Shown here: positions 1-64,000 of the stretch, in pieces
How the letters are laid out: each line of letters opens with the position of its first letter
Position numbering within the stretch: position 1 is the stretch's first letter
Source: Rhodothermales bacterium
GTDB lineage: Bacteria; Bacteroidota; Rhodothermia; Rhodothermales; Bin80
Assembly (NCBI GenBank): GCA_951812585.1
Contig: OX638318.1
Coordinates: 710,819 to 774,818 of the forward strand
DNA: 64,000 nucleotides
Direction of reading: 5' to 3'
Translations under genes and position numbers: made by a program
Notes under the pieces: model-generated
What the model was told of the DNA's origin: nothing
Databases searched by the model: none
The model's input: only the letters and a program-made list of their open reading frames with translations

Positions 1-262
1 CAGACCACTCCTGTTTCGGGTCCGCGGTTTCGTGCGTGATCGCCTGAATCGCGATGCTGCAGCAGCATCTGGCCTTGTTCTGGAAGCGTCCTTTTTTTTA
101 CCCGTTGACTACTGCCCGGTGCTCTCCAGTATTCCTGGTCAGTATCCTGGCTGGCCATGTAAGCGAAGAAGTCGCGACACATGAGGTCGTAGTAAAGGAA
201 TGACTTGTCGCGGTACTTCCCTCTGTGCCAATAAGAAGTGAGACAGTTCAATACATTAATAG
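1..262 (-). pseudogene. CBASS CD-NTase (SMODS-type nucleotidyltransferase), 3' part, cut off by IS3 insertion
   Basis: The minus strand reads the C-terminal half of a cGAS/DncV-like nucleotidyltransferase. It contains FLYYDLMCRDFFAYM and DQEYWRAPGSSQRV, the conserved tail region of CBASS nucleotidyltransferases. After the Val codon there is a run of eight A residues (T run at 92-99). The family-like continuation KKGRFQNKA...AIQAITHE is in a different frame and would need seven A residues, so the copy also carries a one-base frameshift or a sequencing error. The 5' part of the gene lies at 1833-2494 beyond the IS3 element. The gene runs off the left window edge, where effector genes of a CBASS operon would be expected. 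Family assignment is from motifs; loss of function is inferred. Confidence 0.75.
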
Positions 263-342
263 TGTAGCCGCGTTGGGGTTCAAGCGGCAGGGCTGGTCTG
301 GCGATTTTGCTTAACCAATCCATCATTTTCCCCTATTCAATC

Positions 343-744
343 ATGGAATCCGATTACCCTTCCAACACGACCGGTACGGCAGAGGTCCCTCCGACTGAAG
401 TGGTTCCCAAGGCCAAGCGCCGCAGGTTCACGGCCAGTTACAAGATGCGCATTCTGGACGAGGCCGAGCTCTGCAGCAAGCCTGGAGAGGTCGGTGCGCT
501 TTTGCGTCGGGAAGGCCTTTACTCGTCTCATCTGGCCCAGTGGCGCAAGCAGCGCGAATATGGAGCGCTTTATGGTTCGACCCAGGCTGGGAAGGAACTG
601 TTGGCCAAGGACGAGGAGATTCGGCGGCTGCGCAAGGCGCTTGGTCAGTCCCGGCAGCAGCTTCAGAAGGCCGAGGCCATCATAGAGGTTCAAAAAAAAG
701 TCTGCATGCTCTTTGGCATCAGCAGCGAGAGCGAGGCCGGGTAG
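343..744 (+). CDS. IS3-family transposase OrfA (copy 1)
   Basis: Small DNA-binding subunit of an IS3-type transposase. A helix-turn-helix of the TnpA_1/InsE type is visible in KAKRRRFTASYKMRILDEA and GALLRREGLYSSHLAQWRKQ. A leucine-zipper-like coiled coil with Arg/Lys follows. I chose the ATG at 343; an upstream TTG at 307 is possible. Near the end, IIEVQKK is encoded by a run of eight A residues (692-699). In this family such a run serves as a -1 slippage site that fuses OrfA to OrfB, and OrfB here is in the -1 frame. 133 aa, intact. Confidence 0.85.
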   Translation: MESDYPSNTTGTAEVPPTEVVPKAKRRRFTASYKMRILDEAELCSKPGEVGALLRREGLYSSHLAQWRKQREYGALYGSTQAGKELLAKDEEIRRLRKALGQSRQQLQKAEAIIEVQKKVCMLFGISSESEAG

Positions 745-746
745 CG

Positions 747-1817
747 ATGAGGGAGAGGGTCAAGGCATTGCGTCCGATTCTGGGTACGGTGGCGGCCTGC
801 CGCCACGTGGGGATCTCTCGCGCCTCCTATTACAGAAGTCAACGTGCGGCGCAGCAGCAGCCGAAGCGGCGTCGCCAGAGCAGCCGACGGTTGTCGGAAG
901 CTCGCCGGGCGGAGATTCGGGCGATATTGAACGCGAGGCGTTTTGTGGACCTGCCGCCACGCCAGATCTGGGCCACGCTCCTGGATGAAGGCACCTACCT
1001 GTGCCACTGGCGCACCATGTATCGTATCCTTAGTGAAAACAGGGCGATACGCGAGCGCAGGAATCAGCGCGTACATCCTCCGTACACGAAGCCGGAGTGG
1101 TTGGCCCAAGCTCCGAACGAGCTTTGGACGTGGGACATCACCACGCTTCGGGGCCCGGTTAAGGGCCTGCACTTCAAGCGCTACGTGCTACGGGATATCT
1201 TCAGCCGCTACGTGGTGGGATGGACCCTTGCCTCGTTTGAGTCTGCCGCGCTGGCCAAGGATCTCGTCCTGGCCACATGCGCGCGTCAAAACGTCCGAAG
1301 AGACCAGCTGGTCCTCCATTCGGATCGCGGCCCGGTGATGACAAGCAAGACGTATGTGCAGCTGTTGGCAGAGCTGGGAGTGGAAGGCTCCTACAGCCGT
1401 CCGTATCGCTCGAACGACCATCCCTATTCGGAGGCGCACTTCCGCACGGCGAAGTACCACCGGACTTACGAGGTGCGCTTCGGCTCCCTGGAGGACGCCC
1501 GGAGCTGGGCGCGGCTCTTCTTCCATTGGTACAACAACGAATTCTACCACACGGGGATTGCGCTGATGCATCCCTCGACGATCCACTACGGCAAGACGCG
1601 CGAGGTATGGAAGGCGCGACAGCGCGTCATGCAGGAAGCCTATGCGCGAGAACCGGAGCGATTCATTCGGGGGATGCCCAAGGTACCCATGCCACCGCGG
1701 AAGGTGTGGATCAACCCGCCAGACGACCCCCAGGCTGCGGTGAAGCTCGTAGCCAAGAGCAATGGCCGCCAGTCCCGCAACTTCGTAGTCACACGCGACC
1801 AGTTACTGCCCACATGA
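747..1817 (+). CDS. IS3-family transposase OrfB, DDE integrase (copy 1)
   Basis: Catalytic subunit with an rve core. The DDE triad is visible as D in WDITTLRG, D in HSDRG and E in YSEAHF. The spacing between the last two is 35 residues, the classic D35E spacing. The N-terminal HTH_21 segment is the stretch just before these motifs. The frame is -1 relative to OrfA and continues open upstream of the ATG, which fits synthesis as an OrfAB frameshift product. 356 aa and intact, so this copy looks potentially active, unlike copy 2. Confidence 0.9.
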   Translation: MRERVKALRPILGTVAACRHVGISRASYYRSQRAAQQQPKRRRQSSRRLSEARRAEIRAILNARRFVDLPPRQIWATLLDEGTYLCHWRTMYRILSENRAIRERRNQRVHPPYTKPEWLAQAPNELWTWDITTLRGPVKGLHFKRYVLRDIFSRYVVGWTLASFESAALAKDLVLATCARQNVRRDQLVLHSDRGPVMTSKTYVQLLAELGVEGSYSRPYRSNDHPYSEAHFRTAKYHRTYEVRFGSLEDARSWARLFFHWYNNEFYHTGIALMHPSTIHYGKTREVWKARQRVMQEAYAREPERFIRGMPKVPMPPRKVWINPPDDPQAAVKLVAKSNGRQSRNFVVTRDQLLPT

Positions 1818-1832
1818 GTTCCATCCGCTACA

Positions 1833-2494
1833 CTAAATCCGAGGCGAATTTGTCTCATTTTTGTTGGCACACACCGCTTCCAGTTGTTTATGAACTGGTA
1901 AGCCAGAGTGTCAATGAGCAGGCCGCCAATTTGTACGCTCCACTCTTGTTGCCACGATCGCATCATTCGGCAGAGCGGGACGAGGTTATTGTTGCACGAT
2001 TTGTTGCGCACGCGAATCGCCTCAATCTCCGGGTCCGGATTCGTTGTTTTCCAGCTTCCCCCGTTATTGGAATCGGGATAGATGTAGCTGTCATCATCGT
2101 TGAGAAATCCAGGGACCAGCTCGAAGTTCATCCCACCGCTGAAGGGGATAAGAGTAACCTGACCATCGGCACCGACTTGCGTACTGGAATATGTCCTTCT
2201 GGCTGAATTGCGAACTGCCTGCAGCAGTGCTGACTGTCCGTTGGTGCTGTAGCCGTCGTACCGCTTGTAGAGTGCCCACGGCAACTGAAAGATCATATCC
2301 ACGTCGCTTGTGCCGTGGATGGCTGTGTTTCGGCCATAGGAACCCACCTGTAGGCTGTGCGACGTGTCCGATGTTGTGTCCCAGAAGTCGGTGTTGAGCC
2401 TCTTCGTGATGGTCTTGTAGCGCTTAGAGATCGTGTCTCTATTCCGGACTTGGATGTTGCTGCAGAAAGTGCAAAACCAGTTAGCAAGCCCCAT
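1833..2494 (-). pseudogene. CBASS CD-NTase (SMODS-type nucleotidyltransferase), 5' part
   Basis: N-terminal two thirds of a cGAS/DncV-like nucleotidyltransferase, which makes cyclic oligonucleotide alarms in CBASS phage defence. The nucleotidyltransferase signature is GSYGRNTAI followed by SDVDMIF, which supplies the first two metal-binding acidic residues. FELVP supplies the third. GLLIDTLAYQFI is the helical region of the family. The ATG at 2494 is preceded by GGAGGG at a good distance. The reading frame is cut at about 1835 by IS3 copy 1 and resumes at about 262. Downstream partners (effector, Cap2/Cap3-type genes) would lie left of the window. It was probably functional before the insertion. 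Confidence 0.8.
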
Positions 2495-2802
2495 TATAGT
2501 CCCTCCATACTTTGGTATTCGTTTTCTCGATGCGGCTCCTTCCGTGACCACTTCCGCAGCGGCAACCAGCCTCCCTATTCGATATAATCCTCGGCACAAT
2601 AGGCCATGTGTTGTCCGCACACAATCCGGTGGTGCACCATTCTTAGTTGGTAGGGGGCGAACATAGTAGCGTGGAGGTGGTATTTGAATGAGTAGTGTAG
2701 CCTATATGCGCTTGTAGAGCCACGGTATGTGCCAACAGGAATGATACACTTTAGCGTAGGCTAAGTTCCACGTTATATCGGGCATTTTTGCGGCTGAGCG
2801 TG

Positions 2803-3783
2803 TTAGGTAGTGTGTTTGGGCTTGTTGATCCATACTGCTCTTGGCGGCATCGGTATGCGTGGTCTGCCACGCAAGAAGCGTTCCGGATGTTGTGCGTAGG
2901 CCGCGTCCATGACTTGCTGACGGGCAGCTCTGACGGCTTCGGTATGGCCGTAGGGCACAGTCAGGGGATGCATGAGCCCAAGGTCGGAGTGGTAGAACAT
3001 CTCGTTGTACCATGCGAAGAACCATCGGGCCCATTGCTGGGCATCCTCCAGAGATCCGAACCGCCTCGGGTACAGGTGAGGATACTGGGCGGTACGGAAT
3101 AGGGCCTCCGAGTACGGGTTATCGTTCGACTGGTACGGTCGCGCATAGGAACGCGTGACGCCCAGCAGCCCCAACAACTGGATGTAGGTCCGGGCGGTCA
3201 TGGGCGCGCCCCGGTCCGTGTGGACCGGGGGTGGGTCGGCTGTGACCCCTTGGCACTCGCAGGTGGTCACGACCAGATCGGCTGCCAGATCAGCCGTCTC
3301 GTACGGGGACACCATCCAGCCCACCACGTACCGACTGAAGATGTCTACGATCACGTAGCACTTGTAGGAGGCCCCTTTTCGGGGACCGCGCAGCGTGGTG
3401 ATGTCCATGGACCAGACCTGGTTGGGGGCCGTGGCCACCCGCTCCGGCCTGGTGTAGGGCGGGTGTACCCGCTGGTTACGGCGCTCTCGTACCGCGCGGC
3501 TTTCTTTCAGGATACGATACAGCGTGCGCCAGTGACACCCATAGGGGCCTTCATCTAGCAGCGTAGCCCCTATCTGCCGGGGCGGCAGATCCATGAACCG
3601 CTCCGAACACAACCGGGCCAGCATCTGTGTGCGCCACGCGTCACCGATGGCGAGCCGGCCCTTTGGCCGCTTCCTTGGCTTGCGTGGCCCTGGAGGCAAT
3701 CATTGGTGCCCGGTGCTACGGGAGATCTCCATGTAGCGGCACGCGGCAGTCATATCCATGGCCTTGGTGAGTTCCTCCAGCAT
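2803..3783 (-). pseudogene. IS3-family transposase OrfB (copy 2), interrupted by an in-frame stop
   Basis: DDE integrase-type transposase with WSMDITTLRGP, HTDRGAPM and YSEALF at the expected places. Its N-terminal part (MLEELTKAMDMTAACRYMEI) is in the same frame but is separated from the rest by a TGA at 3700-3702, shortly after ISRST, where copies 1 and 3 have the YY pair of this region. The enzyme would be truncated after about 27 residues, or after the OrfA fusion. I therefore call it a pseudogene. A sequencing error is possible but there is no sign of a frameshift. Confidence 0.8.
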
Positions 3784-4192
3784 AATCAACCTGGTTGCCC
3801 GGGCTCGTCGGGGATCTCGAGCCCAAGCAGTCCAGAGACTTTTTTTTTTGAACCTCAATGACCGTCCGGGCCTGCTTGAGCTCATGACGCGTACGCGCAA
3901 GCGTCTTGCGCACCGCACGCAGCTCCTTTCTCAGCGCGTGCACCTTGTCGGCGGACTGCGTTCCAGCCTCCGGACTGTCGAGCTGTTGGCGCCACTTGGA
4001 CAGCTGAGACGAGTAAAGGCCTTCCCGGCGCAACAGCGCGCCAATCTCTCCGGGTATCTGACAAGTGTCCGCTTCGCGGACGATGCGCTGCTTATAGGCC
4101 TTGGTGAATCTGCGGCGCTTTGCCCGCGGTACGACCTCCGTGGATGGAACCTGCGATGGTGCCGCACGGCTCTCATGAAGCGTTGAATCCAT
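3716..4192 (-). CDS. IS3-family transposase OrfA (copy 2)
   Basis: DNA-binding subunit of the second IS3-type element. It has a helix-turn-helix in RAKRRRFTKAYKQRIVREA and GALLRREGLYSSQLSKWRQQ, followed by a basic coiled coil. A run of ten T residues (3840-3849, poly-A on the coding strand) lies at the VIEVQKKK position, the same slippage site as in copies 1 and 3. The ATG at 4192 matches the start of copy 1. The frame runs on past the slip site to 3716. OrfB is broken, so this OrfA is probably a relic that could only act as a repressor or be inert. Confidence 0.75.
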   Translation of the reverse strand: MDSTLHESRAAPSQVPSTEVVPRAKRRRFTKAYKQRIVREADTCQIPGEIGALLRREGLYSSQLSKWRQQLDSPEAGTQSADKVHALRKELRAVRKTLARTRHELKQARTVIEVQKKKSLDCLGSRSPTSPGNQVDYAGGTHQGHGYDCRVPLHGDLP

Positions 4193-4254
4193 GGCGTTTA
4201 CCGATCTACGTGACAAAAAGACCGCCCACAACAATAACGACCAGAAGACCGCCA

Positions 4255-4277
4255 TTGCACCCTAAATTAGGGTGCAA
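4255..4277. repeat. Perfect 11-bp-arm palindrome inside IS3 copy 2, upstream of OrfA
   Basis: The arms TTGCACCCTAA and TTAGGGTGCAA flank a single A. It lies between the terminal repeat and the OrfA start, where the element's promoter should be. It could be an operator or a cruciform-forming site of the element. No equivalent was seen in copies 1 and 3. Confidence 0.5.
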
Positions 4278-4307
4278 GCGTGTCCCACCTTTTTGTGGCA
4301 CATAGGA

Positions 4308-4442
4308 ATGGTAACACGGGCGATGAACGGGGGTTTCCGGCGGCTGATGAAGGCTTCCATCCGTGCACTGAAGATGGCCGCCGTAAAGTCGCTGCTGTCC
4401 TTCGCGCACCAGATGGGCTACTTGCCCTTCAACGTAGAGCGG
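4308..4442 (+). pseudogene. Relic of a tyrosine recombinase/integrase (N-terminal core-binding domain)
   Basis: The translated stretch ending AAVKSLLSFAHQMGYLPFNV closely resembles the end of the SAM-like core-binding domain of phage/XerCD-type integrases. After this point the frame loses any resemblance and no catalytic domain follows. It is a short decayed fragment just outside IS3 copy 2. Assignment is by motif memory only. Confidence 0.45.
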
Positions 4443-5262
4443 ATGGAATACACTTCAACCGCTCCCTCTCACTCGGGGAGTGGGAGAAGTAACCTCGTGC
4501 TGGTATACTCCGCGAAGATTCCCAAGCCTCCAGCTACGTTGGAATAGGCACGCTTGATGAATGTCAATAGTCTTCCCCGGTCTGCGACTATTGAAGGGGC
4601 TGGTTTTGGGAGGCCTAAGGAGTGGGTGCGTGTCAGGGGGCCAACCGGAATGAGGGCATGACGTGGGGCTGACGGCGCTAAATTCTTTTCTCCGACGTAT
4701 TATTATCGGAAATGTTTTAGACCCCGAAAAACGGCAACCAACGACCGGCTGGGCAGCCCGCACGCCGCCTGAGATGTCCGCACACGAGCCAGGGTGGAGC
4801 GCCGCAGATTGCGCCCGATCACATTCAGGTGCAGTCCAAGGCGATTTGGGGACCTTTCCCTGACTACCAGGCGGAAACTGGAGCCGCAGGAGCGGACTTT
4901 AGAACCCGTGGCCGCTTTTCACGGATTTAGGCGCACAATTGTACTATAACGAACGTAACCACGATGAAGGAAATAACCCGCACGGCCGTTCTGCAGGCCG
5001 CGTGTCCGCCGCCCACCGCGGGTGTATCTACGGCGCACCCGTCTGAAAACAGTAAGGCCGCAAGCGACTGGTTAAGTACATTCCCTGTACGCGTAGAAGA
5101 GGGCGCCGAGAGCATCGAAGTCCTGCTTATCCAGCAGGAAGAGCGTTACCGAAGCAAATTACCGCACACCCTGTGTGCAGGCGGGCACATTAGAAAGGCT
5201 CGGCGGCTTTATGGCAACCCGGAGAGACAAGGCTCAACAACCGTAGCGCCTGGGGCCGGTCG
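4443..5262. other. Gene-poor stretch, no supported gene
   Basis: Only short frames without recognisable motifs were found on either strand. One hairpin is visible near 4564-4592, with CAATAGTC pairing with GACTATTG across a 13-base loop. Composition and position suggest decayed mobile-element or intergenic DNA. Confidence 0.5.
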
Positions 5263-6387
5263 TCACATGTCCACCGAATACACCACAACCGTGGGGACCA
5301 CCGGGACGGGATCAAATACGGATGTGGATTCAATGGATCCGTAAGCACGGCCAGACCGGATGACCCTCAGCGAAAGTTTCGCCGGCAGTTCTGTCCGGCC
5401 CACCGTCTTCCCGGCGGAGTCCAGAATCATCCACTCTACGGTTGGGTTTCCCCGATCTATACCCTTGACCCAAATCTGATCCCTGTCGTCGACCCTGAAC
5501 GACCTGTACGCCGGCTTCACTTTGTGTATGGACCCAAACTGATCGGGGTTTACTATTGCATCCAACTCTACGCTCGTAACAGGTATGGGCGCATGGAGTT
5601 GCTGGATGGATCCCACGATATCTCCATCCACCGAGGTAATCGTGATATCAATGTTCTCGTTCCATCCGGAGTACAGTTTTCCACTCGGACTTAAGCGAAT
5701 AATCGACCTGCGACCGAAGGGAACGTAGCGTAGCGCAGGAGTCCTTTCCGGTGACATGAAGAGCAGCAGCTCCCGATCAGGCAAGCGTGCCAAGGTCCGC
5801 ACCATCGTGCCAGTCCAACTCGTCTGCACGACAGCCACAAAGAGATCTGCGTCTATATTCTCGGCAGTGATATCGGGTCTATGCAGGGTAATGGGACCCA
5901 AGTCCGTGATCCCAATGACGTTAGAGGTATTGCCAACGGAGTCGTTTTCCACGACTTTGATGCGACGTTGGAACAACCAGGTTTCTGGAGCGAAAACCGA
6001 GAGTACGTCCTGACGGGAATCAAATACGTAGATCGAGTCATTGCGGCCGACGAGCACGTTCGAAATATCTCTGAACTCGCCAGGGGCGGCGCCACGACTG
6101 CCAAATGTTCCTAACAGGACGCCTCCCGCGGAAAATACCGAGATGTCCATGGAAGACTCGTCGCCAACGAAGAGTTGGCCGGCGGCATTGACAGCCAAGC
6201 CATCAATGCCGCCGAACACAACGGTGTCTCCATCTGCTTCATCTCCTATGCGGACGATCTCGGAGAGAACTATCTGAGAATCGCTTTCCCTGTCGGGGCT
6301 CGCTTCACGACCATCCCTCTGGCAAGCCACCAAGGATAAGCATAACATCAAGAGCACCGCAGGCCTTAGGACATGATCGGTGTACAT
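5263..6387 (-). CDS. Six-bladed beta-propeller lipoprotein
   Basis: Predicted exported lipoprotein: basic-polar N-terminus, hydrophobic core and lipobox SLVAC at residues 18-22. Repeated blade motifs follow, such as GLAVNAAGQLFVGD, FGSRGAAPGEF and NDSIYVFDSRQDVLSVF, typical of the NHL-like six-bladed propeller proteins common in Bacteroidota-type genomes. I chose ATG 6387 because it starts directly at the signal peptide. An open frame extends further upstream through a run of 11 G residues. The preceding gene on the same strand (6416-6871) encodes a Cys-rich secreted protein, and the two may be co-transcribed. Function unknown; ligand or peptide binding is a guess. A second, broken family member is at 9395-10472. 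Confidence 0.8.
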   Translation of the reverse strand: MYTDHVLRPAVLLMLCLSLVACQRDGREASPDRESDSQIVLSEIVRIGDEADGDTVVFGGIDGLAVNAAGQLFVGDESSMDISVFSAGGVLLGTFGSRGAAPGEFRDISNVLVGRNDSIYVFDSRQDVLSVFAPETWLFQRRIKVVENDSVGNTSNVIGITDLGPITLHRPDITAENIDADLFVAVVQTSWTGTMVRTLARLPDRELLLFMSPERTPALRYVPFGRRSIIRLSPSGKLYSGWNENIDITITSVDGDIVGSIQQLHAPIPVTSVELDAIVNPDQFGSIHKVKPAYRSFRVDDRDQIWVKGIDRGNPTVEWMILDSAGKTVGRTELPAKLSLRVIRSGRAYGSIESTSVFDPVPVVPTVVVYSVDM

Positions 6388-6393
6388 GTATTG

Positions 6394-6404
6394 CCCCCCC
6401 CCCC
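6394..6404 (-). promoter_or_regulatory. Run of 11 G residues (coding strand) six bases upstream of the propeller start codon
   Basis: On the minus strand the sequence is G11, then CAATAC, then ATG. It occupies the place of a ribosome-binding site. Homopolymeric G tracts of this length are slippage-prone in other bacteria and can switch expression. Whether that happens here is inference; tract length may also be misread. Confidence 0.45.
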
Positions 6405-6415
6405 TAGCTAGGAGC

Positions 6416-6871
6416 TTAAGAGTCGTCGTCGCTGGGCCGTACCATTTTGCAATCTGGGCAGCCACCTAAACGCCGACAGTAAATCTGATTGGATTCTAGG
6501 TCGAGCACCTCAGTACAGTACCCGCTGCTTTCACTGTCTGTGCATTTGCAGTCCACTTCGTCTTCCGTTGTATTCCACAGAAAAGACGCTAACGGTCCGG
6601 ATGTACCTATCATAGCGATGGGGTCTTCATAGAGAACCGGCGGCACACCTTGCTCGTCAAAATCAAGGAAATAATGAGGTGGTAGGGTTACCAACAAGGA
6701 ACCCTCTTTGCGGACGACCTGCGTTCCTTCGGGTAACTGGAGCTTAGGCCCACAGGCCACGCCCTCCGCAATCTGATCAGAAAGAACGGGGTCAGGAGAT
6801 ACGACCTGAGCCATTGCATCCGTGTAGGCCGACCCGAAGATCATCACCATAAGGAACGCCGAGACGAACAC
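6416..6871 (-). CDS. Small secreted Cys-rich protein of unknown function
   Basis: About 150 residues. The N-terminal hydrophobic stretch (FVSAFLMVMIFGSAYTDAMA) ending in AMAQ looks like a cleavable signal peptide. The last third is Cys-rich: DCKCTD, GYCTEV, YCRRLGGCPDCKMV. No ATG is available; GTG 6871 is taken, and the frame remains open upstream with TRRTSLSL, so the true start may be earlier. It precedes a six-bladed propeller lipoprotein gene by about 30 bp. This recalls the Bacteroidota NVEALA-type small Cys-rich proteins that also neighbour six-bladed propellers, although no NVEALA motif is visible. The function is not known to me. Confidence 0.6.
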   Translation of the reverse strand: MFVSAFLMVMIFGSAYTDAMAQVVSPDPVLSDQIAEGVACGPKLQLPEGTQVVRKEGSLLVTLPPHYFLDFDEQGVPPVLYEDPIAMIGTSGPLASFLWNTTEDEVDCKCTDSESSGYCTEVLDLESNQIYCRRLGGCPDCKMVRPSDDDS

Positions 6872-6928
6872 GAGAGATAAAGAAGTACGCCTAGTAATAC
6901 CTACTGTAGGATAAGTGAATGTGGTGTG

Positions 6929-6956
6929 GCCCTTAGGGCCTGAGTAAGGGCCCTAG
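6929..6956. repeat. GGGCCC-centred inverted repeats upstream of the Cys-rich gene
   Basis: GGCCCTTAGGGCC at 6929-6941 is a palindrome. Its arms also pair with the following TAAGGGCCC. It lies about 60 bp upstream of the Cys-rich gene start and could be an operator or leader hairpin. No further support. Confidence 0.35.
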
Positions 6957-7059
6957 TATAACTAGTCGTTTCCGTAAAACCAAGAACTTCGGATAATCAG
7001 GGAGAAAAATTTCATCTGTTAACGAACGTAGCCGCCAGATCGCACTCATCGCCGTCTAG

Positions 7060-7158
7060 TTCTCGGCCAACACCCAGCGGGTCTACCGCCACGCATGGGA
7101 ATCTTGGCGGGGAGATGAGCCGACCTTGTACGCCACCCTGAGCGCGTCCCTAGCCTGA
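7060..7158 (+). pseudogene. Relic of a tyrosine recombinase N-terminus
   Basis: The frame reads FSANTQRVYRHAWESW, which resembles the opening helix of integrase core-binding domains (SANTxRAYRxxWxxF). It is preceded by a stop at 7057 and ends with a stop at 7156. Only about 32 residues remain, next to the broken end of an IS21-type element. It belongs to a different copy from the relic at 4.3 kb, because the segment order is reversed. Confidence 0.35.
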
Positions 7159-7189
7159 AATCCCACCTAGTCCGCGTGGAATTTCAGAC
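7153..7189. repeat. Inverted repeat at the truncated 3' side of the IS21-type gene
   Basis: CTGAAATCCCAC (7155-7166) pairs with GTGGAATTTCAG (7176-7187) with one mismatch, around a nine-base loop. It may be a terminus of a mobile element or the junction of a deletion. It coincides with the point where IstA homology stops. Confidence 0.4.
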
Positions 7190-8533
7190 TAGCCTTGCTA
7201 TCCCCCTCAAGGACCGATAGCAGAGTACGGGATGTTGCAAGTCTTGCATCATGCACGTGATGAGCTTTTCGGTGGCAGGCCCCGCCGTGGCAATGCGCCG
7301 GCGCAGGTCCCGCGTATCCAGGTATTGGCGGTGAGCCTCGGGCATGTGTGCTTCCAGGGTGGTGAAGCGCCCGGGCCGCGTGCTGCGCAGGTGCGAGGTA
7401 ATGCGCTGCCCCTTCAAGAAGACTTCCACGGTGCGGTCGGTAACCCGTACGCCCACCTGCTTTCTGGCATGCACGAAGGGCACGCTGTAGCGATGGCCGG
7501 CCACCTCTATGTGGTAGTCCCTGTGCACCTTGGCCTTGCGCCATGCGCCGAAGATGTACGGCGTCTCCGGCAGCGGTAGCATCGCAGGCCGGTCCCATTT
7601 TTCAAACCACGAGCGCCGGCTATCCTCCAGCTTCTGGAAAGGTTTGCTGTTGAGTTCGGTGAGCAGCAGACGTATGTGCCGGTTGAGTTCATGCAGGCCG
7701 CAAAAAATCTGATGGCGCAGCGGCGCCAGGATGCCCTGCTGAGCCCATTGAATCCCTTTTTCCACCTTCGCTTTATCCCGCGCTTTATAGGCGCGTGCAG
7801 GTACCACAATTACGCCGTAGTGCGTGGCCAGGTCGTGATACGTTGGATTCAGGTCCGGATCGCACCGGTGAGCCTTTATCACGGCCGCCTTCAGATTGTC
7901 GGGAACCACGTACCGTGGGGCGGCTCCGAAGAACTCAAAGGCACGACGATCAGAGGCGGTCCAGTCGGGGAGCTGTTGCGTCCATGTGGCTTCGACATAC
8001 GTGTAATTGGAGCATCCGAGCGTGGCCACGAAGATATGTGCCTTGCGCAGTTCACCCGTATCGGGATCTGCCACGGGAACCCTCTGGCCTGCGTAGTCCA
8101 CAAAGAGCATCTCCCCGGGTACGTGGTCCAGGTGCATGACCAGATCACGCGCATTGTTCCAAGTGTGGTAGCGCTCACAAAACCAACTGTACTGATAGCC
8201 GTCCGGGTGTGCCTCCTTGTATTCCGTCCACAAGAGCTCTAGCGTGACTCCCTTCCGCTTGCGTTCCTGGTGGATATAGACCCAGTTCGGGACGGGACGC
8301 TGCGCTTTGGGGGTCGCAGACTTGGCGAAGAGCTTTTCTTCGAGCACCTATTCGGTGATGCCCTCCAGCAACGGCCATGAGAGAGCGGCATCGCGGGCGC
8401 GGCGCAAATAGTCGATGACCGTACGGTGTGACAATCCCAGGCAGCGGGCTATGGCCCGCACACCCATCCCGCCCTCGTGCTTCAGGCAAAGTATTTCTTT
8501 GAGTGTACGCATGGAGATTCTTTTGGCAGGCAT
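7184..8533 (-). pseudogene. istA: IS21-type transposase IstA, with in-frame stop and truncated end
   Basis: IstA is the DDE transposase of IS21-type elements. The N-terminal helix-turn-helix (MGVRAIARCLGLSHRTVIDYL) is separated from the body by a TAG at 8348-8350 in the same frame. The body contains an rve core (GEMLFVDYAGQ, then YVVPDNLKAAV, then KARDKAKVEKG) and the Mu-type C-terminal part (VAGHRYSVPF). The protein ends at RSLRGIARLV, where intact relatives continue with a further helical tail. Both defects indicate a dead copy. Confidence 0.8.
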
Positions 8534-8622
8534 GGATTACCTCGTGAATGAATGACGAGGCACCCCATACCCAGGGCGTTAACAGAATCTCCAGTCGCGC
8601 AGACAGCCCAGCTAGACCAACC
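7184..8622 (-). mobile_element. IS21-type element remnant inserted in IS66
   Basis: It carries istA only. No istB ATP-binding helper gene follows, and the 3' end is missing. On the other side, IS66 TnpB homology stops at about 8623. This marks the outer end of the IS21-type insert and shows that it landed in an older IS66 copy. Confidence 0.65.
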
Positions 8623-8736
8623 CGGATCCCGGTTCAGACCCGAGCGCACCAGACCGCAGAGCCCGTCAAAGCTCTTGCGCATGTCGGCCGGCTCGCGATA
8701 GAGGCAGAAGCAGTGAGAGGGGCCCAACGGAATCAT
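8623..8736 (-). pseudogene. IS66 Orf2 (TnpB), truncated fragment
   Basis: The first 38 residues (YREPADMRKSFDGLCGLV) are the conserved start of IS66 Orf2. Homology ends at RDP, where the IS21-type element begins. Its start overlaps the end of tnpA by four bases (ATGA), the usual IS66 arrangement. The large tnpC gene is absent. Confidence 0.75.
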
Positions 8737-9047
8737 GCCGGGGAAACCTCCGACGGGAGCAGAGACCGAAGAAAAGTGGCAGAGGCCGGCACGAATAGAC
8801 GCAGACGCACCCCACCAGGGTAGACCACTTCCATTACCGCGCGCTCATCCGCAGCAGGAGCACTAATCTCCAGGAATGCCGCGCCTTGCGAAACGGCGCC
8901 CTTACGTGAATACTTGGCCTGCCAGTAGTTCAATCGTGACACGGATATCCCGTGCGCTGCACAGAAGGCCTTCCGGGTCTGGCCACTTTGAAGGAATTGC
9001 TCTACCAGCGGAAATATCTCCTCCGCCGTACGTCTTGGCTTACGCAA
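8733..9047 (-). CDS. IS66 family TnpA-type protein
   Basis: About 104 residues. RRTAEEIFPLVEQFLQSGQ and AFCAAHGISVSRLNYWQAKY form the helix-turn-helix region of the small IS66 protein TnpA, and a beta-rich tail with LRLFVPA follows. The only start near the family start is TTG 9047; the frame is open further upstream. It belongs to an IS66 element whose other two genes are truncated or lost, so it is probably a non-functional remnant even though its own frame is intact. Confidence 0.7.
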   Translation of the reverse strand: MRKPRRTAEEIFPLVEQFLQSGQTRKAFCAAHGISVSRLNYWQAKYSRKGAVSQGAAFLEISAPAADERAVMEVVYPGGVRLRLFVPASATFLRSLLPSEVSPA

Positions 9048-9394
9048 GGGTCGTTCTTGAGTCCTTAAGTGTGGACCACAAGTTCCTACCTGACTATGCC
9101 TCCACGCAAGATGTAGTTGTCCGGACGCTTACAGAAGTACGTCTCGGATTTGTCGCATGGAGGTTTGTGCTCGGGGCATCTTTGTGCGCTCGTTTGGTAG
9201 AATAGCACAACGAAAGCACTCTGGCTTGGCAAAGCTCCAGCGCCCCAGAAGATGCCCTGATTCGCCAGAACACACCCCGGCAAAATCCAGCTGTCAAGGG
9301 TGGCACTTTCGATCAGAATATGCACCACCAACTGCCAGTCTGCACGCCAGAATCCGCGGACCGATCTCTAAGGGCAGTAAGTATAGGGCCGGAA
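9048..9394. other. Intergenic stretch without a supported gene
   Basis: No motif-bearing frame on either strand. It should contain the outer end of the IS66 remnant and the 3' flank of the broken propeller gene. No clear terminator was seen. Confidence 0.45.
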
Positions 9395-10472
9395 TCACGG
9401 ACTAGATAACTTCTTTTCGATAGCGTACACGCTGACCGTAGTATCATTGTGAGCATATATCCGCTGATTAAACGAATAAATATATCGCAAATCCGTGGGC
9501 AAGTGAATGGATGAACGATAATCACCCGTTGCGGCCTCATAAATATCGATTACGTTGAGAAACTCATTCGGCCATGCCCGGACATATATTTGTTCACCTT
9601 CAACAATAATTTTAGTATGAATCCTGCGAGAATCCACCCTCCTATACACCAACGGTTTCCCGTCAAGTCTAGGCATTTCCACCTGCCCGAAGTCTGGCGT
9701 GGACCTAACATAGGCGATGGACCCATTCGGACTAAACTGCATTATCACAGGAAAATAGTGTGGAGCATATACGAGCCGCTCTCCATATGTGTCAATTTCC
9801 CCTCTGGCGAGCGAGCAAGTTGTTCCACGTGGACTGACCCTTAAGCACATCTCCTCCAAAGCGTATCACAGTTGTATCAGACCCCTTCCTAGTCTCGAAC
9901 AATTCAAGCCGCGCAGTCGTGTGCAGGTAGGATCTTCCTTGGGGGGTTATTACGTACCTGTTCGCCAATACTCCAATTGCAATGTCGCGCAGGAAATCAC
10001 CAGCCATAGTAAACAGCAGAACCTTTCTAGCATTCCCATCGAGCACATAGACGACCGAATCACCCATTATACCTGTATCAAGCATGCCATTGAATTCTCC
10101 GGGACCTGTCCCAGGCCCCTCACCATAAGTAGCTACGTGCTTGCCAAATGGGTCAAACCGTTTCACCTTCATGTCACCGAAATCCATGACATAAACATTA
10201 TTCATTGTATCCGTCCTTGTTGCAGTAGGCTTGAACAGAATCATGTTTGCATCGCGCGGTAGGTCGTGCAATTTGCGCAGAGATACGTCTTCCCATACTC
10301 TTTCCGACACAGGCTGACTCTCCACAGAAACTAACAACCCCTTAACCGACACTGTCTCACTTGGAGACGTGCACGCCTCAAGAGCAAAGGCAACTGACAA
10401 TGTCAGTATCAAACGGAGTGTACAAATGAAAATCGGACAGTTGGCTGCGAAAGTTTGTGAATTTAGACGCAT
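9395..10472 (-). pseudogene. Six-bladed beta-propeller lipoprotein, frameshifted
   Basis: The N-terminal part has a signal peptide with lipobox ALEAC and propeller blades (NNVYVMDFGDMKVKRFD, EGPGTGPGEFNGM, DSVVYVLDGNARKVLLF). The C-terminal blades (SPNGSIAYVRSTPDFG, EGEQIYVRAWPNE) are in a frame displaced by one base. The two frames overlap at 9792-9859, so a single-base indel lies there. Restored length would be about 359 residues, normal for the family and similar to the gene at 5263-6387. IS3 copy 3 begins about 10 bp upstream of its ATG and has separated it from its original promoter. Either change could have silenced the gene. Confidence 0.75.
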
Positions 10473-10483
10473 CTCGCTGGTGG

Positions 10484-11548
10484 CTAGAGGGTAAGTGGAG
10501 CCAAGGTATCGTGGTTCGCCTGCGCAGGGTCGGGCAACACGAATGGAAGCGCATCAAGCTTTGACGGCTTGTTGATCCAAGCCTGCCGGGGTGGCCTGGA
10601 CACCTTGGGCATGCCCCGTGGGAAGCGCTCACGGTTCTCTGCATACGCCGCTGCTAGTTCGCGCTGCCGCTGGGCTTGTACCGATCGTGCCTGACCATAG
10701 TGAACCGTGGACGGACGCATCAAGGCAAGACCCGAGTGGTCGTGCTGGTTATTGTACCAGTCAAAGAACGCCCGGGACCAGGCACGGGCATCCTCCAACG
10801 ATCCGAAACGTACCGGGTAGTCCGAATGGTCCCTCATCGTCTTGAACTGCGACTCCGAATACGCATTGTCGTTTGAACAGTAGGGCCGGATGTAGGAGCG
10901 TTCCACCCTCAAGTCCGCCAGGAGTTGCGCATAGGTCTTAGCAATCATGGCGGGGTCACGGTCGGAATGAATCGTGAGCTGCTGCGGACGAATACCCTGG
11001 CGCTCGCACGTGGCGGCGATGAATTCTGCTGCCAGCCCGCCGGATTCCCCAGGTACTACCATCCAGCCCACTACGTATCGGCTGTAGATATCCAGCATTA
11101 CGAACAGCTTATAGCTGCTCCACTTCTGCGGTCCGCGCAGCTTGGTGATGTCCCAGGACCAGACCTTGTTGGGAGCGGTAGCCAGCAGCTCCGGCTTCTT
11201 GTACGGGGAATGAACACGTTGATTGCGGCGCTCTCGCACTTCGTCGTACTCGTGGAGGATGTTGTACATCGTGCGCCAATGGCACACATAGGGGCCTTCG
11301 TCCAGGAGCGTGGCATAGATCTGCCGTGGGGGCAGGTCCCTGAACCGCTCCGAGTTCAACAGTGCGCGAATCTCCGCTTGTTGCGCCGCCGGCAATCGGC
11401 GAAGGCTTCGTCCACGCCGCTGCTTTGGCGGCCTGGGCCCCGGCGCCTGTATGCTGGGGTAGTAGGTCGAACGAGGAATACCTACGACCCTGCAGGCGGG
11501 GGCCACACCAAGATCCTTTGCCAACAGCTTCACTGCCGCGATCTTCAT
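10484..11548 (-). CDS. IS3-family transposase OrfB, DDE integrase (copy 3)
   Basis: DDE transposase of 354 residues. WSWDITKLRGP, HSDRDPAM and YSESQF supply the D, D and E residues of an rve core. It starts by overlapping the end of orfA (ATG 11548 against stop 11545) and lies in the -1 frame. The frame is open throughout and all catalytic residues are present, so the element may be mobile. Confidence 0.9.
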   Translation of the reverse strand: MKIAAVKLLAKDLGVAPACRVVGIPRSTYYPSIQAPGPRPPKQRRGRSLRRLPAAQQAEIRALLNSERFRDLPPRQIYATLLDEGPYVCHWRTMYNILHEYDEVRERRNQRVHSPYKKPELLATAPNKVWSWDITKLRGPQKWSSYKLFVMLDIYSRYVVGWMVVPGESGGLAAEFIAATCERQGIRPQQLTIHSDRDPAMIAKTYAQLLADLRVERSYIRPYCSNDNAYSESQFKTMRDHSDYPVRFGSLEDARAWSRAFFDWYNNQHDHSGLALMRPSTVHYGQARSVQAQRQRELAAAYAENRERFPRGMPKVSRPPRQAWINKPSKLDALPFVLPDPAQANHDTLAPLTL

Positions 11549-11952
11549 GGGCTTTCGCTGTCCTGGATCCCGATCCCAAAGGTGCTCGATATCTTTTTTT
11601 GAACGTCAATGATCCGCTCGGCCTTGCCGCGTTTGCTCCTCAGGCCTTCGATCGTCCTGTGAGCAGCTTCCAGCTGGGCTTCCAGTAGGGCTACTACTTC
11701 GTTGTCGCCCCGTTTGACGGTGCCCAGTCTGCCCTCGCTGCGCTGCTTACGCCACTGCGAGAGATGGGACGAATAGAGTCCCTCCCTGCGCAGCAGTGCG
11801 CCAACGGCCGTGCCGCCCGTGCATTCATCCGCTTCCCGGAGAATTCGCAGCTTGTACTGGACGGAGAATCGGCGGCAGCGAGCGCGTGGAACCACCTCTG
11901 TGGCGGACGCTTCAAGCGCCCCATTCGTGAGCGTAGTCGGGTCGTTTTTCAT
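11545..11952 (-). CDS. IS3-family transposase OrfA (copy 3)
   Basis: DNA-binding subunit of 135 residues. A helix-turn-helix is visible in RARCRRFSVQYKLRILREA and LLRREGLYSSHLSQWRKQ, followed by a charged coiled coil. Seven T residues at 11594-11600 (A7 on the coding strand) fall at IDVQKK, the same slippage position as in copies 1 and 2. A -1 shift there would give the OrfAB fusion transposase. Confidence 0.85.
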   Translation of the reverse strand: MKNDPTTLTNGALEASATEVVPRARCRRFSVQYKLRILREADECTGGTAVGALLRREGLYSSHLSQWRKQRSEGRLGTVKRGDNEVVALLEAQLEAAHRTIEGLRSKRGKAERIIDVQKKISSTFGIGIQDSESP

Positions 11953-11995
11953 GACAGGAAAAGGATTACGTTAGGGGTTACGTTGCCCTCTAGCC

Positions 11996-12248
11996 TGGCT
12001 CTTCGCGCCATCAGCTGATAACGCAACTCACTAACTCCGACTCCAAAGTGTCCAAAGAAATATATGCACAGGGGGGAATCATAGACTGTTAGAATTGGGG
12101 ATTCGCACTCAATACGAACGTGTGGATTTTCGGTCACGATCCTTGTTCCAAATCCACTTCTCCGCGCAGCTACAGCCCATAGTCCTACCCCAGTTGTGCT
12201 TGGTTCGGCCTAATAGTACGCATTTTTTGGCAATCTCTAGTTATCAAA
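11996..12248. other. DNA between two insertion sequences
   Basis: A minus-strand frame from ATG 12137 (MTENPHVRIECESP...) runs into the IS3 copy 3 end and could be the stub of an interrupted small gene. I cannot assign it. Nothing else was recognised. Confidence 0.35.
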
Positions 12249-13413
12249 GGGGCTTATATACTTAATTGTACACTGCTTGGGGCCTAGACGTGCCGAAGCT
12301 CGTCGTTTCTTGCCCTCGATTCTGCCGCTTGCTTCGGTTTCGGACTGGGCGTGTTGTCGATCCGCTCAAACTCAGCGTGTAACGCGTCCTTCGTATCGTT
12401 GACCCTTCTCATTGCGCAATCAGATCCTTGTACATAAGCCGCCGCCCTGCCCGTGCGGACACCACATGCTGCATTTGTTCGAGCGTGTCCATGTCCCGGA
12501 CGTTGTGCTTTTGCGCAAACTGGTGCACGTACCGCTGCAAGTGCTTGGCGCTCATTTTGTGGTACACGCCATGGTACGCCCGCTTCAGCGTGGCCCAGAA
12601 CGACTCCAGCCCATTCGTGTGAGCCATGCCGTTGACCCATTCGCCCACGCTGTGTTTGACCGTCTCATGCTCCCTACCGATCATGCCCTTGTAAGCGGTG
12701 GCGTCGTCCGTGTAGACCGTTGCGCCGATTTCGGTGGGGTTATACACGAACTGCTTCAACGTCGGGACGCTTGTGTCCTCAACGACCGTGGCCCGAATCT
12801 GGCCGGTACCGCGGTCTTTCAGCCCCGCTACCGCTGTCTTGCCAACCGTTCCGCGTCCCGCTTTCAGCTTCTTGTGCGCGTGCTTGTTGGCCTCCTTGCC
12901 CCCAACCATACGTCTCGTCGGCTTCAACCGGGCCTTCAAACGCGGCGGCGGCTAACGGCGCGAACGCCTCCCGAATCCGTTGCAGCATGAACCACGCCGA
13001 CTTTTGCGTGATGCCCAGGTCGCGGTGAAGCTTCATGCTGGATACGCCCTTGAGCGCGGTCATTTCAAGATAAATGGCGTAGGTCCACTGGAGCAAGGGC
13101 AACCGTGAGGCTTGCAGCACCGTGCCCGTCCGAACACTGAACCGCTTGCGGCACGTGCGGCAACGGTACGGCATGGTCTGTTGTGGGCAAGCATAGGTAT
13201 CGGTGCCCCTGCACTGCGGACAAAAGCGGCCTTCCGGCCAAAAGATGGCCTCAAACCACTCCCGGGCGGCCTCCTCGCTCGGATACCGCCGTGCCAACGC
13301 CAAGAGTGTGATGCCCTTGCGGTGTGATCTGCCTGGCCCTGTCATGATTCCCCCGATCTGGTTTAGTCCTCATACGGCCCAAGAGAAAAGTTGCAGTTAA
13401 GTATATAAGCCCC
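12249..13413 (-). mobile_element. IS1595-type insertion sequence
   Basis: The terminal inverted repeats are GGGGCTTATATACTTAA at 12249 and its perfect complement ending at 13413. The pairing continues weakly inward. They bracket a single transposase gene of the IS1595/ISXO2-like type. The flanks do not show a clear eight-base duplication. Confidence 0.85.
12409..13345 (-). pseudogene. IS1595-type transposase, frameshifted
   Basis: The N-terminal zinc ribbon (CPQCRG...YRCRTCRKRFSVRTGTVL) and SMKLHRDLGITQKSAWFML lead into the ISXO2-like DDE domain. The domain starts normally with EADETY. The continuation VGGKEANKHAHKKLKAGRG lies in the next frame: one extra base near 12900-12908 breaks the gene. 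The second frame continues through TVYTDDATAY and GLESFWATLKRAYHGVYH to 12409. The intact length would be about 312 residues, normal for the family. Confidence 0.85.
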
Positions 13414-13665
13414 TTTTTTTGACTAATCCAGCGCCATCTTGACGATCCGATCTGAACGTAGAGCGCATCCTTGAGCGTCCCCTCTCGCGCTTTGGCCTTG
13501 CCACGGCAGACAGAAAAGGCTTCCTTCATGCTGCTGCGGTCCTTTCGATACCCATGCAACCGGTAACCGATGGGTGGGCCAAACTGCAGACAGTAGCATT
13601 GCCAACCCTGGCGATTCCGTATACTCGCACCAGCCCCGAGCCAACCTGACTGCTGCACCTGCCGA

Positions 13666-14970
13666 TTGCTACCTGTCGTGCGCCTGATCCTGCCCTTGGT
13701 TCTTCTGCTCGGATCATGCACCGCGCAGCAACCTCCCAATATCGTTCTGGTAATGGCGGATGACCTGGGCTACGAGGCCTTGGGCATCTATGGCGGACTG
13801 AGTTACAAGACACCCAACCTTGATTCGCTTGCGCGCGGCGGCCTGCGCTATACACACGCGTTTTCGACTCCGCTCTGTACGCCCTCTCGCGTCCAGATCA
13901 TGACGGGCAAGTATTCGTTCCGCAACTATATCGGCTTTGGCCTACTGGATCCGTCGGAACGAACGCTCGCCCATTACCTGAACGAGGCCGGATATGTCAC
14001 GGGTGTGGTGGGCAAGTGGCAGCTCTACGGCAATGCGTTTCAGCGAGAGCTCGCGGGGCGAGGCGGCGCAGGCCCGCACGAAGCTGGCTTTGACGAATTT
14101 GCACTGTGGCAATACACCACGCGCGGAAGGCGGTTCAAATCACCCACGATACACTATTCCGACCAGGAGCCGCAGGAATACCCCGGAGAATATGGCCCGG
14201 ACCTGTTTGCACGGTATGCAGAGGACTTCATTGATCGGCACCAATCGGATCGCTTCTTCCTTTACTACCCCATGGCGCTGACCCATTCACCCTTCTTGCC
14301 AGTGCCGACAGATGCGGCCTTCGATACACTAAATGCGGCTACGGCCAGAAGCGATACAGCCTATTTCGCCTCGAACGTGGCCTACATGGACGCGATCGTT
14401 GGCCGCATTGCTGATGCGCTAGCCCGGCGCGGATTAGATCGCAATACACTGCTGCTATTCACCGCAGACAACGGCACAGACCGCCAGGTCACATCTGACC
14501 ACGAGAGCGGGCGCATTCGGGGTCGGAAGGGATTCCCTACCGCTGCAGGCACTCGTGTTGCCCTTGTCGCTTATTGGCCCGGCACAGTTCGTGCTGGAGC
14601 AAACTCCAATGCATTGGTCGATTTCACGGACTTCCTGCCTACGCTGTTGGATGCAGCTAGGAAACAGCGGCCGTCCGACCCATTCCTCGACGGAGTCAGC
14701 TTTTACGGGCAGCTTACCAAAGGCGCCTTTCACGAAAGAAGGTCGATGTATACCCACTACGACCCCAGATGGGGCCGATTTGAGCCAACCCGCTACGCTC
14801 AGGACCACGAATGGAAGCTGTATGGCGATGGACGCTTTGTCAACTGGATGAACGATCCGAATGAGCTGGTGTCATGGCAAGACTCCGTGCTGCGGGAGGA
14901 TGCCGCCCTTGCCAAGAAAAAGCTCCAACGCGTCCTGAACACCATGCCTGCATTGAGTCAAGACCCGTGA
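13666..14970 (+). CDS. Type I sulfatase, lipoprotein-type signal
   Basis: Sulfate ester hydrolase of the alkaline phosphatase superfamily. NIVLVMADDLG supplies metal-binding aspartates. CTPSR (Cys about residue 71) is the site converted to formylglycine by an FGE-type enzyme, and GKWQLYG and FTADNGTD are further active-site motifs. The N-terminus has a hydrophobic stretch and lipobox LLGSC, so it should be anchored in the envelope facing outward. Starts available are TTG 13666 or GTG 13678; there is no ATG near. A strong hairpin overlaps the stop codon. The substrate is unknown; sulfated polysaccharide is plausible given the sulfate-activation genes 15 kb away. It begins shortly after the IS1595 element, so its promoter must lie within about 250 bp. 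Confidence 0.85.
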   Translation: MLPVVRLILPLVLLLGSCTAQQPPNIVLVMADDLGYEALGIYGGLSYKTPNLDSLARGGLRYTHAFSTPLCTPSRVQIMTGKYSFRNYIGFGLLDPSERTLAHYLNEAGYVTGVVGKWQLYGNAFQRELAGRGGAGPHEAGFDEFALWQYTTRGRRFKSPTIHYSDQEPQEYPGEYGPDLFARYAEDFIDRHQSDRFFLYYPMALTHSPFLPVPTDAAFDTLNAATARSDTAYFASNVAYMDAIVGRIADALARRGLDRNTLLLFTADNGTDRQVTSDHESGRIRGRKGFPTAAGTRVALVAYWPGTVRAGANSNALVDFTDFLPTLLDAARKQRPSDPFLDGVSFYGQLTKGAFHERRSMYTHYDPRWGRFEPTRYAQDHEWKLYGDGRFVNWMNDPNELVSWQDSVLREDAALAKKKLQRVLNTMPALSQDP

Positions 14971-14985
14971 CCACACTCACGGGTC
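14962..14985 (+). terminator. Hairpin overlapping the sulfatase stop codon
   Basis: GACCCGTGA (14962-14970) and TCACGGGTC (14977-14985) form a perfect nine-base stem with a six-base loop. There is no T run after it, so it may be a processing or pausing hairpin rather than a classical intrinsic terminator. Confidence 0.5.
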
Positions 14986-15251
14986 AACGGTGCGCGCGCA
15001 GGTTCCAGTTGGCTGCGCTACCTTCCAAGAACTCACAGATGCATCGGAATAGCACCTGGAACGGCCCGTGGACAATTACAGATTGCTACGATAGGCGCTG
15101 ATCCAGCCTTACGGTGCGAACGCGCTTGCGTTAGGCCGCGGGCCGCGGCCGGTGATTTGATACGTCGGCGGAGCTGACATAGCGACGAGTAGCGCGGGCG
15201 GCCTGTAGAACTTTGAATGGCCGTGCAGCACCGCGTCAGGTGCCGGCCATC

Positions 15252-16052
15252 CTAACCGCGCCGTCCGCGACGCCGATCGTGGTCAGATTGACCAGTGGCG
15301 GCGTCCGACAAGTCGAGGCCAATATCAAAGGCTGCCTCGTAGCCATTATCGGCTGGCGACACATTCAGCAAAAGCTGTGCACCGCTGCGCCGGTAGATGC
15401 CATCCTGCGCGTTCCGGATCCGCCGGTTACCGCGCGCTGCATACGGTGGCTTTGCGTGCACCTGGTCCGTAAGCTCGTCGTCAAAGTAGAGCTGTGACGT
15501 AAACTCATACGTGCGCCTTGACCCGGCTGCTGCTCGGATCTTGAAATGGATGTGGACCGCGCGACCCTGATACCACCCCGGGTATATGGTCGTAAACTTC
15601 GCCGTGCCATCCTTGTCGGTGTGCTGATAGCCGCGAAGAAACTTCTGGTCTCGAAGGTCGCCAGAAACGCGCCGGTCCTCAAACGCGGAATAGCGCCCCA
15701 ACCCGTCGCACTGCCAGACATCTACCCGTGCATCCGGCAGCGGCATGCAACCCTGTGCGCCAAACTGCGACACATGAAAGAACAGCTCTAGCGGTAATCC
15801 AGGCATTAGCGCCCCGGTCGCAGGCTCAGATCGGATGTCAGAGCGCATTAGCTCAAGGTCCGCAAAGTAGGGCCCCTCGGTCTGCTCAGGGCGCACAATG
15901 CAAGTCGGCAGCGGCCTGCCAGAGGCACCGGCCGCCTGTCCGAACAGCCGGTATCCGGAACCTCCCAGCGCGACAGCACTGACCCCACCGAGCAGCTGCA
16001 GTATATCGCGGCGGGTCAGAATACGCCCAACGGGTTTGTCGTCATGATCCAT
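15252..16052 (-). CDS. Intradiol ring-cleavage dioxygenase-like protein, exported
   Basis: Non-haem Fe(III) dioxygenase fold. PTCIVRPEQTEGPYF is the typical entry motif. VDVWQCDGLGRYS carries the first Tyr ligand, and IYPGWYQGRAVHIHFKI carries the second Tyr and the two His ligands. TRRDILQLLGG followed by a hydrophobic, Ala/Gly-rich stretch looks like a Tat signal, which suits export of a folded metalloprotein. 266 residues, normal for the extracytoplasmic branch of the family. The aromatic substrate (catechol-like) is not determinable. ATG 16052 starts right before the signal. No neighbouring aromatic-degradation genes are present. Confidence 0.8.
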   Translation of the reverse strand: MDHDDKPVGRILTRRDILQLLGGVSAVALGGSGYRLFGQAAGASGRPLPTCIVRPEQTEGPYFADLELMRSDIRSEPATGALMPGLPLELFFHVSQFGAQGCMPLPDARVDVWQCDGLGRYSAFEDRRVSGDLRDQKFLRGYQHTDKDGTAKFTTIYPGWYQGRAVHIHFKIRAAAGSRRTYEFTSQLYFDDELTDQVHAKPPYAARGNRRIRNAQDGIYRRSGAQLLLNVSPADNGYEAAFDIGLDLSDAATGQSDHDRRRGRRG

Positions 16053-16269
16053 GATGCCTCCGATTAGTGCAACCCTATCCCATTAGAGGGGCCGGGCGGC
16101 AGCTTTATTCCCCGCGCACTGCTAAGCTGCCCCATGCACCGCAAGAGGCCGAGCTACACGAACCTGCCCGTCTGCATTGCTTGCGTAGCAATGTCGATGC
16201 TGCGCTGCACGGCCGGGGGGACGTACCACGGGCTGGCATGCTGCGGAGCAACAGTGCTCAGATCATCGC

Positions 16270-17247
16270 TCAGATCATCAGGCGGCGCGCCTGAATATAA
16301 GGTGTGAGCTCTTCAGCCCGTGGGAACCCACGGTCCTGCGGAGTAGGAGCCTCCCAGCCTGCCTGACAGGCTTCGACCTCAATCAATCCGTCTGCGTGGA
16401 ACGTCATGAACGTATACAGCGCCCGTGTGTATGGAGCCATACGACCGTAGGCCTCACCTACCCAATAGTAGGATGCGCTGTTGACCCAAAGGTAGTGGAT
16501 ACCGCTTTTGTGTACGTACCGGTCGATATGGTGATGCCCGCAGATACAGGCCACAACCTTGTTGCTGGGCAACGATCGGTTGTGTTGCTCCAGCACCGCT
16601 TCAATGGCCTGGGCACTCCCTGGCATAGAGGTCCGCATGCCGAGTCCCTGATGCACAAAAACAACTATGGGCCGGTCAGCGGCCGAAAGTTCAGCGCGCA
16701 GCCACTCCAGTTGGGCGCTGTCCGCATAGCCGCGCATTGAGGCATCCACATAGAAGTTGGCGCTTGCGTACGGCTTGAAGCCATCCCCGGTCTTCAAGTT
16801 GTTGCGGTCCAGAACGACCGCTTGATACGGGCCAAGGTCAAAGGAGTAGTACCGGCCGCGCATCTGCCAGGTTTGCACCATGGCATCCTTCGTGGCGAAG
16901 TCCATGTCGTGGTTGCCCAGCACATGGTAGCGTGGACCCTTGAATGTTCGCCAGAGGTCCGTGCACTCCGTACTTTCGGGCATTCCGAAGTTAAAGTCGC
17001 CGAGTTGAATGATCGCGTCCGGTCTGCGCTCGCGCACCGCCTGCATGAACGATTCCAAGCGTTCCATGGCCCGCGGCGCGAGCCCATGATGCAAGTCCGC
17101 GATGACACCCAGGCAGAAGGAGCGCACGCGGCTTGCGCTGCCCCCAAAAGGCAACAGCAGGCTGGACGCCCCCAGCTTCAGCAGTGTCCTACGCGTAATG
17201 GGCTGGCGGATACTCTGGTACTGTCTCGTGCTCGTGTGGAGAATCAC
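16270..17247 (-). CDS. Calcineurin-like metallophosphoesterase with Tat signal
   Basis: Binuclear metallophosphoesterase: IADLHHG, QLGDFNFG, VLGNHDMD, VFVHQG and CICGHHH supply the five metal-binding motifs in order. ITRRTLLKLGASSLLLPFG is a Tat-type signal peptide, so the enzyme acts outside the cytoplasm. GTG 17247 gives a usual distance to the twin Arg. The frame is open up to 17313, but that extension encodes a DNA palindrome that looks regulatory. 326 residues. The substrate could be a phosphodiester or nucleotide; it cannot be read from the sequence. Confidence 0.8.
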   Translation of the reverse strand: MILHTSTRQYQSIRQPITRRTLLKLGASSLLLPFGGSASRVRSFCLGVIADLHHGLAPRAMERLESFMQAVRERRPDAIIQLGDFNFGMPESTECTDLWRTFKGPRYHVLGNHDMDFATKDAMVQTWQMRGRYYSFDLGPYQAVVLDRNNLKTGDGFKPYASANFYVDASMRGYADSAQLEWLRAELSAADRPIVVFVHQGLGMRTSMPGSAQAIEAVLEQHNRSLPSNKVVACICGHHHIDRYVHKSGIHYLWVNSASYYWVGEAYGRMAPYTRALYTFMTFHADGLIEVEACQAGWEAPTPQDRGFPRAEELTPYIQARRLMI

Positions 17248-17293
17248 GTTCGCAAGTAGCCTATGCTGGGCCTCCGCGGTTTGGGCTCGAAGA

Positions 17294-17310
17294 GCCTTAT
17301 AGTATAAGGC
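17294..17310. promoter_or_regulatory. Perfect 17-bp palindrome upstream of the metallophosphoesterase
   Basis: GCCTTATAGTATAAGGC is self-complementary around its central G. It contains TATAGTATA, which could be a -10 element, so it may be a promoter covered by a dimeric repressor. It lies about 50 bp upstream of the chosen start. Confidence 0.35.
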
Positions 17311-17492
17311 CATCGCTGGAGTTTTGTACGCTTCGCTCCGCTCGATTCAGGCGCTGCGCAGCAGTGCGCGTGACCTGCTCGGCGGCCCCGGACAGCGGTG
17401 TCAGCAGAAGGATCTTTCGCCTGACCTTTTGAGGATTTTGATGCCCACGGCGGCATAGCGTGCGCGCGTCGTACGCTTTTGCAGGGCCGGGA

Positions 17493-20400
17493 TCACCGCA
17501 ATGGAACGTCAGCGCTGTCGGGCGGACTGCCATCACCACGAAACACACTTTCCCAAAGCCCCCGCCAGCTCGAAAACTGCGTGCGGAAGTTGAGGCCGAC
17601 TCCCGTTTCGCTCGTGATCAACGTCTCGCTAAGCACATCGCCCTCCCGCCGATAAAACAGGTCCACAGAAACCGTAGGACTGAACTTGATCTCCACCACA
17701 AACTCCCCTTCAAACGCCTGCGTGCCGGGCTGGTCCACCACCTGACCCCGGTAAATCCCGTGTCCGCGCACCAGCAGGCGCTCATCCAACAACCGCAAGG
17801 CGATGCCCGCAGAGAGGTCTAGGTCCTCTGCAGATTCATCACTAAGCACGCCAAGCGCGACATCCGCATTGGGAATGACCTGGCTCAAATAGCGGTTGAG
17901 GTGACTGGTGACCAGCTGCGACACGCTGTTGAGCGCCGACCCAGCCAGGACATCGTTGGATGCACCTTCCGCCGACAACAGGAATGAATTGGTCAGCAGA
18001 ACGCTCGACGCATGCTGCGCGGCATGGTCCGGCTGGTTCAAATACGCTTCGAGCAGCGGCGTATCGCTGATGGCTTCCCGCCGTTGATCCAAGGCCAAGC
18101 CGAGATCCACCTGCACCGCGTTGAGTGCACCCGTGATGTGCAGATCGACCATTAGAGGCAGGCTGGTCTGCAGCGCGCCCCCAAGCTCTTCTGGAAGCCC
18201 GCTGCGCGAGGCTCGGGTAAGGTACTCGGCCTGAATATCCAAGACCGGATCCAACGGATCCCCTGCCCAGCGGATGACGCCTTCGTCAATCAGAAACCGG
18301 CGCACGAAAAGGTCCCCCGCAGTAAAGAGATAGTCTCCCGAAGTCACGTCGAAGGTGCCGTAGGTTGCCATGTCGCCATCTTGGAGCTGGAGCTGAACAC
18401 GTGCGCTGCCAATGCCCGTGATCACATCGCCCAGAAGCGGATCAATAACGAGCTTGATCGTAGAGCCCGGCGGGCCTTCTATGTTCAGATCCATCTCCAA
18501 CCCCGCACCAAACTGGCGCTCGGTCGCGGGGCGACGCGCAAGAATGTTGGTCCGCCGTACGATCCCCCGCTCCCTGGTCATATCGTCTGGGTCCTTGTAT
18601 ATGATGAAACCCGGATCAATGGAGTTGCTCCCCTCGCGAATTGGGATGTAGATCTCGCTTCTCGGACTTGCGACTATGTTGTTGGAACGCAGGAATGCGC
18701 TATTGAGCGGGCCCGCCAGCGAGACATCGCCCGAAGCCCACACCGTACCATACCACGACAAATCGCGTGTGAACGACGACACGTTCATGATCTGCAGCTC
18801 GTCCAGTACCCCGGCGACGTCGAAGGACAGGAATCGGTAATCGTTAAAGAGCAGCGTACCACTCAGCACGGCGGAACCACCGGTAGAATCTGAAAGCACC
18901 AAATCACGCACATGAACCCCTTGCGCGTCCACACGGATCGCGCCGTCGGTCTCGAAGGCCAGGTTGTACGCAGGGATCGTGAAACGGCCCTCCGCAAAAT
19001 CAAGATCTGCCTGAAAGACTGGCTGCCGAAGGGTGCCCGTCACGGTGCCGCGTCCTGTAAAGGCACCTTCTGCGCTGTCCACGGCGTTGATGAGCTCTTC
19101 CAGGACAAATGCGTCCAAGCGCGCAATGTCCAGCGCCAGGTTCAAGCCTCCCGCATTGTTCTCGCCTCCAAGGCGTACTGCACCCCGCACTCTGATGTCG
19201 TTGTGCTTGGCCCGCGACGAAGCTTCGCCACCAAAATGCAGTGGGTGCAACACAGCTTCCACAACCACATCGGGCGATCCCGGCGTGATGTGACTATGCG
19301 CTACAAGGCGTCCAAGGGTCCGGTCTCCGAAGGCCAGCGTATCTACCGTGGCATGACCCGTAAGCCCCGCCTCCTCCGACCATTGCAGCGTTCCATCAAG
19401 AAAGCCGCCCAACGGGCGGCGCATCCCCCACAGCGCTGAAATCTGGTGCAAGCTCAGGCTCTCTAGTTGAGCCGATACGTTGCTGCCAGATGACCGGGAA
19501 ACCACTCCGCTTAGCGTCACGCGCTGTGTCCCCGCCTGCGCTATCGCAAGAGACTCGGCCATCGCGCCATCCCAAAACACATCCACCGTGCGCCCCGCTG
19601 CCATATGCCACGGCTGACCGCCCACAGTGATCAAGCCATCATTCAACGTGATCCTGTAGCGATCTTGCAGTAAACGGACCGTGGCATCCAACGCAACCGG
19701 CCCAATGCGGTCATCCGCAGCGGCATCCACGTGCATATGCATCACGCTCCGCTGCATGCGCAGGTGCGCCTCCGGCTCCACCAGGGCCATGCCCCACAAC
19801 CTGTAGTGAGGCATTTTCATGTTTATCGTCACATCCAGGGTCTCTTCCAATGGTGCTTGCAGCCCCGCCCTCAGATCTATGTGAGCCGCAGAGCCCAACG
19901 CGTCCGACCCCGTTCCGCGAAGCCACAAGCCGGCTGCATTGGCCTCCAACCGAATCGCGGCGCGCGGTGCGTGCACATCGGCGCCGCCTGGGGGCCGCAG
20001 CAGGTTGTCCAACGTCCTGGGGACAGACGGAAACACGTTCAGCCATGCCCGGAGCGTTTCCGCCTGCTTGACCTGCACATCGACGTCCAATGCCACCCGA
20101 TCAAGTGCTGCTGCCGCCAGTGCGGTGCTCGCCTCATCCTGCTGCATGACCTGATCCGGCGGCGGCCAGGTCATCAGGGACAAATCGGCGGGGCGGCCTG
20201 CCTGTGCATACCGCTTGGTGGCCTGGCGCATGACCGCGTCGTGCGCTGCATTAGTCCACAACGCTCCCAGCGACTGCAACGCCCCGAAGTCCGTGTCTCC
20301 GCGTACCGTGGCCTGTATCAGATCTCCATCAACTTCGAGCCGCGGCTGTGTACTGTGCGGGGCTCTTACAGAAGCACGCACCATATGCGCGGGCAGCATC

Positions 20401-22043
20401 CACGACTCATCGGCCCGATGCAACTGCGCTGCGCTAATATCCAGGAGGGCCTCGCCCTGAACCACATCCCATGTGGTTCCCTCGCCTGCCACATCCAATG
20501 ACCCGGTGACGCTGGAGACAACCGAATCCTGCCCGAGTAAAGAGCCGAGATCAAGATTTTCGGCCTGGAAACTAAGCGCGTAGCGCGGACTGGCTTCGGG
20601 CCATGCCGCCGACGCGCTGATGCGGAGGGATGACTCCTTGCGCTTTGCCTCCGCGGTCAGCGCAGCCTGCCGCCCGGCCATCGTAGCATCCAGCATCACC
20701 GTATCTACAGCCTGCCCCGCCACCTGAGACGAATGTACGGCCGCCGACAAAACCACATCAAGGCTTTCCCAGTGGGTCCCCGCGCCCGCAAGCTCCGCCG
20801 TACCGCTGACCACCGAATGCAGCGGCAACAATAGCGAGTCTCCTTGCAACTCAAGTCGGTACGTCGTTGCGCTGTCAGCACGCGCTGCAACGGTTGCAGC
20901 AGCCGAGAATGCGCCCCCGAGGGCGCGGCCCTGGGCTGCGCCGCTTAACTGCACTGCGCCGGCCGCGTATGCGCCAGTCGCCGACAGTGTGAAGGAAGCA
21001 GCACTGGAGGCTGCCATCCACGCCGGGAGCGCTACAGCAGGGATGTGCGCGGCTATGTCAGCCGGATCCGCTAAAGGTGCGTCCAAGTCTATGGCAAAGC
21101 GTACGGAGTCGTCCTGTCCCCTGACCGCGCCCCCCATGTGCAGGACCGAGTTGCCAACGATCAGCGCCATGGACTCGATCTCGGTGGTGCCACCATAGCC
21201 GCGTACACGGCCAGATACCTTCATGGTCGAATCCACCGGGAGCACCGGAAATACGCGCCGCAGCTGAGCACCGTCCAGCGTGCTCTCTTCCAGCGCCACC
21301 TTCCAGGACCGCGTCCTTTGAGGAGCATCGACCTCGATACTTCCGCTCCCTCGAATCTGGCTGGACCCCAGCTTCGCGTCAAACGCCCGCACATGCACCG
21401 TGCCGGCGTCCATCTCGGCCTGTATCCGCAGGGTCAGTCCCAGATCTCTAAACATGCTCTCCAGCGACTCCACATCGAGGCGCCTGAGACCAGGCCCCCA
21501 GGCAATCCGGGCCTGCGCGTTAAGACCTGTGATGGTGGCGGCCATCAGCTCGTCAAGCCATGGCGTCGCAGCGCTGGACTCCGGGACCCTGCTGGTGACC
21601 GTGCCCTCCTCCAGCGTAACCCCTACCGATTCAAACTGCCATGCATTGCCCGCACCGGACTTCCGGTGGCGGAGAAAAGGCGGTGCCCGCAGCGAACGAT
21701 CGGCTGCGTAGTGAAGCGTCAGGACCGGGCGCAGCACCTTGATGCTGCGTACATCAAAGCGTTTTCTGAGCAGCGCATTCCACCGCGGCGTGGCCACAAC
21801 AGAATCGATCATCAGCCACACCTGCCCTTCCTCGTCAAGAAATCGCAGGTCGCTGATAAAGAACTGCCGCCGAAGGTTCGCCGCAACAAGACCGACTTCG
21901 AGCGTGCCGTGGTAGGTGGCAGCGAATTGCGCTTCCAGCTGCTTGCCCAGCGCCTCTTGAACAGCCTTGGTGCGTGTAGCCACCACGAACAGCAGCACGC
22001 AGAAAAGCGCGAAGGCACCGAGGATGTAGAGAATCGAACGCAT
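17493..22043 (-). CDS. tamB: Translocation/assembly module TamB
   Basis: Inner-membrane-anchored AsmA/VPS13-like bridge protein, known to support outer-membrane lipid transport and protein assembly. One N-terminal membrane helix (SILYILGAFALFCVLLFVV, residues 3-21) is followed by over a thousand residues of beta-rich repeats. The C-terminal DUF490 domain (about residues 1150-1500) contains GDYLFTAGDLFVRRFLIDEG, IRWAGDPLDPVLDIQAEY and VGLNFRTQFSSW near the end. ATG 22043 is chosen over a TTG 24 bases upstream because it starts at the membrane helix. About 1516 residues, in the usual range. No tamA/BamA gene lies next to it. Three minus-strand envelope genes surround it, but the gaps do not prove an operon. 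Confidence 0.9.
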   Translation of the reverse strand: MRSILYILGAFALFCVLLFVVATRTKAVQEALGKQLEAQFAATYHGTLEVGLVAANLRRQFFISDLRFLDEEGQVWLMIDSVVATPRWNALLRKRFDVRSIKVLRPVLTLHYAADRSLRAPPFLRHRKSGAGNAWQFESVGVTLEEGTVTSRVPESSAATPWLDELMAATITGLNAQARIAWGPGLRRLDVESLESMFRDLGLTLRIQAEMDAGTVHVRAFDAKLGSSQIRGSGSIEVDAPQRTRSWKVALEESTLDGAQLRRVFPVLPVDSTMKVSGRVRGYGGTTEIESMALIVGNSVLHMGGAVRGQDDSVRFAIDLDAPLADPADIAAHIPAVALPAWMAASSAASFTLSATGAYAAGAVQLSGAAQGRALGGAFSAAATVAARADSATTYRLELQGDSLLLPLHSVVSGTAELAGAGTHWESLDVVLSAAVHSSQVAGQAVDTVMLDATMAGRQAALTAEAKRKESSLRISASAAWPEASPRYALSFQAENLDLGSLLGQDSVVSSVTGSLDVAGEGTTWDVVQGEALLDISAAQLHRADESWMLPAHMVRASVRAPHSTQPRLEVDGDLIQATVRGDTDFGALQSLGALWTNAAHDAVMRQATKRYAQAGRPADLSLMTWPPPDQVMQQDEASTALAAAALDRVALDVDVQVKQAETLRAWLNVFPSVPRTLDNLLRPPGGADVHAPRAAIRLEANAAGLWLRGTGSDALGSAAHIDLRAGLQAPLEETLDVTINMKMPHYRLWGMALVEPEAHLRMQRSVMHMHVDAAADDRIGPVALDATVRLLQDRYRITLNDGLITVGGQPWHMAAGRTVDVFWDGAMAESLAIAQAGTQRVTLSGVVSRSSGSNVSAQLESLSLHQISALWGMRRPLGGFLDGTLQWSEEAGLTGHATVDTLAFGDRTLGRLVAHSHITPGSPDVVVEAVLHPLHFGGEASSRAKHNDIRVRGAVRLGGENNAGGLNLALDIARLDAFVLEELINAVDSAEGAFTGRGTVTGTLRQPVFQADLDFAEGRFTIPAYNLAFETDGAIRVDAQGVHVRDLVLSDSTGGSAVLSGTLLFNDYRFLSFDVAGVLDELQIMNVSSFTRDLSWYGTVWASGDVSLAGPLNSAFLRSNNIVASPRSEIYIPIREGSNSIDPGFIIYKDPDDMTRERGIVRRTNILARRPATERQFGAGLEMDLNIEGPPGSTIKLVIDPLLGDVITGIGSARVQLQLQDGDMATYGTFDVTSGDYLFTAGDLFVRRFLIDEGVIRWAGDPLDPVLDIQAEYLTRASRSGLPEELGGALQTSLPLMVDLHITGALNAVQVDLGLALDQRREAISDTPLLEAYLNQPDHAAQHASSVLLTNSFLLSAEGASNDVLAGSALNSVSQLVTSHLNRYLSQVIPNADVALGVLSDESAEDLDLSAGIALRLLDERLLVRGHGIYRGQVVDQPGTQAFEGEFVVEIKFSPTVSVDLFYRREGDVLSETLITSETGVGLNFRTQFSSWRGLWESVFRGDGSPPDSADVPLR

Positions 22044-22132
22044 GGCTCCGGACAGGCGGGGCCGCAAAAGGCCCCAAGGCCCCTCGCCATACTACGATGC
22101 GGGGCTCTGAATGTGCCTAGGACCCCCGAGCG

Positions 22133-24058
22133 TTAGTCTCCGTCCGTCCTGAAGGGTGCCGCAGGTAGGCCGTTGCGATTGAAGAGATTGGCCTTGTCGG
22201 GATTGTCAGCCCACGCATAGCGTACAGCCGCCGGCTCCGCCACCGCGGAGCTGGATACAATCACCTTGTCTCCGTACACGCGTGTATCAGCCCACACAAA
22301 GCGGCCGTCAGCGCCGGCAATAGCAAAACCGCCCAAGCGGCCGCCGCTCTTAATCATCAATCCGTCACCAATATGGTCGAAGGCAATATGTACCTCGTTG
22401 CCTTCAATAGCGTGGCTGGCGTATGTGGGGCCGGAATAGGTAAGCGTTTCGCCATAGGCAAAGTGGCGAGCAGCCAGTGCCAGACGCCGGCCTACATCCT
22501 GCTTGTTACGCGGATGGATGTCATTGGCCTCTCCGATGTCGATCGTGATGGCCTGCCCTACATTGTGCAGTGCGACGGCTGCGGACTGTGATTCACGCAG
22601 TAGCGCCCAATCGCTTTCTCCAGGCTCGTCCTGGGACGCGCGAAAGTTGGCCAGCGAAACAAAGAGGAACGGTGCCGACTCGTTCTGCCAAAGCGCACGC
22701 CAGCGGGTAATCAGCTTTTGGAACTGCGCCCGGTATGCTTTTGCATCCTCGGTAGCAAAGGCATTGGACTCGCCTTGGTACCAGATGAAGCCCGTGACCG
22801 GAAACGGAAGGATGGGATGCACCATCTTGTTGTAGAGCAGCGTAGCCTGCTGATTGGGATTGCCAGCGGCATCAACGAAGTACTCGCCTACGCGAAACTT
22901 CCATGTGTCGGGCAACGGTACGATCCCCCCAGGTGTTTCCAGCTGAAAGGGATGATCGCTTTCAATAATGCCGCCGTTACCTCCCGTGTCCCGCACGCGG
23001 ATTACGATGGAGTTCTCGCCAGGCTGCAGGATGCCTGCCGGGATTTCGTACGTGCGCGGAACGCGAAAGCGCCCCGTTTCGCCCACGAGCGTGCCATTGA
23101 CATAAGTCTGGTCACGGTCATCCACCATGCTGAGCTTCAGCGTGGCGGCACCTGCCTGGACTTCCGTGAGCGTCAGCGTGCCCCTGTACCATACATACCC
23201 GCTGAGCCCCTCGAAGCCGTGCGCTTCCCACAGCGCCGGAGCAGGCATGTCGGCCCAGTCCGTGTCATCCAGGTCAGGATCAGCCCATACCGCCGCACCC
23301 TCCACCATGCCGGGGTCCTCGGTCCCCGGAGCGTTGCGTGAAGCCTCGAAAATCTGCGCCAACGAGTCATCCTTCGCCAGCGCCGCCAAAAGCCCCCGCT
23401 GAACGGCCGCACTGTCCTCCAGCTGCGAGTTGATATCCAGCCAGGCCTCGATGCGGCTGCCGCCCCACGAGGTGTTCAATATGCCAATGGGAACGCCGGT
23501 CGCGGCCCGGAGCTCGCGCGCGAAGTAGTAGCCCACAGCAGAGAAGTCCCCTACCGTTGTTGAGTCGGTGCTGTGCCACTGGCCGCCTGCCAGCGAAGAC
23601 TCCGGTTCAAATGACCAGGTCAGGGGTACCTTGTAATGACGCAGCTGCGCATCGCTGGCGGCGCGAATCTCCTGTTCCGCATCCATGGAAGCACGCACAC
23701 GCCATTCCATGTTGGACTGCCCGGAAGCCACCCACACATCGCCAAACCAGACATCCTGTGCCTGATGCGTCGTGTCCGGTGTGACAATCGTCAGCGTATA
23801 CGGCCCCCCTGCGACCTGCGGGGCCAGTTCCACGCGCCAAGCCCCGTCTGCATCGGCAGCCACCTCCTGCGCATCGTCGTTAAGTGCAATGCGAACCGTA
23901 GTGCCCGGTGTTGCCGTGCCCCAGACCGGCACGGCTATGCCTCGTTGCAGCACTGCACCGTCTGAAAAGAGCAGCGACGTCGTAAAGGGCACCTCCGCGG
24001 GCCGGCTGCAACCGGCGATGAGGAGTGCAAACGCAAAAAGGGTCGAAAACAAACGCAT
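22133..24058 (-). CDS. Sialate O-acetylesterase-like lipoprotein (SGNH hydrolase) with jelly-roll insert
   Basis: Secreted esterase of the SASA family, which removes acetyl groups from sugars. The lipobox LIAGC follows a short signal. VASGQSNMEW has the nucleophile Ser, WYQGESNA is the second block, and NDIHPRNKQDVGRRLA carries the catalytic Asp/His. Between the first and second blocks (about residues 230-400 of the mature protein) lies a sugar-binding-like beta domain (YVWYRGTLTL, TYVNGTLVGE, GENSIVIRVRDTGG), the architecture common in Bacteroidota-type enzymes. ATG 24058 starts at the signal peptide; 641 residues. It probably acts on acetylated polysaccharides. Confidence 0.88.
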   Translation of the reverse strand: MRLFSTLFAFALLIAGCSRPAEVPFTTSLLFSDGAVLQRGIAVPVWGTATPGTTVRIALNDDAQEVAADADGAWRVELAPQVAGGPYTLTIVTPDTTHQAQDVWFGDVWVASGQSNMEWRVRASMDAEQEIRAASDAQLRHYKVPLTWSFEPESSLAGGQWHSTDSTTVGDFSAVGYYFARELRAATGVPIGILNTSWGGSRIEAWLDINSQLEDSAAVQRGLLAALAKDDSLAQIFEASRNAPGTEDPGMVEGAAVWADPDLDDTDWADMPAPALWEAHGFEGLSGYVWYRGTLTLTEVQAGAATLKLSMVDDRDQTYVNGTLVGETGRFRVPRTYEIPAGILQPGENSIVIRVRDTGGNGGIIESDHPFQLETPGGIVPLPDTWKFRVGEYFVDAAGNPNQQATLLYNKMVHPILPFPVTGFIWYQGESNAFATEDAKAYRAQFQKLITRWRALWQNESAPFLFVSLANFRASQDEPGESDWALLRESQSAAVALHNVGQAITIDIGEANDIHPRNKQDVGRRLALAARHFAYGETLTYSGPTYASHAIEGNEVHIAFDHIGDGLMIKSGGRLGGFAIAGADGRFVWADTRVYGDKVIVSSSAVAEPAAVRYAWADNPDKANLFNRNGLPAAPFRTDGD

Positions 24059-24391
24059 CGCAATTCGTGGGACAGGTGGGCCAAAACACTGTGGAGGATC
24101 AAGGTACGGAAGGACTGCCGCACCTGCACACCGCCGGGCTTCGCCGACCAGGTGTCGTCTGGCGGTCAGGCCGCGTGCCACAATGCTGCGCATGTCGCCG
24201 TGGAGGTAAGCAAGATAGCTGAAGGGGCCGCGTGCCTGGTACGTCAGCCTGCGGCCGAGCATAACGCGACGCAGGATGCTGGCCGCGACAACTCAGGTAA
24301 AGCTTTTGGCATGCCCGCAGCACTGAATTGCAAGTGATAAAGCCGTTGCCGCCGATCAGAAACGCCCGTGCCTGGACAGAGTACCAAGACC
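24059..24391. other. Divergent intergenic region between the esterase and the DUF2400 gene
   Basis: No motif-bearing frame. It must contain promoters for both divergent genes. TGATAAAGCC occurs near 24335, but I could not pick a convincing promoter. Confidence 0.4.
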
Positions 24392-25249
24392 ATGGCTTAT
24401 GTCTCGCGCGCTTCAAGCATGGAATCTGGCCCATTGCCGTGGAGGCTGAAGTCGTACCTGGATAACCTCGTCGACTACTTTGAGCGTCCTGCTTTCATTG
24501 ACAGCGATCCGATCGCTGCCTGCCACTGGTTTGACGATCCGCGCGATCAGGAAGTGATCGGCCTCTATGCGGCGCTCCTCGCTTGGGGGCGAAGAGCAAC
24601 AGTGCTTCGCAAGATTGAAGAGCTCTGCGAGCGGATGAACCAGCGGCCCTGTGCTTTCGTCTGGAATTTTGACTGGGGCGCGAGCGCTGCGCGTCTGGAA
24701 GGGTTCAAGCATCGCACGTTTTCCTCGGACGACGCTATCTGGTTTACGTCCAACCTGCACCTCTTGCTCAAGAAGCACAAGACGGTTGAGGCCATCTTTG
24801 CCGCGGACCACCGGCAGAATGCCCCGGATCCGTCGCGCGCCATCCAGGGTTTCAGCCAGCGCGTGATGAACGCTAGCGTGGAAACCCCCACCCGGCTGCA
24901 GAAGCATCTGGCGCGGCCACTCCATGGCAGCGCCGCCAAGCGATTGTGCATGTACCTGCGCTGGATGGTGCGGCGAGGACCGGTGGATCTGGGGCTGTGG
25001 CAAGCCATCGAACCACGGCAGCTCGTCCTGCCGCTCGACGTTCATTCTGGGCGGCAAGCCCGGTCCCTGGGCATGCTGGCGCGTCGATCCAACGACTGGA
25101 AGGCGGTCCGGCAGCTGACGCGCGCCTGCCGCATGCTCTGCCCGGAAGATCCCGCACGGTACGACTACGCATTCTTCGGGCTTGGAATCAACGGAGAACC
25201 GCCGCCCCACCCGGCGCCTATAGATAGCGCCGCCAGCCAAGCCACCTAA
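24392..25249 (+). CDS. TIGR02757/DUF2400 family protein
   Basis: Matches the conserved protein family TIGR02757, found mainly in Bacteroidota and relatives. FIDSDPIAACHWFDDPRDQEVIGLYAALLAWGRR, KRLCMYLRWMVRRGPVDLGLW and LPLDVHSGRQARSLGML are its landmark blocks, and PARYDYAFFGLGI closes it. The HhH-like helical pattern (PLDVHSGR, LRWMVR) recalls DNA glycosylase folds, but no function is established. Starts at GTG 24368, ATG 24392 or ATG 24419 are possible. The next gene begins eight bases after its stop, so the two are probably co-transcribed. Confidence 0.8.
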   Translation: MAYVSRASSMESGPLPWRLKSYLDNLVDYFERPAFIDSDPIAACHWFDDPRDQEVIGLYAALLAWGRRATVLRKIEELCERMNQRPCAFVWNFDWGASAARLEGFKHRTFSSDDAIWFTSNLHLLLKKHKTVEAIFAADHRQNAPDPSRAIQGFSQRVMNASVETPTRLQKHLARPLHGSAAKRLCMYLRWMVRRGPVDLGLWQAIEPRQLVLPLDVHSGRQARSLGMLARRSNDWKAVRQLTRACRMLCPEDPARYDYAFFGLGINGEPPPHPAPIDSAASQAT

Positions 25250-25256
25250 GACGCTC

Positions 25257-26009
25257 TTGAACGAAACGTACTATACCACCGACTGTGCCGGCGACGAACA
25301 GCGCCACTGGTGGTATCGCGCGCGGCGGCGTATCCTGAAGGCCACAATCAAAGGGATCACGCTGCCTGCGCACGCCCACATCCTTGACATCGGCGTTGGC
25401 GCGGGATCAAACTTGTACAGCATCTATCCGAAGGATGCCCGACTGTGCGGTATAGAGCCGAGCCCGGCGCTGGTCGCCATCGCCAACGCACGCGGCCCCA
25501 TTCCGGTGTACAAAGGCACAGCCGAGGCACTGCCACCTCCGCTGGATCAGCAGCGCTTCGATGCCATCGCGATGCTGGATGTCCTGGAGCATACCGAGGA
25601 CGACAGCCGAGTACTGAATGCCGTAGCCGAGCGCTTGGTGCCGGGTGGCGTGCTGATCCTCACCGTACCCGCCTATACGCTACTCTGGACTGATCACGAT
25701 GTCGCCGTAGGGCACTACCGGAGGTACCGGCTGCGACCGCTCGTCCGCAAGCTGCGCAGGCACCGCTTCGGCATCGAGCGCGCAACCTACTTCAACGCGC
25801 TGCTTATGGTACCGCTGGCGGCGTTTCGCCTTGCACGGCGACTGCCAAAAGCAACGGACGGGGTGAATACCCCGATGAGCGACACGCAGTTCAGTATGGC
25901 TGGGCTGGACGCGCTGCTTTTTCGCATCTTTTCGTTAGAACAATACCTGCTGAAGTGGCTCAACTTTCCTGCTGGAATCTCGATCCTGGTCATTGCACGA
26001 AAACGGTAG
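25257..26009 (+). CDS. Class I SAM-dependent methyltransferase
   Basis: HWWYRARRRIL at the start and ILDIGVGAGSNLYSIYP (SAM-binding motif I) place it with the methyltransferases often found in glycan clusters. IAMLDVLEHTEDD and LVPGGVLILTVPAY are motifs II and III. The C-terminal third is hydrophobic (FNALLMVPLAAFRLARRL), as in membrane-associated family members. The start is TTG 25257; there is no ATG close by. It is followed by a glycosyltransferase that needs a lipid carrier, suggesting modification of a polyprenyl-linked sugar, but the substrate is unknown. Confidence 0.8.
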   Translation: MNETYYTTDCAGDEQRHWWYRARRRILKATIKGITLPAHAHILDIGVGAGSNLYSIYPKDARLCGIEPSPALVAIANARGPIPVYKGTAEALPPPLDQQRFDAIAMLDVLEHTEDDSRVLNAVAERLVPGGVLILTVPAYTLLWTDHDVAVGHYRRYRLRPLVRKLRRHRFGIERATYFNALLMVPLAAFRLARRLPKATDGVNTPMSDTQFSMAGLDALLFRIFSLEQYLLKWLNFPAGISILVIARKR

Positions 26010-26076
26010 CCTCTACGAACGCAGCCCTGCGCCGGGCAGCCGTTCGCAGGGTTGTCACAACATCCGGCACCCTGTT

Positions 26077-27030
26077 ATGACCCGGCCTACCCATCCTGCG
26101 CTCGGTCTGGTGATTCCTGTCCATAATGAAGAAGCGGTACTGCCTTCGCTGCTGAAAGAGCTCCGCGACCTGAATCTGCGCGTACCACTCACCTTTCTCT
26201 TCGTTGATGATGGCAGCACCGATGGCACACTGTCCATCTTGGAGGAGGCTTGCCGCCGCGATGCGCGCATAGCATGCCTGAGCTTTTCGCGCAACTTCGG
26301 CCACCAGACCGCCGTTTCGGCCGGACTGCAGCATGTGCCGGGCGACCTGGTCGCGGTGCTCGATGCAGATCTGCAAGATCCTCCAACGCTTCTGGCAACC
26401 TTTATCGAGCAGTGGCGAAAGGGATACGATGTGGTATACGGCATTCGGGCAAACCGCAAAGAGCACTGGCTGCTGCGCATCGCCTACAAGTCCTTCTACT
26501 GGCTGCTCAGCAAGGTGGCCAACATCGACATACCGCGCGATGCGGGCGATTTTGCACTAATGGATCGACGCGTGGTCTCGGTCATCAACGCGATGCCAGA
26601 GCACAACCGGTTTGTCCGAGGGCTGCGCGGATGGACAGGCTTCAAACAATGCGGAATTCCCTATGAACGCCAGGCCCGCCATGCCGGCAAGCCCAGTTAC
26701 AACGTCAGACGGTTGTCGCGTCTTGCGCTGGACGGGCTGCTGTCCTTCTCAGCCGTGCCGCTGCGTATCTCCAGCTGGACCGGCACCGGTGCTGCACTGA
26801 TCGGATTTGTCTATCTCATTTATATCCTTATCGCGTACACCGCTGGCCAGACGTTGCCGCCAGGCTGGGCTTCCCTGATCGTTATCGTGCTGTTTCTGGG
26901 CGGCATCCAGCTCATTGTTCTGGGCATCATGGGCGAATACCTCAGCCGCATCTTTGATGAGGTAAAACGCCGCCCGCACTACGTAACGGAACGGGCCATC
27001 GGCTGGCTTGCCAAAGGTGAAGCAGCGTGA
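26077..27030 (+). CDS. Polyprenyl-phosphate glycosyltransferase (GT2, GtrB/ArnC/DPM1-like)
   Basis: Transfers a sugar from a nucleotide donor to undecaprenyl phosphate. The GT-A fold motifs are VIPVHNEEAVLPSLL, FVDDGSTDGT, FSRNFGHQTAVSAGL, VLDADLQDPP and GDFALMDRRV. Two C-terminal membrane helices (IGFVYLIYILIAYTAG and SLIVIVLFLGGIQLIVLGIMGEY) end in the family hallmark GEYLSRIFDEVKRRPHY. ATG 26077, 317 residues, usual size. It could feed a flippase-coupled sugar to surface polysaccharide or lipid A-type targets. It converges with the nucleotide-sugar dehydrogenase downstream. Confidence 0.9.
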   Translation: MTRPTHPALGLVIPVHNEEAVLPSLLKELRDLNLRVPLTFLFVDDGSTDGTLSILEEACRRDARIACLSFSRNFGHQTAVSAGLQHVPGDLVAVLDADLQDPPTLLATFIEQWRKGYDVVYGIRANRKEHWLLRIAYKSFYWLLSKVANIDIPRDAGDFALMDRRVVSVINAMPEHNRFVRGLRGWTGFKQCGIPYERQARHAGKPSYNVRRLSRLALDGLLSFSAVPLRISSWTGTGAALIGFVYLIYILIAYTAGQTLPPGWASLIVIVLFLGGIQLIVLGIMGEYLSRIFDEVKRRPHYVTERAIGWLAKGEAA

Positions 27031-27084
27031 TGCGACGCATGATCAGGCGCGCGATATATCTTCTGCCTCCCTTCAACCGCTCGC

Positions 27085-28383
27085 TCAGGAGAGCGTAAAC
27101 GGCTTTACCGTGGCGCGCGTGTCTACAACAATCCGGGCGCGCTGGTGGATGGCCTCCCAGTCGTAGCCTGAATGATCGGCGGTGATAAGCACGCAATCAG
27201 CATCGCACACGGCGGCCCACAGATCATTCACAGACGACAGCGACAGATCTTCGTGCGTGAACGCGGGCACATGGCTGTCGTGATAAGAAATGCGGGCACC
27301 CAAGTCCGTAAGCAGCGCCATGATATCCAAGGCTGGTGCCTCCCGCAGGTCGCTGACGTTGCGCTTGTATGCCACGCCGATAACCAGGACGCGGCTGCCC
27401 CGGACAGCCTTGCCGACGCTGTTGAGCGCTTCCTGCACCTTGCGAACCCAGTAGGCCGGCATCGCGCGGTTCACATCCGTAGCCAGTTCGATGAATCGAG
27501 CGGTGTATCCCAGCGTCCGCATCTTCCAGGACAGGTACTGCGGGTCTACAGGAATGCAATGGCCGCCCAGCCCAGGGCCCGGCAAGAACTTCATGAAGCC
27601 GAACGGCTTGGTCGCCGCCGCTTCTATGACTTCCCACGCATTGAGGCCCAACTTGTCGCAGATGAGCAGCACCTCGTTGGCCAAGCCTATGTTGACCGCA
27701 CGAAACGTATTCTCCAAGAGCTTGGTCATCTCAGCCGCTTCCGGCGAAGAGACAGGCACGATGCGATCAATGACCGCTTCATACAGGGCTTGCCCTGCGT
27801 TCAGGCAAGCTTTTGTGACGCCCCCCATCACCTTGGGCGTATTCTTCGTAGTGAAGTCCGTGCGCCCCGGGTCAACCCGCTCCGGCGAAAAGCAAAGGAA
27901 GAAATCCTTGCCAACCGTTAATCCACCCGATGCCCGTGAACAGCGCGGCAGAATAATCTCCCTCGTGGTCCCGGGAAACGTTGTGCTTTCGAGCACCACC
28001 AGCATGCCTGGACGCAGATGCGCCGCTATGGCCTCCGCCGCGTGCACCACGTAGGAAATGTCCGGGGCTCGCGTCTTGCGCAGCGGGGTGGGCACGCAGA
28101 TGCAGACCACATCGCAATGATCCAGCGAAGCATAGTCGGTCGTGGCCCACAGGCGGCCATCAGCCACCAGACGGCTGATGTGCAGAGACGGCACATCTTC
28201 TATGTATGACGTGCCTGCATTGAGGTCGCGCACCTTCCCCTCGTCGATGTCTACACCCGTAGTGCTGAACCCTGCCTCACCAAAGGCCACCGCCAAAGGC
28301 AAGCCGACATAGCCCAGTCCAATGATGGCCACGCGGGCCTCCTTGGCAGCGATCTTGTCCAGAAGTTGCTGCTGCACATTCAT
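27085..28383 (-). CDS. Nucleotide-sugar dehydrogenase, UDP-GlcNAc/UDP-ManNAc 6-dehydrogenase type (WbpA/WecC-like)
   Basis: NAD-dependent oxidation of a nucleotide-sugar C6 to the uronic acid. The N-terminal Rossmann motif VAIIGLGYVGLPLAVAF, the central helical domain, and the catalytic Cys in PGPGLGGHCIPVDP (the GHCIP type seen in UDP-N-acetyl-hexosamine dehydrogenases, unlike the GSCFP type at 31978-33324) are all visible. VLVIGVAYKRNVSDLREAP starts the C-terminal UDP-binding domain. 432 residues, complete. It is the last gene of a minus-strand run with sat-cysC, the permease and ugd. It would supply an acidic amino-sugar for a capsule or O-antigen-like glycan. Substrate is inferred from the active-site type only. 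Confidence 0.88.
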   Translation of the reverse strand: MNVQQQLLDKIAAKEARVAIIGLGYVGLPLAVAFGEAGFSTTGVDIDEGKVRDLNAGTSYIEDVPSLHISRLVADGRLWATTDYASLDHCDVVCICVPTPLRKTRAPDISYVVHAAEAIAAHLRPGMLVVLESTTFPGTTREIILPRCSRASGGLTVGKDFFLCFSPERVDPGRTDFTTKNTPKVMGGVTKACLNAGQALYEAVIDRIVPVSSPEAAEMTKLLENTFRAVNIGLANEVLLICDKLGLNAWEVIEAAATKPFGFMKFLPGPGLGGHCIPVDPQYLSWKMRTLGYTARFIELATDVNRAMPAYWVRKVQEALNSVGKAVRGSRVLVIGVAYKRNVSDLREAPALDIMALLTDLGARISYHDSHVPAFTHEDLSLSSVNDLWAAVCDADCVLITADHSGYDWEAIHQRARIVVDTRATVKPFTLS

Positions 28384-28424
28384 GCTGATCGAGCGCCGCC
28401 GCGTCTTGCTGACGGATTTACCTG

Positions 28425-30161
28425 CTACCGAACCTTCTGCGCTGCGGTCAAATATCCCAGCGTAACCAGTTTGCTGATGACTTTGTCGGTGCTCTCACGA
28501 ATCGTTTCGTGATCAGTGCGGCACACGACTTCTGCGCTCTTGGGCGCCTCATACGGGTCGTCTATGCCCGTGAATCCCTTGATCAGGCCCGCACGTGCCT
28601 TGGCATAGAGACCTTTGACATCCCTCGCCTCGCAGACTTCCAGCGGCGCATCAACGAACACTTCGACATATCCACCACCGCGTTTGATTCGTCGCCGATT
28701 GACGGCCCGATCCGATCCGTATGGCGCAATGGGCGCACAGATCACTATGCCGCGATGCTTGACAATCTCAGAAGCCACATACCCGATGCGCTGGACATTG
28801 GTCGAACGATCTTCCTTCGAAAAACCGAGCCCCTTGCTTAGATGCGTGCGAACCACATCCCCGTCCAGAAGCGTTACCGGACGCGTCGTAAGCTCCAGCA
28901 ATCTGGACTGCAGGGCGTTGGCAATGGTGGACTTGCCTGACCCAGACAGTCCGGTAAGAAAGATAGCAAAGCCCTGCCCACTGCGGGGCGGGTGTGTGTT
29001 GCGCAGCTCTGCGATGACATCCGCATACGAAAACCACTCCGGTATATCTTCGCCCTCGGCCAGGCGCCGGCGCAGCTCCGTACCGGAAATGCTCTCCCAC
29101 TGTTCTTGCGACTGAATCTCGTCGATCGGCTTGTACGCCTGTGCAGCCGGGACATAGACCATGAGCTTGAAGGGGACTACTTCAATCCCCACTTCCTCGC
29201 TGTGCGCAGTCACAAGGTCAACGGCATCGTACGGCCCGTAGAACGGCTTGTCGTGGGCATCCTTGCCGGGGCCGGCATGGTCTCGGCCTATCACCAGATG
29301 TGTGCAGCCATAATTCTTTCGAATGATCGCATGCCAGAGCGCTTCGCGCGGGCCGCCCATGCGCATAGCCAGCGGCAACAGGCTCAGCGTAGCAGCGTCG
29401 GCCGGATAGTACTTCAGCAGGCGCTTGTAGCTGCGCACGCGGGTAAAGTGGTCGATGTCGCCTGGCTTGGTCATGCCTATGACCGGGTGAATCAAGAGCT
29501 GCCCGCCAATATCGCGCGCAGCCCGATCGGTGAGCTCCTTGTGCGCACGGTGCATCGGATTACGCGTCTGAAAGGCCACGATACGCTCCCAGCGATGCTC
29601 CCGGAAATACGCCCTGAGCTGTGCGGGCGTCTTCCGCAGATCCAGGAAGTCGTAGTGCTCCGGCAGCTGAACCCCTTCCAGCGTGCCGCCCACATAATAG
29701 GAGCCTGCCTGGTTGAAGAGATACCCGACCGCGGGATGATCTGGATCGGTAGTGCCAAAGACCCCTTCGGCTTCGGCCACCTTGTCTGGCTTCCATTGGT
29801 CCTGCACCGTCAAGATCGCCAAAAGGAGCCCCGTCTGGCCCCGAAGCGCTACATGCCGGTGGCCCCTTATGCGCTCTGCATCCGCCTCGGTAATATCCAG
29901 TGTGACGGGAATCGGCCAGAGCGTCCCGTCGGACAATCGCATGCGCGCGACAACATTCTCGTAGTCGGCGCAATTCATAAAGCCCATCAGCGGAGAAAAC
30001 CCGCCGCCAAGAAGCAGCTCAATGTCGCAGATCTGTCGCGGCGTGAGCATGATGGACGGGTAGTGCACCGCAGCCTTGAACAGCTCCACGCCGCGCCTGT
30101 AATCAACAAGTAGCTGACACAGATGTCCGCCATGCGGCGGATTCTGAGGTATGGGACGCAT
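28425..30161 (-). CDS. sat-cysC: Bifunctional sulfate adenylyltransferase / APS kinase (PAPS synthetase)
   Basis: Makes APS from sulfate and ATP and phosphorylates it to PAPS. The N-terminal ATP sulfurylase (about residues 35-390) has QTRNPMHRAHKEL with the HxxH motif and VIGRDHAGPGKDA. The C-terminal APS kinase has the P-loop GLSGSGKST, DGDVVRTHLSKGLGFSKEDR and FVDAPLEVCEARDVKGLY. 578 residues, typical for the fused enzyme. Directly upstream is an SLC13-type permease that would bring in sulfate. Since nucleotide-sugar dehydrogenases flank this pair, the PAPS may feed a sulfotransferase for a surface glycan as well as cysteine synthesis. No reductase or sulfotransferase gene is in the window. 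Confidence 0.93.
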   Translation of the reverse strand: MRPIPQNPPHGGHLCQLLVDYRRGVELFKAAVHYPSIMLTPRQICDIELLLGGGFSPLMGFMNCADYENVVARMRLSDGTLWPIPVTLDITEADAERIRGHRHVALRGQTGLLLAILTVQDQWKPDKVAEAEGVFGTTDPDHPAVGYLFNQAGSYYVGGTLEGVQLPEHYDFLDLRKTPAQLRAYFREHRWERIVAFQTRNPMHRAHKELTDRAARDIGGQLLIHPVIGMTKPGDIDHFTRVRSYKRLLKYYPADAATLSLLPLAMRMGGPREALWHAIIRKNYGCTHLVIGRDHAGPGKDAHDKPFYGPYDAVDLVTAHSEEVGIEVVPFKLMVYVPAAQAYKPIDEIQSQEQWESISGTELRRRLAEGEDIPEWFSYADVIAELRNTHPPRSGQGFAIFLTGLSGSGKSTIANALQSRLLELTTRPVTLLDGDVVRTHLSKGLGFSKEDRSTNVQRIGYVASEIVKHRGIVICAPIAPYGSDRAVNRRRIKRGGGYVEVFVDAPLEVCEARDVKGLYAKARAGLIKGFTGIDDPYEAPKSAEVVCRTDHETIRESTDKVISKLVTLGYLTAAQKVR

Positions 30162-30235
30162 GTGGTAAGTCTGTTAGGATTCTGTTTGCGCGCAAGGCAA
30201 GCACCGGCTCCAATGCCGCTCATGCGGTTTGGTGC

Positions 30236-31978
30236 CTATACCCACTTTAAGAGTATGACAATAATGGAGGTCACCATCACCAGAAGACTTACCGGAAGGC
30301 CGACACGAAAGTAGTCGCGCACGCGGTACTGCCCCGCAGCCATCACCATAAGGTTGGTCTGGTAGCCTACGGGGGTCATAAAGCTGGCCGCCGCCGCCAC
30401 AGCGACCGTCAGCGCGAAGGCCTTGGGCTCGACGCCGAGATGCACGGCCATGGCCAGAGCCACTGGCAACATGAGCACGGCCGCGGCTTTGTGCGTGATA
30501 AGCTCCGTGAGCAGGTTCGTCGTCACGTAGAGCGCCACCAGCACCGCGGCAATGCCGACTCCCGACAGCCCCAGCAGCACATCGGCTACGCCGTCGGTCA
30601 GGCCTGTCTTCGCGACGGCCTGCCCCAAGCCGAGCGCCGCGGCGATCAGCATAAGCACCTGCAGATCCAGCGCGCGCCGCGCTCTGTCCATCGAAAGACA
30701 GTCCAATGCAATCATGGCGAGGGCCGCCCCGAAGGCTGCCGTGGCCAGTGCCACAACGCGCGTGCCAATAGCAACAACCATCACGACCAATACCGCCAGT
30801 GCGCTGTAGGCTTTGCGCCGATCAAAACGCGTTCGTGGACTTCTGCGGGAAGCCACGTAGTAAAACTCCTCTGAACTGGCATTCCACCGATCCGTATATC
30901 CTTCGGCGGCCCCGACCAGCAGCAAGTCCCCCGCCTTGATCGGCAGTCGGCCGAGCGGCTCTCTAGCCCGCTCGGTCTTGCGCTGCACGGCCAGCACCAC
31001 CGCGCCGTAACGCTCCCTGAACTGCGCTTCGCTCAGTGTCCGGCCCACCAGGAACGAAGTGTCGGACACAACTGCTTCGTACAGCGGCAAGGTCTTGCCG
31101 ACCTGGACGGACATGCCGGGCTCCAGCCCAGGGCGCTCGAGTAGTTCCTCTAGAACCGTAACGTCCCCGCTGTAGGCAAGCACATCGTTGGGCTCCAGAA
31201 CCATGTCGGCGTCGGCTTCCAGCACAAAATCGCCCCTGCGGACATGCACCAGCTTCGCGTCTCCCGGGCGCATCAAATCGGACGATGTTGCCGTGCGCCC
31301 GGTTCGAAGTGCACGCCGGCGTACACGGACCTCGAAGGTCCACACGGGCAGGCTCTGGCGCACCGCGGACTGGCGCAGTCCGCGGTCTGGCAGCAAGCGC
31401 CTCCCAATCGTAGACATGAACACCACCACCACCACCGCCGCCGGCACGCCCGTCCAGGTCAGTTCAAAGAGCCCCAGGGAATCGTAACCATCTTGCACGA
31501 GGAGCCCCGATACAATCACGTTTGTTGAGGTTCCAATAAGGGTTCCCATGCCACCGGCTATGGCCGCATACGAAAGCGGGATCAGCACCTTCGATGGCGC
31601 GATGCCGCGCCGCGCCGCCCACCGCTGCAGGGGCTGGGTGAGCATCGCAACGATGGGCGTATTGTTGATAAACGCCGAGAGGCCGGCCACCGGAATCAAA
31701 AACCGCGGCAGACTCGTACCGGCCCCGAACAGCAGGCGTTCAAAGGCGCGCAAGACTCCGGATTCCTCAATGCCCGCCGCAATAACAAACAGGGCCCCTA
31801 CGGCAATAACAGCGGGGTTGGCAAAGCCGGTGAATGCTTCGCCGGGCGTGATCACGCCGACTACAAGCAGCACGCCCAGCCCACCCAGGAAGACCAGGTC
31901 CGGGCGAACCACATCGCGCACTAACGCCACCGCGATCGCAGCGATGGTTGCTAGCGTCACCCACGAGTGCACATCCAT
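30236..31978 (-). CDS. SLC13/DASS-family permease with TrkA-C domains, probable sulfate transporter
   Basis: Sodium- or proton-coupled anion importer. About 10-12 membrane segments fall in two halves, with SAFINNTPIVAML and GGMGTLIGTSTNVIV in the first repeat and MTPVGYQTNLMVMAAGQYRVRDY in the second. Two RCK_C/TrkA-C domains (about residues 205-375; DFVLEADADMVLEPNDVLAYSG, IKAGDLLLVG) lie between the halves, the layout of the sulfate-permease-like branch. Its start overlaps the ugd stop (TGATG), and it precedes sat-cysC by 74 bp, which supports sulfate as substrate. 580 residues. Confidence 0.85.
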   Translation of the reverse strand: MDVHSWVTLATIAAIAVALVRDVVRPDLVFLGGLGVLLVVGVITPGEAFTGFANPAVIAVGALFVIAAGIEESGVLRAFERLLFGAGTSLPRFLIPVAGLSAFINNTPIVAMLTQPLQRWAARRGIAPSKVLIPLSYAAIAGGMGTLIGTSTNVIVSGLLVQDGYDSLGLFELTWTGVPAAVVVVVFMSTIGRRLLPDRGLRQSAVRQSLPVWTFEVRVRRRALRTGRTATSSDLMRPGDAKLVHVRRGDFVLEADADMVLEPNDVLAYSGDVTVLEELLERPGLEPGMSVQVGKTLPLYEAVVSDTSFLVGRTLSEAQFRERYGAVVLAVQRKTERAREPLGRLPIKAGDLLLVGAAEGYTDRWNASSEEFYYVASRRSPRTRFDRRKAYSALAVLVVMVVAIGTRVVALATAAFGAALAMIALDCLSMDRARRALDLQVLMLIAAALGLGQAVAKTGLTDGVADVLLGLSGVGIAAVLVALYVTTNLLTELITHKAAAVLMLPVALAMAVHLGVEPKAFALTVAVAAAASFMTPVGYQTNLMVMAAGQYRVRDYFRVGLPVSLLVMVTSIIVILLKWV

Positions 31979-33324
31979 CAGCGATGCACGCGGGCATTGG
32001 ACGCTACGCGCGGACGGCCAATGCTAAAGTAATCAAAGCCCAAGTCTGCCATGCGGTCGGCGTTATACACATTGCGACCATCGAAGATAACAGGATGGCG
32101 TAGAATCTTCCTCATCCGCGCAAAATCAGGTCGCCTGAACTCGGGCCATTCTGTGCAAATCACTAGCGCGTCCGCACCCTCCAGGGCCGCGTACGCGTTG
32201 GGTGCGTATTGAATGGCATCCCCCAGCACCGCGCGGCTGGTGTCCATGGCTTCCGGGTCGAATCCCTGGATACGTGCGCCCCGGTCCATGAGCGCCCGAA
32301 TCACTTTGTGCGACGGTGCCTCCCGCACATCGTCGGTGTTGGGTTTGAAGGCAAGCCCCCATACGCCGAAAACCAGACCCGCCACCGACCCTTGGAAGAA
32401 ATTCAGGATGCGCTGCACCAGCACAAGGTGCTGCCTGCGATTGATGTCCAGGACCGCGGACAACATCTTGAAGTCGTACCCTGCACTCTGCGCGGCTTGA
32501 AAGAGCGCCTGTACATCCTTCGGAAAGCAGCTCCCCCCAAAACCGATCCCGGCATACAGGAAGTGCTTGCCGATGCGTTCATCGCTTCCGATGCCCATCC
32601 GGACATGGTCAACGTTCGCGCCGACCCGGTCGCAGACGTTCGCGACCTCGTTCATGAAGCTGATGCGCGCGGCCAGGAACGCGTTCGCAGCATACTTGGT
32701 CATTTCAGCGCTGCGGGGATCCATCATATAGATGGGATTGCCCTGACGCACGAAGGGTTCGTAAAGACGACGCATGGTTGTTTGCGCACGTTCACTGCTA
32801 GCGCCGACAATCACGCGCGCGGGCTTCATAAAGTCGTCGACCGCCGCACCCTCGCGCAGAAACTCCGGGTTGGAAACCACATCAAAATCGGTGACCCCCG
32901 ATTCCGTAATCAGCGCAGCAACCCGTTCGGTGGTCCCCACGGGCACCGTGCTCTTGTTGACAATGACCTTGTAGCCGGGTGCGAACTGCGGGGCCAGGTG
33001 GCGGCCGATCTCGCCCGCCACCTGCAAGACATATGTCAGATCGGCTTCGCCATCCGCCCCCGGTGGCGTGGGCAAGGCAAGGAAGATGACGTCTCCATGC
33101 GCAACTACCGCTTCCAGATCCGTGGTGAAGTGCAATCGTGCCAGGCGCAGGTTGCGCCGCAGCAGGATGTCTAGGTCCGGCTCATAGATGGGAGAAATGC
33201 CCCGCCGGAGCGACGCAACCTTCGCTGCATCCACATCCACACACAGGACCTCGTTGCCCATCTCCGCAAAGCATGTTCCGGTTACAAGACCGACATAGCC
33301 GGTGCCAATGATCGATATCCTCAT
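31978..33324 (-). CDS. ugd: UDP-glucose 6-dehydrogenase
   Basis: Oxidises UDP-glucose to UDP-glucuronate. ISIIGTGYVGLVTGTCFAE is the NAD-binding start. STVPVGTTERV, NPEFLREGAAVDDF and MTKYAANAFLAARISFMNE are central blocks. GIGFGGSCFPKDVQAL holds the catalytic Cys, and GLAFKPNTDDVREAPS opens the C-terminal domain. 448 residues. It is the first gene of the minus-strand run ugd, permease, sat-cysC, second dehydrogenase. It diverges from manC, with promoters expected in the 145-bp gap. Confidence 0.93.
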   Translation of the reverse strand: MRISIIGTGYVGLVTGTCFAEMGNEVLCVDVDAAKVASLRRGISPIYEPDLDILLRRNLRLARLHFTTDLEAVVAHGDVIFLALPTPPGADGEADLTYVLQVAGEIGRHLAPQFAPGYKVIVNKSTVPVGTTERVAALITESGVTDFDVVSNPEFLREGAAVDDFMKPARVIVGASSERAQTTMRRLYEPFVRQGNPIYMMDPRSAEMTKYAANAFLAARISFMNEVANVCDRVGANVDHVRMGIGSDERIGKHFLYAGIGFGGSCFPKDVQALFQAAQSAGYDFKMLSAVLDINRRQHLVLVQRILNFFQGSVAGLVFGVWGLAFKPNTDDVREAPSHKVIRALMDRGARIQGFDPEAMDTSRAVLGDAIQYAPNAYAALEGADALVICTEWPEFRRPDFARMRKILRHPVIFDGRNVYNADRMADLGFDYFSIGRPRVASNARVHR

Positions 33325-33435
33325 TTCATCAAAGCAGTGTAAAAGCCCTGGGCGCTTTAACAGCGAAGTGCGCCAATGGATTTATGCCCGCGAGCCGCCT
33401 GTCGTAAATGGCGTATCCAATGTGCAACTCAAGTG

Positions 33436-33441
33436 TATAAT
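33436..33441 (+). promoter_or_regulatory. Possible -10 box upstream of manC
   Basis: TATAAT within AAGTGTATAATGCTG, 29 bp before the manC ATG. The -35 region is poor. Weak support by position and consensus only. Confidence 0.35.
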
Positions 33442-33469
33442 GCTGCCCCGTAGGCAGCAGCGCGATGTT

Positions 33470-34528
33470 ATGACGTATGGAGTCCTCATGGCTGGCGGCA
33501 TTGGAAGCCGCTTCTGGCCACGCAGCCGGGAAGCCTACCCGAAGCAGTTCCTTAACGTCTTCGGCACCGCTTCGCTTCTGCAGCAGACACTAGCACGCAT
33601 AAAGCCCCTGATTCCCGCGAAGCAGTGCCTTGTCGTGACGCACGAGCGCTACACGGCGCTGGCGGAGCAGCAGCTTCCGGGCACGCATATCCTCGCGGAA
33701 CCCATAAGTCGCAACACCGCGCCCTGTATAGCGTATGCGGCAGTCGTGCTCCGCGCCATGAACCCGGATGCCACCATGGTCGTGCTTCCCGCTGATCACC
33801 AGATCCGGGACGAGGTCCAGTTTCGCGCCGTGCTGCAGGTGGCCATCGAAGCCGCCCAGAGGGCCGGCACCCTGATCACGATCGGGATCCAGCCGAGCTA
33901 CGCCGCGACCGGCTACGGGTACCTTCAGTATGACGGGCCTGCAGAGCCCGCGCTGCAGACGTATCCGGTGCGCACCTTCGCAGAAAAGCCGGACCTGCCG
34001 ACGGCAGAGCGCTTTCTGGATTCCGGTGACTTCCTGTGGAACAGCGGCATCTTCATCTGGCGCGCCGACGCCATACTGGAAGCGATGAAGCAATACCTGC
34101 CGAAAATCCACGAAGCCTTCGAACTGGTTGCTGCGGCGCTCGGCACCCGTGATGAAGCCCGCGCAGTTACGGCTGCTTTTCAGAAGAGCGCGCGCATCTC
34201 GGTCGACTACGGCGTCATGGAGCGCGCTCGAAACGTGCATGTGGTACCAGGTTCGTTCGGATGGAGTGATATCGGCGACTGGCGCGCGGTGTATGACCTG
34301 AGCCGCAAGAACAGTCACGGCAATGTCCTGCAGAATCAGGTCATCGTGCACGACTCCAGCCGCTGCATGGTCCGAGGAGGCCAAAGACTTGTAGTGCTCG
34401 TGGGCATCCACGATGCGCTCGTTGTCGACGCTGACGACGCGCTCCTCATCTGCCACCGAGAAAGTGCACAGCAGGTCAAAAACGTCGTGGAATATCTGCA
34501 CGCCCACGAGCTGTCCCAATTTGTATAG
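33470..34528 (+). CDS. manC: Mannose-1-phosphate guanylyltransferase
   Basis: Forms GDP-mannose from GTP and mannose-1-phosphate. MAGGIGSRFWPRSREAYPKQFL is the nucleotide-binding signature, and VLPADHQI, TFAEKPDLPTAERFL, LWNSGIFIWRAD and FGWSDIGDW are further ManC blocks. 352 residues, so only the guanylyltransferase domain is present and the isomerase cupin half seen in long ManC proteins is absent. ATG 33470 is chosen because an upstream extension carries no homology. GDP-mannose would join the uronic acids made by the divergent genes in glycan synthesis. Confidence 0.92.
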   Translation: MTYGVLMAGGIGSRFWPRSREAYPKQFLNVFGTASLLQQTLARIKPLIPAKQCLVVTHERYTALAEQQLPGTHILAEPISRNTAPCIAYAAVVLRAMNPDATMVVLPADHQIRDEVQFRAVLQVAIEAAQRAGTLITIGIQPSYAATGYGYLQYDGPAEPALQTYPVRTFAEKPDLPTAERFLDSGDFLWNSGIFIWRADAILEAMKQYLPKIHEAFELVAAALGTRDEARAVTAAFQKSARISVDYGVMERARNVHVVPGSFGWSDIGDWRAVYDLSRKNSHGNVLQNQVIVHDSSRCMVRGGQRLVVLVGIHDALVVDADDALLICHRESAQQVKNVVEYLHAHELSQFV

Positions 34529-34737
34529 CTTCACTGATCACCCTTCCCTGACTTGAAGAGCTGTAGGCAAACGCCTAGGCAGGGCTCGGGCCCGCCTGCC
34601 GTATGTGCTGATTCGTACACGCTGCTGTCATATCCGTACACTGCTGCCCTTTGCGCGATGACTTGTCGGCAAGCGGCCCGGGCTGCGACCGCCTTGCACT
34701 GCCGGCACCTGTATTATCAACTGATGCTCATTGACCC

Positions 34738-36336
34738 ATGCACCTGAGGATTGCACTCGTTGCGCTGCTCTTGGCGCCTGCCTTATGGCTTGCCTCGCCG
34801 CTTCGCGGGCAAGAACTGACGGAAGACTATATCACGCTCACGCTGGAGGAGGCTATTCAGATTGCGCTCCTCAACAGTTATGCCATCAAGTCCGCGGAGC
34901 TGGATCTTGACAATGCACGGGCACAGATTCAGATCGGGATCGGCACGGTGCTGCCCAATGTGGTTGCCTCAAGTGGGTACACGCGCAACCTCAAGACAGC
35001 CAATCCATTTGCCGGCAGCAGCGCAGGGACGCTGTTCAACAGCTTTGGGTATGTGGGGTGGCTCGCCTACAATGAAGATGCGCGCACCGACGACGACCCT
35101 GCCACGATGGTGCTCACCTTTGACGAGTACAGTGATCGGATTGAGGACGGTCTGGATGCCGCAGGACTTTCACTGGATACGGGCGACAACCCTTTCGCCG
35201 TAGCCAACCAGTTTCAAAACTCGATCTCTTTGTCGCAGACGGTATTTGATGCCGACAAGTTCACAAGCCTTTCGAGCCTGAAGCATTTGCGCATTTCGCT
35301 GCAAAACGCACTGGATCGCCAGGAGCAGCTCGTCGTCAATGAGGTGCGGCAGGCCTTTTACCAGTCGTTGCTGCTGAAAGAGCAAGTACAGGTGGCAATG
35401 CAAAGCGTCGAACGAACACGGCGCACCGCGCGCGAAGCCGCGAAGCTGGTAGCTCATGGCGTGGCACCCAAAGCGCAACGGCTCAGCGCCGAGGTGCAGC
35501 TCGCCAACCTCGAAACGCAGCTGATCCAGACCCAGACGCAGGCTGAAGCCGCACTGGCAAACCTCAAATTTATACTGGGCATTCCCGTGGACCAACGGGT
35601 GCGCTTGTCGGGACAACTGGACGCTGATCTTTCCGCACCCTACCTCACGGTTTCGGAGACGAACGCATTCGAGCAGGCCGCACGGATGCGCCCCGACCTG
35701 CGGCAGCTGGAGGCGCTGCGCGACATTGCAAAGGTCAGCCTGATGGCCAGCAGAGGCAGCCGACTGCCTACCCTGGATGCCGTGGCAAACTTCAGCTATG
35801 TCGGATCGGTCCCTTCCAACAGGACCTTCGGCCGGGTCGATTCTGACGATCCGTTCACATTCACGCAGGTGGTTAACCGTTTTTTCAGCACGGCGTATTG
35901 GCAACCCGCGATCAGCGTAGGATTCAATCTCCGCTGGTCCTTGTTTGAGGGCTTCAGTCGTCGGGGCCGCATCCGGCAGCAGCGCACCCAGCTCAACCGC
36001 GCAGAGCTTACCCTCCGACAAGCGACGCAAGGCGTCAAGTTGGAAGTCGGCAACGCGCTCCGCAGCCTGCAGGCCGCACAGTCTCTGATCCTCAGCCAGC
36101 AGAAGAACGTAGCCAACGCCGAGCTCAGCTATTCCTACGCCAAAACACGCCTGTCCGAAGGGGTAGGAACACCGCTCGAGGAGCGCGATGCCTCAGCGCA
36201 GCTGGACCAGAGCCGCATAAACTACCTGCAGGCCGTATACAACTTCCTCGTTGCGCAGAGCACCTTCGAGACAGCCGCCGGCATACCGCTGGCCAGCCAA
36301 CACGACTTTCGTTTCACCGACAACCTTGCCCAGTAA
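34738..36336 (+). CDS. TolC-family outer-membrane efflux protein
   Basis: Outer-membrane channel of a tripartite exporter. The signal peptide (LRIALVALLLAPALWLASPLRGQ) is followed by ITLTLEEAIQIALLNS, the typical opening of TolC repeats. Two long coiled-coil hairpin regions (EVRQAFYQSLLLKEQVQVAMQSVERTRRTAREAAKL and the repeat ending LEERDASAQLDQSRINYLQAVYNF) are visible. 532 residues. The adaptor gene starts 12 bp after the stop, and the permease follows, so the three genes form an operon. TATTAT at 34712-34717 is a possible -10 box. Substrate unknown. Confidence 0.9.
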   Translation: MHLRIALVALLLAPALWLASPLRGQELTEDYITLTLEEAIQIALLNSYAIKSAELDLDNARAQIQIGIGTVLPNVVASSGYTRNLKTANPFAGSSAGTLFNSFGYVGWLAYNEDARTDDDPATMVLTFDEYSDRIEDGLDAAGLSLDTGDNPFAVANQFQNSISLSQTVFDADKFTSLSSLKHLRISLQNALDRQEQLVVNEVRQAFYQSLLLKEQVQVAMQSVERTRRTAREAAKLVAHGVAPKAQRLSAEVQLANLETQLIQTQTQAEAALANLKFILGIPVDQRVRLSGQLDADLSAPYLTVSETNAFEQAARMRPDLRQLEALRDIAKVSLMASRGSRLPTLDAVANFSYVGSVPSNRTFGRVDSDDPFTFTQVVNRFFSTAYWQPAISVGFNLRWSLFEGFSRRGRIRQQRTQLNRAELTLRQATQGVKLEVGNALRSLQAAQSLILSQQKNVANAELSYSYAKTRLSEGVGTPLEERDASAQLDQSRINYLQAVYNFLVAQSTFETAAGIPLASQHDFRFTDNLAQ

Positions 36337-36347
36337 TCAGGGGTGCC

Positions 36348-37523
36348 ATGAGAACCGCAGAGATGAAAATGTTTTTTGGTGGGCTTTGGGCCCTTGCGTT
36401 GATAATGGCCGGCTGCGGCGGTGAGCAGGCTGCTCAGCCATCTGACGCAAGTGCTCCGTTTGAAGCAAGGGAAAACCACCCGCGCGTAGAAACCCTGGTC
36501 CTCGCCCCAGACGATTTCGAAGACGTTATTGAAATCACCGGTGCCGTGGAGGCCATCCATGACGCCGTGCTTTCCGCTGAAGCAGCCGGTACGGTGGAGA
36601 TGATCGTCCCGCTCGGGCAATTCGTCAGCATGGGAACAGTGGTGGCACGGCTGGACCAGGGCCTGGCGCAGGCAGTCTTGGCGCAGGCAGAAGCCGCTCT
36701 TGACAATGCCGCGGCAGCCTCGGCGCTAGCTGAAGACAACTTCGCTCGCATGGAGCCCTTGTATCAGGACTCCATCATCAGTGCGCTGGAGTTTCATGAG
36801 ACGCGGGCCCGGCTGCAGCAGGCGCGGGCCGGCGTGCGGCAGGCGGAAGCCACGCGTTCGCTGGCGCAAGAGCAGCTGCACAACACCTTGATCACTGCAC
36901 CCTTTGCAGGTACCGTAGAGGAACACCGTACCGTTTTGGGAGAGCAGGTTGCTCCAGGCATGCCCGTCGCCCGTATCGTGGACACCGGACGCGTAAAGAT
37001 CGCCATAGGCGTGCCGGAGCCCTACGCGGGCGATATAGAGATCGGCACGGCCGTGGCGCTCAACTTTCACGCATTAGGCCGCGAGGAGCGTACGGGTCGG
37101 GTAACCTTCGCCGGTAACTCCATCAACCCCAGAAACCGCACCTTCACCATAGAAGCGGAGGTAGATAACAGTAACGGGCGATTGAAGCCGGAGATGATTG
37201 CCGATGTGCGCATTTCGCGGCAGCGCCTTGAGGACGTATTGATTGTCCCTCGCGTAGCGGTCGTCAAGGGCGAAGAGGGCAACAGCGTGTATGTGGTGGA
37301 CCAAAGCGCCAGCCCGCCGGTCGCCAGGCGCAGCCCGGTCAAGCTCGGTGCCATGTATGCGGAGCGGGTGATTGTGGAGAGCGGACTAGAGGCAGGCAGC
37401 GAAGTAATCGTCCTCGGACACAACCAGGTCACCGAAGGCATGAGCGTTGATATCGCCGTGCAATACCACCGCCTGGATGCCGAGGGTATCCCTGTGCCGA
37501 ATGGACCTCCCCTACAGGACTAG
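36348..37523 (+). CDS. RND efflux periplasmic adaptor (HlyD/MFP family), lipoprotein
   Basis: Bridges the RND permease and TolC channel. The lipobox IMAGC gives a lipid-anchored N-terminus. Features seen: EAAGTVEMIVPLGQFVSMGTVVARLDQGLAQA (lipoyl/biotinyl-like half), an alpha-hairpin rich in Ala/Gln (about residues 105-165), TLITAPFAGTVEEHRTVLGEQVAPGMPVARI (second half), and a beta-barrel and membrane-proximal domain ending in VTEGMSVDIAVQ. 391 residues. ATG 36348 or 36363 possible. Same operon as the TolC and RND genes. Confidence 0.9.
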   Translation: MRTAEMKMFFGGLWALALIMAGCGGEQAAQPSDASAPFEARENHPRVETLVLAPDDFEDVIEITGAVEAIHDAVLSAEAAGTVEMIVPLGQFVSMGTVVARLDQGLAQAVLAQAEAALDNAAAASALAEDNFARMEPLYQDSIISALEFHETRARLQQARAGVRQAEATRSLAQEQLHNTLITAPFAGTVEEHRTVLGEQVAPGMPVARIVDTGRVKIAIGVPEPYAGDIEIGTAVALNFHALGREERTGRVTFAGNSINPRNRTFTIEAEVDNSNGRLKPEMIADVRISRQRLEDVLIVPRVAVVKGEEGNSVYVVDQSASPPVARRSPVKLGAMYAERVIVESGLEAGSEVIVLGHNQVTEGMSVDIAVQYHRLDAEGIPVPNGPPLQD

Positions 37524-37567
37524 AGACCCAAAACATATCTGCGATATCTGCGCGCATCTGACTGCAC

Positions 37568-40500
37568 ATGAAAATCATCGACCTGGCCATCCGGTATCGC
37601 CCCAGCATCGTGGTGCTGACGGTCATGCTTTCGGTAGGCGGACTTACCAGCTATCTGACCATTCCGAAGGAATCCTTTCCGTCGATCGCGATCCCCAACA
37701 TTATCATCAGCGCCGTCTACCCGGGCGCTAGTCCGAATGATATCGAGACACTGCTCACGCAGCCTATAGAGAAAGAGATACAGGGCCTTACCGGCATCAA
37801 AGATATTCGTTCGACTTCGTATCAGGGGTATTCCAGCATCCTGGTTGAGTTTGATCCCGATGTCTCGATAGAGGAGGCACTGCAGCGCATTCGCGACCGG
37901 GTGGACTTGGCCAAGCCGTCGCTGCCTACGGATGTGGATGATCCGGTCGTGCAGGAGATTGATCTGCAGGAGTTTCCGATCATGAGCATCAATCTCTCCG
38001 CGCCGTACTCGCTCGCCAGGCTCAAGGAGGTAGCCGAAGGACTGGCGGATGAGTTGGAGACCTTGCCGACCATTCTGCAGATCGATGTGATCGGGGGCCT
38101 TGAGCGCGAGGTCAAGATCAATGTGGACCTGACAGCGCTGCAGGGCTACGGACTCACCTTCGAAGATGTGATCTCAACGGTTCGGGATGAGAACCGGAAT
38201 ATTCCGGGCGGATCCATCAGCGTAGATCGGCGCAGTTACCTCGTCCGCATCAACGGCGAGTTCTCGGACCCTGAACAGGACATCAGCAGCCTGGTGATTG
38301 ATGCGCCGGACGGGCGCCCGATCTATGTCCGCGATGTGGCTCAGGTGGAATTTGGCTTTAAGGATCGCGAAAGCTACGCGCGCCTGCGGCTCCTGCACAA
38401 GGAGGAAAACAACAAGCCGTACCGCCTGTCGGAAGCGGATTCGCGGACGTTGCCCGTCATCACGCTGGCGGTAAAGAAGCGGTCAGGCGACAACATCCTG
38501 GAGTCTGCTGCATCCGTCAAGGCAATCCTGTCGACGCATGTGTTTCCGCCAGGCACGCACTACGAAATCACCGGCGACCAGAGTGTCATTGTCCAGACCT
38601 TTGTCACGGATCTGGAGAACAACATCATCAGCGGATTGATCTTCGTGATCCTGGTGCTGCTGTTCTTTCTCGGTGTGCGTAATGCGTCGCTCGTTGGCAT
38701 CGCCATCCCGCTGTCGATGTTCTGCGGATTCATCGTATTCCAGCTGCTGGGTGAAGAGCTCAACTTTGTGGTGCTGTTTTCCCTCATCATTGCGCTCGGC
38801 ATGCTGGTGGACAACGCGGTGGTGATCGTGGAAAACATCTACCGCTACCGGGAGATGGGCTACGCGCGCTTTGAGGCAGCGCGCAAAGGCAGCGCCGAGG
38901 TGGGCAGCGCCGTGATTGCCTCGACTGCGACCACTGTGGCAGCATTTGCCCCGATGTTGTTCTGGCCGGGAATCATAGGACAGTTCATGGGCTATCTGCC
39001 CATGACGCTCATTATCACGCTGGCTTGTTCTCTCTTTGTAGCCATCGTCATCAACCCTGTCATCACCGGGTATTTCGTTCGGTTGGAGTCGGAAGGCAAG
39101 CCCGTGCGCACGGTGGTCTTCCGGCAGTTCGCCACTGGGATCATCGTCGCATTGGCTCTGATCCTGGGATTCATGAACTGGAAGTCGCTGGTCGTCCTCG
39201 CCGTCGCGATTGGCGCGTTTATGATTCTGAATCGCCATGTGCTCACGCCGGTAGCCAACCGTTTCGTGAAGATTCAGCTGCCGCGCCTTCTGGACTGGTA
39301 TCGCGTCTTTCTGCATGGCATGCTGGATCGCACCTACGCAAGCGAAGAGCCCGTGCTGGCACGCAGGCTGCAGTGGCGCATCGTCCTGGGCCTGGCACTG
39401 ATCGGCTGTGTCGCAATGGGTGCGGGCATGCACGCTTCCGTGCAAGCAGCGCTCGGACCGCAGGCGGCTGCATTGCCAGGGCTTGGACTTCTGGTGCTGT
39501 TCGCGGCCGGCATACTGGCGCTCATTGCCGTTGTGCGGACCCGCAACGCGTGGCTGCGCAACGTGTTCGCCCTGGGGACCTTCACCGGAGGCGTTGTAAT
39601 GGTGATGGCGGGCGGCCTGCTCATGATGGTGGCCGGACAGGCATCCGGGCTTGTTCTGCTTGTTCCAGGCCTGTTTCTGGTGCTTGCGGGTACCTTGGGT
39701 ATCCTGATGCATACGGTTGAAGCGCTCTATGTCGGCGGCAAGCTTACCGTGCGCGGCGGTATTGGCTTCGGCATCGTAGTAGGCGTGATACTGGTGCTGA
39801 TGAAGCTCACCCGCGGCGTCGATGCAACCGCCATGGCTTTCCTGATCGCGTTGCCTGTACTGGTCACGCTGATTGGGCTGATAGGACGTACGCTGAACGG
39901 CGGCGTCTTCCAGCATCGTACGCACCTCCTCTTGACCGATAACCGCGCACGCCTGCTCAATGCGACCATTGGGGGGCTTTTTGCCATTCTGGCCCTGGTG
40001 GCCGCGGCACAGCCAGGCACCGAATTCTTCGGCAGCACCGATCCCAGCCTGCTCGTGATTTCTCTGGAAGGTCCGCTGGGTACCAATGTGGAACAGACCA
40101 ATCGGGTCGCACAGGAAGCACAGGAGCGTATTAACGATCTGTTGGCCGATCACCAGAACGACGAGTCCAACGTCAAGAACATTCTGGTCAGCGTTGGAGG
40201 AGGCGGGGGCGGGGGCGATTTCTTTGGCGGCGGCAACGCAGGGGCTGAGAATGCGTCCGTGACGCTGAACATGGTGGACTACGAAGATCGACGCGAAACA
40301 AGCCGCAATACCATGTCGCGGCTTAGAACCCAGCTTCAGGGACTGCCCGGCGTCGAAATCAAGGTGGAGCCAGACCAGGTCGGTCCACCGGTCGGCCTTC
40401 CTGTGAATATCGAAGTGACCGGCGAAGACTTCGACGAGATCATCAGGATTGCGGGAGAGGTGCGTGAACGGTTGAACGAGGCAACGCGCACGGGTGCCAT

Positions 40501-41602
40501 CGAAGGTCTTGTCGATCTGGGCGACAATCTGGATACGGGGCGACCCGAACTCCAGGTCAACATAGACCGCACGCGCGCGGCGCAGTTTGGGCTCAGTACG
40601 CAAAAGATTGCGTCCACCGTGCGCAGCGCAATCAACGGCCTGGAAGCGAGCAAGTACCGCACAGGCGATGACGAATACCCCATCATCGTGCGTCTGGATG
40701 CGCTGCAGCGCGAAAGTCTGGAGTCCATCGAACGTCTGACGATCCTGAACGAAGGCATTCAGATACCAATCACAGCCGTTGCTGACTTCACCGTGGCCGA
40801 GGGCCTGGGATCCATTACACGCCTTGATCTTGCTCGTGTCGCAACCGTCACGGCGGATGTCGCGCCCGGCTTCAACGGCAACGTGGTCCTTGCCAGCGTA
40901 CAAGACTATCTGAGCGACTACGAAGCCGCGATGCCTGCCGGGTATCGATTGGCGTACACAGGCGAAAACGAAGAGCAGCGCGAAGCTTTTGGATTCCTGT
41001 TCACGGCGCTGATGATTGGCGTAGTGGGGATCTTCTTCATCATGATCGCGCAGTTCAACAGTGTGGCCGTCCCGTTCATCATCATCGTCGCCGTGGGCCT
41101 GAGCCTGATCGGCGTGCTGCTGGGACTCATCCTTACGCGCACACCCTTTGGGCTAATGACCTTCATCGGCGTCATCAGCCTGGCCGGTATTGTAGTCAAC
41201 AACAACATCGTGCTCATTGACTATATCAAGCAGCTGCGTGACCGGGGCCTGGAAAAGACCAAAGCCATCATTGAAGGTGGGGCCACAAGGCTCCGACCGG
41301 TGATCCTGACAGCGCTCACCACCATCATCGGACTGGTGCCGCTGACCTTTGGGATCAACATTGACTTTGTGGGGCTCATCGCGGACTGGGCGCCCAATTT
41401 CCAGTTGGGATCGGAGAACTCCCAGTTCTGGGGCGCCATGGGGACTGCCATCATTAGCGGGCTCACCTTTGCGACCTTCTTGACGCTGGTCATCGTGCCG
41501 GTCATCTACTCGGTTTTCGACTCCCTGATCGTGCGCTTGAAGGGCCTCTTTCGTCCGGGGGAGGACCAGGAAACACCCCAAGTGCATGAGATCCCTCAGT
41601 GA
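37568..41602 (+). CDS. RND-family efflux permease, unusually long with extra membrane segments
   Basis: Proton-driven inner-membrane pump of a tripartite exporter. Standard landmarks: YPGASPNDIETLLTQPIEKEIQGL (porter domain), GLIFVILVLLFFLGVRNASLVGIAIPLSMF, ALGMLVDNAVVIVENIYRY (TM4 with proton-relay Asp), NFVGL/LTTIIGLVPLTFG near the end, and GVISLAGIVVNNNIVLIDYI (TM10). The normal length is about 1030-1060 residues; this has 1344. The surplus is a block at about residues 510-795, between the first and second halves, with roughly eight extra hydrophobic segments (GLLVLFAAGILALIAVV, GGVVMVMAGGLLMMVAG and others). A Gly-rich loop (VGGGGGGGDFFGGGN) lies at about residue 880. Overlaps mpl by 17 bp. 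Confidence 0.9.
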   Translation: MKIIDLAIRYRPSIVVLTVMLSVGGLTSYLTIPKESFPSIAIPNIIISAVYPGASPNDIETLLTQPIEKEIQGLTGIKDIRSTSYQGYSSILVEFDPDVSIEEALQRIRDRVDLAKPSLPTDVDDPVVQEIDLQEFPIMSINLSAPYSLARLKEVAEGLADELETLPTILQIDVIGGLEREVKINVDLTALQGYGLTFEDVISTVRDENRNIPGGSISVDRRSYLVRINGEFSDPEQDISSLVIDAPDGRPIYVRDVAQVEFGFKDRESYARLRLLHKEENNKPYRLSEADSRTLPVITLAVKKRSGDNILESAASVKAILSTHVFPPGTHYEITGDQSVIVQTFVTDLENNIISGLIFVILVLLFFLGVRNASLVGIAIPLSMFCGFIVFQLLGEELNFVVLFSLIIALGMLVDNAVVIVENIYRYREMGYARFEAARKGSAEVGSAVIASTATTVAAFAPMLFWPGIIGQFMGYLPMTLIITLACSLFVAIVINPVITGYFVRLESEGKPVRTVVFRQFATGIIVALALILGFMNWKSLVVLAVAIGAFMILNRHVLTPVANRFVKIQLPRLLDWYRVFLHGMLDRTYASEEPVLARRLQWRIVLGLALIGCVAMGAGMHASVQAALGPQAAALPGLGLLVLFAAGILALIAVVRTRNAWLRNVFALGTFTGGVVMVMAGGLLMMVAGQASGLVLLVPGLFLVLAGTLGILMHTVEALYVGGKLTVRGGIGFGIVVGVILVLMKLTRGVDATAMAFLIALPVLVTLIGLIGRTLNGGVFQHRTHLLLTDNRARLLNATIGGLFAILALVAAAQPGTEFFGSTDPSLLVISLEGPLGTNVEQTNRVAQEAQERINDLLADHQNDESNVKNILVSVGGGGGGGDFFGGGNAGAENASVTLNMVDYEDRRETSRNTMSRLRTQLQGLPGVEIKVEPDQVGPPVGLPVNIEVTGEDFDEIIRIAGEVRERLNEATRTGAIEGLVDLGDNLDTGRPELQVNIDRTRAAQFGLSTQKIASTVRSAINGLEASKYRTGDDEYPIIVRLDALQRESLESIERLTILNEGIQIPITAVADFTVAEGLGSITRLDLARVATVTADVAPGFNGNVVLASVQDYLSDYEAAMPAGYRLAYTGENEEQREAFGFLFTALMIGVVGIFFIMIAQFNSVAVPFIIIVAVGLSLIGVLLGLILTRTPFGLMTFIGVISLAGIVVNNNIVLIDYIKQLRDRGLEKTKAIIEGGATRLRPVILTALTTIIGLVPLTFGINIDFVGLIADWAPNFQLGSENSQFWGAMGTAIISGLTFATFLTLVIVPVIYSVFDSLIVRLKGLFRPGEDQETPQVHEIPQ

Positions 41603-43037
41603 GTTTCCCGACTCCCACCTGCGTATCTTTGATCGGCCTGCGCCGCCCGTGGAGCTGCGCGACATCTACCTTATTGGGATCTGCGGCACGGGCATGGGCT
41701 CGCTGGCCGGGCTCCTGAGGCTGTCCGGCTACCATGTGCGCGGAGCCGATGCAGGTGTCTACCCGCCCATGAGCACGCACCTGGCTGCGCTGGATATTGC
41801 CGTATGGGAAGGATACGATGCTGCACACCTGGATTATGGACCCGACCTTGTCGTCGTCGGCAACGCCTGTACGCCGACCCATGTCGAAGCGGCGGCCGCC
41901 CGCGAGCGAGGTTTGCCACAGCTGTCCTTTCCAGAAACGCTCGCGCGCTGCTTTCTGAATGATCGCCGCTCGCTGGTGGTCGCTGGCACGCATGGCAAGA
42001 CGACCACCACCAGTCTGCTCATCCACCTCTTGCGCAATCAGGATCCAGGCTTTCTGGTCGGCGGCATCATCGCCGGCCAGGATGTCAGCTATGGACTCGG
42101 CTCAGGGCCGCACTTTGTCGTGGAGGGCGACGAATATGACAGCGCCTATTTCGACAAGCAGCCCAAGTTCATGCACTACAGGCCACAGGCGGCGCTCGTC
42201 ACTTCAATGGAGCTGGACCACACCGACATCTATCGGAGCTTTGATGAGTACCAGGCGGCCTTTGAAGCATTCGCAGCGCTCGTCACCGATACGCTGGTGC
42301 TCTGCGACGACGACACGCAGGTAATTGCGTTGGCCCATGCCGCGCGTGCCGCCGTGACGACCTATGGGCTGCGGCCCACCTCCAATGTGTCCGCGACGAA
42401 CGTCAGCATTTTCGCCGAAGGAACGCGGTTCACGCTCACCGTGGACGGCGCGCCGGTGCAAGACTTTCTGCTGCCGCTCTTCGGCCGGCACAACCTGCTC
42501 AATGCACTGGGGGCCTGCAGCCTGGCGCTGGCGGAGGGTGTGCCGGCACACACACTCTCCTTTGATGGCTATGAGGGCATGCGGCGGCGACTGGAAGTTG
42601 TGGGCGAACAGCGCGGAATCCTGGTCGTAGACGACTTCGCGCACCATCCTACGGCCGTAAGGGCCACGATTCAGGCGGCACGCGAACGGTGGCCGACGCG
42701 TCGGCTTATCGCGGTCTTTGAGCCCCGCACAAACACCAGCCGGCGCAAGGTCTTTGAAGCGGCGTATGCGGAGGCCTTTGATGGCGCGGCGCTTGCCTTG
42801 ATCAGCGCGCCACCCTTCCGTCACAACGACGATCCGGCCCAATTCATGGATGTGGACGAGCTCGCTCAAACCATCAGCCGGCGGAACACGCCGGCGCAGG
42901 TGTTCCCGGGAAGCACGCAGCTGCTAACCGCGCTCCTGGATTGTGTTCAGGTACACGACACAGTACTTATTATGAGCAACGGCAGCTTCGACGGATTGCA
43001 CCGCCGGCTGCTTGCTGCGCTGCGCAACAGCGAATAA
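41586..43037 (+). CDS. mpl: UDP-N-acetylmuramate:L-Ala-gamma-D-Glu-meso-DAP ligase (Mpl)
   Basis: Murein-peptide recycling ligase that reattaches tripeptide to UDP-MurNAc. IYLIGICGTGMGSLAGLL (dinucleotide-like UDP-binding motif), VVAGTHGKTTTTSLLIHLL (Mur ligase P-loop), VVEGDEYDSAYFDKQPKF and VTSMELDHTDIY are diagnostic for Mpl rather than MurC, and FAHHPTAVRATI and FEPRTNTSRRKVF are C-terminal blocks. 484 residues. The ATG at 41586 lies inside the end of the RND gene, which suggests translational coupling, and ccmF starts five bases after its stop. The function is unrelated to efflux, so the shared transcript is probably only positional. Confidence 0.92.
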   Translation: MRSLSEFPDSHLRIFDRPAPPVELRDIYLIGICGTGMGSLAGLLRLSGYHVRGADAGVYPPMSTHLAALDIAVWEGYDAAHLDYGPDLVVVGNACTPTHVEAAAARERGLPQLSFPETLARCFLNDRRSLVVAGTHGKTTTTSLLIHLLRNQDPGFLVGGIIAGQDVSYGLGSGPHFVVEGDEYDSAYFDKQPKFMHYRPQAALVTSMELDHTDIYRSFDEYQAAFEAFAALVTDTLVLCDDDTQVIALAHAARAAVTTYGLRPTSNVSATNVSIFAEGTRFTLTVDGAPVQDFLLPLFGRHNLLNALGACSLALAEGVPAHTLSFDGYEGMRRRLEVVGEQRGILVVDDFAHHPTAVRATIQAARERWPTRRLIAVFEPRTNTSRRKVFEAAYAEAFDGAALALISAPPFRHNDDPAQFMDVDELAQTISRRNTPAQVFPGSTQLLTALLDCVQVHDTVLIMSNGSFDGLHRRLLAALRNSE

Positions 43038-43041
43038 TCCT

Positions 43042-45438
43042 ATGGCAGGTGCTATTGGCCAGATTCTCATCCTGACGGCCTTTGTCAGCGCGGTCCTTAG
43101 CGGGCTCGCGTTCTTCTGGTCGCAAAAGCATCACGATCCCATCCACTACGCGCGCTTCGGGCGCGTCTTGTGGGGCGTGATGACCGGATGCCTCTTCGTC
43201 GCGTGGTTGCTGCTGATCGCGCTCATAGCCACGCACCAGTTCCAGTACAACTATGTCTGGGCGCATTCCTCCCGCGACTTGCCCTTCTACTTCCTGTTCT
43301 CCGCGTCCTGGGAGGGTCAGGAAGGCTCTTTTCTGCTTTGGATCATTCTGAACAGCCTGGTGGGCCTCACGCTGATCCGCTGGGCGGACCCGCGCTTCAC
43401 AGCACCCGTCATGGCCGTGGTCGCCTTCTGCCAGGTGTTCCTTTTATCCATGATTGTTGGGCTCAAGTTCGGGCCTTTGGAGATCGGGGCTGCGCCCTTC
43501 GCCACGCTGGCCGAGGCCAACCCCGAGGCACCCATCTTTCAGAGCGATCCGGACTTTGTGCCGCTGGACGGGACCGGCCTCAACGATCTCTTGCAGAACT
43601 ACTGGATGGTGATTCATCCACCCATGCTGTTTGTGGGGTTTTCGACGCTGGTGGTCCCTTTTGCTTTCGCCATCGCCGCCCTGTGGCAGCGGCAGTACAC
43701 GCAGTGGGTGCGACCGGCACTGCCTTGGACGCTTGTGTCTGTGATGTGCCTGGGTATCGGCGTCGCCATGGGCGGCTACTGGGCCTACGAAACCCTTTCA
43801 TTTGGCGGCTTCTGGGCTTGGGATCCGGTTGAAAACTCGTCCTTCGTACCCTGGATCGTAGGCGTTGCTGCCATCCATCTGATGCTGATCCAGCGCAAAG
43901 GCGGCGTAGGCCACAAAGCGGCGCTCTTTTTGTGCATCCTGACCTACATGCTGGTGGTCTACTCCACCTTCTTGACGCGCAGCGGCATCCTCGGCGAGGC
44001 TTCTGTTCATGCGTTCGTGGACCTGGGTCTTTATAATCAACTGCTGATCTGGATCTTGGCCATGGGCATCCTGGGATTTGGCCTATTTGCGTACCGCTAC
44101 AAGGAGCTGCCGGGCCCTGTCCGCCAGGCTAACTACTTCTCGCGTGAGTTCATGGTGCTCTGCGGCTCCGTGATTCTTTGCGTGATTGCGGCAGTGGTCA
44201 TCCTGGGCACCAGCGCCCCGATTTTTGGACGGATCTTTCGCGATAACCCGGCGACGGTGCCGATTGCGTTCTACAACGACTGGACGCTGCCGCTCTCGGT
44301 CGGCCTGGTTTTTCTGGCCGGGCTCGGACAGCTGTTATGGTGGACGAAGATGCGGATCGCCAGCATCAACCGTACGCTCATGGTGCCCGTAGGGCTGGCT
44401 GTACTCAGCACGACCCTGGTGCTGCTGTTCACGCCGTTCGCCAACGATTCTGTGGCGATCGGAAACGGCTTCTGGGATCGTTACGGGTTCGGAATTCAGC
44501 TCCTCCTGTTGCTCTTTGTCGCTTTCTTTGCCCTCTACGGCAACCTCGCGGTCCTGTTGCGCATTGCCCGGGGCAACATCAGGCTCGCCGGCGGCGCCAT
44601 CGCGCATGTGGGACTGGGCATCGCTGTCCTGGGCATCATTGCATCGGCTGGTTTCAGCAATGCTATCTCCAACGCGCCGCCGCAATCTGATCGTGACAAT
44701 TTCGTCTTGGAGCGCAACAGGCCCCAGAATGTCGAAGGCTACCGCGTGGAATACATCGGCACGGAGCCGGGCGTGCGCGGTCATACCCGGTTCGTGCTTG
44801 ATTTCACCGATCCGCGCGGCCACAACTTCACGCTCAAACCCGTCGCGTACAAATCCAGCACCGGGCAGTGGATTCAGCACCCTGACCTGAAGCTGTATGT
44901 GGAAAAGGACATATTCGTAGCGGTCTCCCCACGCGACATGGTGGATCCCGATGGCGGCAACGAAGTCACGCTGGTTCGCGGCGACAGCGTGCTTCTGGAT
45001 GATGGCCGGGTCAGCCTGCGCTTCGAAGCATTTGATACCGCCGTGGACCTGGAATCTCTCGTAGGGTCGGAGGAAGCGGCCCGCACGGAAATTGCGGTGG
45101 GTGCCCTCCTGCAGGCCCGAAACCTGGACACCGGCAGCGTAGAGCGGTTGCGCCCCATCTATGCGATCCGCACCGACCGAACGGTCCGAACACTGCCCGC
45201 CCACGGCCAGGCGCTGACGGTTTACTTTACCAGCATGGATGTAACCAGCGGCGCGATCAAGCTGTCGCTGGAAGGCCTCAGCGGCCCAGACTATGTCGTG
45301 GTTCAAGCGTACGAAAAGCCTGCGATCAGTCTGGTATGGATCGGACTGATCTTGCTGAGCGGCGGCTTTCTGCTGTCGGTAATGCGCCGCGCGTCTGAAG
45401 CGGGCTTTCTGCGTCGGCGCGCTAGTCGCGAACAATAG
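43042..45438 (+). CDS. ccmF: Cytochrome c-type biogenesis protein CcmF (haem lyase subunit)
   Basis: Large membrane protein of system I cytochrome c maturation. About 14-15 membrane segments. SWEGQEGSFLLWIILNSLVG and the WWD-type motif GGFWAWDPVENSSFVPWIV (haem handling) are visible, as are QNYWMVIHPPMLFVGFSTLVVPFAFA and VYSTFLTRSGILGEASVHAF. A soluble extracytoplasmic domain (about residues 545-760) lies before the last helix. 799 residues, a little longer than proteobacterial CcmF. No other ccm genes are in the window. Its 3' end overlaps the convergent ABC permease gene by 17 bp. Confidence 0.92.
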   Translation: MAGAIGQILILTAFVSAVLSGLAFFWSQKHHDPIHYARFGRVLWGVMTGCLFVAWLLLIALIATHQFQYNYVWAHSSRDLPFYFLFSASWEGQEGSFLLWIILNSLVGLTLIRWADPRFTAPVMAVVAFCQVFLLSMIVGLKFGPLEIGAAPFATLAEANPEAPIFQSDPDFVPLDGTGLNDLLQNYWMVIHPPMLFVGFSTLVVPFAFAIAALWQRQYTQWVRPALPWTLVSVMCLGIGVAMGGYWAYETLSFGGFWAWDPVENSSFVPWIVGVAAIHLMLIQRKGGVGHKAALFLCILTYMLVVYSTFLTRSGILGEASVHAFVDLGLYNQLLIWILAMGILGFGLFAYRYKELPGPVRQANYFSREFMVLCGSVILCVIAAVVILGTSAPIFGRIFRDNPATVPIAFYNDWTLPLSVGLVFLAGLGQLLWWTKMRIASINRTLMVPVGLAVLSTTLVLLFTPFANDSVAIGNGFWDRYGFGIQLLLLLFVAFFALYGNLAVLLRIARGNIRLAGGAIAHVGLGIAVLGIIASAGFSNAISNAPPQSDRDNFVLERNRPQNVEGYRVEYIGTEPGVRGHTRFVLDFTDPRGHNFTLKPVAYKSSTGQWIQHPDLKLYVEKDIFVAVSPRDMVDPDGGNEVTLVRGDSVLLDDGRVSLRFEAFDTAVDLESLVGSEEAARTEIAVGALLQARNLDTGSVERLRPIYAIRTDRTVRTLPAHGQALTVYFTSMDVTSGAIKLSLEGLSGPDYVVVQAYEKPAISLVWIGLILLSGGFLLSVMRRASEAGFLRRRASREQ

Positions 45439-46534
45439 CCTCACGCGCGAGATGCCGCCCGGCGGCGGTCAGCACCAGTTGGCTGCTTTCCAGGTTGACC
45501 AGCCCCGCCTGTCTTGCCTGGCGAACGACCTCGCCGGCAAAGCCGGAATCCCAGCGCAAGTGATCCTGCAGGTGATCCACATGGCATTCCTCGAAGGCGT
45601 CCGGCCGATGTTCGTGCTGCGCCAGATGTATCGTCAGCATCTTCAGTGCAAATTGCCAGCGCTGGTGCGCGCGCCTGCGGTGTGCGGCCACCAGGCCCCG
45701 GGCCGGGGCAAACAGGAAGGCAACTAGAAACGCGACCCCCACAGCTACCGCCATCGATCCAGCGATAGAGACATCCAGCGCATGCGCGAACCAGTACCCG
45801 CTGACAGCGCTCGCGATGCCCAGCACGATGGCAATCAGGATCATGCGATCCAGACGATCAGTCAGCAGGTGCGCCGCCGCGGGCGGTCCCACCATGAGCG
45901 CTACGACCAGGATGGATCCCACGGCATCAAACGCCGCCACAGCGGTTACCGAGACCAAGGCCATCAGCGCGTAGTGCATCAGCATTGGCATGAACCCCAG
46001 CGTTGCGGCCAGCGCCGCATCAAAGGTGGCCAGCTTGAGCTCTTTATAGAATAGAAAGACAAAGAGCGCCGAGAGCACACCTACCATGCTCATGGAGTAG
46101 AGCGCTTGTGGACCAAGATCGTATCCAAACGCAATCCATCGATCAAAGGGCACCAGCGCCAGCTCCCCAAGGAGCACGGCGTCCGTGTCGAGATGCACAT
46201 CCCCAGCGTACCGTGCAATGAGGATTACACCGACCGAAAAAAACGCGGGAAACGCCAAGCCTATGGCCGCATCTTCACGCACCAGGTGCGTGCGCCGGAG
46301 TAGTTCAACCAGGGCCACGGTGCCTACGCCGACGGCGGCACCTCCTGCCAAAAGGAGCGGCGACGACAAGCTTTCCGTCACAAAAAAGGCCAATACGAGC
46401 CCAGGCAAGATTGCATGGCTGATGGCATCGCTCATCATCGCCATGTTGCGCAGAACCAGAAAGCACCCTGGCAGGGCGCATGCGCCAGCCACAATCACTG
46501 CAACCAGTTGTATCTCCAGCTGAAAGGATGTCAT
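45422..46534 (-). CDS. Metal ABC transporter permease (TroD/MntD/ZnuB type) with DtxR-like C-terminal domain
   Basis: ABC-3 family inner-membrane channel for Mn, Zn or Fe. About eight membrane helices; MMSDAISHAILPGLVLAF and FDAVGSILVVALMVGPPAAAHLL are the family signatures. After about residue 285 a soluble tail follows (ALKMLTIHLAQHEH, ECHVDHLQDHL, RQARQAGLVNLESSQLVLTAAGRHLAREA). Its order and final LTAAG motif resemble the winged helix of DtxR/MntR-type regulators. Such fusions occur in some Bacteroidota-type genomes. Starts within the stop of the other permease (ATGA). 370 residues. Confidence 0.85.
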   Translation of the reverse strand: MTSFQLEIQLVAVIVAGACALPGCFLVLRNMAMMSDAISHAILPGLVLAFFVTESLSSPLLLAGGAAVGVGTVALVELLRRTHLVREDAAIGLAFPAFFSVGVILIARYAGDVHLDTDAVLLGELALVPFDRWIAFGYDLGPQALYSMSMVGVLSALFVFLFYKELKLATFDAALAATLGFMPMLMHYALMALVSVTAVAAFDAVGSILVVALMVGPPAAAHLLTDRLDRMILIAIVLGIASAVSGYWFAHALDVSIAGSMAVAVGVAFLVAFLFAPARGLVAAHRRRAHQRWQFALKMLTIHLAQHEHRPDAFEECHVDHLQDHLRWDSGFAGEVVRQARQAGLVNLESSQLVLTAAGRHLAREAIVRD

Positions 46535-47640
46535 GACCGATCACGGTGCAGCTGCGCGCAAGCCGCAATACCTTTGGACGTTAGCGCCCATTGCTGTTTG
46601 CCGGCTTGCCTTACTAGTCCTTGAGCTGCCAGTGTCTTAAGCTGCGACCGCAGTTTGCCCCCCCCCGGCTGCATGGCTTGGAGCGCAGCCTCGGCGTGGG
46701 GATGGTCACGCCTGTGGTGCTGCAGGGCCAGCTGATACAGATCCATGAGGATTGCTTCGCGCTGAAAGCGCGTGCTCCTGAGCTGGTGGCGTATGGCGCG
46801 CACAATCAGGCCTCTGCCTGGCGCAAAGAGTATCGACACCACCACAACGCCGCTGATGCAAAGTACGATGGTAGGACCCGTCGGCAGGCGCGCGGTGCTG
46901 GTGCTTATCACTGCACCGGCCACGCCCGAGATTATGCCAAAGCCCATCGCGATCAGCACCATGCGTCCGAGTCTGTTGGTCCACTGCCGTGCTGCCGCGG
47001 CTGGGGCAACAATCATGGCACTCATCAGCACCACTCCAACCGTCTGCAAGCCGGTCACAATCGCGATTACCAGGAGCGTCGTCAGGATGAAATCCAAAGG
47101 CCGCATCGGCAGTCCCAAGCTTCGCCCGAAGTCTTCGTCGAAAGCCAGGACCTTGAACTCCTTCCAGAGCAGTGCAGCAACTAGCAGTGCGACCCCACCC
47201 AGCGCGGACATGGTTGCAAGGTCTCGTTCCACCAGCGCTGCTGCCTGTCCGAACAGGAAGGCCTCCAGGCCCGCCTGTTGTGCATTGGGCATCTTCTGTA
47301 TCGCGGTCAGGATCACCAGTCCCGCCCCGAAGAATACTGACAACACCAAGCCCAACGCGCTGTCGTATTTGACGCGTGACGCACCCGTTATCACTATGAC
47401 CAGCGCCGTGGCCAGCCAGCCGGCGAGCGCTGCGCCGACCATGAGCACAAGCGGAAGCTTGCTGCCCGTAACCAGAAAAGCCAGTCCGATGCCCGGCAGG
47501 GCGGCATGTGAGATGGCATCCCCCAGGAGGCTTTGCCTTCGCAGGACCGCAAAGGTGCCCAGTGCGCCGCTGACCGCTCCCAGCAGGGCGGCACCAAGTG
47601 CAACCGTCCGCAGCGTATAGTCAGTAAAGAGCTGCTCCAT
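46531..47640 (-). CDS. Metal ABC transporter permease (TroC/MntC type) with winged-helix-like tail
   Basis: Second ABC-3 permease of the importer. LLGDAISHAALPGIGLAFLV and GVVLMSAMIVAPAAAARQW are signatures. Like its partner it has a soluble C-terminal tail (AILMDLYQLALQHHRRDHPHAE, LRSQLKTLAAQGLVRQ, WALTSKGIAACAQLHRDR), again winged-helix-like. A run of nine G residues on the coding strand (46658-46666) encodes the Gly tract before the helix-turn-helix; slippage there would truncate only the tail. I chose ATG 47640 because the upstream extension is not conserved. It starts two bases after the ATPase stop and overlaps the next permease by four bases. Confidence 0.87.
   Translation of the reverse strand: MEQLFTDYTLRTVALGAALLGAVSGALGTFAVLRRQSLLGDAISHAALPGIGLAFLVTGSKLPLVLMVGAALAGWLATALVIVITGASRVKYDSALGLVLSVFFGAGLVILTAIQKMPNAQQAGLEAFLFGQAAALVERDLATMSALGGVALLVAALLWKEFKVLAFDEDFGRSLGLPMRPLDFILTTLLVIAIVTGLQTVGVVLMSAMIVAPAAAARQWTNRLGRMVLIAMGFGIISGVAGAVISTSTARLPTGPTIVLCISGVVVVSILFAPGRGLIVRAIRHQLRSTRFQREAILMDLYQLALQHHRRDHPHAEAALQAMQPGGGKLRSQLKTLAAQGLVRQAGKQQWALTSKGIAACAQLHRDRS
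46658..46666 (-). repeat. Run of nine G residues inside the permease coding sequence
   Basis: Encodes part of PGGGK just before the C-terminal winged-helix-like region. Homopolymer runs of this type are slippage-prone; no other evidence of variation can be seen in one sequence. Confidence 0.5.
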
Positions 47641-47644
47641 ACGA

Positions 47645-48373
47645 CTAACGCTCGAGGAATGCGACGCGCCCGCCATAGGTAAGGCCCAGATTCTCCTGGG
47701 TGAACACCGCAGGCACCGGCCCGCAGGCAATGCGCCTGACGTTAAGCAGCAAGACTTCATCGAAGTAGTCCGGAACCGTCTGAAGGTCGTGATGGACGGC
47801 GACAACGGTCTTGCCACCTAAGCGCAAATCTCTCAGCAGCGCAATGATGGCCCGCTCCGTGGTGGCATCCACCCCTTGGAACGGCTCGTCCATGAGGTAC
47901 ACGGTGGCGTCCTGCACCAGTGCCCGGGCCAGAAACACGCGTTGCTGCTGCCCCCCGGAAAGCTGGCTGATCTGGCGGTGCGCTAAGTGGCGTATGCCGG
48001 CCATTTCCAGTGCTTCCATGGCTTGTGCACGTTCGGTGCGCCCCGGGCGGCGGATCCATCCCAGCCGGCCATACAGACCCATCAGCACAACGTCCAGGAC
48101 ATTGGCTGGAAAGTCCCAGTCCACGCTTCCGCGCTGGGGCACATAGCCTACGATGGATTTGATGCTCGCGTAGGGTTTGCCAAAGATGTGCACATGCCCG
48201 GCCGACGGCGTGACCAAGTTCAGAATGGCCTTGATCAGCGTCGTCTTGCCCGCCCCGTTGGGGCCGACAATCGCCATCAGCACGCCGTTCGGCACAGAAA
48301 GATCAACGTCCCACAGTACTGGACGGTCGCGGTAGGCAACCGTCAAGTCACGCACTTCAATGGCCGCCAGCAT
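47645..48373 (-). CDS. Metal ABC transporter ATP-binding protein (TroB/MntB/ZnuC type)
   Basis: Energises metal uptake from the cytoplasmic side. Walker [11 protein letters not shown]-loop [16 protein letters not shown] signature QLSGGQQQR, Walker [14 protein letters not shown] and the switch His in VAVHHD are all present. [12 protein letters not shown] is typical of manganese/iron-chelate importers of this family. 242 residues. Its first codons overlap the end of the binding-protein gene by 17 bp and the permease starts a few bases after its stop, so the four genes form one operon. Confidence 0.92.
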
Positions 48374-49319
48374 TCGTCAGAGCCTCCACAATCGTGTCCG
48401 TATTGTAGCGCAACATGCCCAGATATGTGCCGCTCGGCGTGCCGGGCGCATCGAGTGCATCCCCAAATAGCGTGCCCCCTATGACCACCTCAAACCCACG
48501 TGCGCGGACTGCTTCCCGCACAGCAGCAATGCCGCGCGGGGATACGGATGACTCGATGAAGATGGCGGGGATGCGGCGTTCCGCCACCATGCGCGCAACG
48601 CGCTGCACATCCGCGGTGCCTGCTTCCGTGGCCGTACTGATACCCTGGAGTCCTACAACCTCAAATCCGTATGCGTCGCCGTAGTACCCAAACGCATCGT
48701 GAGACGTTACGATAACGCGCTGCGCCGGCGCGACACGTCGAACCGCCTGCTGCGCGTAGGCATGCACGGTATCCAGCGCTGCTCCAAACGAATTCCCTTG
48801 CGCGACGAACAGGTCTGCGTGGCCCGGCGCCATTGCGCTCAGGCGCTGCGCAACGACATGAGCAGCCCGTTTCCAAAGTATAGCATCCAGCCATATGTGC
48901 GGATCATAGTTGCCTTGAAAGAGCGCAGACTCCCTCAGCAGCGTGTCCGGTATGCCTTCGGCTACCGCCAGCGTCGCAATGCCGCGGGCCTGCATCTCCG
49001 CAAACACGTCCGCCATCTTGCCTTCCAGGTGGAGGCCGTTGTACATGATGATGTCTGCCTCCGCCATAGTAGCCACATCGCGCGCGCTGGCCTTGAAGAG
49101 GTGCGGATCCACGCCCGGCCCCATCAACCCTTCCACGGACACGAGGGTGCCCCCAACCATGCGGGCTAGATCTGCCACTACCGTCGTGGTGGCCACCACG
49201 CGGATTGAACGGTCGGAAAAGTCACGCTCCTGTGAGCCGGAGCCTACCTTCGCGCAAGCCGCAAGCCCGGCGAATACAAAGCACAGCACCAGGCGCCGCA
49301 GCAAGTCGGTTGCATCCAC
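48357..49319 (-). CDS. Metal ABC transporter substrate-binding lipoprotein (TroA/ZnuA/MntA type)
   Basis: Captures Mn, Zn or Fe outside the inner membrane. The signal has lipobox AGLAAC. The ligand positions are visible: His in VDPHLFKAS, His in YDPHIWLDA, Glu in IFIESSV and Asp in FGDALDAPG, the H-H-E-D set typical of the Mn/Zn cluster A-I proteins. There is no His-rich loop, which disfavours a classical ZnuA. The start is GTG 49319 with no clear ribosome-binding site. 320 residues, first gene of the importer operon. The metal cannot be fixed from sequence; manganese is my first choice. Confidence 0.88.
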
Positions 49320-49328
49320 TAGATTTTG

Positions 49329-49353
49329 TAGTGTAGGCTAAATTCAAATTTAA
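49329..49353 (-). promoter_or_regulatory. AT-rich imperfect dyad upstream of the metal importer operon
   Basis: On the coding strand it reads AATTTAGCCTACACTA, preceded by TTAAATTTG. It lies about 10-35 bp upstream of the GTG start. Its TTAGCCTA half resembles the TTAGG/CCTAA half-sites of DtxR/MntR-type operators, but the other half is poor. Candidate only. Confidence 0.25.
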
Positions 49354-49365
49354 CGCCGTACAACT

Positions 49366-50502
49366 TTATTGTTCCGCCGTGCGTCCACCGACAAAATTCC
49401 GATCGACGGATTGTGGCTGTGCGATCCAATCTGCGATGAACACATTGGTATCACGGCTAGGCGTGCGACTGGCGTTGCGGTTTGAAGAGAAGGCCAGCTT
49501 TTTGCCATCGAACGAGAACATCGGAAACGCATCGAACGTGTTGGAATGTGTAATCTTTGTGGGTTCGCCGCCCGCGGTAGGAACCATGTAGATCGCAAAG
49601 GTGGGCCGCCCTTGCCCTACGCTTTCGAAGTTGGAGGCAAAGATGATGTGTTCGCCGCCCGGGTGAAAGAAGGGCGCCCAATTGGCACCCGGCATGTGGG
49701 TGACTTGCCGCGCATTGCTTCCATCGGCATCGGCCACGAAGATGTTCATCTTGGACGGCTCTACCAGGCCCTGCGCGAGGAGTGTTTGGTACACGGCGGA
49801 CTCTTCGCCTTCCGGCCGACTCGCCCGCCAGACGATTTGCTTGGAGTCGCGGGAAAAGAACGCACCGCCATCATAGCCCAGCGTGTGGGTCAGCTGCAAC
49901 AGTTCGCCGGTCGCCCTTTCATAGCGCCACAGTTCCAGGTCGCCCGACCGCGCAGACGTGAACACCACGTACTGGCCATCTGGTGACACGGTGGCTTCCG
50001 CATCATACCCGGGCCCGCCGATAAGCAGCTGCGGCGAATCTGCTGCCCCCGGTGAGGCTACGTAGATGTCATACGAATCATAGATCGGCCAAGCATATCG
50101 GTCACGCGCCTCCAAGGGTGGTGGGCAGTCTGGCGATGCTGCATGTGTCGATGCGTACAGCAACCGACCATCCGGCAGGAAATGACCGCAGGTCGTTCGA
50201 CCTCGCCCTGTGGACACCATAACGGGCACCCCTGGGCTTTCCGTGTCAATCACAAAATTCTGGTCGCACCCTTGCGGATTGATACCGCTGAAGTCGGACT
50301 GAAATATCAGCTGCGCGTCGTCATAGCTCCAGTATGCCTCTGCGTTATTGCCACCAAAGGTGAGCTGGCGAACGTTGCGGAGGTGCACTTCTCCTGTGAA
50401 GCGCAAGGAATCTGTACTTGGATCGTATGGCTCTTGGCGCTGCACCTGCGGCGATGCGCAGGCGCTAGCCACCAGAATCAGAAGGGCAACCGGTCTTAGC
50501 AT
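49366..50502 (-). CDS. PD40/TolB-like beta-propeller lipoprotein
   Basis: Exported beta-propeller. The signal has lipobox VASAC. Repeated PD40 blades are visible: SYDDAQLIFQSDFSG, SPDGQYVVFTSARSGDLELW, SRDSKQIVWRASRPEGEE, HPGGEHIIFASNFES and SFDGKKLAFSSNRNA, which closely resemble TolB/WD40-like repeats. 378 residues from ATG 50502, which starts the signal peptide. There is no N-terminal TolB domain and no tol-pal genes nearby, so it is not the TolB of the Tol system. Function unknown. It lies behind the metal importer on the same strand but is separated from it by the importer's promoter region. Confidence 0.85.
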   Translation of the reverse strand: MLRPVALLILVASACASPQVQRQEPYDPSTDSLRFTGEVHLRNVRQLTFGGNNAEAYWSYDDAQLIFQSDFSGINPQGCDQNFVIDTESPGVPVMVSTGRGRTTCGHFLPDGRLLYASTHAASPDCPPPLEARDRYAWPIYDSYDIYVASPGAADSPQLLIGGPGYDAEATVSPDGQYVVFTSARSGDLELWRYERATGELLQLTHTLGYDGGAFFSRDSKQIVWRASRPEGEESAVYQTLLAQGLVEPSKMNIFVADADGSNARQVTHMPGANWAPFFHPGGEHIIFASNFESVGQGRPTFAIYMVPTAGGEPTKITHSNTFDAFPMFSFDGKKLAFSSNRNASRTPSRDTNVFIADWIAQPQSVDRNFVGGRTAEQ

Positions 50503-51856
50503 GCAGGATTGTAAAGATTGTAAAGTGTTTTGTTGGTTAGTGCACACCACGATGGTGCGTTAATGCGTGCAATCGCAGCGGCCTTCCCTTGCCACCTGTG
50601 CCTCAGTGTTTCCAAGCGAATTGGACCCTGTCCCGCAAAAGCCTCGTTGCCGATACCGTTCGTGCCTCCGAAGGCGTGAAGAGCCTTTGCAGAGCGATGC
50701 ACCTCAAGCAGTGCACCCCCACCGGGAAGCAACGCCTGCCTGTTTATGTTGCCACATGCCTTTGCGTCACAGGGCCGCGCACCTTGCTTCGACCGCAGTA
50801 CAGTCGTCCGTGAATTCCGGGCTGCATGTCGGCACGGCTGCCTTGCTGCGAACGGCACCAGCAAAACCCCGATCGCCGTGCCTGCACGGCGCCGTGCGTA
50901 CGGGCCGCGCATCACTGCCTATGCTGGTGCATCGCCACAATGCTTTTGGGTCCGCTCCGCGCCGCGCCTTAGAGCTCATGCCGGATTATAGGAATAAGAC
51001 GGTTTTGGATTCCAGCCGTTCCATAGAATGCCGTATCACGATCACGCCAGACTCCCTTGTACCTCGCTCAGCGTAGCACGCGAATCCAGCCATGAACGTA
51101 AGAATGGATCTAAAAAAAGCGCGTAATGAGCACCCGAGGGGGCGACAAGGCCCGGATATACGCTGTCCTGCCGACCAAGCCGCAACCCAGAGGCACCCAC
51201 TCCAGACCATTGTTGTGCAGAGCTCCTTGTCTTCAAATTACTTGAATGCCTCTCCCGTTCGGCACTTGCTGATGGATTCTGACTGCCAGGTGCAGCCCCG
51301 TTACTTCGAGACATGTGTGCGTCAGCGCCCTGATTTCGTCTGCCCAGCCCAGCACGAGGGCCAAGCCGGGGATTCTTTGTACATACCTGACGCCGGGATA
51401 CTCCCGTTGGTGACCTGAGATGGGCACAGGCAGGTGTCAGCGTGCCAGCATGTGCATTCGCGTCATCGCTCAGGCGATCCCGCCACGGGTCTGCCGCTAT
51501 GCCCACGGGCAGCCAACCACGCGGTGCGTCCAGTCTGCGCTAGTCTCAGTGCGTTCGAGGACATGCGCTCTGACTATGTGACCAAGGTCCAGCAGAGCGT
51601 CACCCCACCAGCAGCCGGCGGCTTGTAATAGCACCGGAAAGAGCCCAATACCAGGCTGCTCCCCCTCAAAGAATATGCTCAGCGCCACCGGGGTTTGGAT
51701 CCGCCACTTTGGGGCCGCACGCCTCGACCTGGCGCGCCTGGTTCAATAAAGTGACCCACGACTAGGTGGGTGCGTGCATTGGAAATTGGTGCGTACCTTG
51801 CGCGGTAATTCCAGCGCCGCGCACGATGCTACGCACGATTTAGCCCCGTTCGGACC
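50503..51856. other. 1.35-kb gene-poor stretch
   Basis: Several open frames exist on both strands, but none has family motifs, a signal peptide or a credible start. I looked for tmRNA, RNase P RNA and tRNA consensus pieces and saw none. A small hairpin ACCCAC-GACTAG-GTGGGT lies at 51754-51771, before the thioredoxin gene. It may be a decayed genomic island or hold an unrecognised RNA. Confidence 0.45.
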
Positions 51857-52648
51857 ATGCCACTTGACTTCGATGCCGACGTCATTACGCGAAGCCACAC
51901 AATCCCGGTCCTGGTAGACTTCTGGGCACCTTGGTGCGGACCATGCCGCGTACTTGGCCCAACGCTGGACAAGCTGGCCGAAGAAAGCGCTGGCCGTTGG
52001 GAGCTGTGCAAGGTCAACACAGACGATGCCCCGGGAATTGCGCAGCGGTACGGCGTTCGCGGCATCCCTGCGGTTAAGCTGTTTGTACAGGGGGAGATCG
52101 TCAAGGAGTTCACGGGGGCCTTGGGAGAAGCACAGGTGCGCGCATGGCTTCGTGAGGCCTTGCCCTCAGAGGAGGAGGCCCGCCTGAAGGAGGCGGAAGC
52201 GCTGATGGATGGAGGTGATGTGACGGCAGCCTTGCCGCTTTTGATGAAGATTACAGCCCAAAACCCTGACTATGATCGGGCGCGCATCAGGCTGGCGCAG
52301 CTACTGGCCACGCGCGATCTGAGCCGTGCCCATCGCCTCGTGGAGGACGTCGATGCCGACCGGGACCTCTTGCCCGTGGTGGAGGCTATTCGCATGGTAG
52401 TGTCCGCGTGTGAATCCCGCCCATCCGATGATGCGCCGGGTCGGATGCTGTACACGGCGGCTTTGGAGGCCATCGGTGACGGCGACTTCAATGCGGCGCT
52501 GCGCCATGTTATTGCAGTGCTGCAGCAAGATCGCTTCTATGGAGACGACGCCGCCCGAAAGCTGGGCGTAGCGCTGTTTACGATTCTGGGCCCTGCGCAC
52601 GCACTGACCAAGCAGCACCGGAGAACCTTCGACATGTGGCTATACTGA
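51857..52648 (+). CDS. Thioredoxin with TPR-like C-terminal half (CnoX/YbbN type)
   Basis: Residues 1-105 form a thioredoxin domain: VLVDFWAPWCGPCRVLGPTL with an intact WCGPC redox centre, VNTDDAPGIAQRYGVRGIPAVKLF with the cis-Pro. Residues 110-264 are helical repeats (EARLKEAEALMDGGDVTAALPLL, MLYTAALEAIGDGDFNAALRHVIAVLQQD) as in the chaperedoxin CnoX/YbbN, which holds unfolded proteins and protects their cysteines. Unlike E. coli CnoX the CxxC is complete, so it may be a reductase as well. 263 residues, no signal peptide, cytoplasmic. It is monocistronic as far as can be seen. Confidence 0.88.
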   Translation: MPLDFDADVITRSHTIPVLVDFWAPWCGPCRVLGPTLDKLAEESAGRWELCKVNTDDAPGIAQRYGVRGIPAVKLFVQGEIVKEFTGALGEAQVRAWLREALPSEEEARLKEAEALMDGGDVTAALPLLMKITAQNPDYDRARIRLAQLLATRDLSRAHRLVEDVDADRDLLPVVEAIRMVVSACESRPSDDAPGRMLYTAALEAIGDGDFNAALRHVIAVLQQDRFYGDDAARKLGVALFTILGPAHALTKQHRRTFDMWLY

Positions 52649-53114
52649 CATTGGCAGATCACCTGGCTCCGCTTCGGCCGATCCGATGACAAACCTGTTC
52701 AGTGCTTGAGCACAGCACCTAGGCGCAGCACCTGGCCTAAAGCATTGGCCCTCTGCGGTGTGACCACAAGCGAGAATCTTTGGAAAGAACCCTAACTGAC
52801 GGCGAGACTAAAGGCGAGCCCTTGACCGCCGTCGATGGATACCTCAAAACGGGAATCCCGACAATCTTTCCGCGAATTGCACACGTGTGGCCACATCCAC
52901 GCCGCGTCTTCCCGTAATGACAGTGCCCAGTCCGCGCTACGCCATCTCACCGGTTGCAAACCACCGGCGGCCCGTACCAAACCTGCGGCTACCAAACCTG
53001 CGGCGCGTGCACGCTCCTTTGGCCCGAATCTACGCTTGAATGCCACTGCCATTGGGCACGGCAGCGCATCCTCGCAGGAGTCAGTGCAGCACCTGGCGCG
53101 CCAGCGATGCCCGG
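52649..53114. other. Intergenic region between convergent thioredoxin and arsS genes
   Basis: No supported gene. A 14-base direct tandem repeat ACCAAACCTGCGGC occurs at about 52977-53004. The few open frames are Cys/Arg-rich and look accidental. Confidence 0.45.
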
Positions 53115-54254
53115 CTACGCGATGGCACCGCTGCAGCTGCTGCCCGCACCCGCAGTGCATCCATAGCAGTGCCGATGCGTTTGGACCACATGGCGGTTCC
53201 ACGCCTCCAAGTCGAAGTCCCTTACGTGCGCGCGACGGCCCGGCAGATTCATGACCATGTCAAGCTGCTGATTAAAGTCGCAGTCGTACAGGTAGCCATC
53301 CCAGGAGATGGATAGCGTATTGCGACACATCAGTCCCGCAATGGTCGCTGGATTGAACGCGGACACAAGCCGGTTCAGATATGCTTCAACCTGCCGGGTC
53401 TCCATCAGCCATTCCAGGTATCTGGACATCGGCATGTTGTTCAGCGTCAATAGACGGTCAAAGTGAACGTCATGCTGCCTGGCAAGCGCGGCCTTCCATT
53501 CGCGCTCCAGCGAGGCCTGCTGACCGGAAAGAAATGCACCCACGGGGTTGGCAACAATAGTGAGTACACGACGCTGATCGCCGAGGCCATAGCCTACCTC
53601 GTTGAGCCTGCGCAAGGCCCGGAGCGACTTTTCATAGGTGCCTTTACCGCGTTGTGCATCCGTCCCCAGTTCGCGATAGTGTGGCAGGGAGCAGATCACT
53701 TCCACGCCTCTTGCGGCAAGCCACGCGGGCAGGTGCTGATAGCGACGTGTCAGCAATACGGTCAGGTTGCAGCGATCCATGACATGGATGCCACGCTGAA
53801 TGCATGCATCTACGAGGTACTCAAAGTGCGGATTGAGCTCTGGCGCGCCTCCCGTAAGATCTACTGCCCGCGCCTGCGTGCGATCAATGAGGCGAAGACA
53901 CGCGTCGACGGTGGCACGGTCCATGTTTTCTTCGGTGCGATCCGGCCCAGCATCTACATGGCAGTGCCTGCACGTCATGTTGCACAACTTGCCTAGGTTG
54001 ATCTGGACAATCTCCAGCCGCTCGGGCTGCAGCACGGGCCAGCCGGACGCTTCCAGGTCTCGGTCAAAGCAGCCTGTCCCAGTCGGCCCGCCGCGTATCC
54101 CGGCACCCTCCAGGACCCTGAACTGCTCCTGGGGACGCACCAACGGCACCACCCTAAACGCCATGGACGAAGTGGCCCTTGGGCCTTCAACGACCGCATG
54201 CTGGCCATTCAAGGTGTCCAGCGCAATGAACTCGGTGTCAACCGGCATACGCAT
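53115..54254 (-). CDS. arsS: Arsenosugar biosynthesis radical SAM protein ArsS
   Basis: Radical SAM enzyme that adds the adenosyl-derived (5'-deoxyadenosyl) group to dimethylarsenite in arsenosugar synthesis. The cluster motif CNMTCRHCHVDAGPDR binds the [4Fe-4S] centre. VDLTGGAPELNPHF is the following SAM-binding region. The C-terminal domain (DUF3641/SPASM-like) has LMCRNTLSISWDGYLYDCDFNQQLDM and ends in HCYGCTAGAGSSCSGA. About 379 residues, complete. The ATG at 54254 overlaps the preceding stop (TGATG), so it is translationally coupled to the peroxidase-like gene; GTG 54257 is the alternative. Together with ArsM upstream this is a standard arsenosugar pathway. Confidence 0.92.
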   Translation of the reverse strand: MRMPVDTEFIALDTLNGQHAVVEGPRATSSMAFRVVPLVRPQEQFRVLEGAGIRGGPTGTGCFDRDLEASGWPVLQPERLEIVQINLGKLCNMTCRHCHVDAGPDRTEENMDRATVDACLRLIDRTQARAVDLTGGAPELNPHFEYLVDACIQRGIHVMDRCNLTVLLTRRYQHLPAWLAARGVEVICSLPHYRELGTDAQRGKGTYEKSLRALRRLNEVGYGLGDQRRVLTIVANPVGAFLSGQQASLEREWKAALARQHDVHFDRLLTLNNMPMSRYLEWLMETRQVEAYLNRLVSAFNPATIAGLMCRNTLSISWDGYLYDCDFNQQLDMVMNLPGRRAHVRDFDLEAWNRHVVQTHRHCYGCTAGAGSSCSGAIA

Positions 54255-54586
54255 CACATGGCGAGACGCTTTACCTGGTCTAGCATCTGAATGCCATGCA
54301 CCAGCGAGGCCCCGCCCCGAATGGCGCAGGCAACGTGGACCGCCTCGGTCATCTGCTCCAGGTCTGAACCTTTCTCCAGCGCCTCCGTGGTGTAGGCGTC
54401 AATACAGTACGGACATTGAACGACGTGTGCTACCGCAAGCGCAATAAGCGCCTTTTCTCGCGCCGTAAGCGCGCCATCCTCAAAGACTTTGTTATAGTAG
54501 GCAAAAAAGGTATCCGCCAACTCCTGGTTGCCAGCGGCTATCTCTCCAAAGCGTGGCAGGTGTGCTTTGTGATAGTAGTGGTCCAT
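54254..54586 (-). CDS. Arsenosugar biosynthesis-associated peroxidase-like protein (AhpD/CMD family)
   Basis: Small alkylhydroperoxidase D-like protein with VQCPYCIDAYT, the CxxC redox pair followed by the family His region (CxxCxxAH-like spacing: here DAYT). It matches the family that accompanies ArsS in many bacteria. HYYHKAHLPRFGEIAAGN at the start and FAYYNKVFEDGALTAREKALIALAVAH in the middle are typical. 110 residues from ATG 54586; the longer upstream frame lacks homology. It lies 44 bp after arsM and overlaps arsS. It may handle arsenic or selenium intermediates, or protect the radical SAM enzyme; the exact role is unknown. Confidence 0.88.
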   Translation of the reverse strand: MDHYYHKAHLPRFGEIAAGNQELADTFFAYYNKVFEDGALTAREKALIALAVAHVVQCPYCIDAYTTEALEKGSDLEQMTEAVHVACAIRGGASLVHGIQMLDQVKRLAM

Positions 54587-54630
54587 CGTCCGCGCTTGTG
54601 ACAGGATTGTGTGCGGGTTTGAGCACAGGC

Positions 54631-55458
54631 TTATCGCGTATGCTGCGGCCCTTGCAGTTCGCGCGGCTTGACGCCGCGCACGGTAATGCTGAGCGCCTCC
54701 GCAGCTTGCACAATGGGGCGTTCTTGCATTACGCGCACCCCCGAAAAGCCCGCTTCGCGTATCAGGCGAAGATACGCGAAGCGCTCCATCGCGCCGGCCA
54801 CGCACCCGACGTATGATTCAACGCTCTGGCGCACCGCCTCGGGCAGCGGCCCGCGGAGCACCACATCACTGATCGTAAAATAGCCGCCGGGCTTCAACAC
54901 TCGATGAATCTCTGCAAAGGCCTTTCGCTTTGCGGGCACCAGATTCAGCACGCAGTTGCTGATCACGACGTCAACAGACGCGCTCTCCAGTGGCATCTCC
55001 TCAATGTCTCCTACGACAAAGCGGACGTTCTCGTATCCTAACATGGCCGCATGCGTGCGCGCCCGGTCCACCATCGGCTCAGCAAAGTCCAGACCAATGA
55101 CCGTACCTTCCGCGCCCACCTCGCGGCGTGCGACAAAGGCATCCATGCCGGCACCACTGCCCAGGTCCAAAACGGTTTGGCCAGGCGCAAGCGCCGCATG
55201 CTGGGTGGGAAGGCCACATCCTAGTCCAAGGTCGGCTTCCGGCGCATAGCCTTCCACATCATCGTAGGCATCACCGATCATGGAATAGCCACCGCAGCCC
55301 TCCCCCAGCGCGATATCCGAGTACTTTCTGCGGACAATGTCCTTGACGGTCGCCCCGTCTGCCGGCAGTGCCCGGGTTGACTCGGGTTCGCAGCAAATGG
55401 AGGCGCCGACCTGATCAAGGGCCCCGGTCTCTGCGTTGCAACAACGCTGTGCAGTCAT
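54631..55458 (-). CDS. arsM: Arsenite S-adenosylmethyltransferase
   Basis: Methylates arsenite to mono- and dimethyl species, the first steps toward arsenosugars. VLDLGSGAGMDAF (SAM motif I), VIGLDFAEPMVDRA and VVGDIEEMPLESASVDVVISNCVLNL are characteristic of ArsM. The conserved cysteines are visible: LGLGCGLPTQ, SNCVLNLVP and YVGCVAGAMERF. A Cys pair CC near the N-terminus (residues 6-7) and a second CC (about residue 22) could help metal binding. 275 residues from ATG 55458. First gene of arsM, peroxidase-like, arsS. The divergent PKS begins 370 bp away. Confidence 0.92.
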   Translation of the reverse strand: MTAQRCCNAETGALDQVGASICCEPESTRALPADGATVKDIVRRKYSDIALGEGCGGYSMIGDAYDDVEGYAPEADLGLGCGLPTQHAALAPGQTVLDLGSGAGMDAFVARREVGAEGTVIGLDFAEPMVDRARTHAAMLGYENVRFVVGDIEEMPLESASVDVVISNCVLNLVPAKRKAFAEIHRVLKPGGYFTISDVVLRGPLPEAVRQSVESYVGCVAGAMERFAYLRLIREAGFSGVRVMQERPIVQAAEALSITVRGVKPRELQGPQHTR

Positions 55459-55828
55459 GGCAAAGGCCGCAGTTTCTTGGGCAAAAGCAACAGATTCACG
55501 GCATCGGGTCAGCTTGTACCCTTTAAGGTTCCACGTAACGCGTTCCACCGCAAATCAAGCCTACCGCAAGGTAGGGCAATCGGATTGTCTTCCGCCATGG
55601 GGTCGCGGCAGATTTTCTGCGAAACTTGGAGCGCGCCGCCCGTCAAATCGGGAGAAATCCGGACAACAGTTCCGTAGGAATTTCAAAAACCAGGTTCGCC
55701 ACGGCCTGCTTTGGATGTCTCGCCTACTTTGACGTCAGCGTGCAGATCTCCTGACGCTATATTATAAGCTTGGCCAAGATTTGGTGGAGGTGTGTGGTCG
55801 AATTCATCAACAACTTTGTGTTTGTGCT
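55459..55828. promoter_or_regulatory. Divergent promoter region between arsM and the polyketide synthase
   Basis: 370 bp with no gene. TATATTATAA at 55758-55767 is the best -10-like element, 62 bp before the PKS start; because of its near symmetry it could serve either strand. I could not recognise an ArsR operator. Shared regulation is possible but unproven. Confidence 0.45.
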
Positions 55829-58800
55829 ATGGTGTCCCAAACGCATCCGTGGAGCTGTCCGATAGCGATAGTCGGCATGGCCTGCCGTTTTCCGCAGTCT
55901 CCGAGCCTTGACGCATTCTGGCATCTTTTGGAGGCCGGCAGAAGTGCGGTGCTGGAAGGAGAGCCGGGCTCTGGAATCGGGCGTGTCGGTACTTTATTTC
56001 CCGATCCAGTTGAGAGACCGGCCTGCAGATTTGGCGCCTACCTCGATGAACTCGATCAATTCGATGCGGCCTTTTTTCGCATCTCGCCCGTTGAGGCGCA
56101 GCTGCTCGATCCACAGCAGCGGCTTATGCTTGAGACCTCCTGGCGAGCAATTGAAGACGCGGGAATGGATCCCGAAGGCCTGCGCGGCACCAGGACCGGC
56201 GTCTACGCCGGCATCAGCAACAACGAGTATCGCGGGCTGATACTCGAGGTCAGCGATACTGCCGAGCCGGCTACCAGCCTGTACTCGGTCACCGGAACCT
56301 CCTTCAACACTGCCATTGGCCGGGTGGCCTATGCGCTCGGCCTGGAAGGGCCAGCCATGGCCGTGGATACGGCCTGCTCGTCGTCGCTGGTTGCGATCCA
56401 CCAGGCGATCTCAGGCCTGCAAAGGGGCGAAACCGATCTTGCCCTGGCGGGCGGGGTGCACACCATCCTGTCTGGAAAGCTGTTGGAGCTTAGGGCCAAC
56501 GCCGGCATGCTGTCGCCGGACGGGCGTTGCGCCACCTTCGATGCAGCCGCCAATGGATATGTGCGCGGCGAAGGCTGCGGGATCGTGGTGCTCAAGCGGC
56601 TTGCCGAGGCAGAGGCTGATGGCGACCGAATCTGGGGCGTCGTGCGAGGCACAGCGCTGAACCAGGATGGCGCAAGTCCAGGACTGACCGTGCCCAGTGA
56701 GTCAGCGCAGGAGCGCGTGATAGCCGCAGCGCTGCGACAGGCAGGGATTGCGCCCACGCAAGTCGACTATGTGGAAGCGCATGGAACGGGCACAGAGGTC
56801 GGCGATCCGATTGAGATAGAAGCGACCGGAACCGCTTACAGCCCAGGCCGGGAATACCACCAGCCGCTGCTTATCGGATCGGTGAAGACGAACATCGGGC
56901 ACCTCGAATCGGCGGCCGGGGTGGCCGGCGTGATCAAGGTAATCCTGTCCATGAACCATGGCGTCATTCCCAGGCATCTGAATTTCCAGACGCCGAATCC
57001 GCGAATGAACTGGGATCAGCTGCCGCTCAAGGTAACAGCAGCACCGACGCCGTGGCCAAATGCCCCGGACCGGCCGCTGCGAGCAGGCGTAAGCGGATTC
57101 GGCTGGTCGGGCACCAATGCCCATATCATTCTAGAAGGATACGGAGAGCCTGATGGGGCACCGCGCGCCCACTGGGTGGCCGGGCCGTTGCATCCAGTCC
57201 CAACCTCGCTTCCAGCAAGCGTCGGAGCGAATACAACGATTACGCCGAGGCTAGCCGCGCGCACCCTGCGCGTGCTGCCGCTCTCGGGAAGAACGGACGA
57301 TGCCCTGCGCGAAATGGCGCGCCGCTACCTCTCTTGGCTGGATGCACACGCTGAAGAGCTTGGTGCCGACAATACGGCTGGTGATGCACTGCTGGCAGAT
57401 CTGGCATGGACGGCTAGCGTGGGCAGAACCCATTTTATGCATCGGGCAGGCATTGTTTTCGACCACTTGTCGCCGCTGCGGCAGGCGCTCGATGCGCTCG
57501 CTCAAACTGGGGGGAGGTCAGGCGAAGCAAGAAAAACGGTGTTCCTGTTCACCGGCCAAGGAAGTCAGTGGATCGGCATGGGGCGAGACCTGTACGAGCA
57601 GGAGCCCGTGGCTCGTGCAGTCCTTGATCGCTGCGAATCCGTGTTCAGGGCGGAAAGGGGCTCATCATTACTAGATGTGATGTTTGGGCGCAGCAACGAG
57701 AATCTTAACGACACGATCTGGGCGCAACCGGCCATCTACGCTCTGGAGTGCGCGCACACGACGCTGCTGGAGAGCATGGGGATTTGCCCGGACATCCTGG
57801 TTGGTCACAGCGTCGGCGAATTCGCAGCGGCGCATGCAGCGGGCGTATTCGGGCTCGAAGACGGCCTGCGCATCATGGTCAGGCGAAGCGAAATACTGGC
57901 TTCGCTGCCCGAGCCGGGTGCCATGGCCGCGGTATTCGCTTCCCTGCCCCACGTACAGGCGGCCGTGCGTGCACATAATGAGATCACCGGCGCAGAGCGA
58001 TTGAGTATTGCTGCAAGAAACGGAGCCCACCAGGTGATCAGTGGCCCGGTGGAGGCAGTTGCAACGGTCGTACAGGAATTTGACTCGCAAGCGGTTCGCG
58101 TCCACCAGCTCAACACGAGCCAGGCCTTTCATAGCCCCCTGGTGGAGCCGGTGCTGGATGCGCTGGAAGGCATTTTTGATGACATAAACCTGGCTGCACC
58201 CTCGCGCACCTTGGTGAGCAACGTAACGGGCCGCCTGGTTGCACCCGGCGAGGTGCTGGACGGGGCCTACTGGCGCAGCCATGCACGTTCTTCCGTGGCA
58301 TTCGACCGCGCTGCACAGACATTGGCAGAGCTTCGGGTAAACCTTGCGGTGGAGGTAGGTCCGCACGCGGTGCTGGGTCCCATGTTGTCTTTTGCCTGGC
58401 CGGGTGGAGACGCAAATGGCCAGGACAACGCAGCGGCCGCTCCCTTAGTGGTGGCCACTTCGCACAGGCCCTCCGAAAAGAGGCCGGAGGAGTTATTCGG
58501 AGCTCAAACCAGTTTTGCGAATACCATCGCTGCCATCTATGAAGCGGGCGTCAACGTTGCGTTTTCAGGACTCTACACCGGCGAGGAGCGGCGTCGCCTG
58601 TCGATTCCGGGGTATCCGTTTCAGCGTGAGCGCTTCTGGGTCGAAGGACGCAAGCAGCAGCGGCGAAGCACCGGACATCCTCTTCTGGGTGAGCGGCGCG
58701 CATTGGCCAGCGGCGAGATCACGTTCGAGACGGAAGTCTTCCAGTCAGATCCGGCGTGGCTGGCTGATCACCGGGTATTTGGCCGGATCATCGCCCCGGG

Positions 58801-61800
58801 CGCACTTTACGGGGCCATGGCGGTGGCTATATCCCAATCCGAAAAGTTTGGCGCCACCGTCGTGGAGGAAATGCAGCTCCATAACCCACTGATATTCTCT
58901 GGGGAGAATGAAAGTGATCAGGACGCGGGACGAAAGGTCCAGGCTCTGGTGCTCGATGCGGCTACCGAGCCTGCGCGCCGCGTCCAGTTGTTCAGCAAAA
59001 GCGCACAGGAAGACGGATGGACGCTGCATGCTGAATGCCAGTTGCCCGTCGGGTCACGCCTGCCCGGACCATCGGCAAGCGTGGTGATCGAAGAACTCAA
59101 GGCGAGCCTGTCGCCGCTGGATACGCCGGCGTTCTATCGCGCGAAGGCCAGCGTCGGCATCAGTCTCGGCCCGCCGTTCAGAACACTTAGAGCTGTCTGG
59201 TCCCGCCTTGGTGAGGCGCTGGGAGAAATCACTTTGCCGGAAGGTATTCCGCAGGGCGGCCTCCCGGCGCACCCGCTCCTGCTCGACGGCTGCTTCCAGG
59301 TTATGGGCGCGGCGCGCAGTCCGGGCAGCACCGAGGATGACATCACGTACCTGCCGTTTGGCTGGGAACGACTGTGGCTGACGGATCAATTGCCGAAGCG
59401 GTTCTTCTGCCATGTACGCATGAAGGAAGATTCCTGGAGCAAACTCACAGCGTCCAGCGCTGATGGTGCGCCGGAAGTCTTTGCTGGAGATTGCAGGCTG
59501 TATGACCCGAACGGTGCCCTGTTGGGTGAACTCGACGGGTTCATGGTCAAGCGTGCAACAAGAGCCGCCTTGCTGTCTGCGGTGGAAGGACTCGATGAAC
59601 TGCTTTATGAGGTGGTTTGGCGTCAGGCCAGCTTGGCACCGGGCATATCCCCGGCGGACTTTCTGCAGGATCCGGCGGTGGTGGAGACACAGACCGGAAC
59701 CTTTGCCGAGTATCTCGATGCCGCCGGCGTAGCAGCCCCAAGCAGGATCGGGCTGCTCACGGACCTGGAATGGCTATCGCGTTCCTACGCGCTGGCCACA
59801 CTGGAACGGTTGGGGTGGCAGCGGCAAAAAGGCGCCGTCGTTCAGACCGAGGCCTTGCGGCGGCGACTGAACATCCGCAAGGAGCACAAGCGGCTTTTCA
59901 GACGGATGCTGGAAATGCTGGCCAAGTCTGGCGTGCTCCAGGAGAAGGATGGTGACTTCGTAGTGACGGTTGGGCAGGAGGATCCGATTCCAGATGCTAT
60001 GCCGACAGACATCCAGCAGTTTGCGGCGCGGATGCTAGCGCAATACCCGCACGGCTCAAACGAGATCGGACTGTTTCAGCGCTGCGGTGGAGCGCTGGCC
60101 GATGTGCTGATTGGACGAGAGGATCCACTGGCGCTGCTCTTCGGTGGCACTGAACCGACGCCTGCTGATTTGTATCGCAAGGCGCCGGTAGCGCGCGCGG
60201 CGAATCAGCTGCTGCAGGATACGATTGCGGCGCTACTGGAAGCGCGCCCTCCAGGGCGGCGGTTGCGCGTGCTTGAGGTTGGTGCGGGCACGGGATCGGC
60301 AACGGCAGCGGTGTTGCCGGAGCTCCCTTCTGAAGCCTACGACTACGTGTATACTGACATTTCCGCCGGCTTCTTTGCAGAAGCGGAAGGGCGCTTCGGC
60401 GGATTGGAGGCGTCAATCGATTATCGCGTACTCGATATTGAAAAAGACCCTGAGGATCAGGGATTTCCTCGGCACAGCTACGACTTGGTCATCGCGTCCA
60501 ATGTGCTCCATGCGACGCGCTACCTGGAGGAAACCCTGGCACACTGCCGGGCGCTGCTCGCGCCATCGGGACAGCTGGTCGCCCTTGAGAATCTACGCGG
60601 TCAGGGATGGCTTGACTTGACGTTTGGCCAATTGGATGGCTGGTGGCGATTTGCCGACGACTACCGTCCGCACCATGCCCTGGCCAGCCCGGCGGTGTGG
60701 CGGCGCGCGCTCGCCGATGCGGGTTTTGGGCGTGTAGCGGTGCTGGGAGTGGATACCTCGGACACGGCGGAAGCGCCGGATCGGGGCGTCATCGTCGCAA
60801 CCGGTCCTGCGGCTGTGGCGGAGGCCCCTGGTGTGTGGGTGCTGGCGGCGGATCGCGCCAGCGTAGGGGCTCCGCTGGCCGCGGTGCTGCGCGCTCGCAA
60901 CCAGACAGTCCTGCTGGTGATCCCGCAAGGATCCGTAACTGCACATGCTGAGGCGGACAAACCCCTGATCGTGCGGACCATCACGGACATGGAGTCGCGC
61001 CAGGCATGGTGCTCACTGCTGCAGTCGCTGCCCGAAGATGCACCCTTTGCTGGCGTCGTGCACCTGATGGCGCTCAACGGGCATGCCGCGCAGGCCACAG
61101 CAATCGAGCTGGGGACCGATGTGAAGCGGGTGGCGGCCAGTACGCTGGCATTGGCCCAAGGGCTGACCGATGCAGATTTGGCCCCTGACAAGGGGATGTG
61201 GATTCTCACCCGGGGAGCACAGATTCTAGAGAAGGAGCAGACTGGCGTGCTTGCCGGCGCGACACTGTGGGGATTGGGCAAAGTGCTCATGCGGGAGGCA
61301 ATACATCTGAATCCTCGGCTGATCGACCTGGATCCAGCGCGTACGCACCTGCCGGTGGGTTTTGCGGACGAACTGCTGTATCCCGATCGGGAAAACCACA
61401 TTGCGTATCGCTTTGATCGCCGCCACGCTGCCCGGTTGATTCGCGCCGGCAATAATACCGAGCGCCTGACGCTGCCGGATGAAGGAGATTGGCAGTTGGA
61501 GCCGGATGCCGATGGTTCGCTGGAACGAGTACAGGTAAAGCCCCTGCTGCCCATGGCGCTGGGGAGCCGGGATGTCCGCGTGGCTGTAGAGGCAACCGGA
61601 CTCAACTTCTGGGACCTGTTTCGCGCCATTGGTGTGATCGATGTCGGGCTTCTGGGCGGAGAAATGTGTGGACGGGTCACGGAAATCGGTCGTGAGGTAA
61701 CTGCAATAGCTCCGGGGGACCGCGTGGTGGGCCTTGCCTTTGGAACGTTTCGGTCCGAGGTCGTAACGCGAGAGGAAATGGTGGCACTGGCACCAACCGA

Positions 61801-64000
61801 CATGTCGGCCACGGCGCTTGCCACCATCCCCACGGCCTTCACTTCTGCGGCGCTCTCGTTCAACCTATCTGGACTGGAAGCAGGCGAGCGCGTGCTCATA
61901 CACGCGGGAGCCGGCGGTGTTGGGCTGGCAGCTATCCAACTGGCGCAGGCGGCCGGAGCCGAAGTATTCGCTACGGCAAGTGCACCCAAGCAGGCTTATC
62001 TGCGCTCGCTCGGCGTGCGGCATGTGTTTAACAGCCGGACCACAGAATTCGGCAGGGAAATCATGGATGTGACCGGGGATGCGGGCGTCCATGTGGTGCT
62101 GAACAGTCTGACAGGACCCGGCTTTATCGATGCAAGCCTGTCCTGTCTCAAGGATCAGGGTCGTTTTGTGGAAATGGCCAGGGTGGATATCCTGAGCAAG
62201 GAAGAGATGGCGTCGGTTCGCCCGGACGTATCCTATTTCATCCTGGAACTGGACGTTCTCAAGGAAGACTTTCCAGAGCAGCCCGGCGACGCCTTGCGGG
62301 ATGTGATGGCGCTCTTGGCTGATGGCCAGGTAACCCCTATGGTCCACACGCGGTGGGCATTGGCCAAGGCTGGCCCGGCCATGATGTTTATGCGTGCGGC
62401 GCGGCACATCGGCAAGATCATACTGGCAGCTTCGCCCCTTGAAAAGGGGCACCTGCGCACAGATCGAACCTATCTGGTGACCGGCGGCCTGGGAGGAATC
62501 GGATCGGCCCTCGCCAACTGGCTTGCGGAACGCGGGGCGGGTATGATCGTGCTGAATGGACGACGCCCACCCGACCCTGAGGTGGCCGAATCTATTGCAT
62601 CGCTGCAAAGCCGCGGCCTAAGCGTCCGAGTCGAACTTGCAGATGTGACGGACTTTGCTGCGGTAGATGCCATGATCGGGCGAATAGATCGGGATCTGCC
62701 TCCGCTCGGTGGAGTGATCCACGCTGTCGGCGTCTTGTCGGATGCGTCGCTGTCGAATCAAAGCTGGGAGCGTTTTGAAAGCGTGCTCTGGCCCAAAGTG
62801 CTGGGCGCATGGCATCTACATCGCAGCACGGTTGGAAGGGACCTGGATCTGTTTGTGCTGTTTTCGAGTGCCGCAGGGGTCATGGGTAATCCCGGTCAGG
62901 CGAATCACGCGGCAGCCAATGCGTTTCTGGATCAACTCGCTGCGCATCGACGGGCCATGGGACTGCCCGGGCAGGCGATCGCTTGGGGCGCGTGGTCGGG
63001 CATCGGCGAAGCGGAAGAACAACGGGAACGCATCGAAGAGCGTTTCGCTGCCCGCGGCGTCCGATGGATCACGCCACAGCAGGGCTTTAAGGTTTTTGAG
63101 TGGCTGATGCGTCAGGATATGGTGACCGGTGTGGTCACGGCCGTGGATTGGCCCGTGTTTCAGCAGTCTGTCGAGCGCCCGCTATCCTTGCTGGATGAGC
63201 TATTGTCGGAGGTCCCCGACGCAGAAGCCGCACAGCCAGCGTTGTCGGATGAGTTGATTGCCAGGCTGAGCGAGACGCCCATGGCGGACCGCGAAGGACT
63301 GATGGTGTCCTTCCTGCAGCAGGAGCTGCAGGCGGTGCTGCGCCTGACGAATCCGCCTGCGCCTTCCGTAGGCTTTTTCGACCTGGGGATGGATTCCCTT
63401 ATGGCTGTGGAGCTTAGAAACCGTCTCAATCGCGCCCTTGCCGGCGAGTATGTGGCCCCCAACACGGTGGTGTTCGACTATCCCGACATAGCCAGCCTTT
63501 CTCGCCACCTGATCGACGCGCTAGGAAAGGGGGATGCTGCTCCTTCAAGAGCCGTGCAGCCAAGCCAGCCGCCTGTGCAAGAGCACGACGGGAATCACAT
63601 TGCGGTAGTAGGCATGGCATGCCGCTTTCCCGGTGCTCCAGACCTTGCCACATTCTGGAGCCTGCTCGCTGCGGGCGGCAATGCGGTGACCAATGGACGG
63701 CCCGACCCCGGGCCTTGGCAAGGCGTCGCAGGGAACCCGTCCGCGGAAGATCCCGCGCTGCGGCAGGGCGGCTTTGTCGAGGGGCTGGACCAGTTTGATG
63801 CACGATTCTTCGGAATCAGGCCCATAGAGGCGCGGATGATGGATCCGCGCCAGCGAATGCTGCTGGAAACAAGCTGGCAAGCCCTTGAGGATGCCGGCAT
63901 AAACCCGGACCTGCTTGTCGGAAGTCGCGCTGGGGTGTATGCCGGGCTGGGCAGCAGTGAATACAGGGACCTCATCCCGCCCGCTGACAGGGAAAACGGC
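55829..64000 (+). CDS. Type I modular polyketide synthase (KS-AT-DH-cMT-ER-KR-ACP-KS...), partial at the window edge
   Basis: One frame stays open for 8172 bases and leaves the window. Module 1: KS about residues 10-440 (Cys183 in [24 protein letters not shown]); AT about 570-870 (GQGSQW, GHSVGEF with Ser661, QAFH at 765 suggesting malonyl-CoA); DH about 945-1230 ([15 protein letters not shown]); C-methyltransferase about 1400-1600 ([12 protein letters not shown]); ER about 1895-2190 ([21 protein letters not shown]); KR about 2215-2400 ([21 protein letters not shown] with His where the usual Tyr stands); ACP about 2480-2560 ([11 protein letters not shown], Ser about 2522). A second KS starts at about 2590. 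The first module would add an alpha-methyl-branched, fully reduced unit. There is no loading domain before KS, so the primer is acyl from elsewhere. The product is unknown. Confidence 0.92.

Follow-up and report, generated by a model that had tools for sequence, protein, structure and literature searches.

The window, i.e., the whole analyzed stretch of 64,000 nucleotides, contains an operon of the TroA/MntABC type, in which ABC-3 permeases, a ZnuA-type binding protein and an ABC ATPase are encoded by adjacent genes. The operon encodes an ABC-3 metal importer (TroABCD/MntABC/ZnuABC type), and the following features were annotated:

48357..49319, minus strand: substrate-binding protein of an ABC importer (ZnuA/TroA/MntC superfamily; Pfam ZnuA, E=2.8e-71)
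47645..48373, minus strand: ABC ATPase, 242 aa (Pfam ABC_tran at residues 22-165, E=6.7e-30)
46531..47640, minus strand: permease 1, 369 aa, ABC-3 membrane domain (residues 8-272, E=1.2e-66) and C-terminal tail
46534..46806, minus strand: tail A (permease 1, residues 279-369), basic juxtamembrane stretch followed by a winged helix at 288-369 (alignments A1/A5, AlphaFold2)
46658..46666, minus strand: G9 run (C9 on the plus strand) within tail A, codons 325-328, in the PGGG loop preceding the recognition helix
45422..46534, minus strand: permease 2, 370 aa, ABC-3 membrane domain (residues 7-275, E=4.6e-47) and C-terminal tail
45425..45700, minus strand: tail B (permease 2, residues 279-370), basic juxtamembrane stretch followed by a winged helix at 290-370 (alignments A2/A6, AlphaFold2, Foldseek)

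The best NCBIfam models were AztC and MntC for the substrate-binding protein and MntA (Deinococcus type) and PRK15056 for the ATPase, in all cases under the cut-off. No separate C-terminal or regulatory domain of the ATPase was found among the best 25 of 34 Pfam families. The two permease genes overlap at ATGA. Both permeases extend beyond their ABC-3 domains, from about residue 279, into C-terminal tails with winged helices of about 80 residues; the closing motifs cited in the preliminary description of this DNA are part of these tails. The juxtamembrane segments of the tails are strongly basic (mean +4.7 and +5.1), which suggests that the tails are located in the cytoplasm.

The preliminary description had proposed that both metal ABC permeases end in DtxR-like winged-helix tails, and this was borne out by profile, fold and homology evidence. 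AlphaFold2 predicted a winged helix for tail A (pLDDT 83) as well as for tail B (pLDDT 91), and in the profile search against DtxR/MntR that had been suggested there both tails were nearest to this family. With tail B, DtxR, MntR and IdeR made up 38 of the top 50 Foldseek rows, and its model agreed with E. coli MntR with a Z of 12.4 and 1.6 A across 78 residues. With tail A, 22 of 50 Foldseek rows belonged to the DtxR family, and in VIA-align the top rows were other winged helices, AF1382 and MarR-type proteins being at or above DtxR. Foldseek matches at E<=0.001 were found for neither tail. For tail A, DtxR does not stand out by fold alone, and its link to DtxR rests on sequence profiles and on fused relatives; that of tail B rests on fold and profile.

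In Pfam scans with single tail sequences, all matches were weak and belonged to generic winged-helix families or to unrelated ones, so that profiles were needed. Pfam Fe_dep_repress was found neither in the whole permeases of the window (E up to 1) nor in their tails alone, and it was not among the families listed for other tail members (A1: best 25 of 38). The alignments A1 and A2 took in 30 of 33 and 34 of 39 of the tails collected by then, and A5 and A6 took in 42 of 58 and 51 of 73 tails, respectively. When the PDB was searched with A2 (tail B), all 17 chains at E<=0.1 were DtxR/IdeR chains, with a best E of 0.011; with A1 (tail A), the DtxR family accounted for three of the four chains at E<=0.02. 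A broader alignment improved the PDB match of tail A to 0.0034, with DR2539, and weakened the DtxR match of tail B (best E 0.12 versus 0.011). Against fused DtxR domains, tail A gave a match to the winged helix at 97%, with a score of 57.6 compared with 14.6 for the best among 40 shuffled decoys; against stand-alone DtxR it reached 89%. Tail B matched stand-alone DtxR at 88% (35.3 against a decoy score of 13.5). The two tail profiles matched one another at 84%, by which a common origin is likely. Other copies of either tail were not found in the same genome, the next matches having E values of 0.48 and 0.46. Taken together, the winged-helix fold of the tails and their kinship with DtxR are well supported.

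The distribution of the tails was analyzed with 86 permease pairs, for which permeases were collected if they reached 100 bits or more against P0001 or P0002; ordinary tail-less ABC-3 permeases were thereby left out, and homologues that did not differ in their last 200 residues counted as one. In 58 pairs both permeases had short winged-helix tails, as in the operon of the window. In 14 pairs permease 1 had a full DtxR domain and permease 2 was bare. In a further 14 only permease 2 had a short tail, and, therefore, a mechanism based on paired tails is not general. Pfam detected Fe_dep_repr_C in all of four fused permeases and Fe_dep_repress in none of them. In a permease 1 tree (quick method, SH-aLRT only, midpoint root, without L025, L047 and L100-L102), a starred branch (99) separated permeases with a full DtxR domain from those with a short tail or none. 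As the tree has no firm root, the direction is inferred, and the short tails would have arisen when a fused DtxR of full length was truncated.

The residues conserved in the tails were determined for 58 homologues of tail A and 73 of tail B. H308, H315 and W351 were invariant in tail A (58/58), and H303, H307 and W328 in tail B (73/73). E316 of tail B was present in 72 of 73 sequences, and H321 and H325 of tail B were not invariant (62 of 73 each). The set of histidines differs between tail A and tail B. In the histidine columns of tail A, the fused domains have no histidine, and a single one occurs among 25 rows of stand-alone DtxR. The dN/dS ratio of the tails was below 0.5 wherever dS, which was near saturation, could be computed, indicating purifying selection. 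Compared with the membrane domain, the tails have a faster evolution, with identities of 0.37-0.73 versus 0.70-0.86. The homologues with their invariant residues and the purifying selection show that the tails are no chance extension of the reading frame.

The motifs by which DtxR proteins read DNA and bind metal had a different distribution. The SVT-type motif of the DNA-reading helix was present in 27 of 33 stand-alone DtxRs, but in none of 19 fused full domains, 58 tails A and 73 tails B. The ligand motifs HRLxE and HxxxExxEH were found in all 19 fused full domains, and in the short tails they were absent except for one stray match per set. In the permeases of the window the metal-binding and dimerization domain Fe_dep_repr_C was not found by Pfam, and the proteins end before that domain. 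The charge of the recognition helix was similar in the tails (+0.97 and +0.89) and in real DtxRs (+1.24), and, thus, charge does not exclude DNA binding. One intact DtxR, in which Pfam finds both Fe_dep_repress and Fe_dep_repr_C, is encoded elsewhere in the genome, outside of the operon and about 27 kb off by coordinates. Of the 67 permease-pair loci with a length of 7 kb or more, 31 contain a stand-alone DtxR, i.e., 13 of 14 with the full fusion, 16 of 41 with double tails, and 2 of 12 with a single tail.

According to three papers (PMC7755916, PMC6504234, PMC5599777), one permease of Chlamydia, YtgC, is fused to a complete DtxR domain of 139 residues that includes metal-coordinating residues, and the DNA-binding repressor YtgR is released from YtgC by cleavage. 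In the review among them (PMC5599777), permease-repressor fusions are reported from 11 phyla, and the fused part is taken as a releasable repressor. The window operon resembles Chlamydia YtgCR (ytgABCD operon) in the ABC-3 metal permease with a DtxR-derived C-terminus and in the TroABCD-type operon. It differs in that both permeases have tails and that these comprise about 80 residues, with the winged helix only and without metal domain or DNA-reading motif. It is apparently a version distinct from YtgCR and undescribed; no description of the double-tail layout was found in the literature searched. The full-length DtxR-fused relatives (e.g., L042, L086, L090, L092) have a homologous permease 1 and a homologous winged helix, but Fe_dep_repr_C has been kept in them together with its ligands, and they have a bare permease 2. 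DtxR, MntR, IdeR and ScaR share the winged-helix N-terminal domain, which is nearest by profile and, for tail B, by fold; in contrast to them, the tails are membrane-attached and have neither domain 2 nor the metal ligands nor the SVT recognition motif.

The preliminary description had also suggested that the tails couple metal status to transport or transcription, or form a metal-sensing gate. Coupling to transcription is disfavored, because none of the tails has kept the DNA-reading motif and the genome encodes an intact DtxR separately, whereas a metal-sensing gate is possible and fits the invariant histidines. We give about even credence to the reading that the tails are exapted repressor winged helices that regulate transport, probably in response to metal, and are not transcription factors. 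A metalloregulator of the DtxR/MntR type would have been joined to permeases of a Mn/Zn/Fe ABC importer, and the tails, as descendants of its DNA-binding half, would no longer be a repressor. Situated at the cytoplasmic face beside the ATPases, one per permease, they would most likely tune transport to the cytoplasmic metal level by feedback inhibition and, thus, may act as a gate. The histidines may bind metal, and H303/H307 with E316 in tail B and H308/H315 in tail A could be ligands or a structural switch. The trans-inhibited importers MetNI and ModBC are similar to this working model, as a cytoplasmic C-terminal add-on senses the substrate and stops transport, but their regulatory domain has another fold and is on the ATPase, not on the permeases.

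The tails could also be passive structural or assembly modules, which pair the permeases or steady the ATPase dimer without metal sensing. Protein contacts are a frequent role of winged helices, the invariant Trp and the hydrophobic core account for part of the conservation, the tails have diverged more quickly than the membrane domain, and no known metal site is left, but packing alone hardly accounts for two invariant histidines in every tail. In addition, the domain-2 ligand motifs kept by all 19 full-domain relatives indicate that the function retained is metal sensing, and, all considered, we regard a purely passive role as rather unlikely, though worth keeping in mind. A membrane-tethered or proteolytically released DNA-binding regulator would have a precedent in the same permease family in YtgR (PMC7755916, PMC6504234, PMC5599777) and would agree with the winged-helix fold. 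Yet none of the 131 short tails has an SVT-type motif, the dimerization and metal domain is absent, and a separate intact DtxR is present, which makes such a regulator improbable.

Since the tails resemble one half of DtxR, they could pair with it, and they might be a docking site for the stand-alone DtxR or another regulator, which would be released depending on transporter occupancy, i.e., a membrane sequestration switch. The presence of a stand-alone DtxR in 31 of the 67 loci is in line with docking. The dimer interface of DtxR is domain 2, however, which the tails lack, and the DtxR of this genome is not part of the operon; docking, too, is improbable. Decaying remnants of an old permease-repressor fusion, devoid of a present function, would explain why tail A lacks the metal and dimerization domain of its fused relatives and why 14 of the 86 pairs have tail B but not tail A. 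Against decay stand the residues that are invariant across genomes of more than one phylum, the dN/dS below 0.5 where computable, and fixed tail residues that are absent from fused and stand-alone domains; we consider it very improbable.

For the preferred reading, regulation of transport, a more specific course of events is put forward tentatively and with somewhat less confidence than the reading itself. DNA reading would have been lost after the fusion of repressor and permease, and a new histidine-based site, in a winged helix on each of the two permeases, would have replaced the metal site of the repressor in one widespread lineage, giving a metal-responsive feedback switch, so that a repressor domain would have become a transport gate. 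Judging from the collected relatives, the fused domain of many bacteria is probably unable to read DNA, and its metal-sensing side was probably kept or remodelled. If this is true, metal feedback is built into the importer permeases, a control point of this family that is not described in the literature found, and it would be misleading to annotate them as regulators of transcription. With double tails, a full domain or a single tail, the variants represent a natural set of constructs for tests.

A G9 run had been described ahead of one tail, together with the idea that it could switch the tail off. The run is indeed present, but it is inside tail A and not before it. A switch is not supported, because the run is not conserved, being present in one of the 58 homologous tails, and chance alone would give about 0.9 runs of nine or more G or C in the window. 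With G8 or G10 at this position the protein would end at 341 or 334 aa, respectively.

The two permeases belong to a complete metal-importer operon on the minus strand of the window, in which the gene ends overlap or abut:

49319-48357, minus strand, binding protein (Pfam ZnuA)
48373-47645, minus strand, ABC ATPase (Pfam ABC_tran)
47640-46531, minus strand, permease 1, 369 aa (Pfam ABC-3, ending at residue 272)
46534-45422, minus strand, permease 2, 370 aa (Pfam ABC-3, ending at residue 275)

NCBIfam models for zinc (Azt) and manganese (Mnt) importers matched the operon proteins, all below cut-off, and thus they do not settle the choice of metal. The genome is a single 3.2-Mb contig, and permease 1 was matched in 34 of the 39 genomes searched (own and related).

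Both C-terminal permease tails (tail A on permease 1, tail B on permease 2) are real and conserved. Short tails were present on 58 permease-1 and 73 permease-2 proteins of the collected loci. H308, H315 and W351 of tail A were found in 58/58, and H303, H307 and W328 of tail B in 73/73, followed by E316 (72/73) and by H321 and H325 (62/73 each); the tail B histidines are arranged as H303-xxx-H307 on the first helix. Identity to five relatives was 0.37-0.73 for the tails versus 0.70-0.86 for the membrane part, and in the same comparisons dN of the tails was well under dS where dS, which was near saturation, could be computed.

The preliminary description had proposed DtxR-like winged-helix tails on both permeases, and the predicted fold agrees with this. 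AlphaFold2 yielded helices in winged-helix order and a two-stranded wing for both tails from shallow alignments (5 and 10 rows), with a mean pLDDT of 83 for tail A and 91 for tail B. In Foldseek comparisons with the PDB, DtxR-family chains made up 38 of the best 50 rows for tail B and 22 of the best 50 for tail A, none of them at E<=0.001. VIA-align superposed tail B on E. coli MntR (2h09) with Z 12.4 (1.6 A over 78 residues), MarR-type chains being only 1-2 Z units away. For tail A, winged helices of other kinds ranked highest (AF1382, Z 12.3, 2.3 A over 78), and B. subtilis MntR reached Z 11.1 (2.1 A over 75).

The kinship with DtxR/MntR was also borne out by profile searches. Against PDB sequences, all 17 chains matched by tail B at E<=0.1 were DtxR/IdeR (best 0.011), and three of the four matched by tail A at E<=0.02 were of the DtxR family, with ScaR aligned across almost the entire domain. 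A broader alignment improved the match of tail A (DR2539, E 0.0034) and weakened that of tail B (IdeR, E 0.12). In profile-profile comparison tail A matched the winged helices of permease-fused DtxR domains at 97%, stand-alone DtxR at 89% and tail B at 84%; tail B matched stand-alone DtxR at 88% and the fused domains at 83%. Every score exceeded that of the best among 40 column-shuffled decoys by a factor of more than two.

The fused domains come from relatives of the same phylum, in which permease 1 (about 430-490 aa) carries a complete DtxR-type domain and permease 2 is bare. Pfam detected Fe_dep_repr_C far above cut-off in 4/4 fused permeases scanned, and Fe_dep_repress in none of these four. 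Among 86 permease pairs, collected at a threshold of at least 100 bits to the query permeases so that ordinary tail-less importers fall outside the count, 14 had the full domain on permease 1 only, 58 had short tails on both and 14 had a short tail on permease 2 only (5 from loci L035-L039, 9 from searching the phylum to which the Thermoflexus genome belongs); no other tail combination occurred among the 86. Because 14 pairs have tail B only, this may be the indispensable tail of the two. In a quick tree, a starred branch parts the full-DtxR permease 1 from the short and tail-less forms. The operon is split in two relatives of the same order, where an ORF of >700 aa that resembles neither permease lies between permeases 1 and 2 (L042, 4163-6457; L043, 4529-6706). 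Permease 2 of L129-L144, from genomes of the Thermoflexus phylum and thus of a different phylum, has 59-63% identity to that of the window, which suggests that the tailed operon may have been transferred horizontally. A longer fusion of about 500 aa was present in three further loci:

L100, 4744-6237, ABC-3 permease with DtxR-type domain
L101, 4630-6123, the same
L102, 4741-6288, the same

These proteins have longer C-termini (217-220 residues), the extra part of which is possibly FeoA-like. None of the three loci yielded a second permease.

In DtxR/MntR proteins an SVT-type motif serves DNA reading and the domain-2 motifs supply metal ligands. The SVT-type motif was present in 27/33 stand-alone DtxRs and in 0/19 fused full domains, 0/58 tails A and 0/73 tails B. 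The domain-2 ligand motifs were found in 33/33 stand-alone DtxRs and 19/19 fused domains, and were missing from the short tails bar one stray match in each set (58 A, 73 B). The tail A histidine columns hold no histidine in the fused domains, and a single one, at one column, in 1/25 stand-alone DtxR rows. The best explanation for a DtxR-type domain that has metal ligands and no DNA-reading motif is a sensory role, exerted on the protein to which it is fused. The recognition helices of the tails and of true DtxRs could not be told apart by charge, which thus gives no argument against DNA binding. One intact DtxR, with Fe_dep_repress, Fe_dep_repr_C and FeoA, is encoded elsewhere in the genome, some 27 kb away from this operon and beyond the limits of the window; in loci of at least 7 kb, a stand-alone DtxR accompanied 13/14 full-fusion, 16/41 double-tail and 2/12 single-tail operons.

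A strongly basic stretch (mean +4.7 and +5.1 for the two tails) connects the last helix to the domain, and by the positive-inside rule it would put both tails on the cytoplasmic side, next to the ATPases. In the lineage of the window the old metal domain is missing and both winged helices have fixed histidines. As the fused domains keep ligands without DNA reading and the tails have fixed histidines, metal-responsive feedback of the tails on transport is favoured, a statement that, taken as a whole, could about equally well prove right or wrong.

A precedent for permease-repressor fusion is YtgC of Chlamydia, from which the repressor YtgR is released (PMC7755916, PMC6504234, PMC5599777), and a review reports fusions of this type from 11 phyla (PMC5599777). 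That type has a complete DtxR domain and has it on one permease, and the tails of the window differ in both features. In MetNI and ModBC a cytoplasmic C-terminal domain can halt the importer once substrate is abundant; this domain sits on the ATPase, in contrast to the tails on the permeases (PMC10710835). No description of the double-tail layout was found in the literature searched.

A G9 run had been put forward as a possible off-switch for one tail, which it was said to precede; it lies inside tail A. The run was present in 1/58 homologous tails, and about one such run per window is expected by chance, so that phase variation is unsupported beyond the tract itself.

Further features were noticed elsewhere in the window:

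1640-2620, minus strand, CD-NTase-like oligonucleotide cyclase (Pfam SMODS, E=2.9e-50; PADLOC Cyclase, E=3.1e-100)
2803-4255, minus strand, two adjoining ORFs resembling a transposase pair (orfA/orfB), judged by eye
5263-6465, minus strand, beta-propeller-like ORF of 400 aa

The cyclase is possibly a CBASS-type defence gene. The first transposase-like ORF contains a T10 run at 3840-3849 (A10 on the coding strand), at which slippage might bring about programmed frameshifting. A C11 run at 6394-6404 (G11 on the minus strand) lies close to the start of the beta-propeller-like ORF; the start or the reading frame of this ORF could vary as a result.
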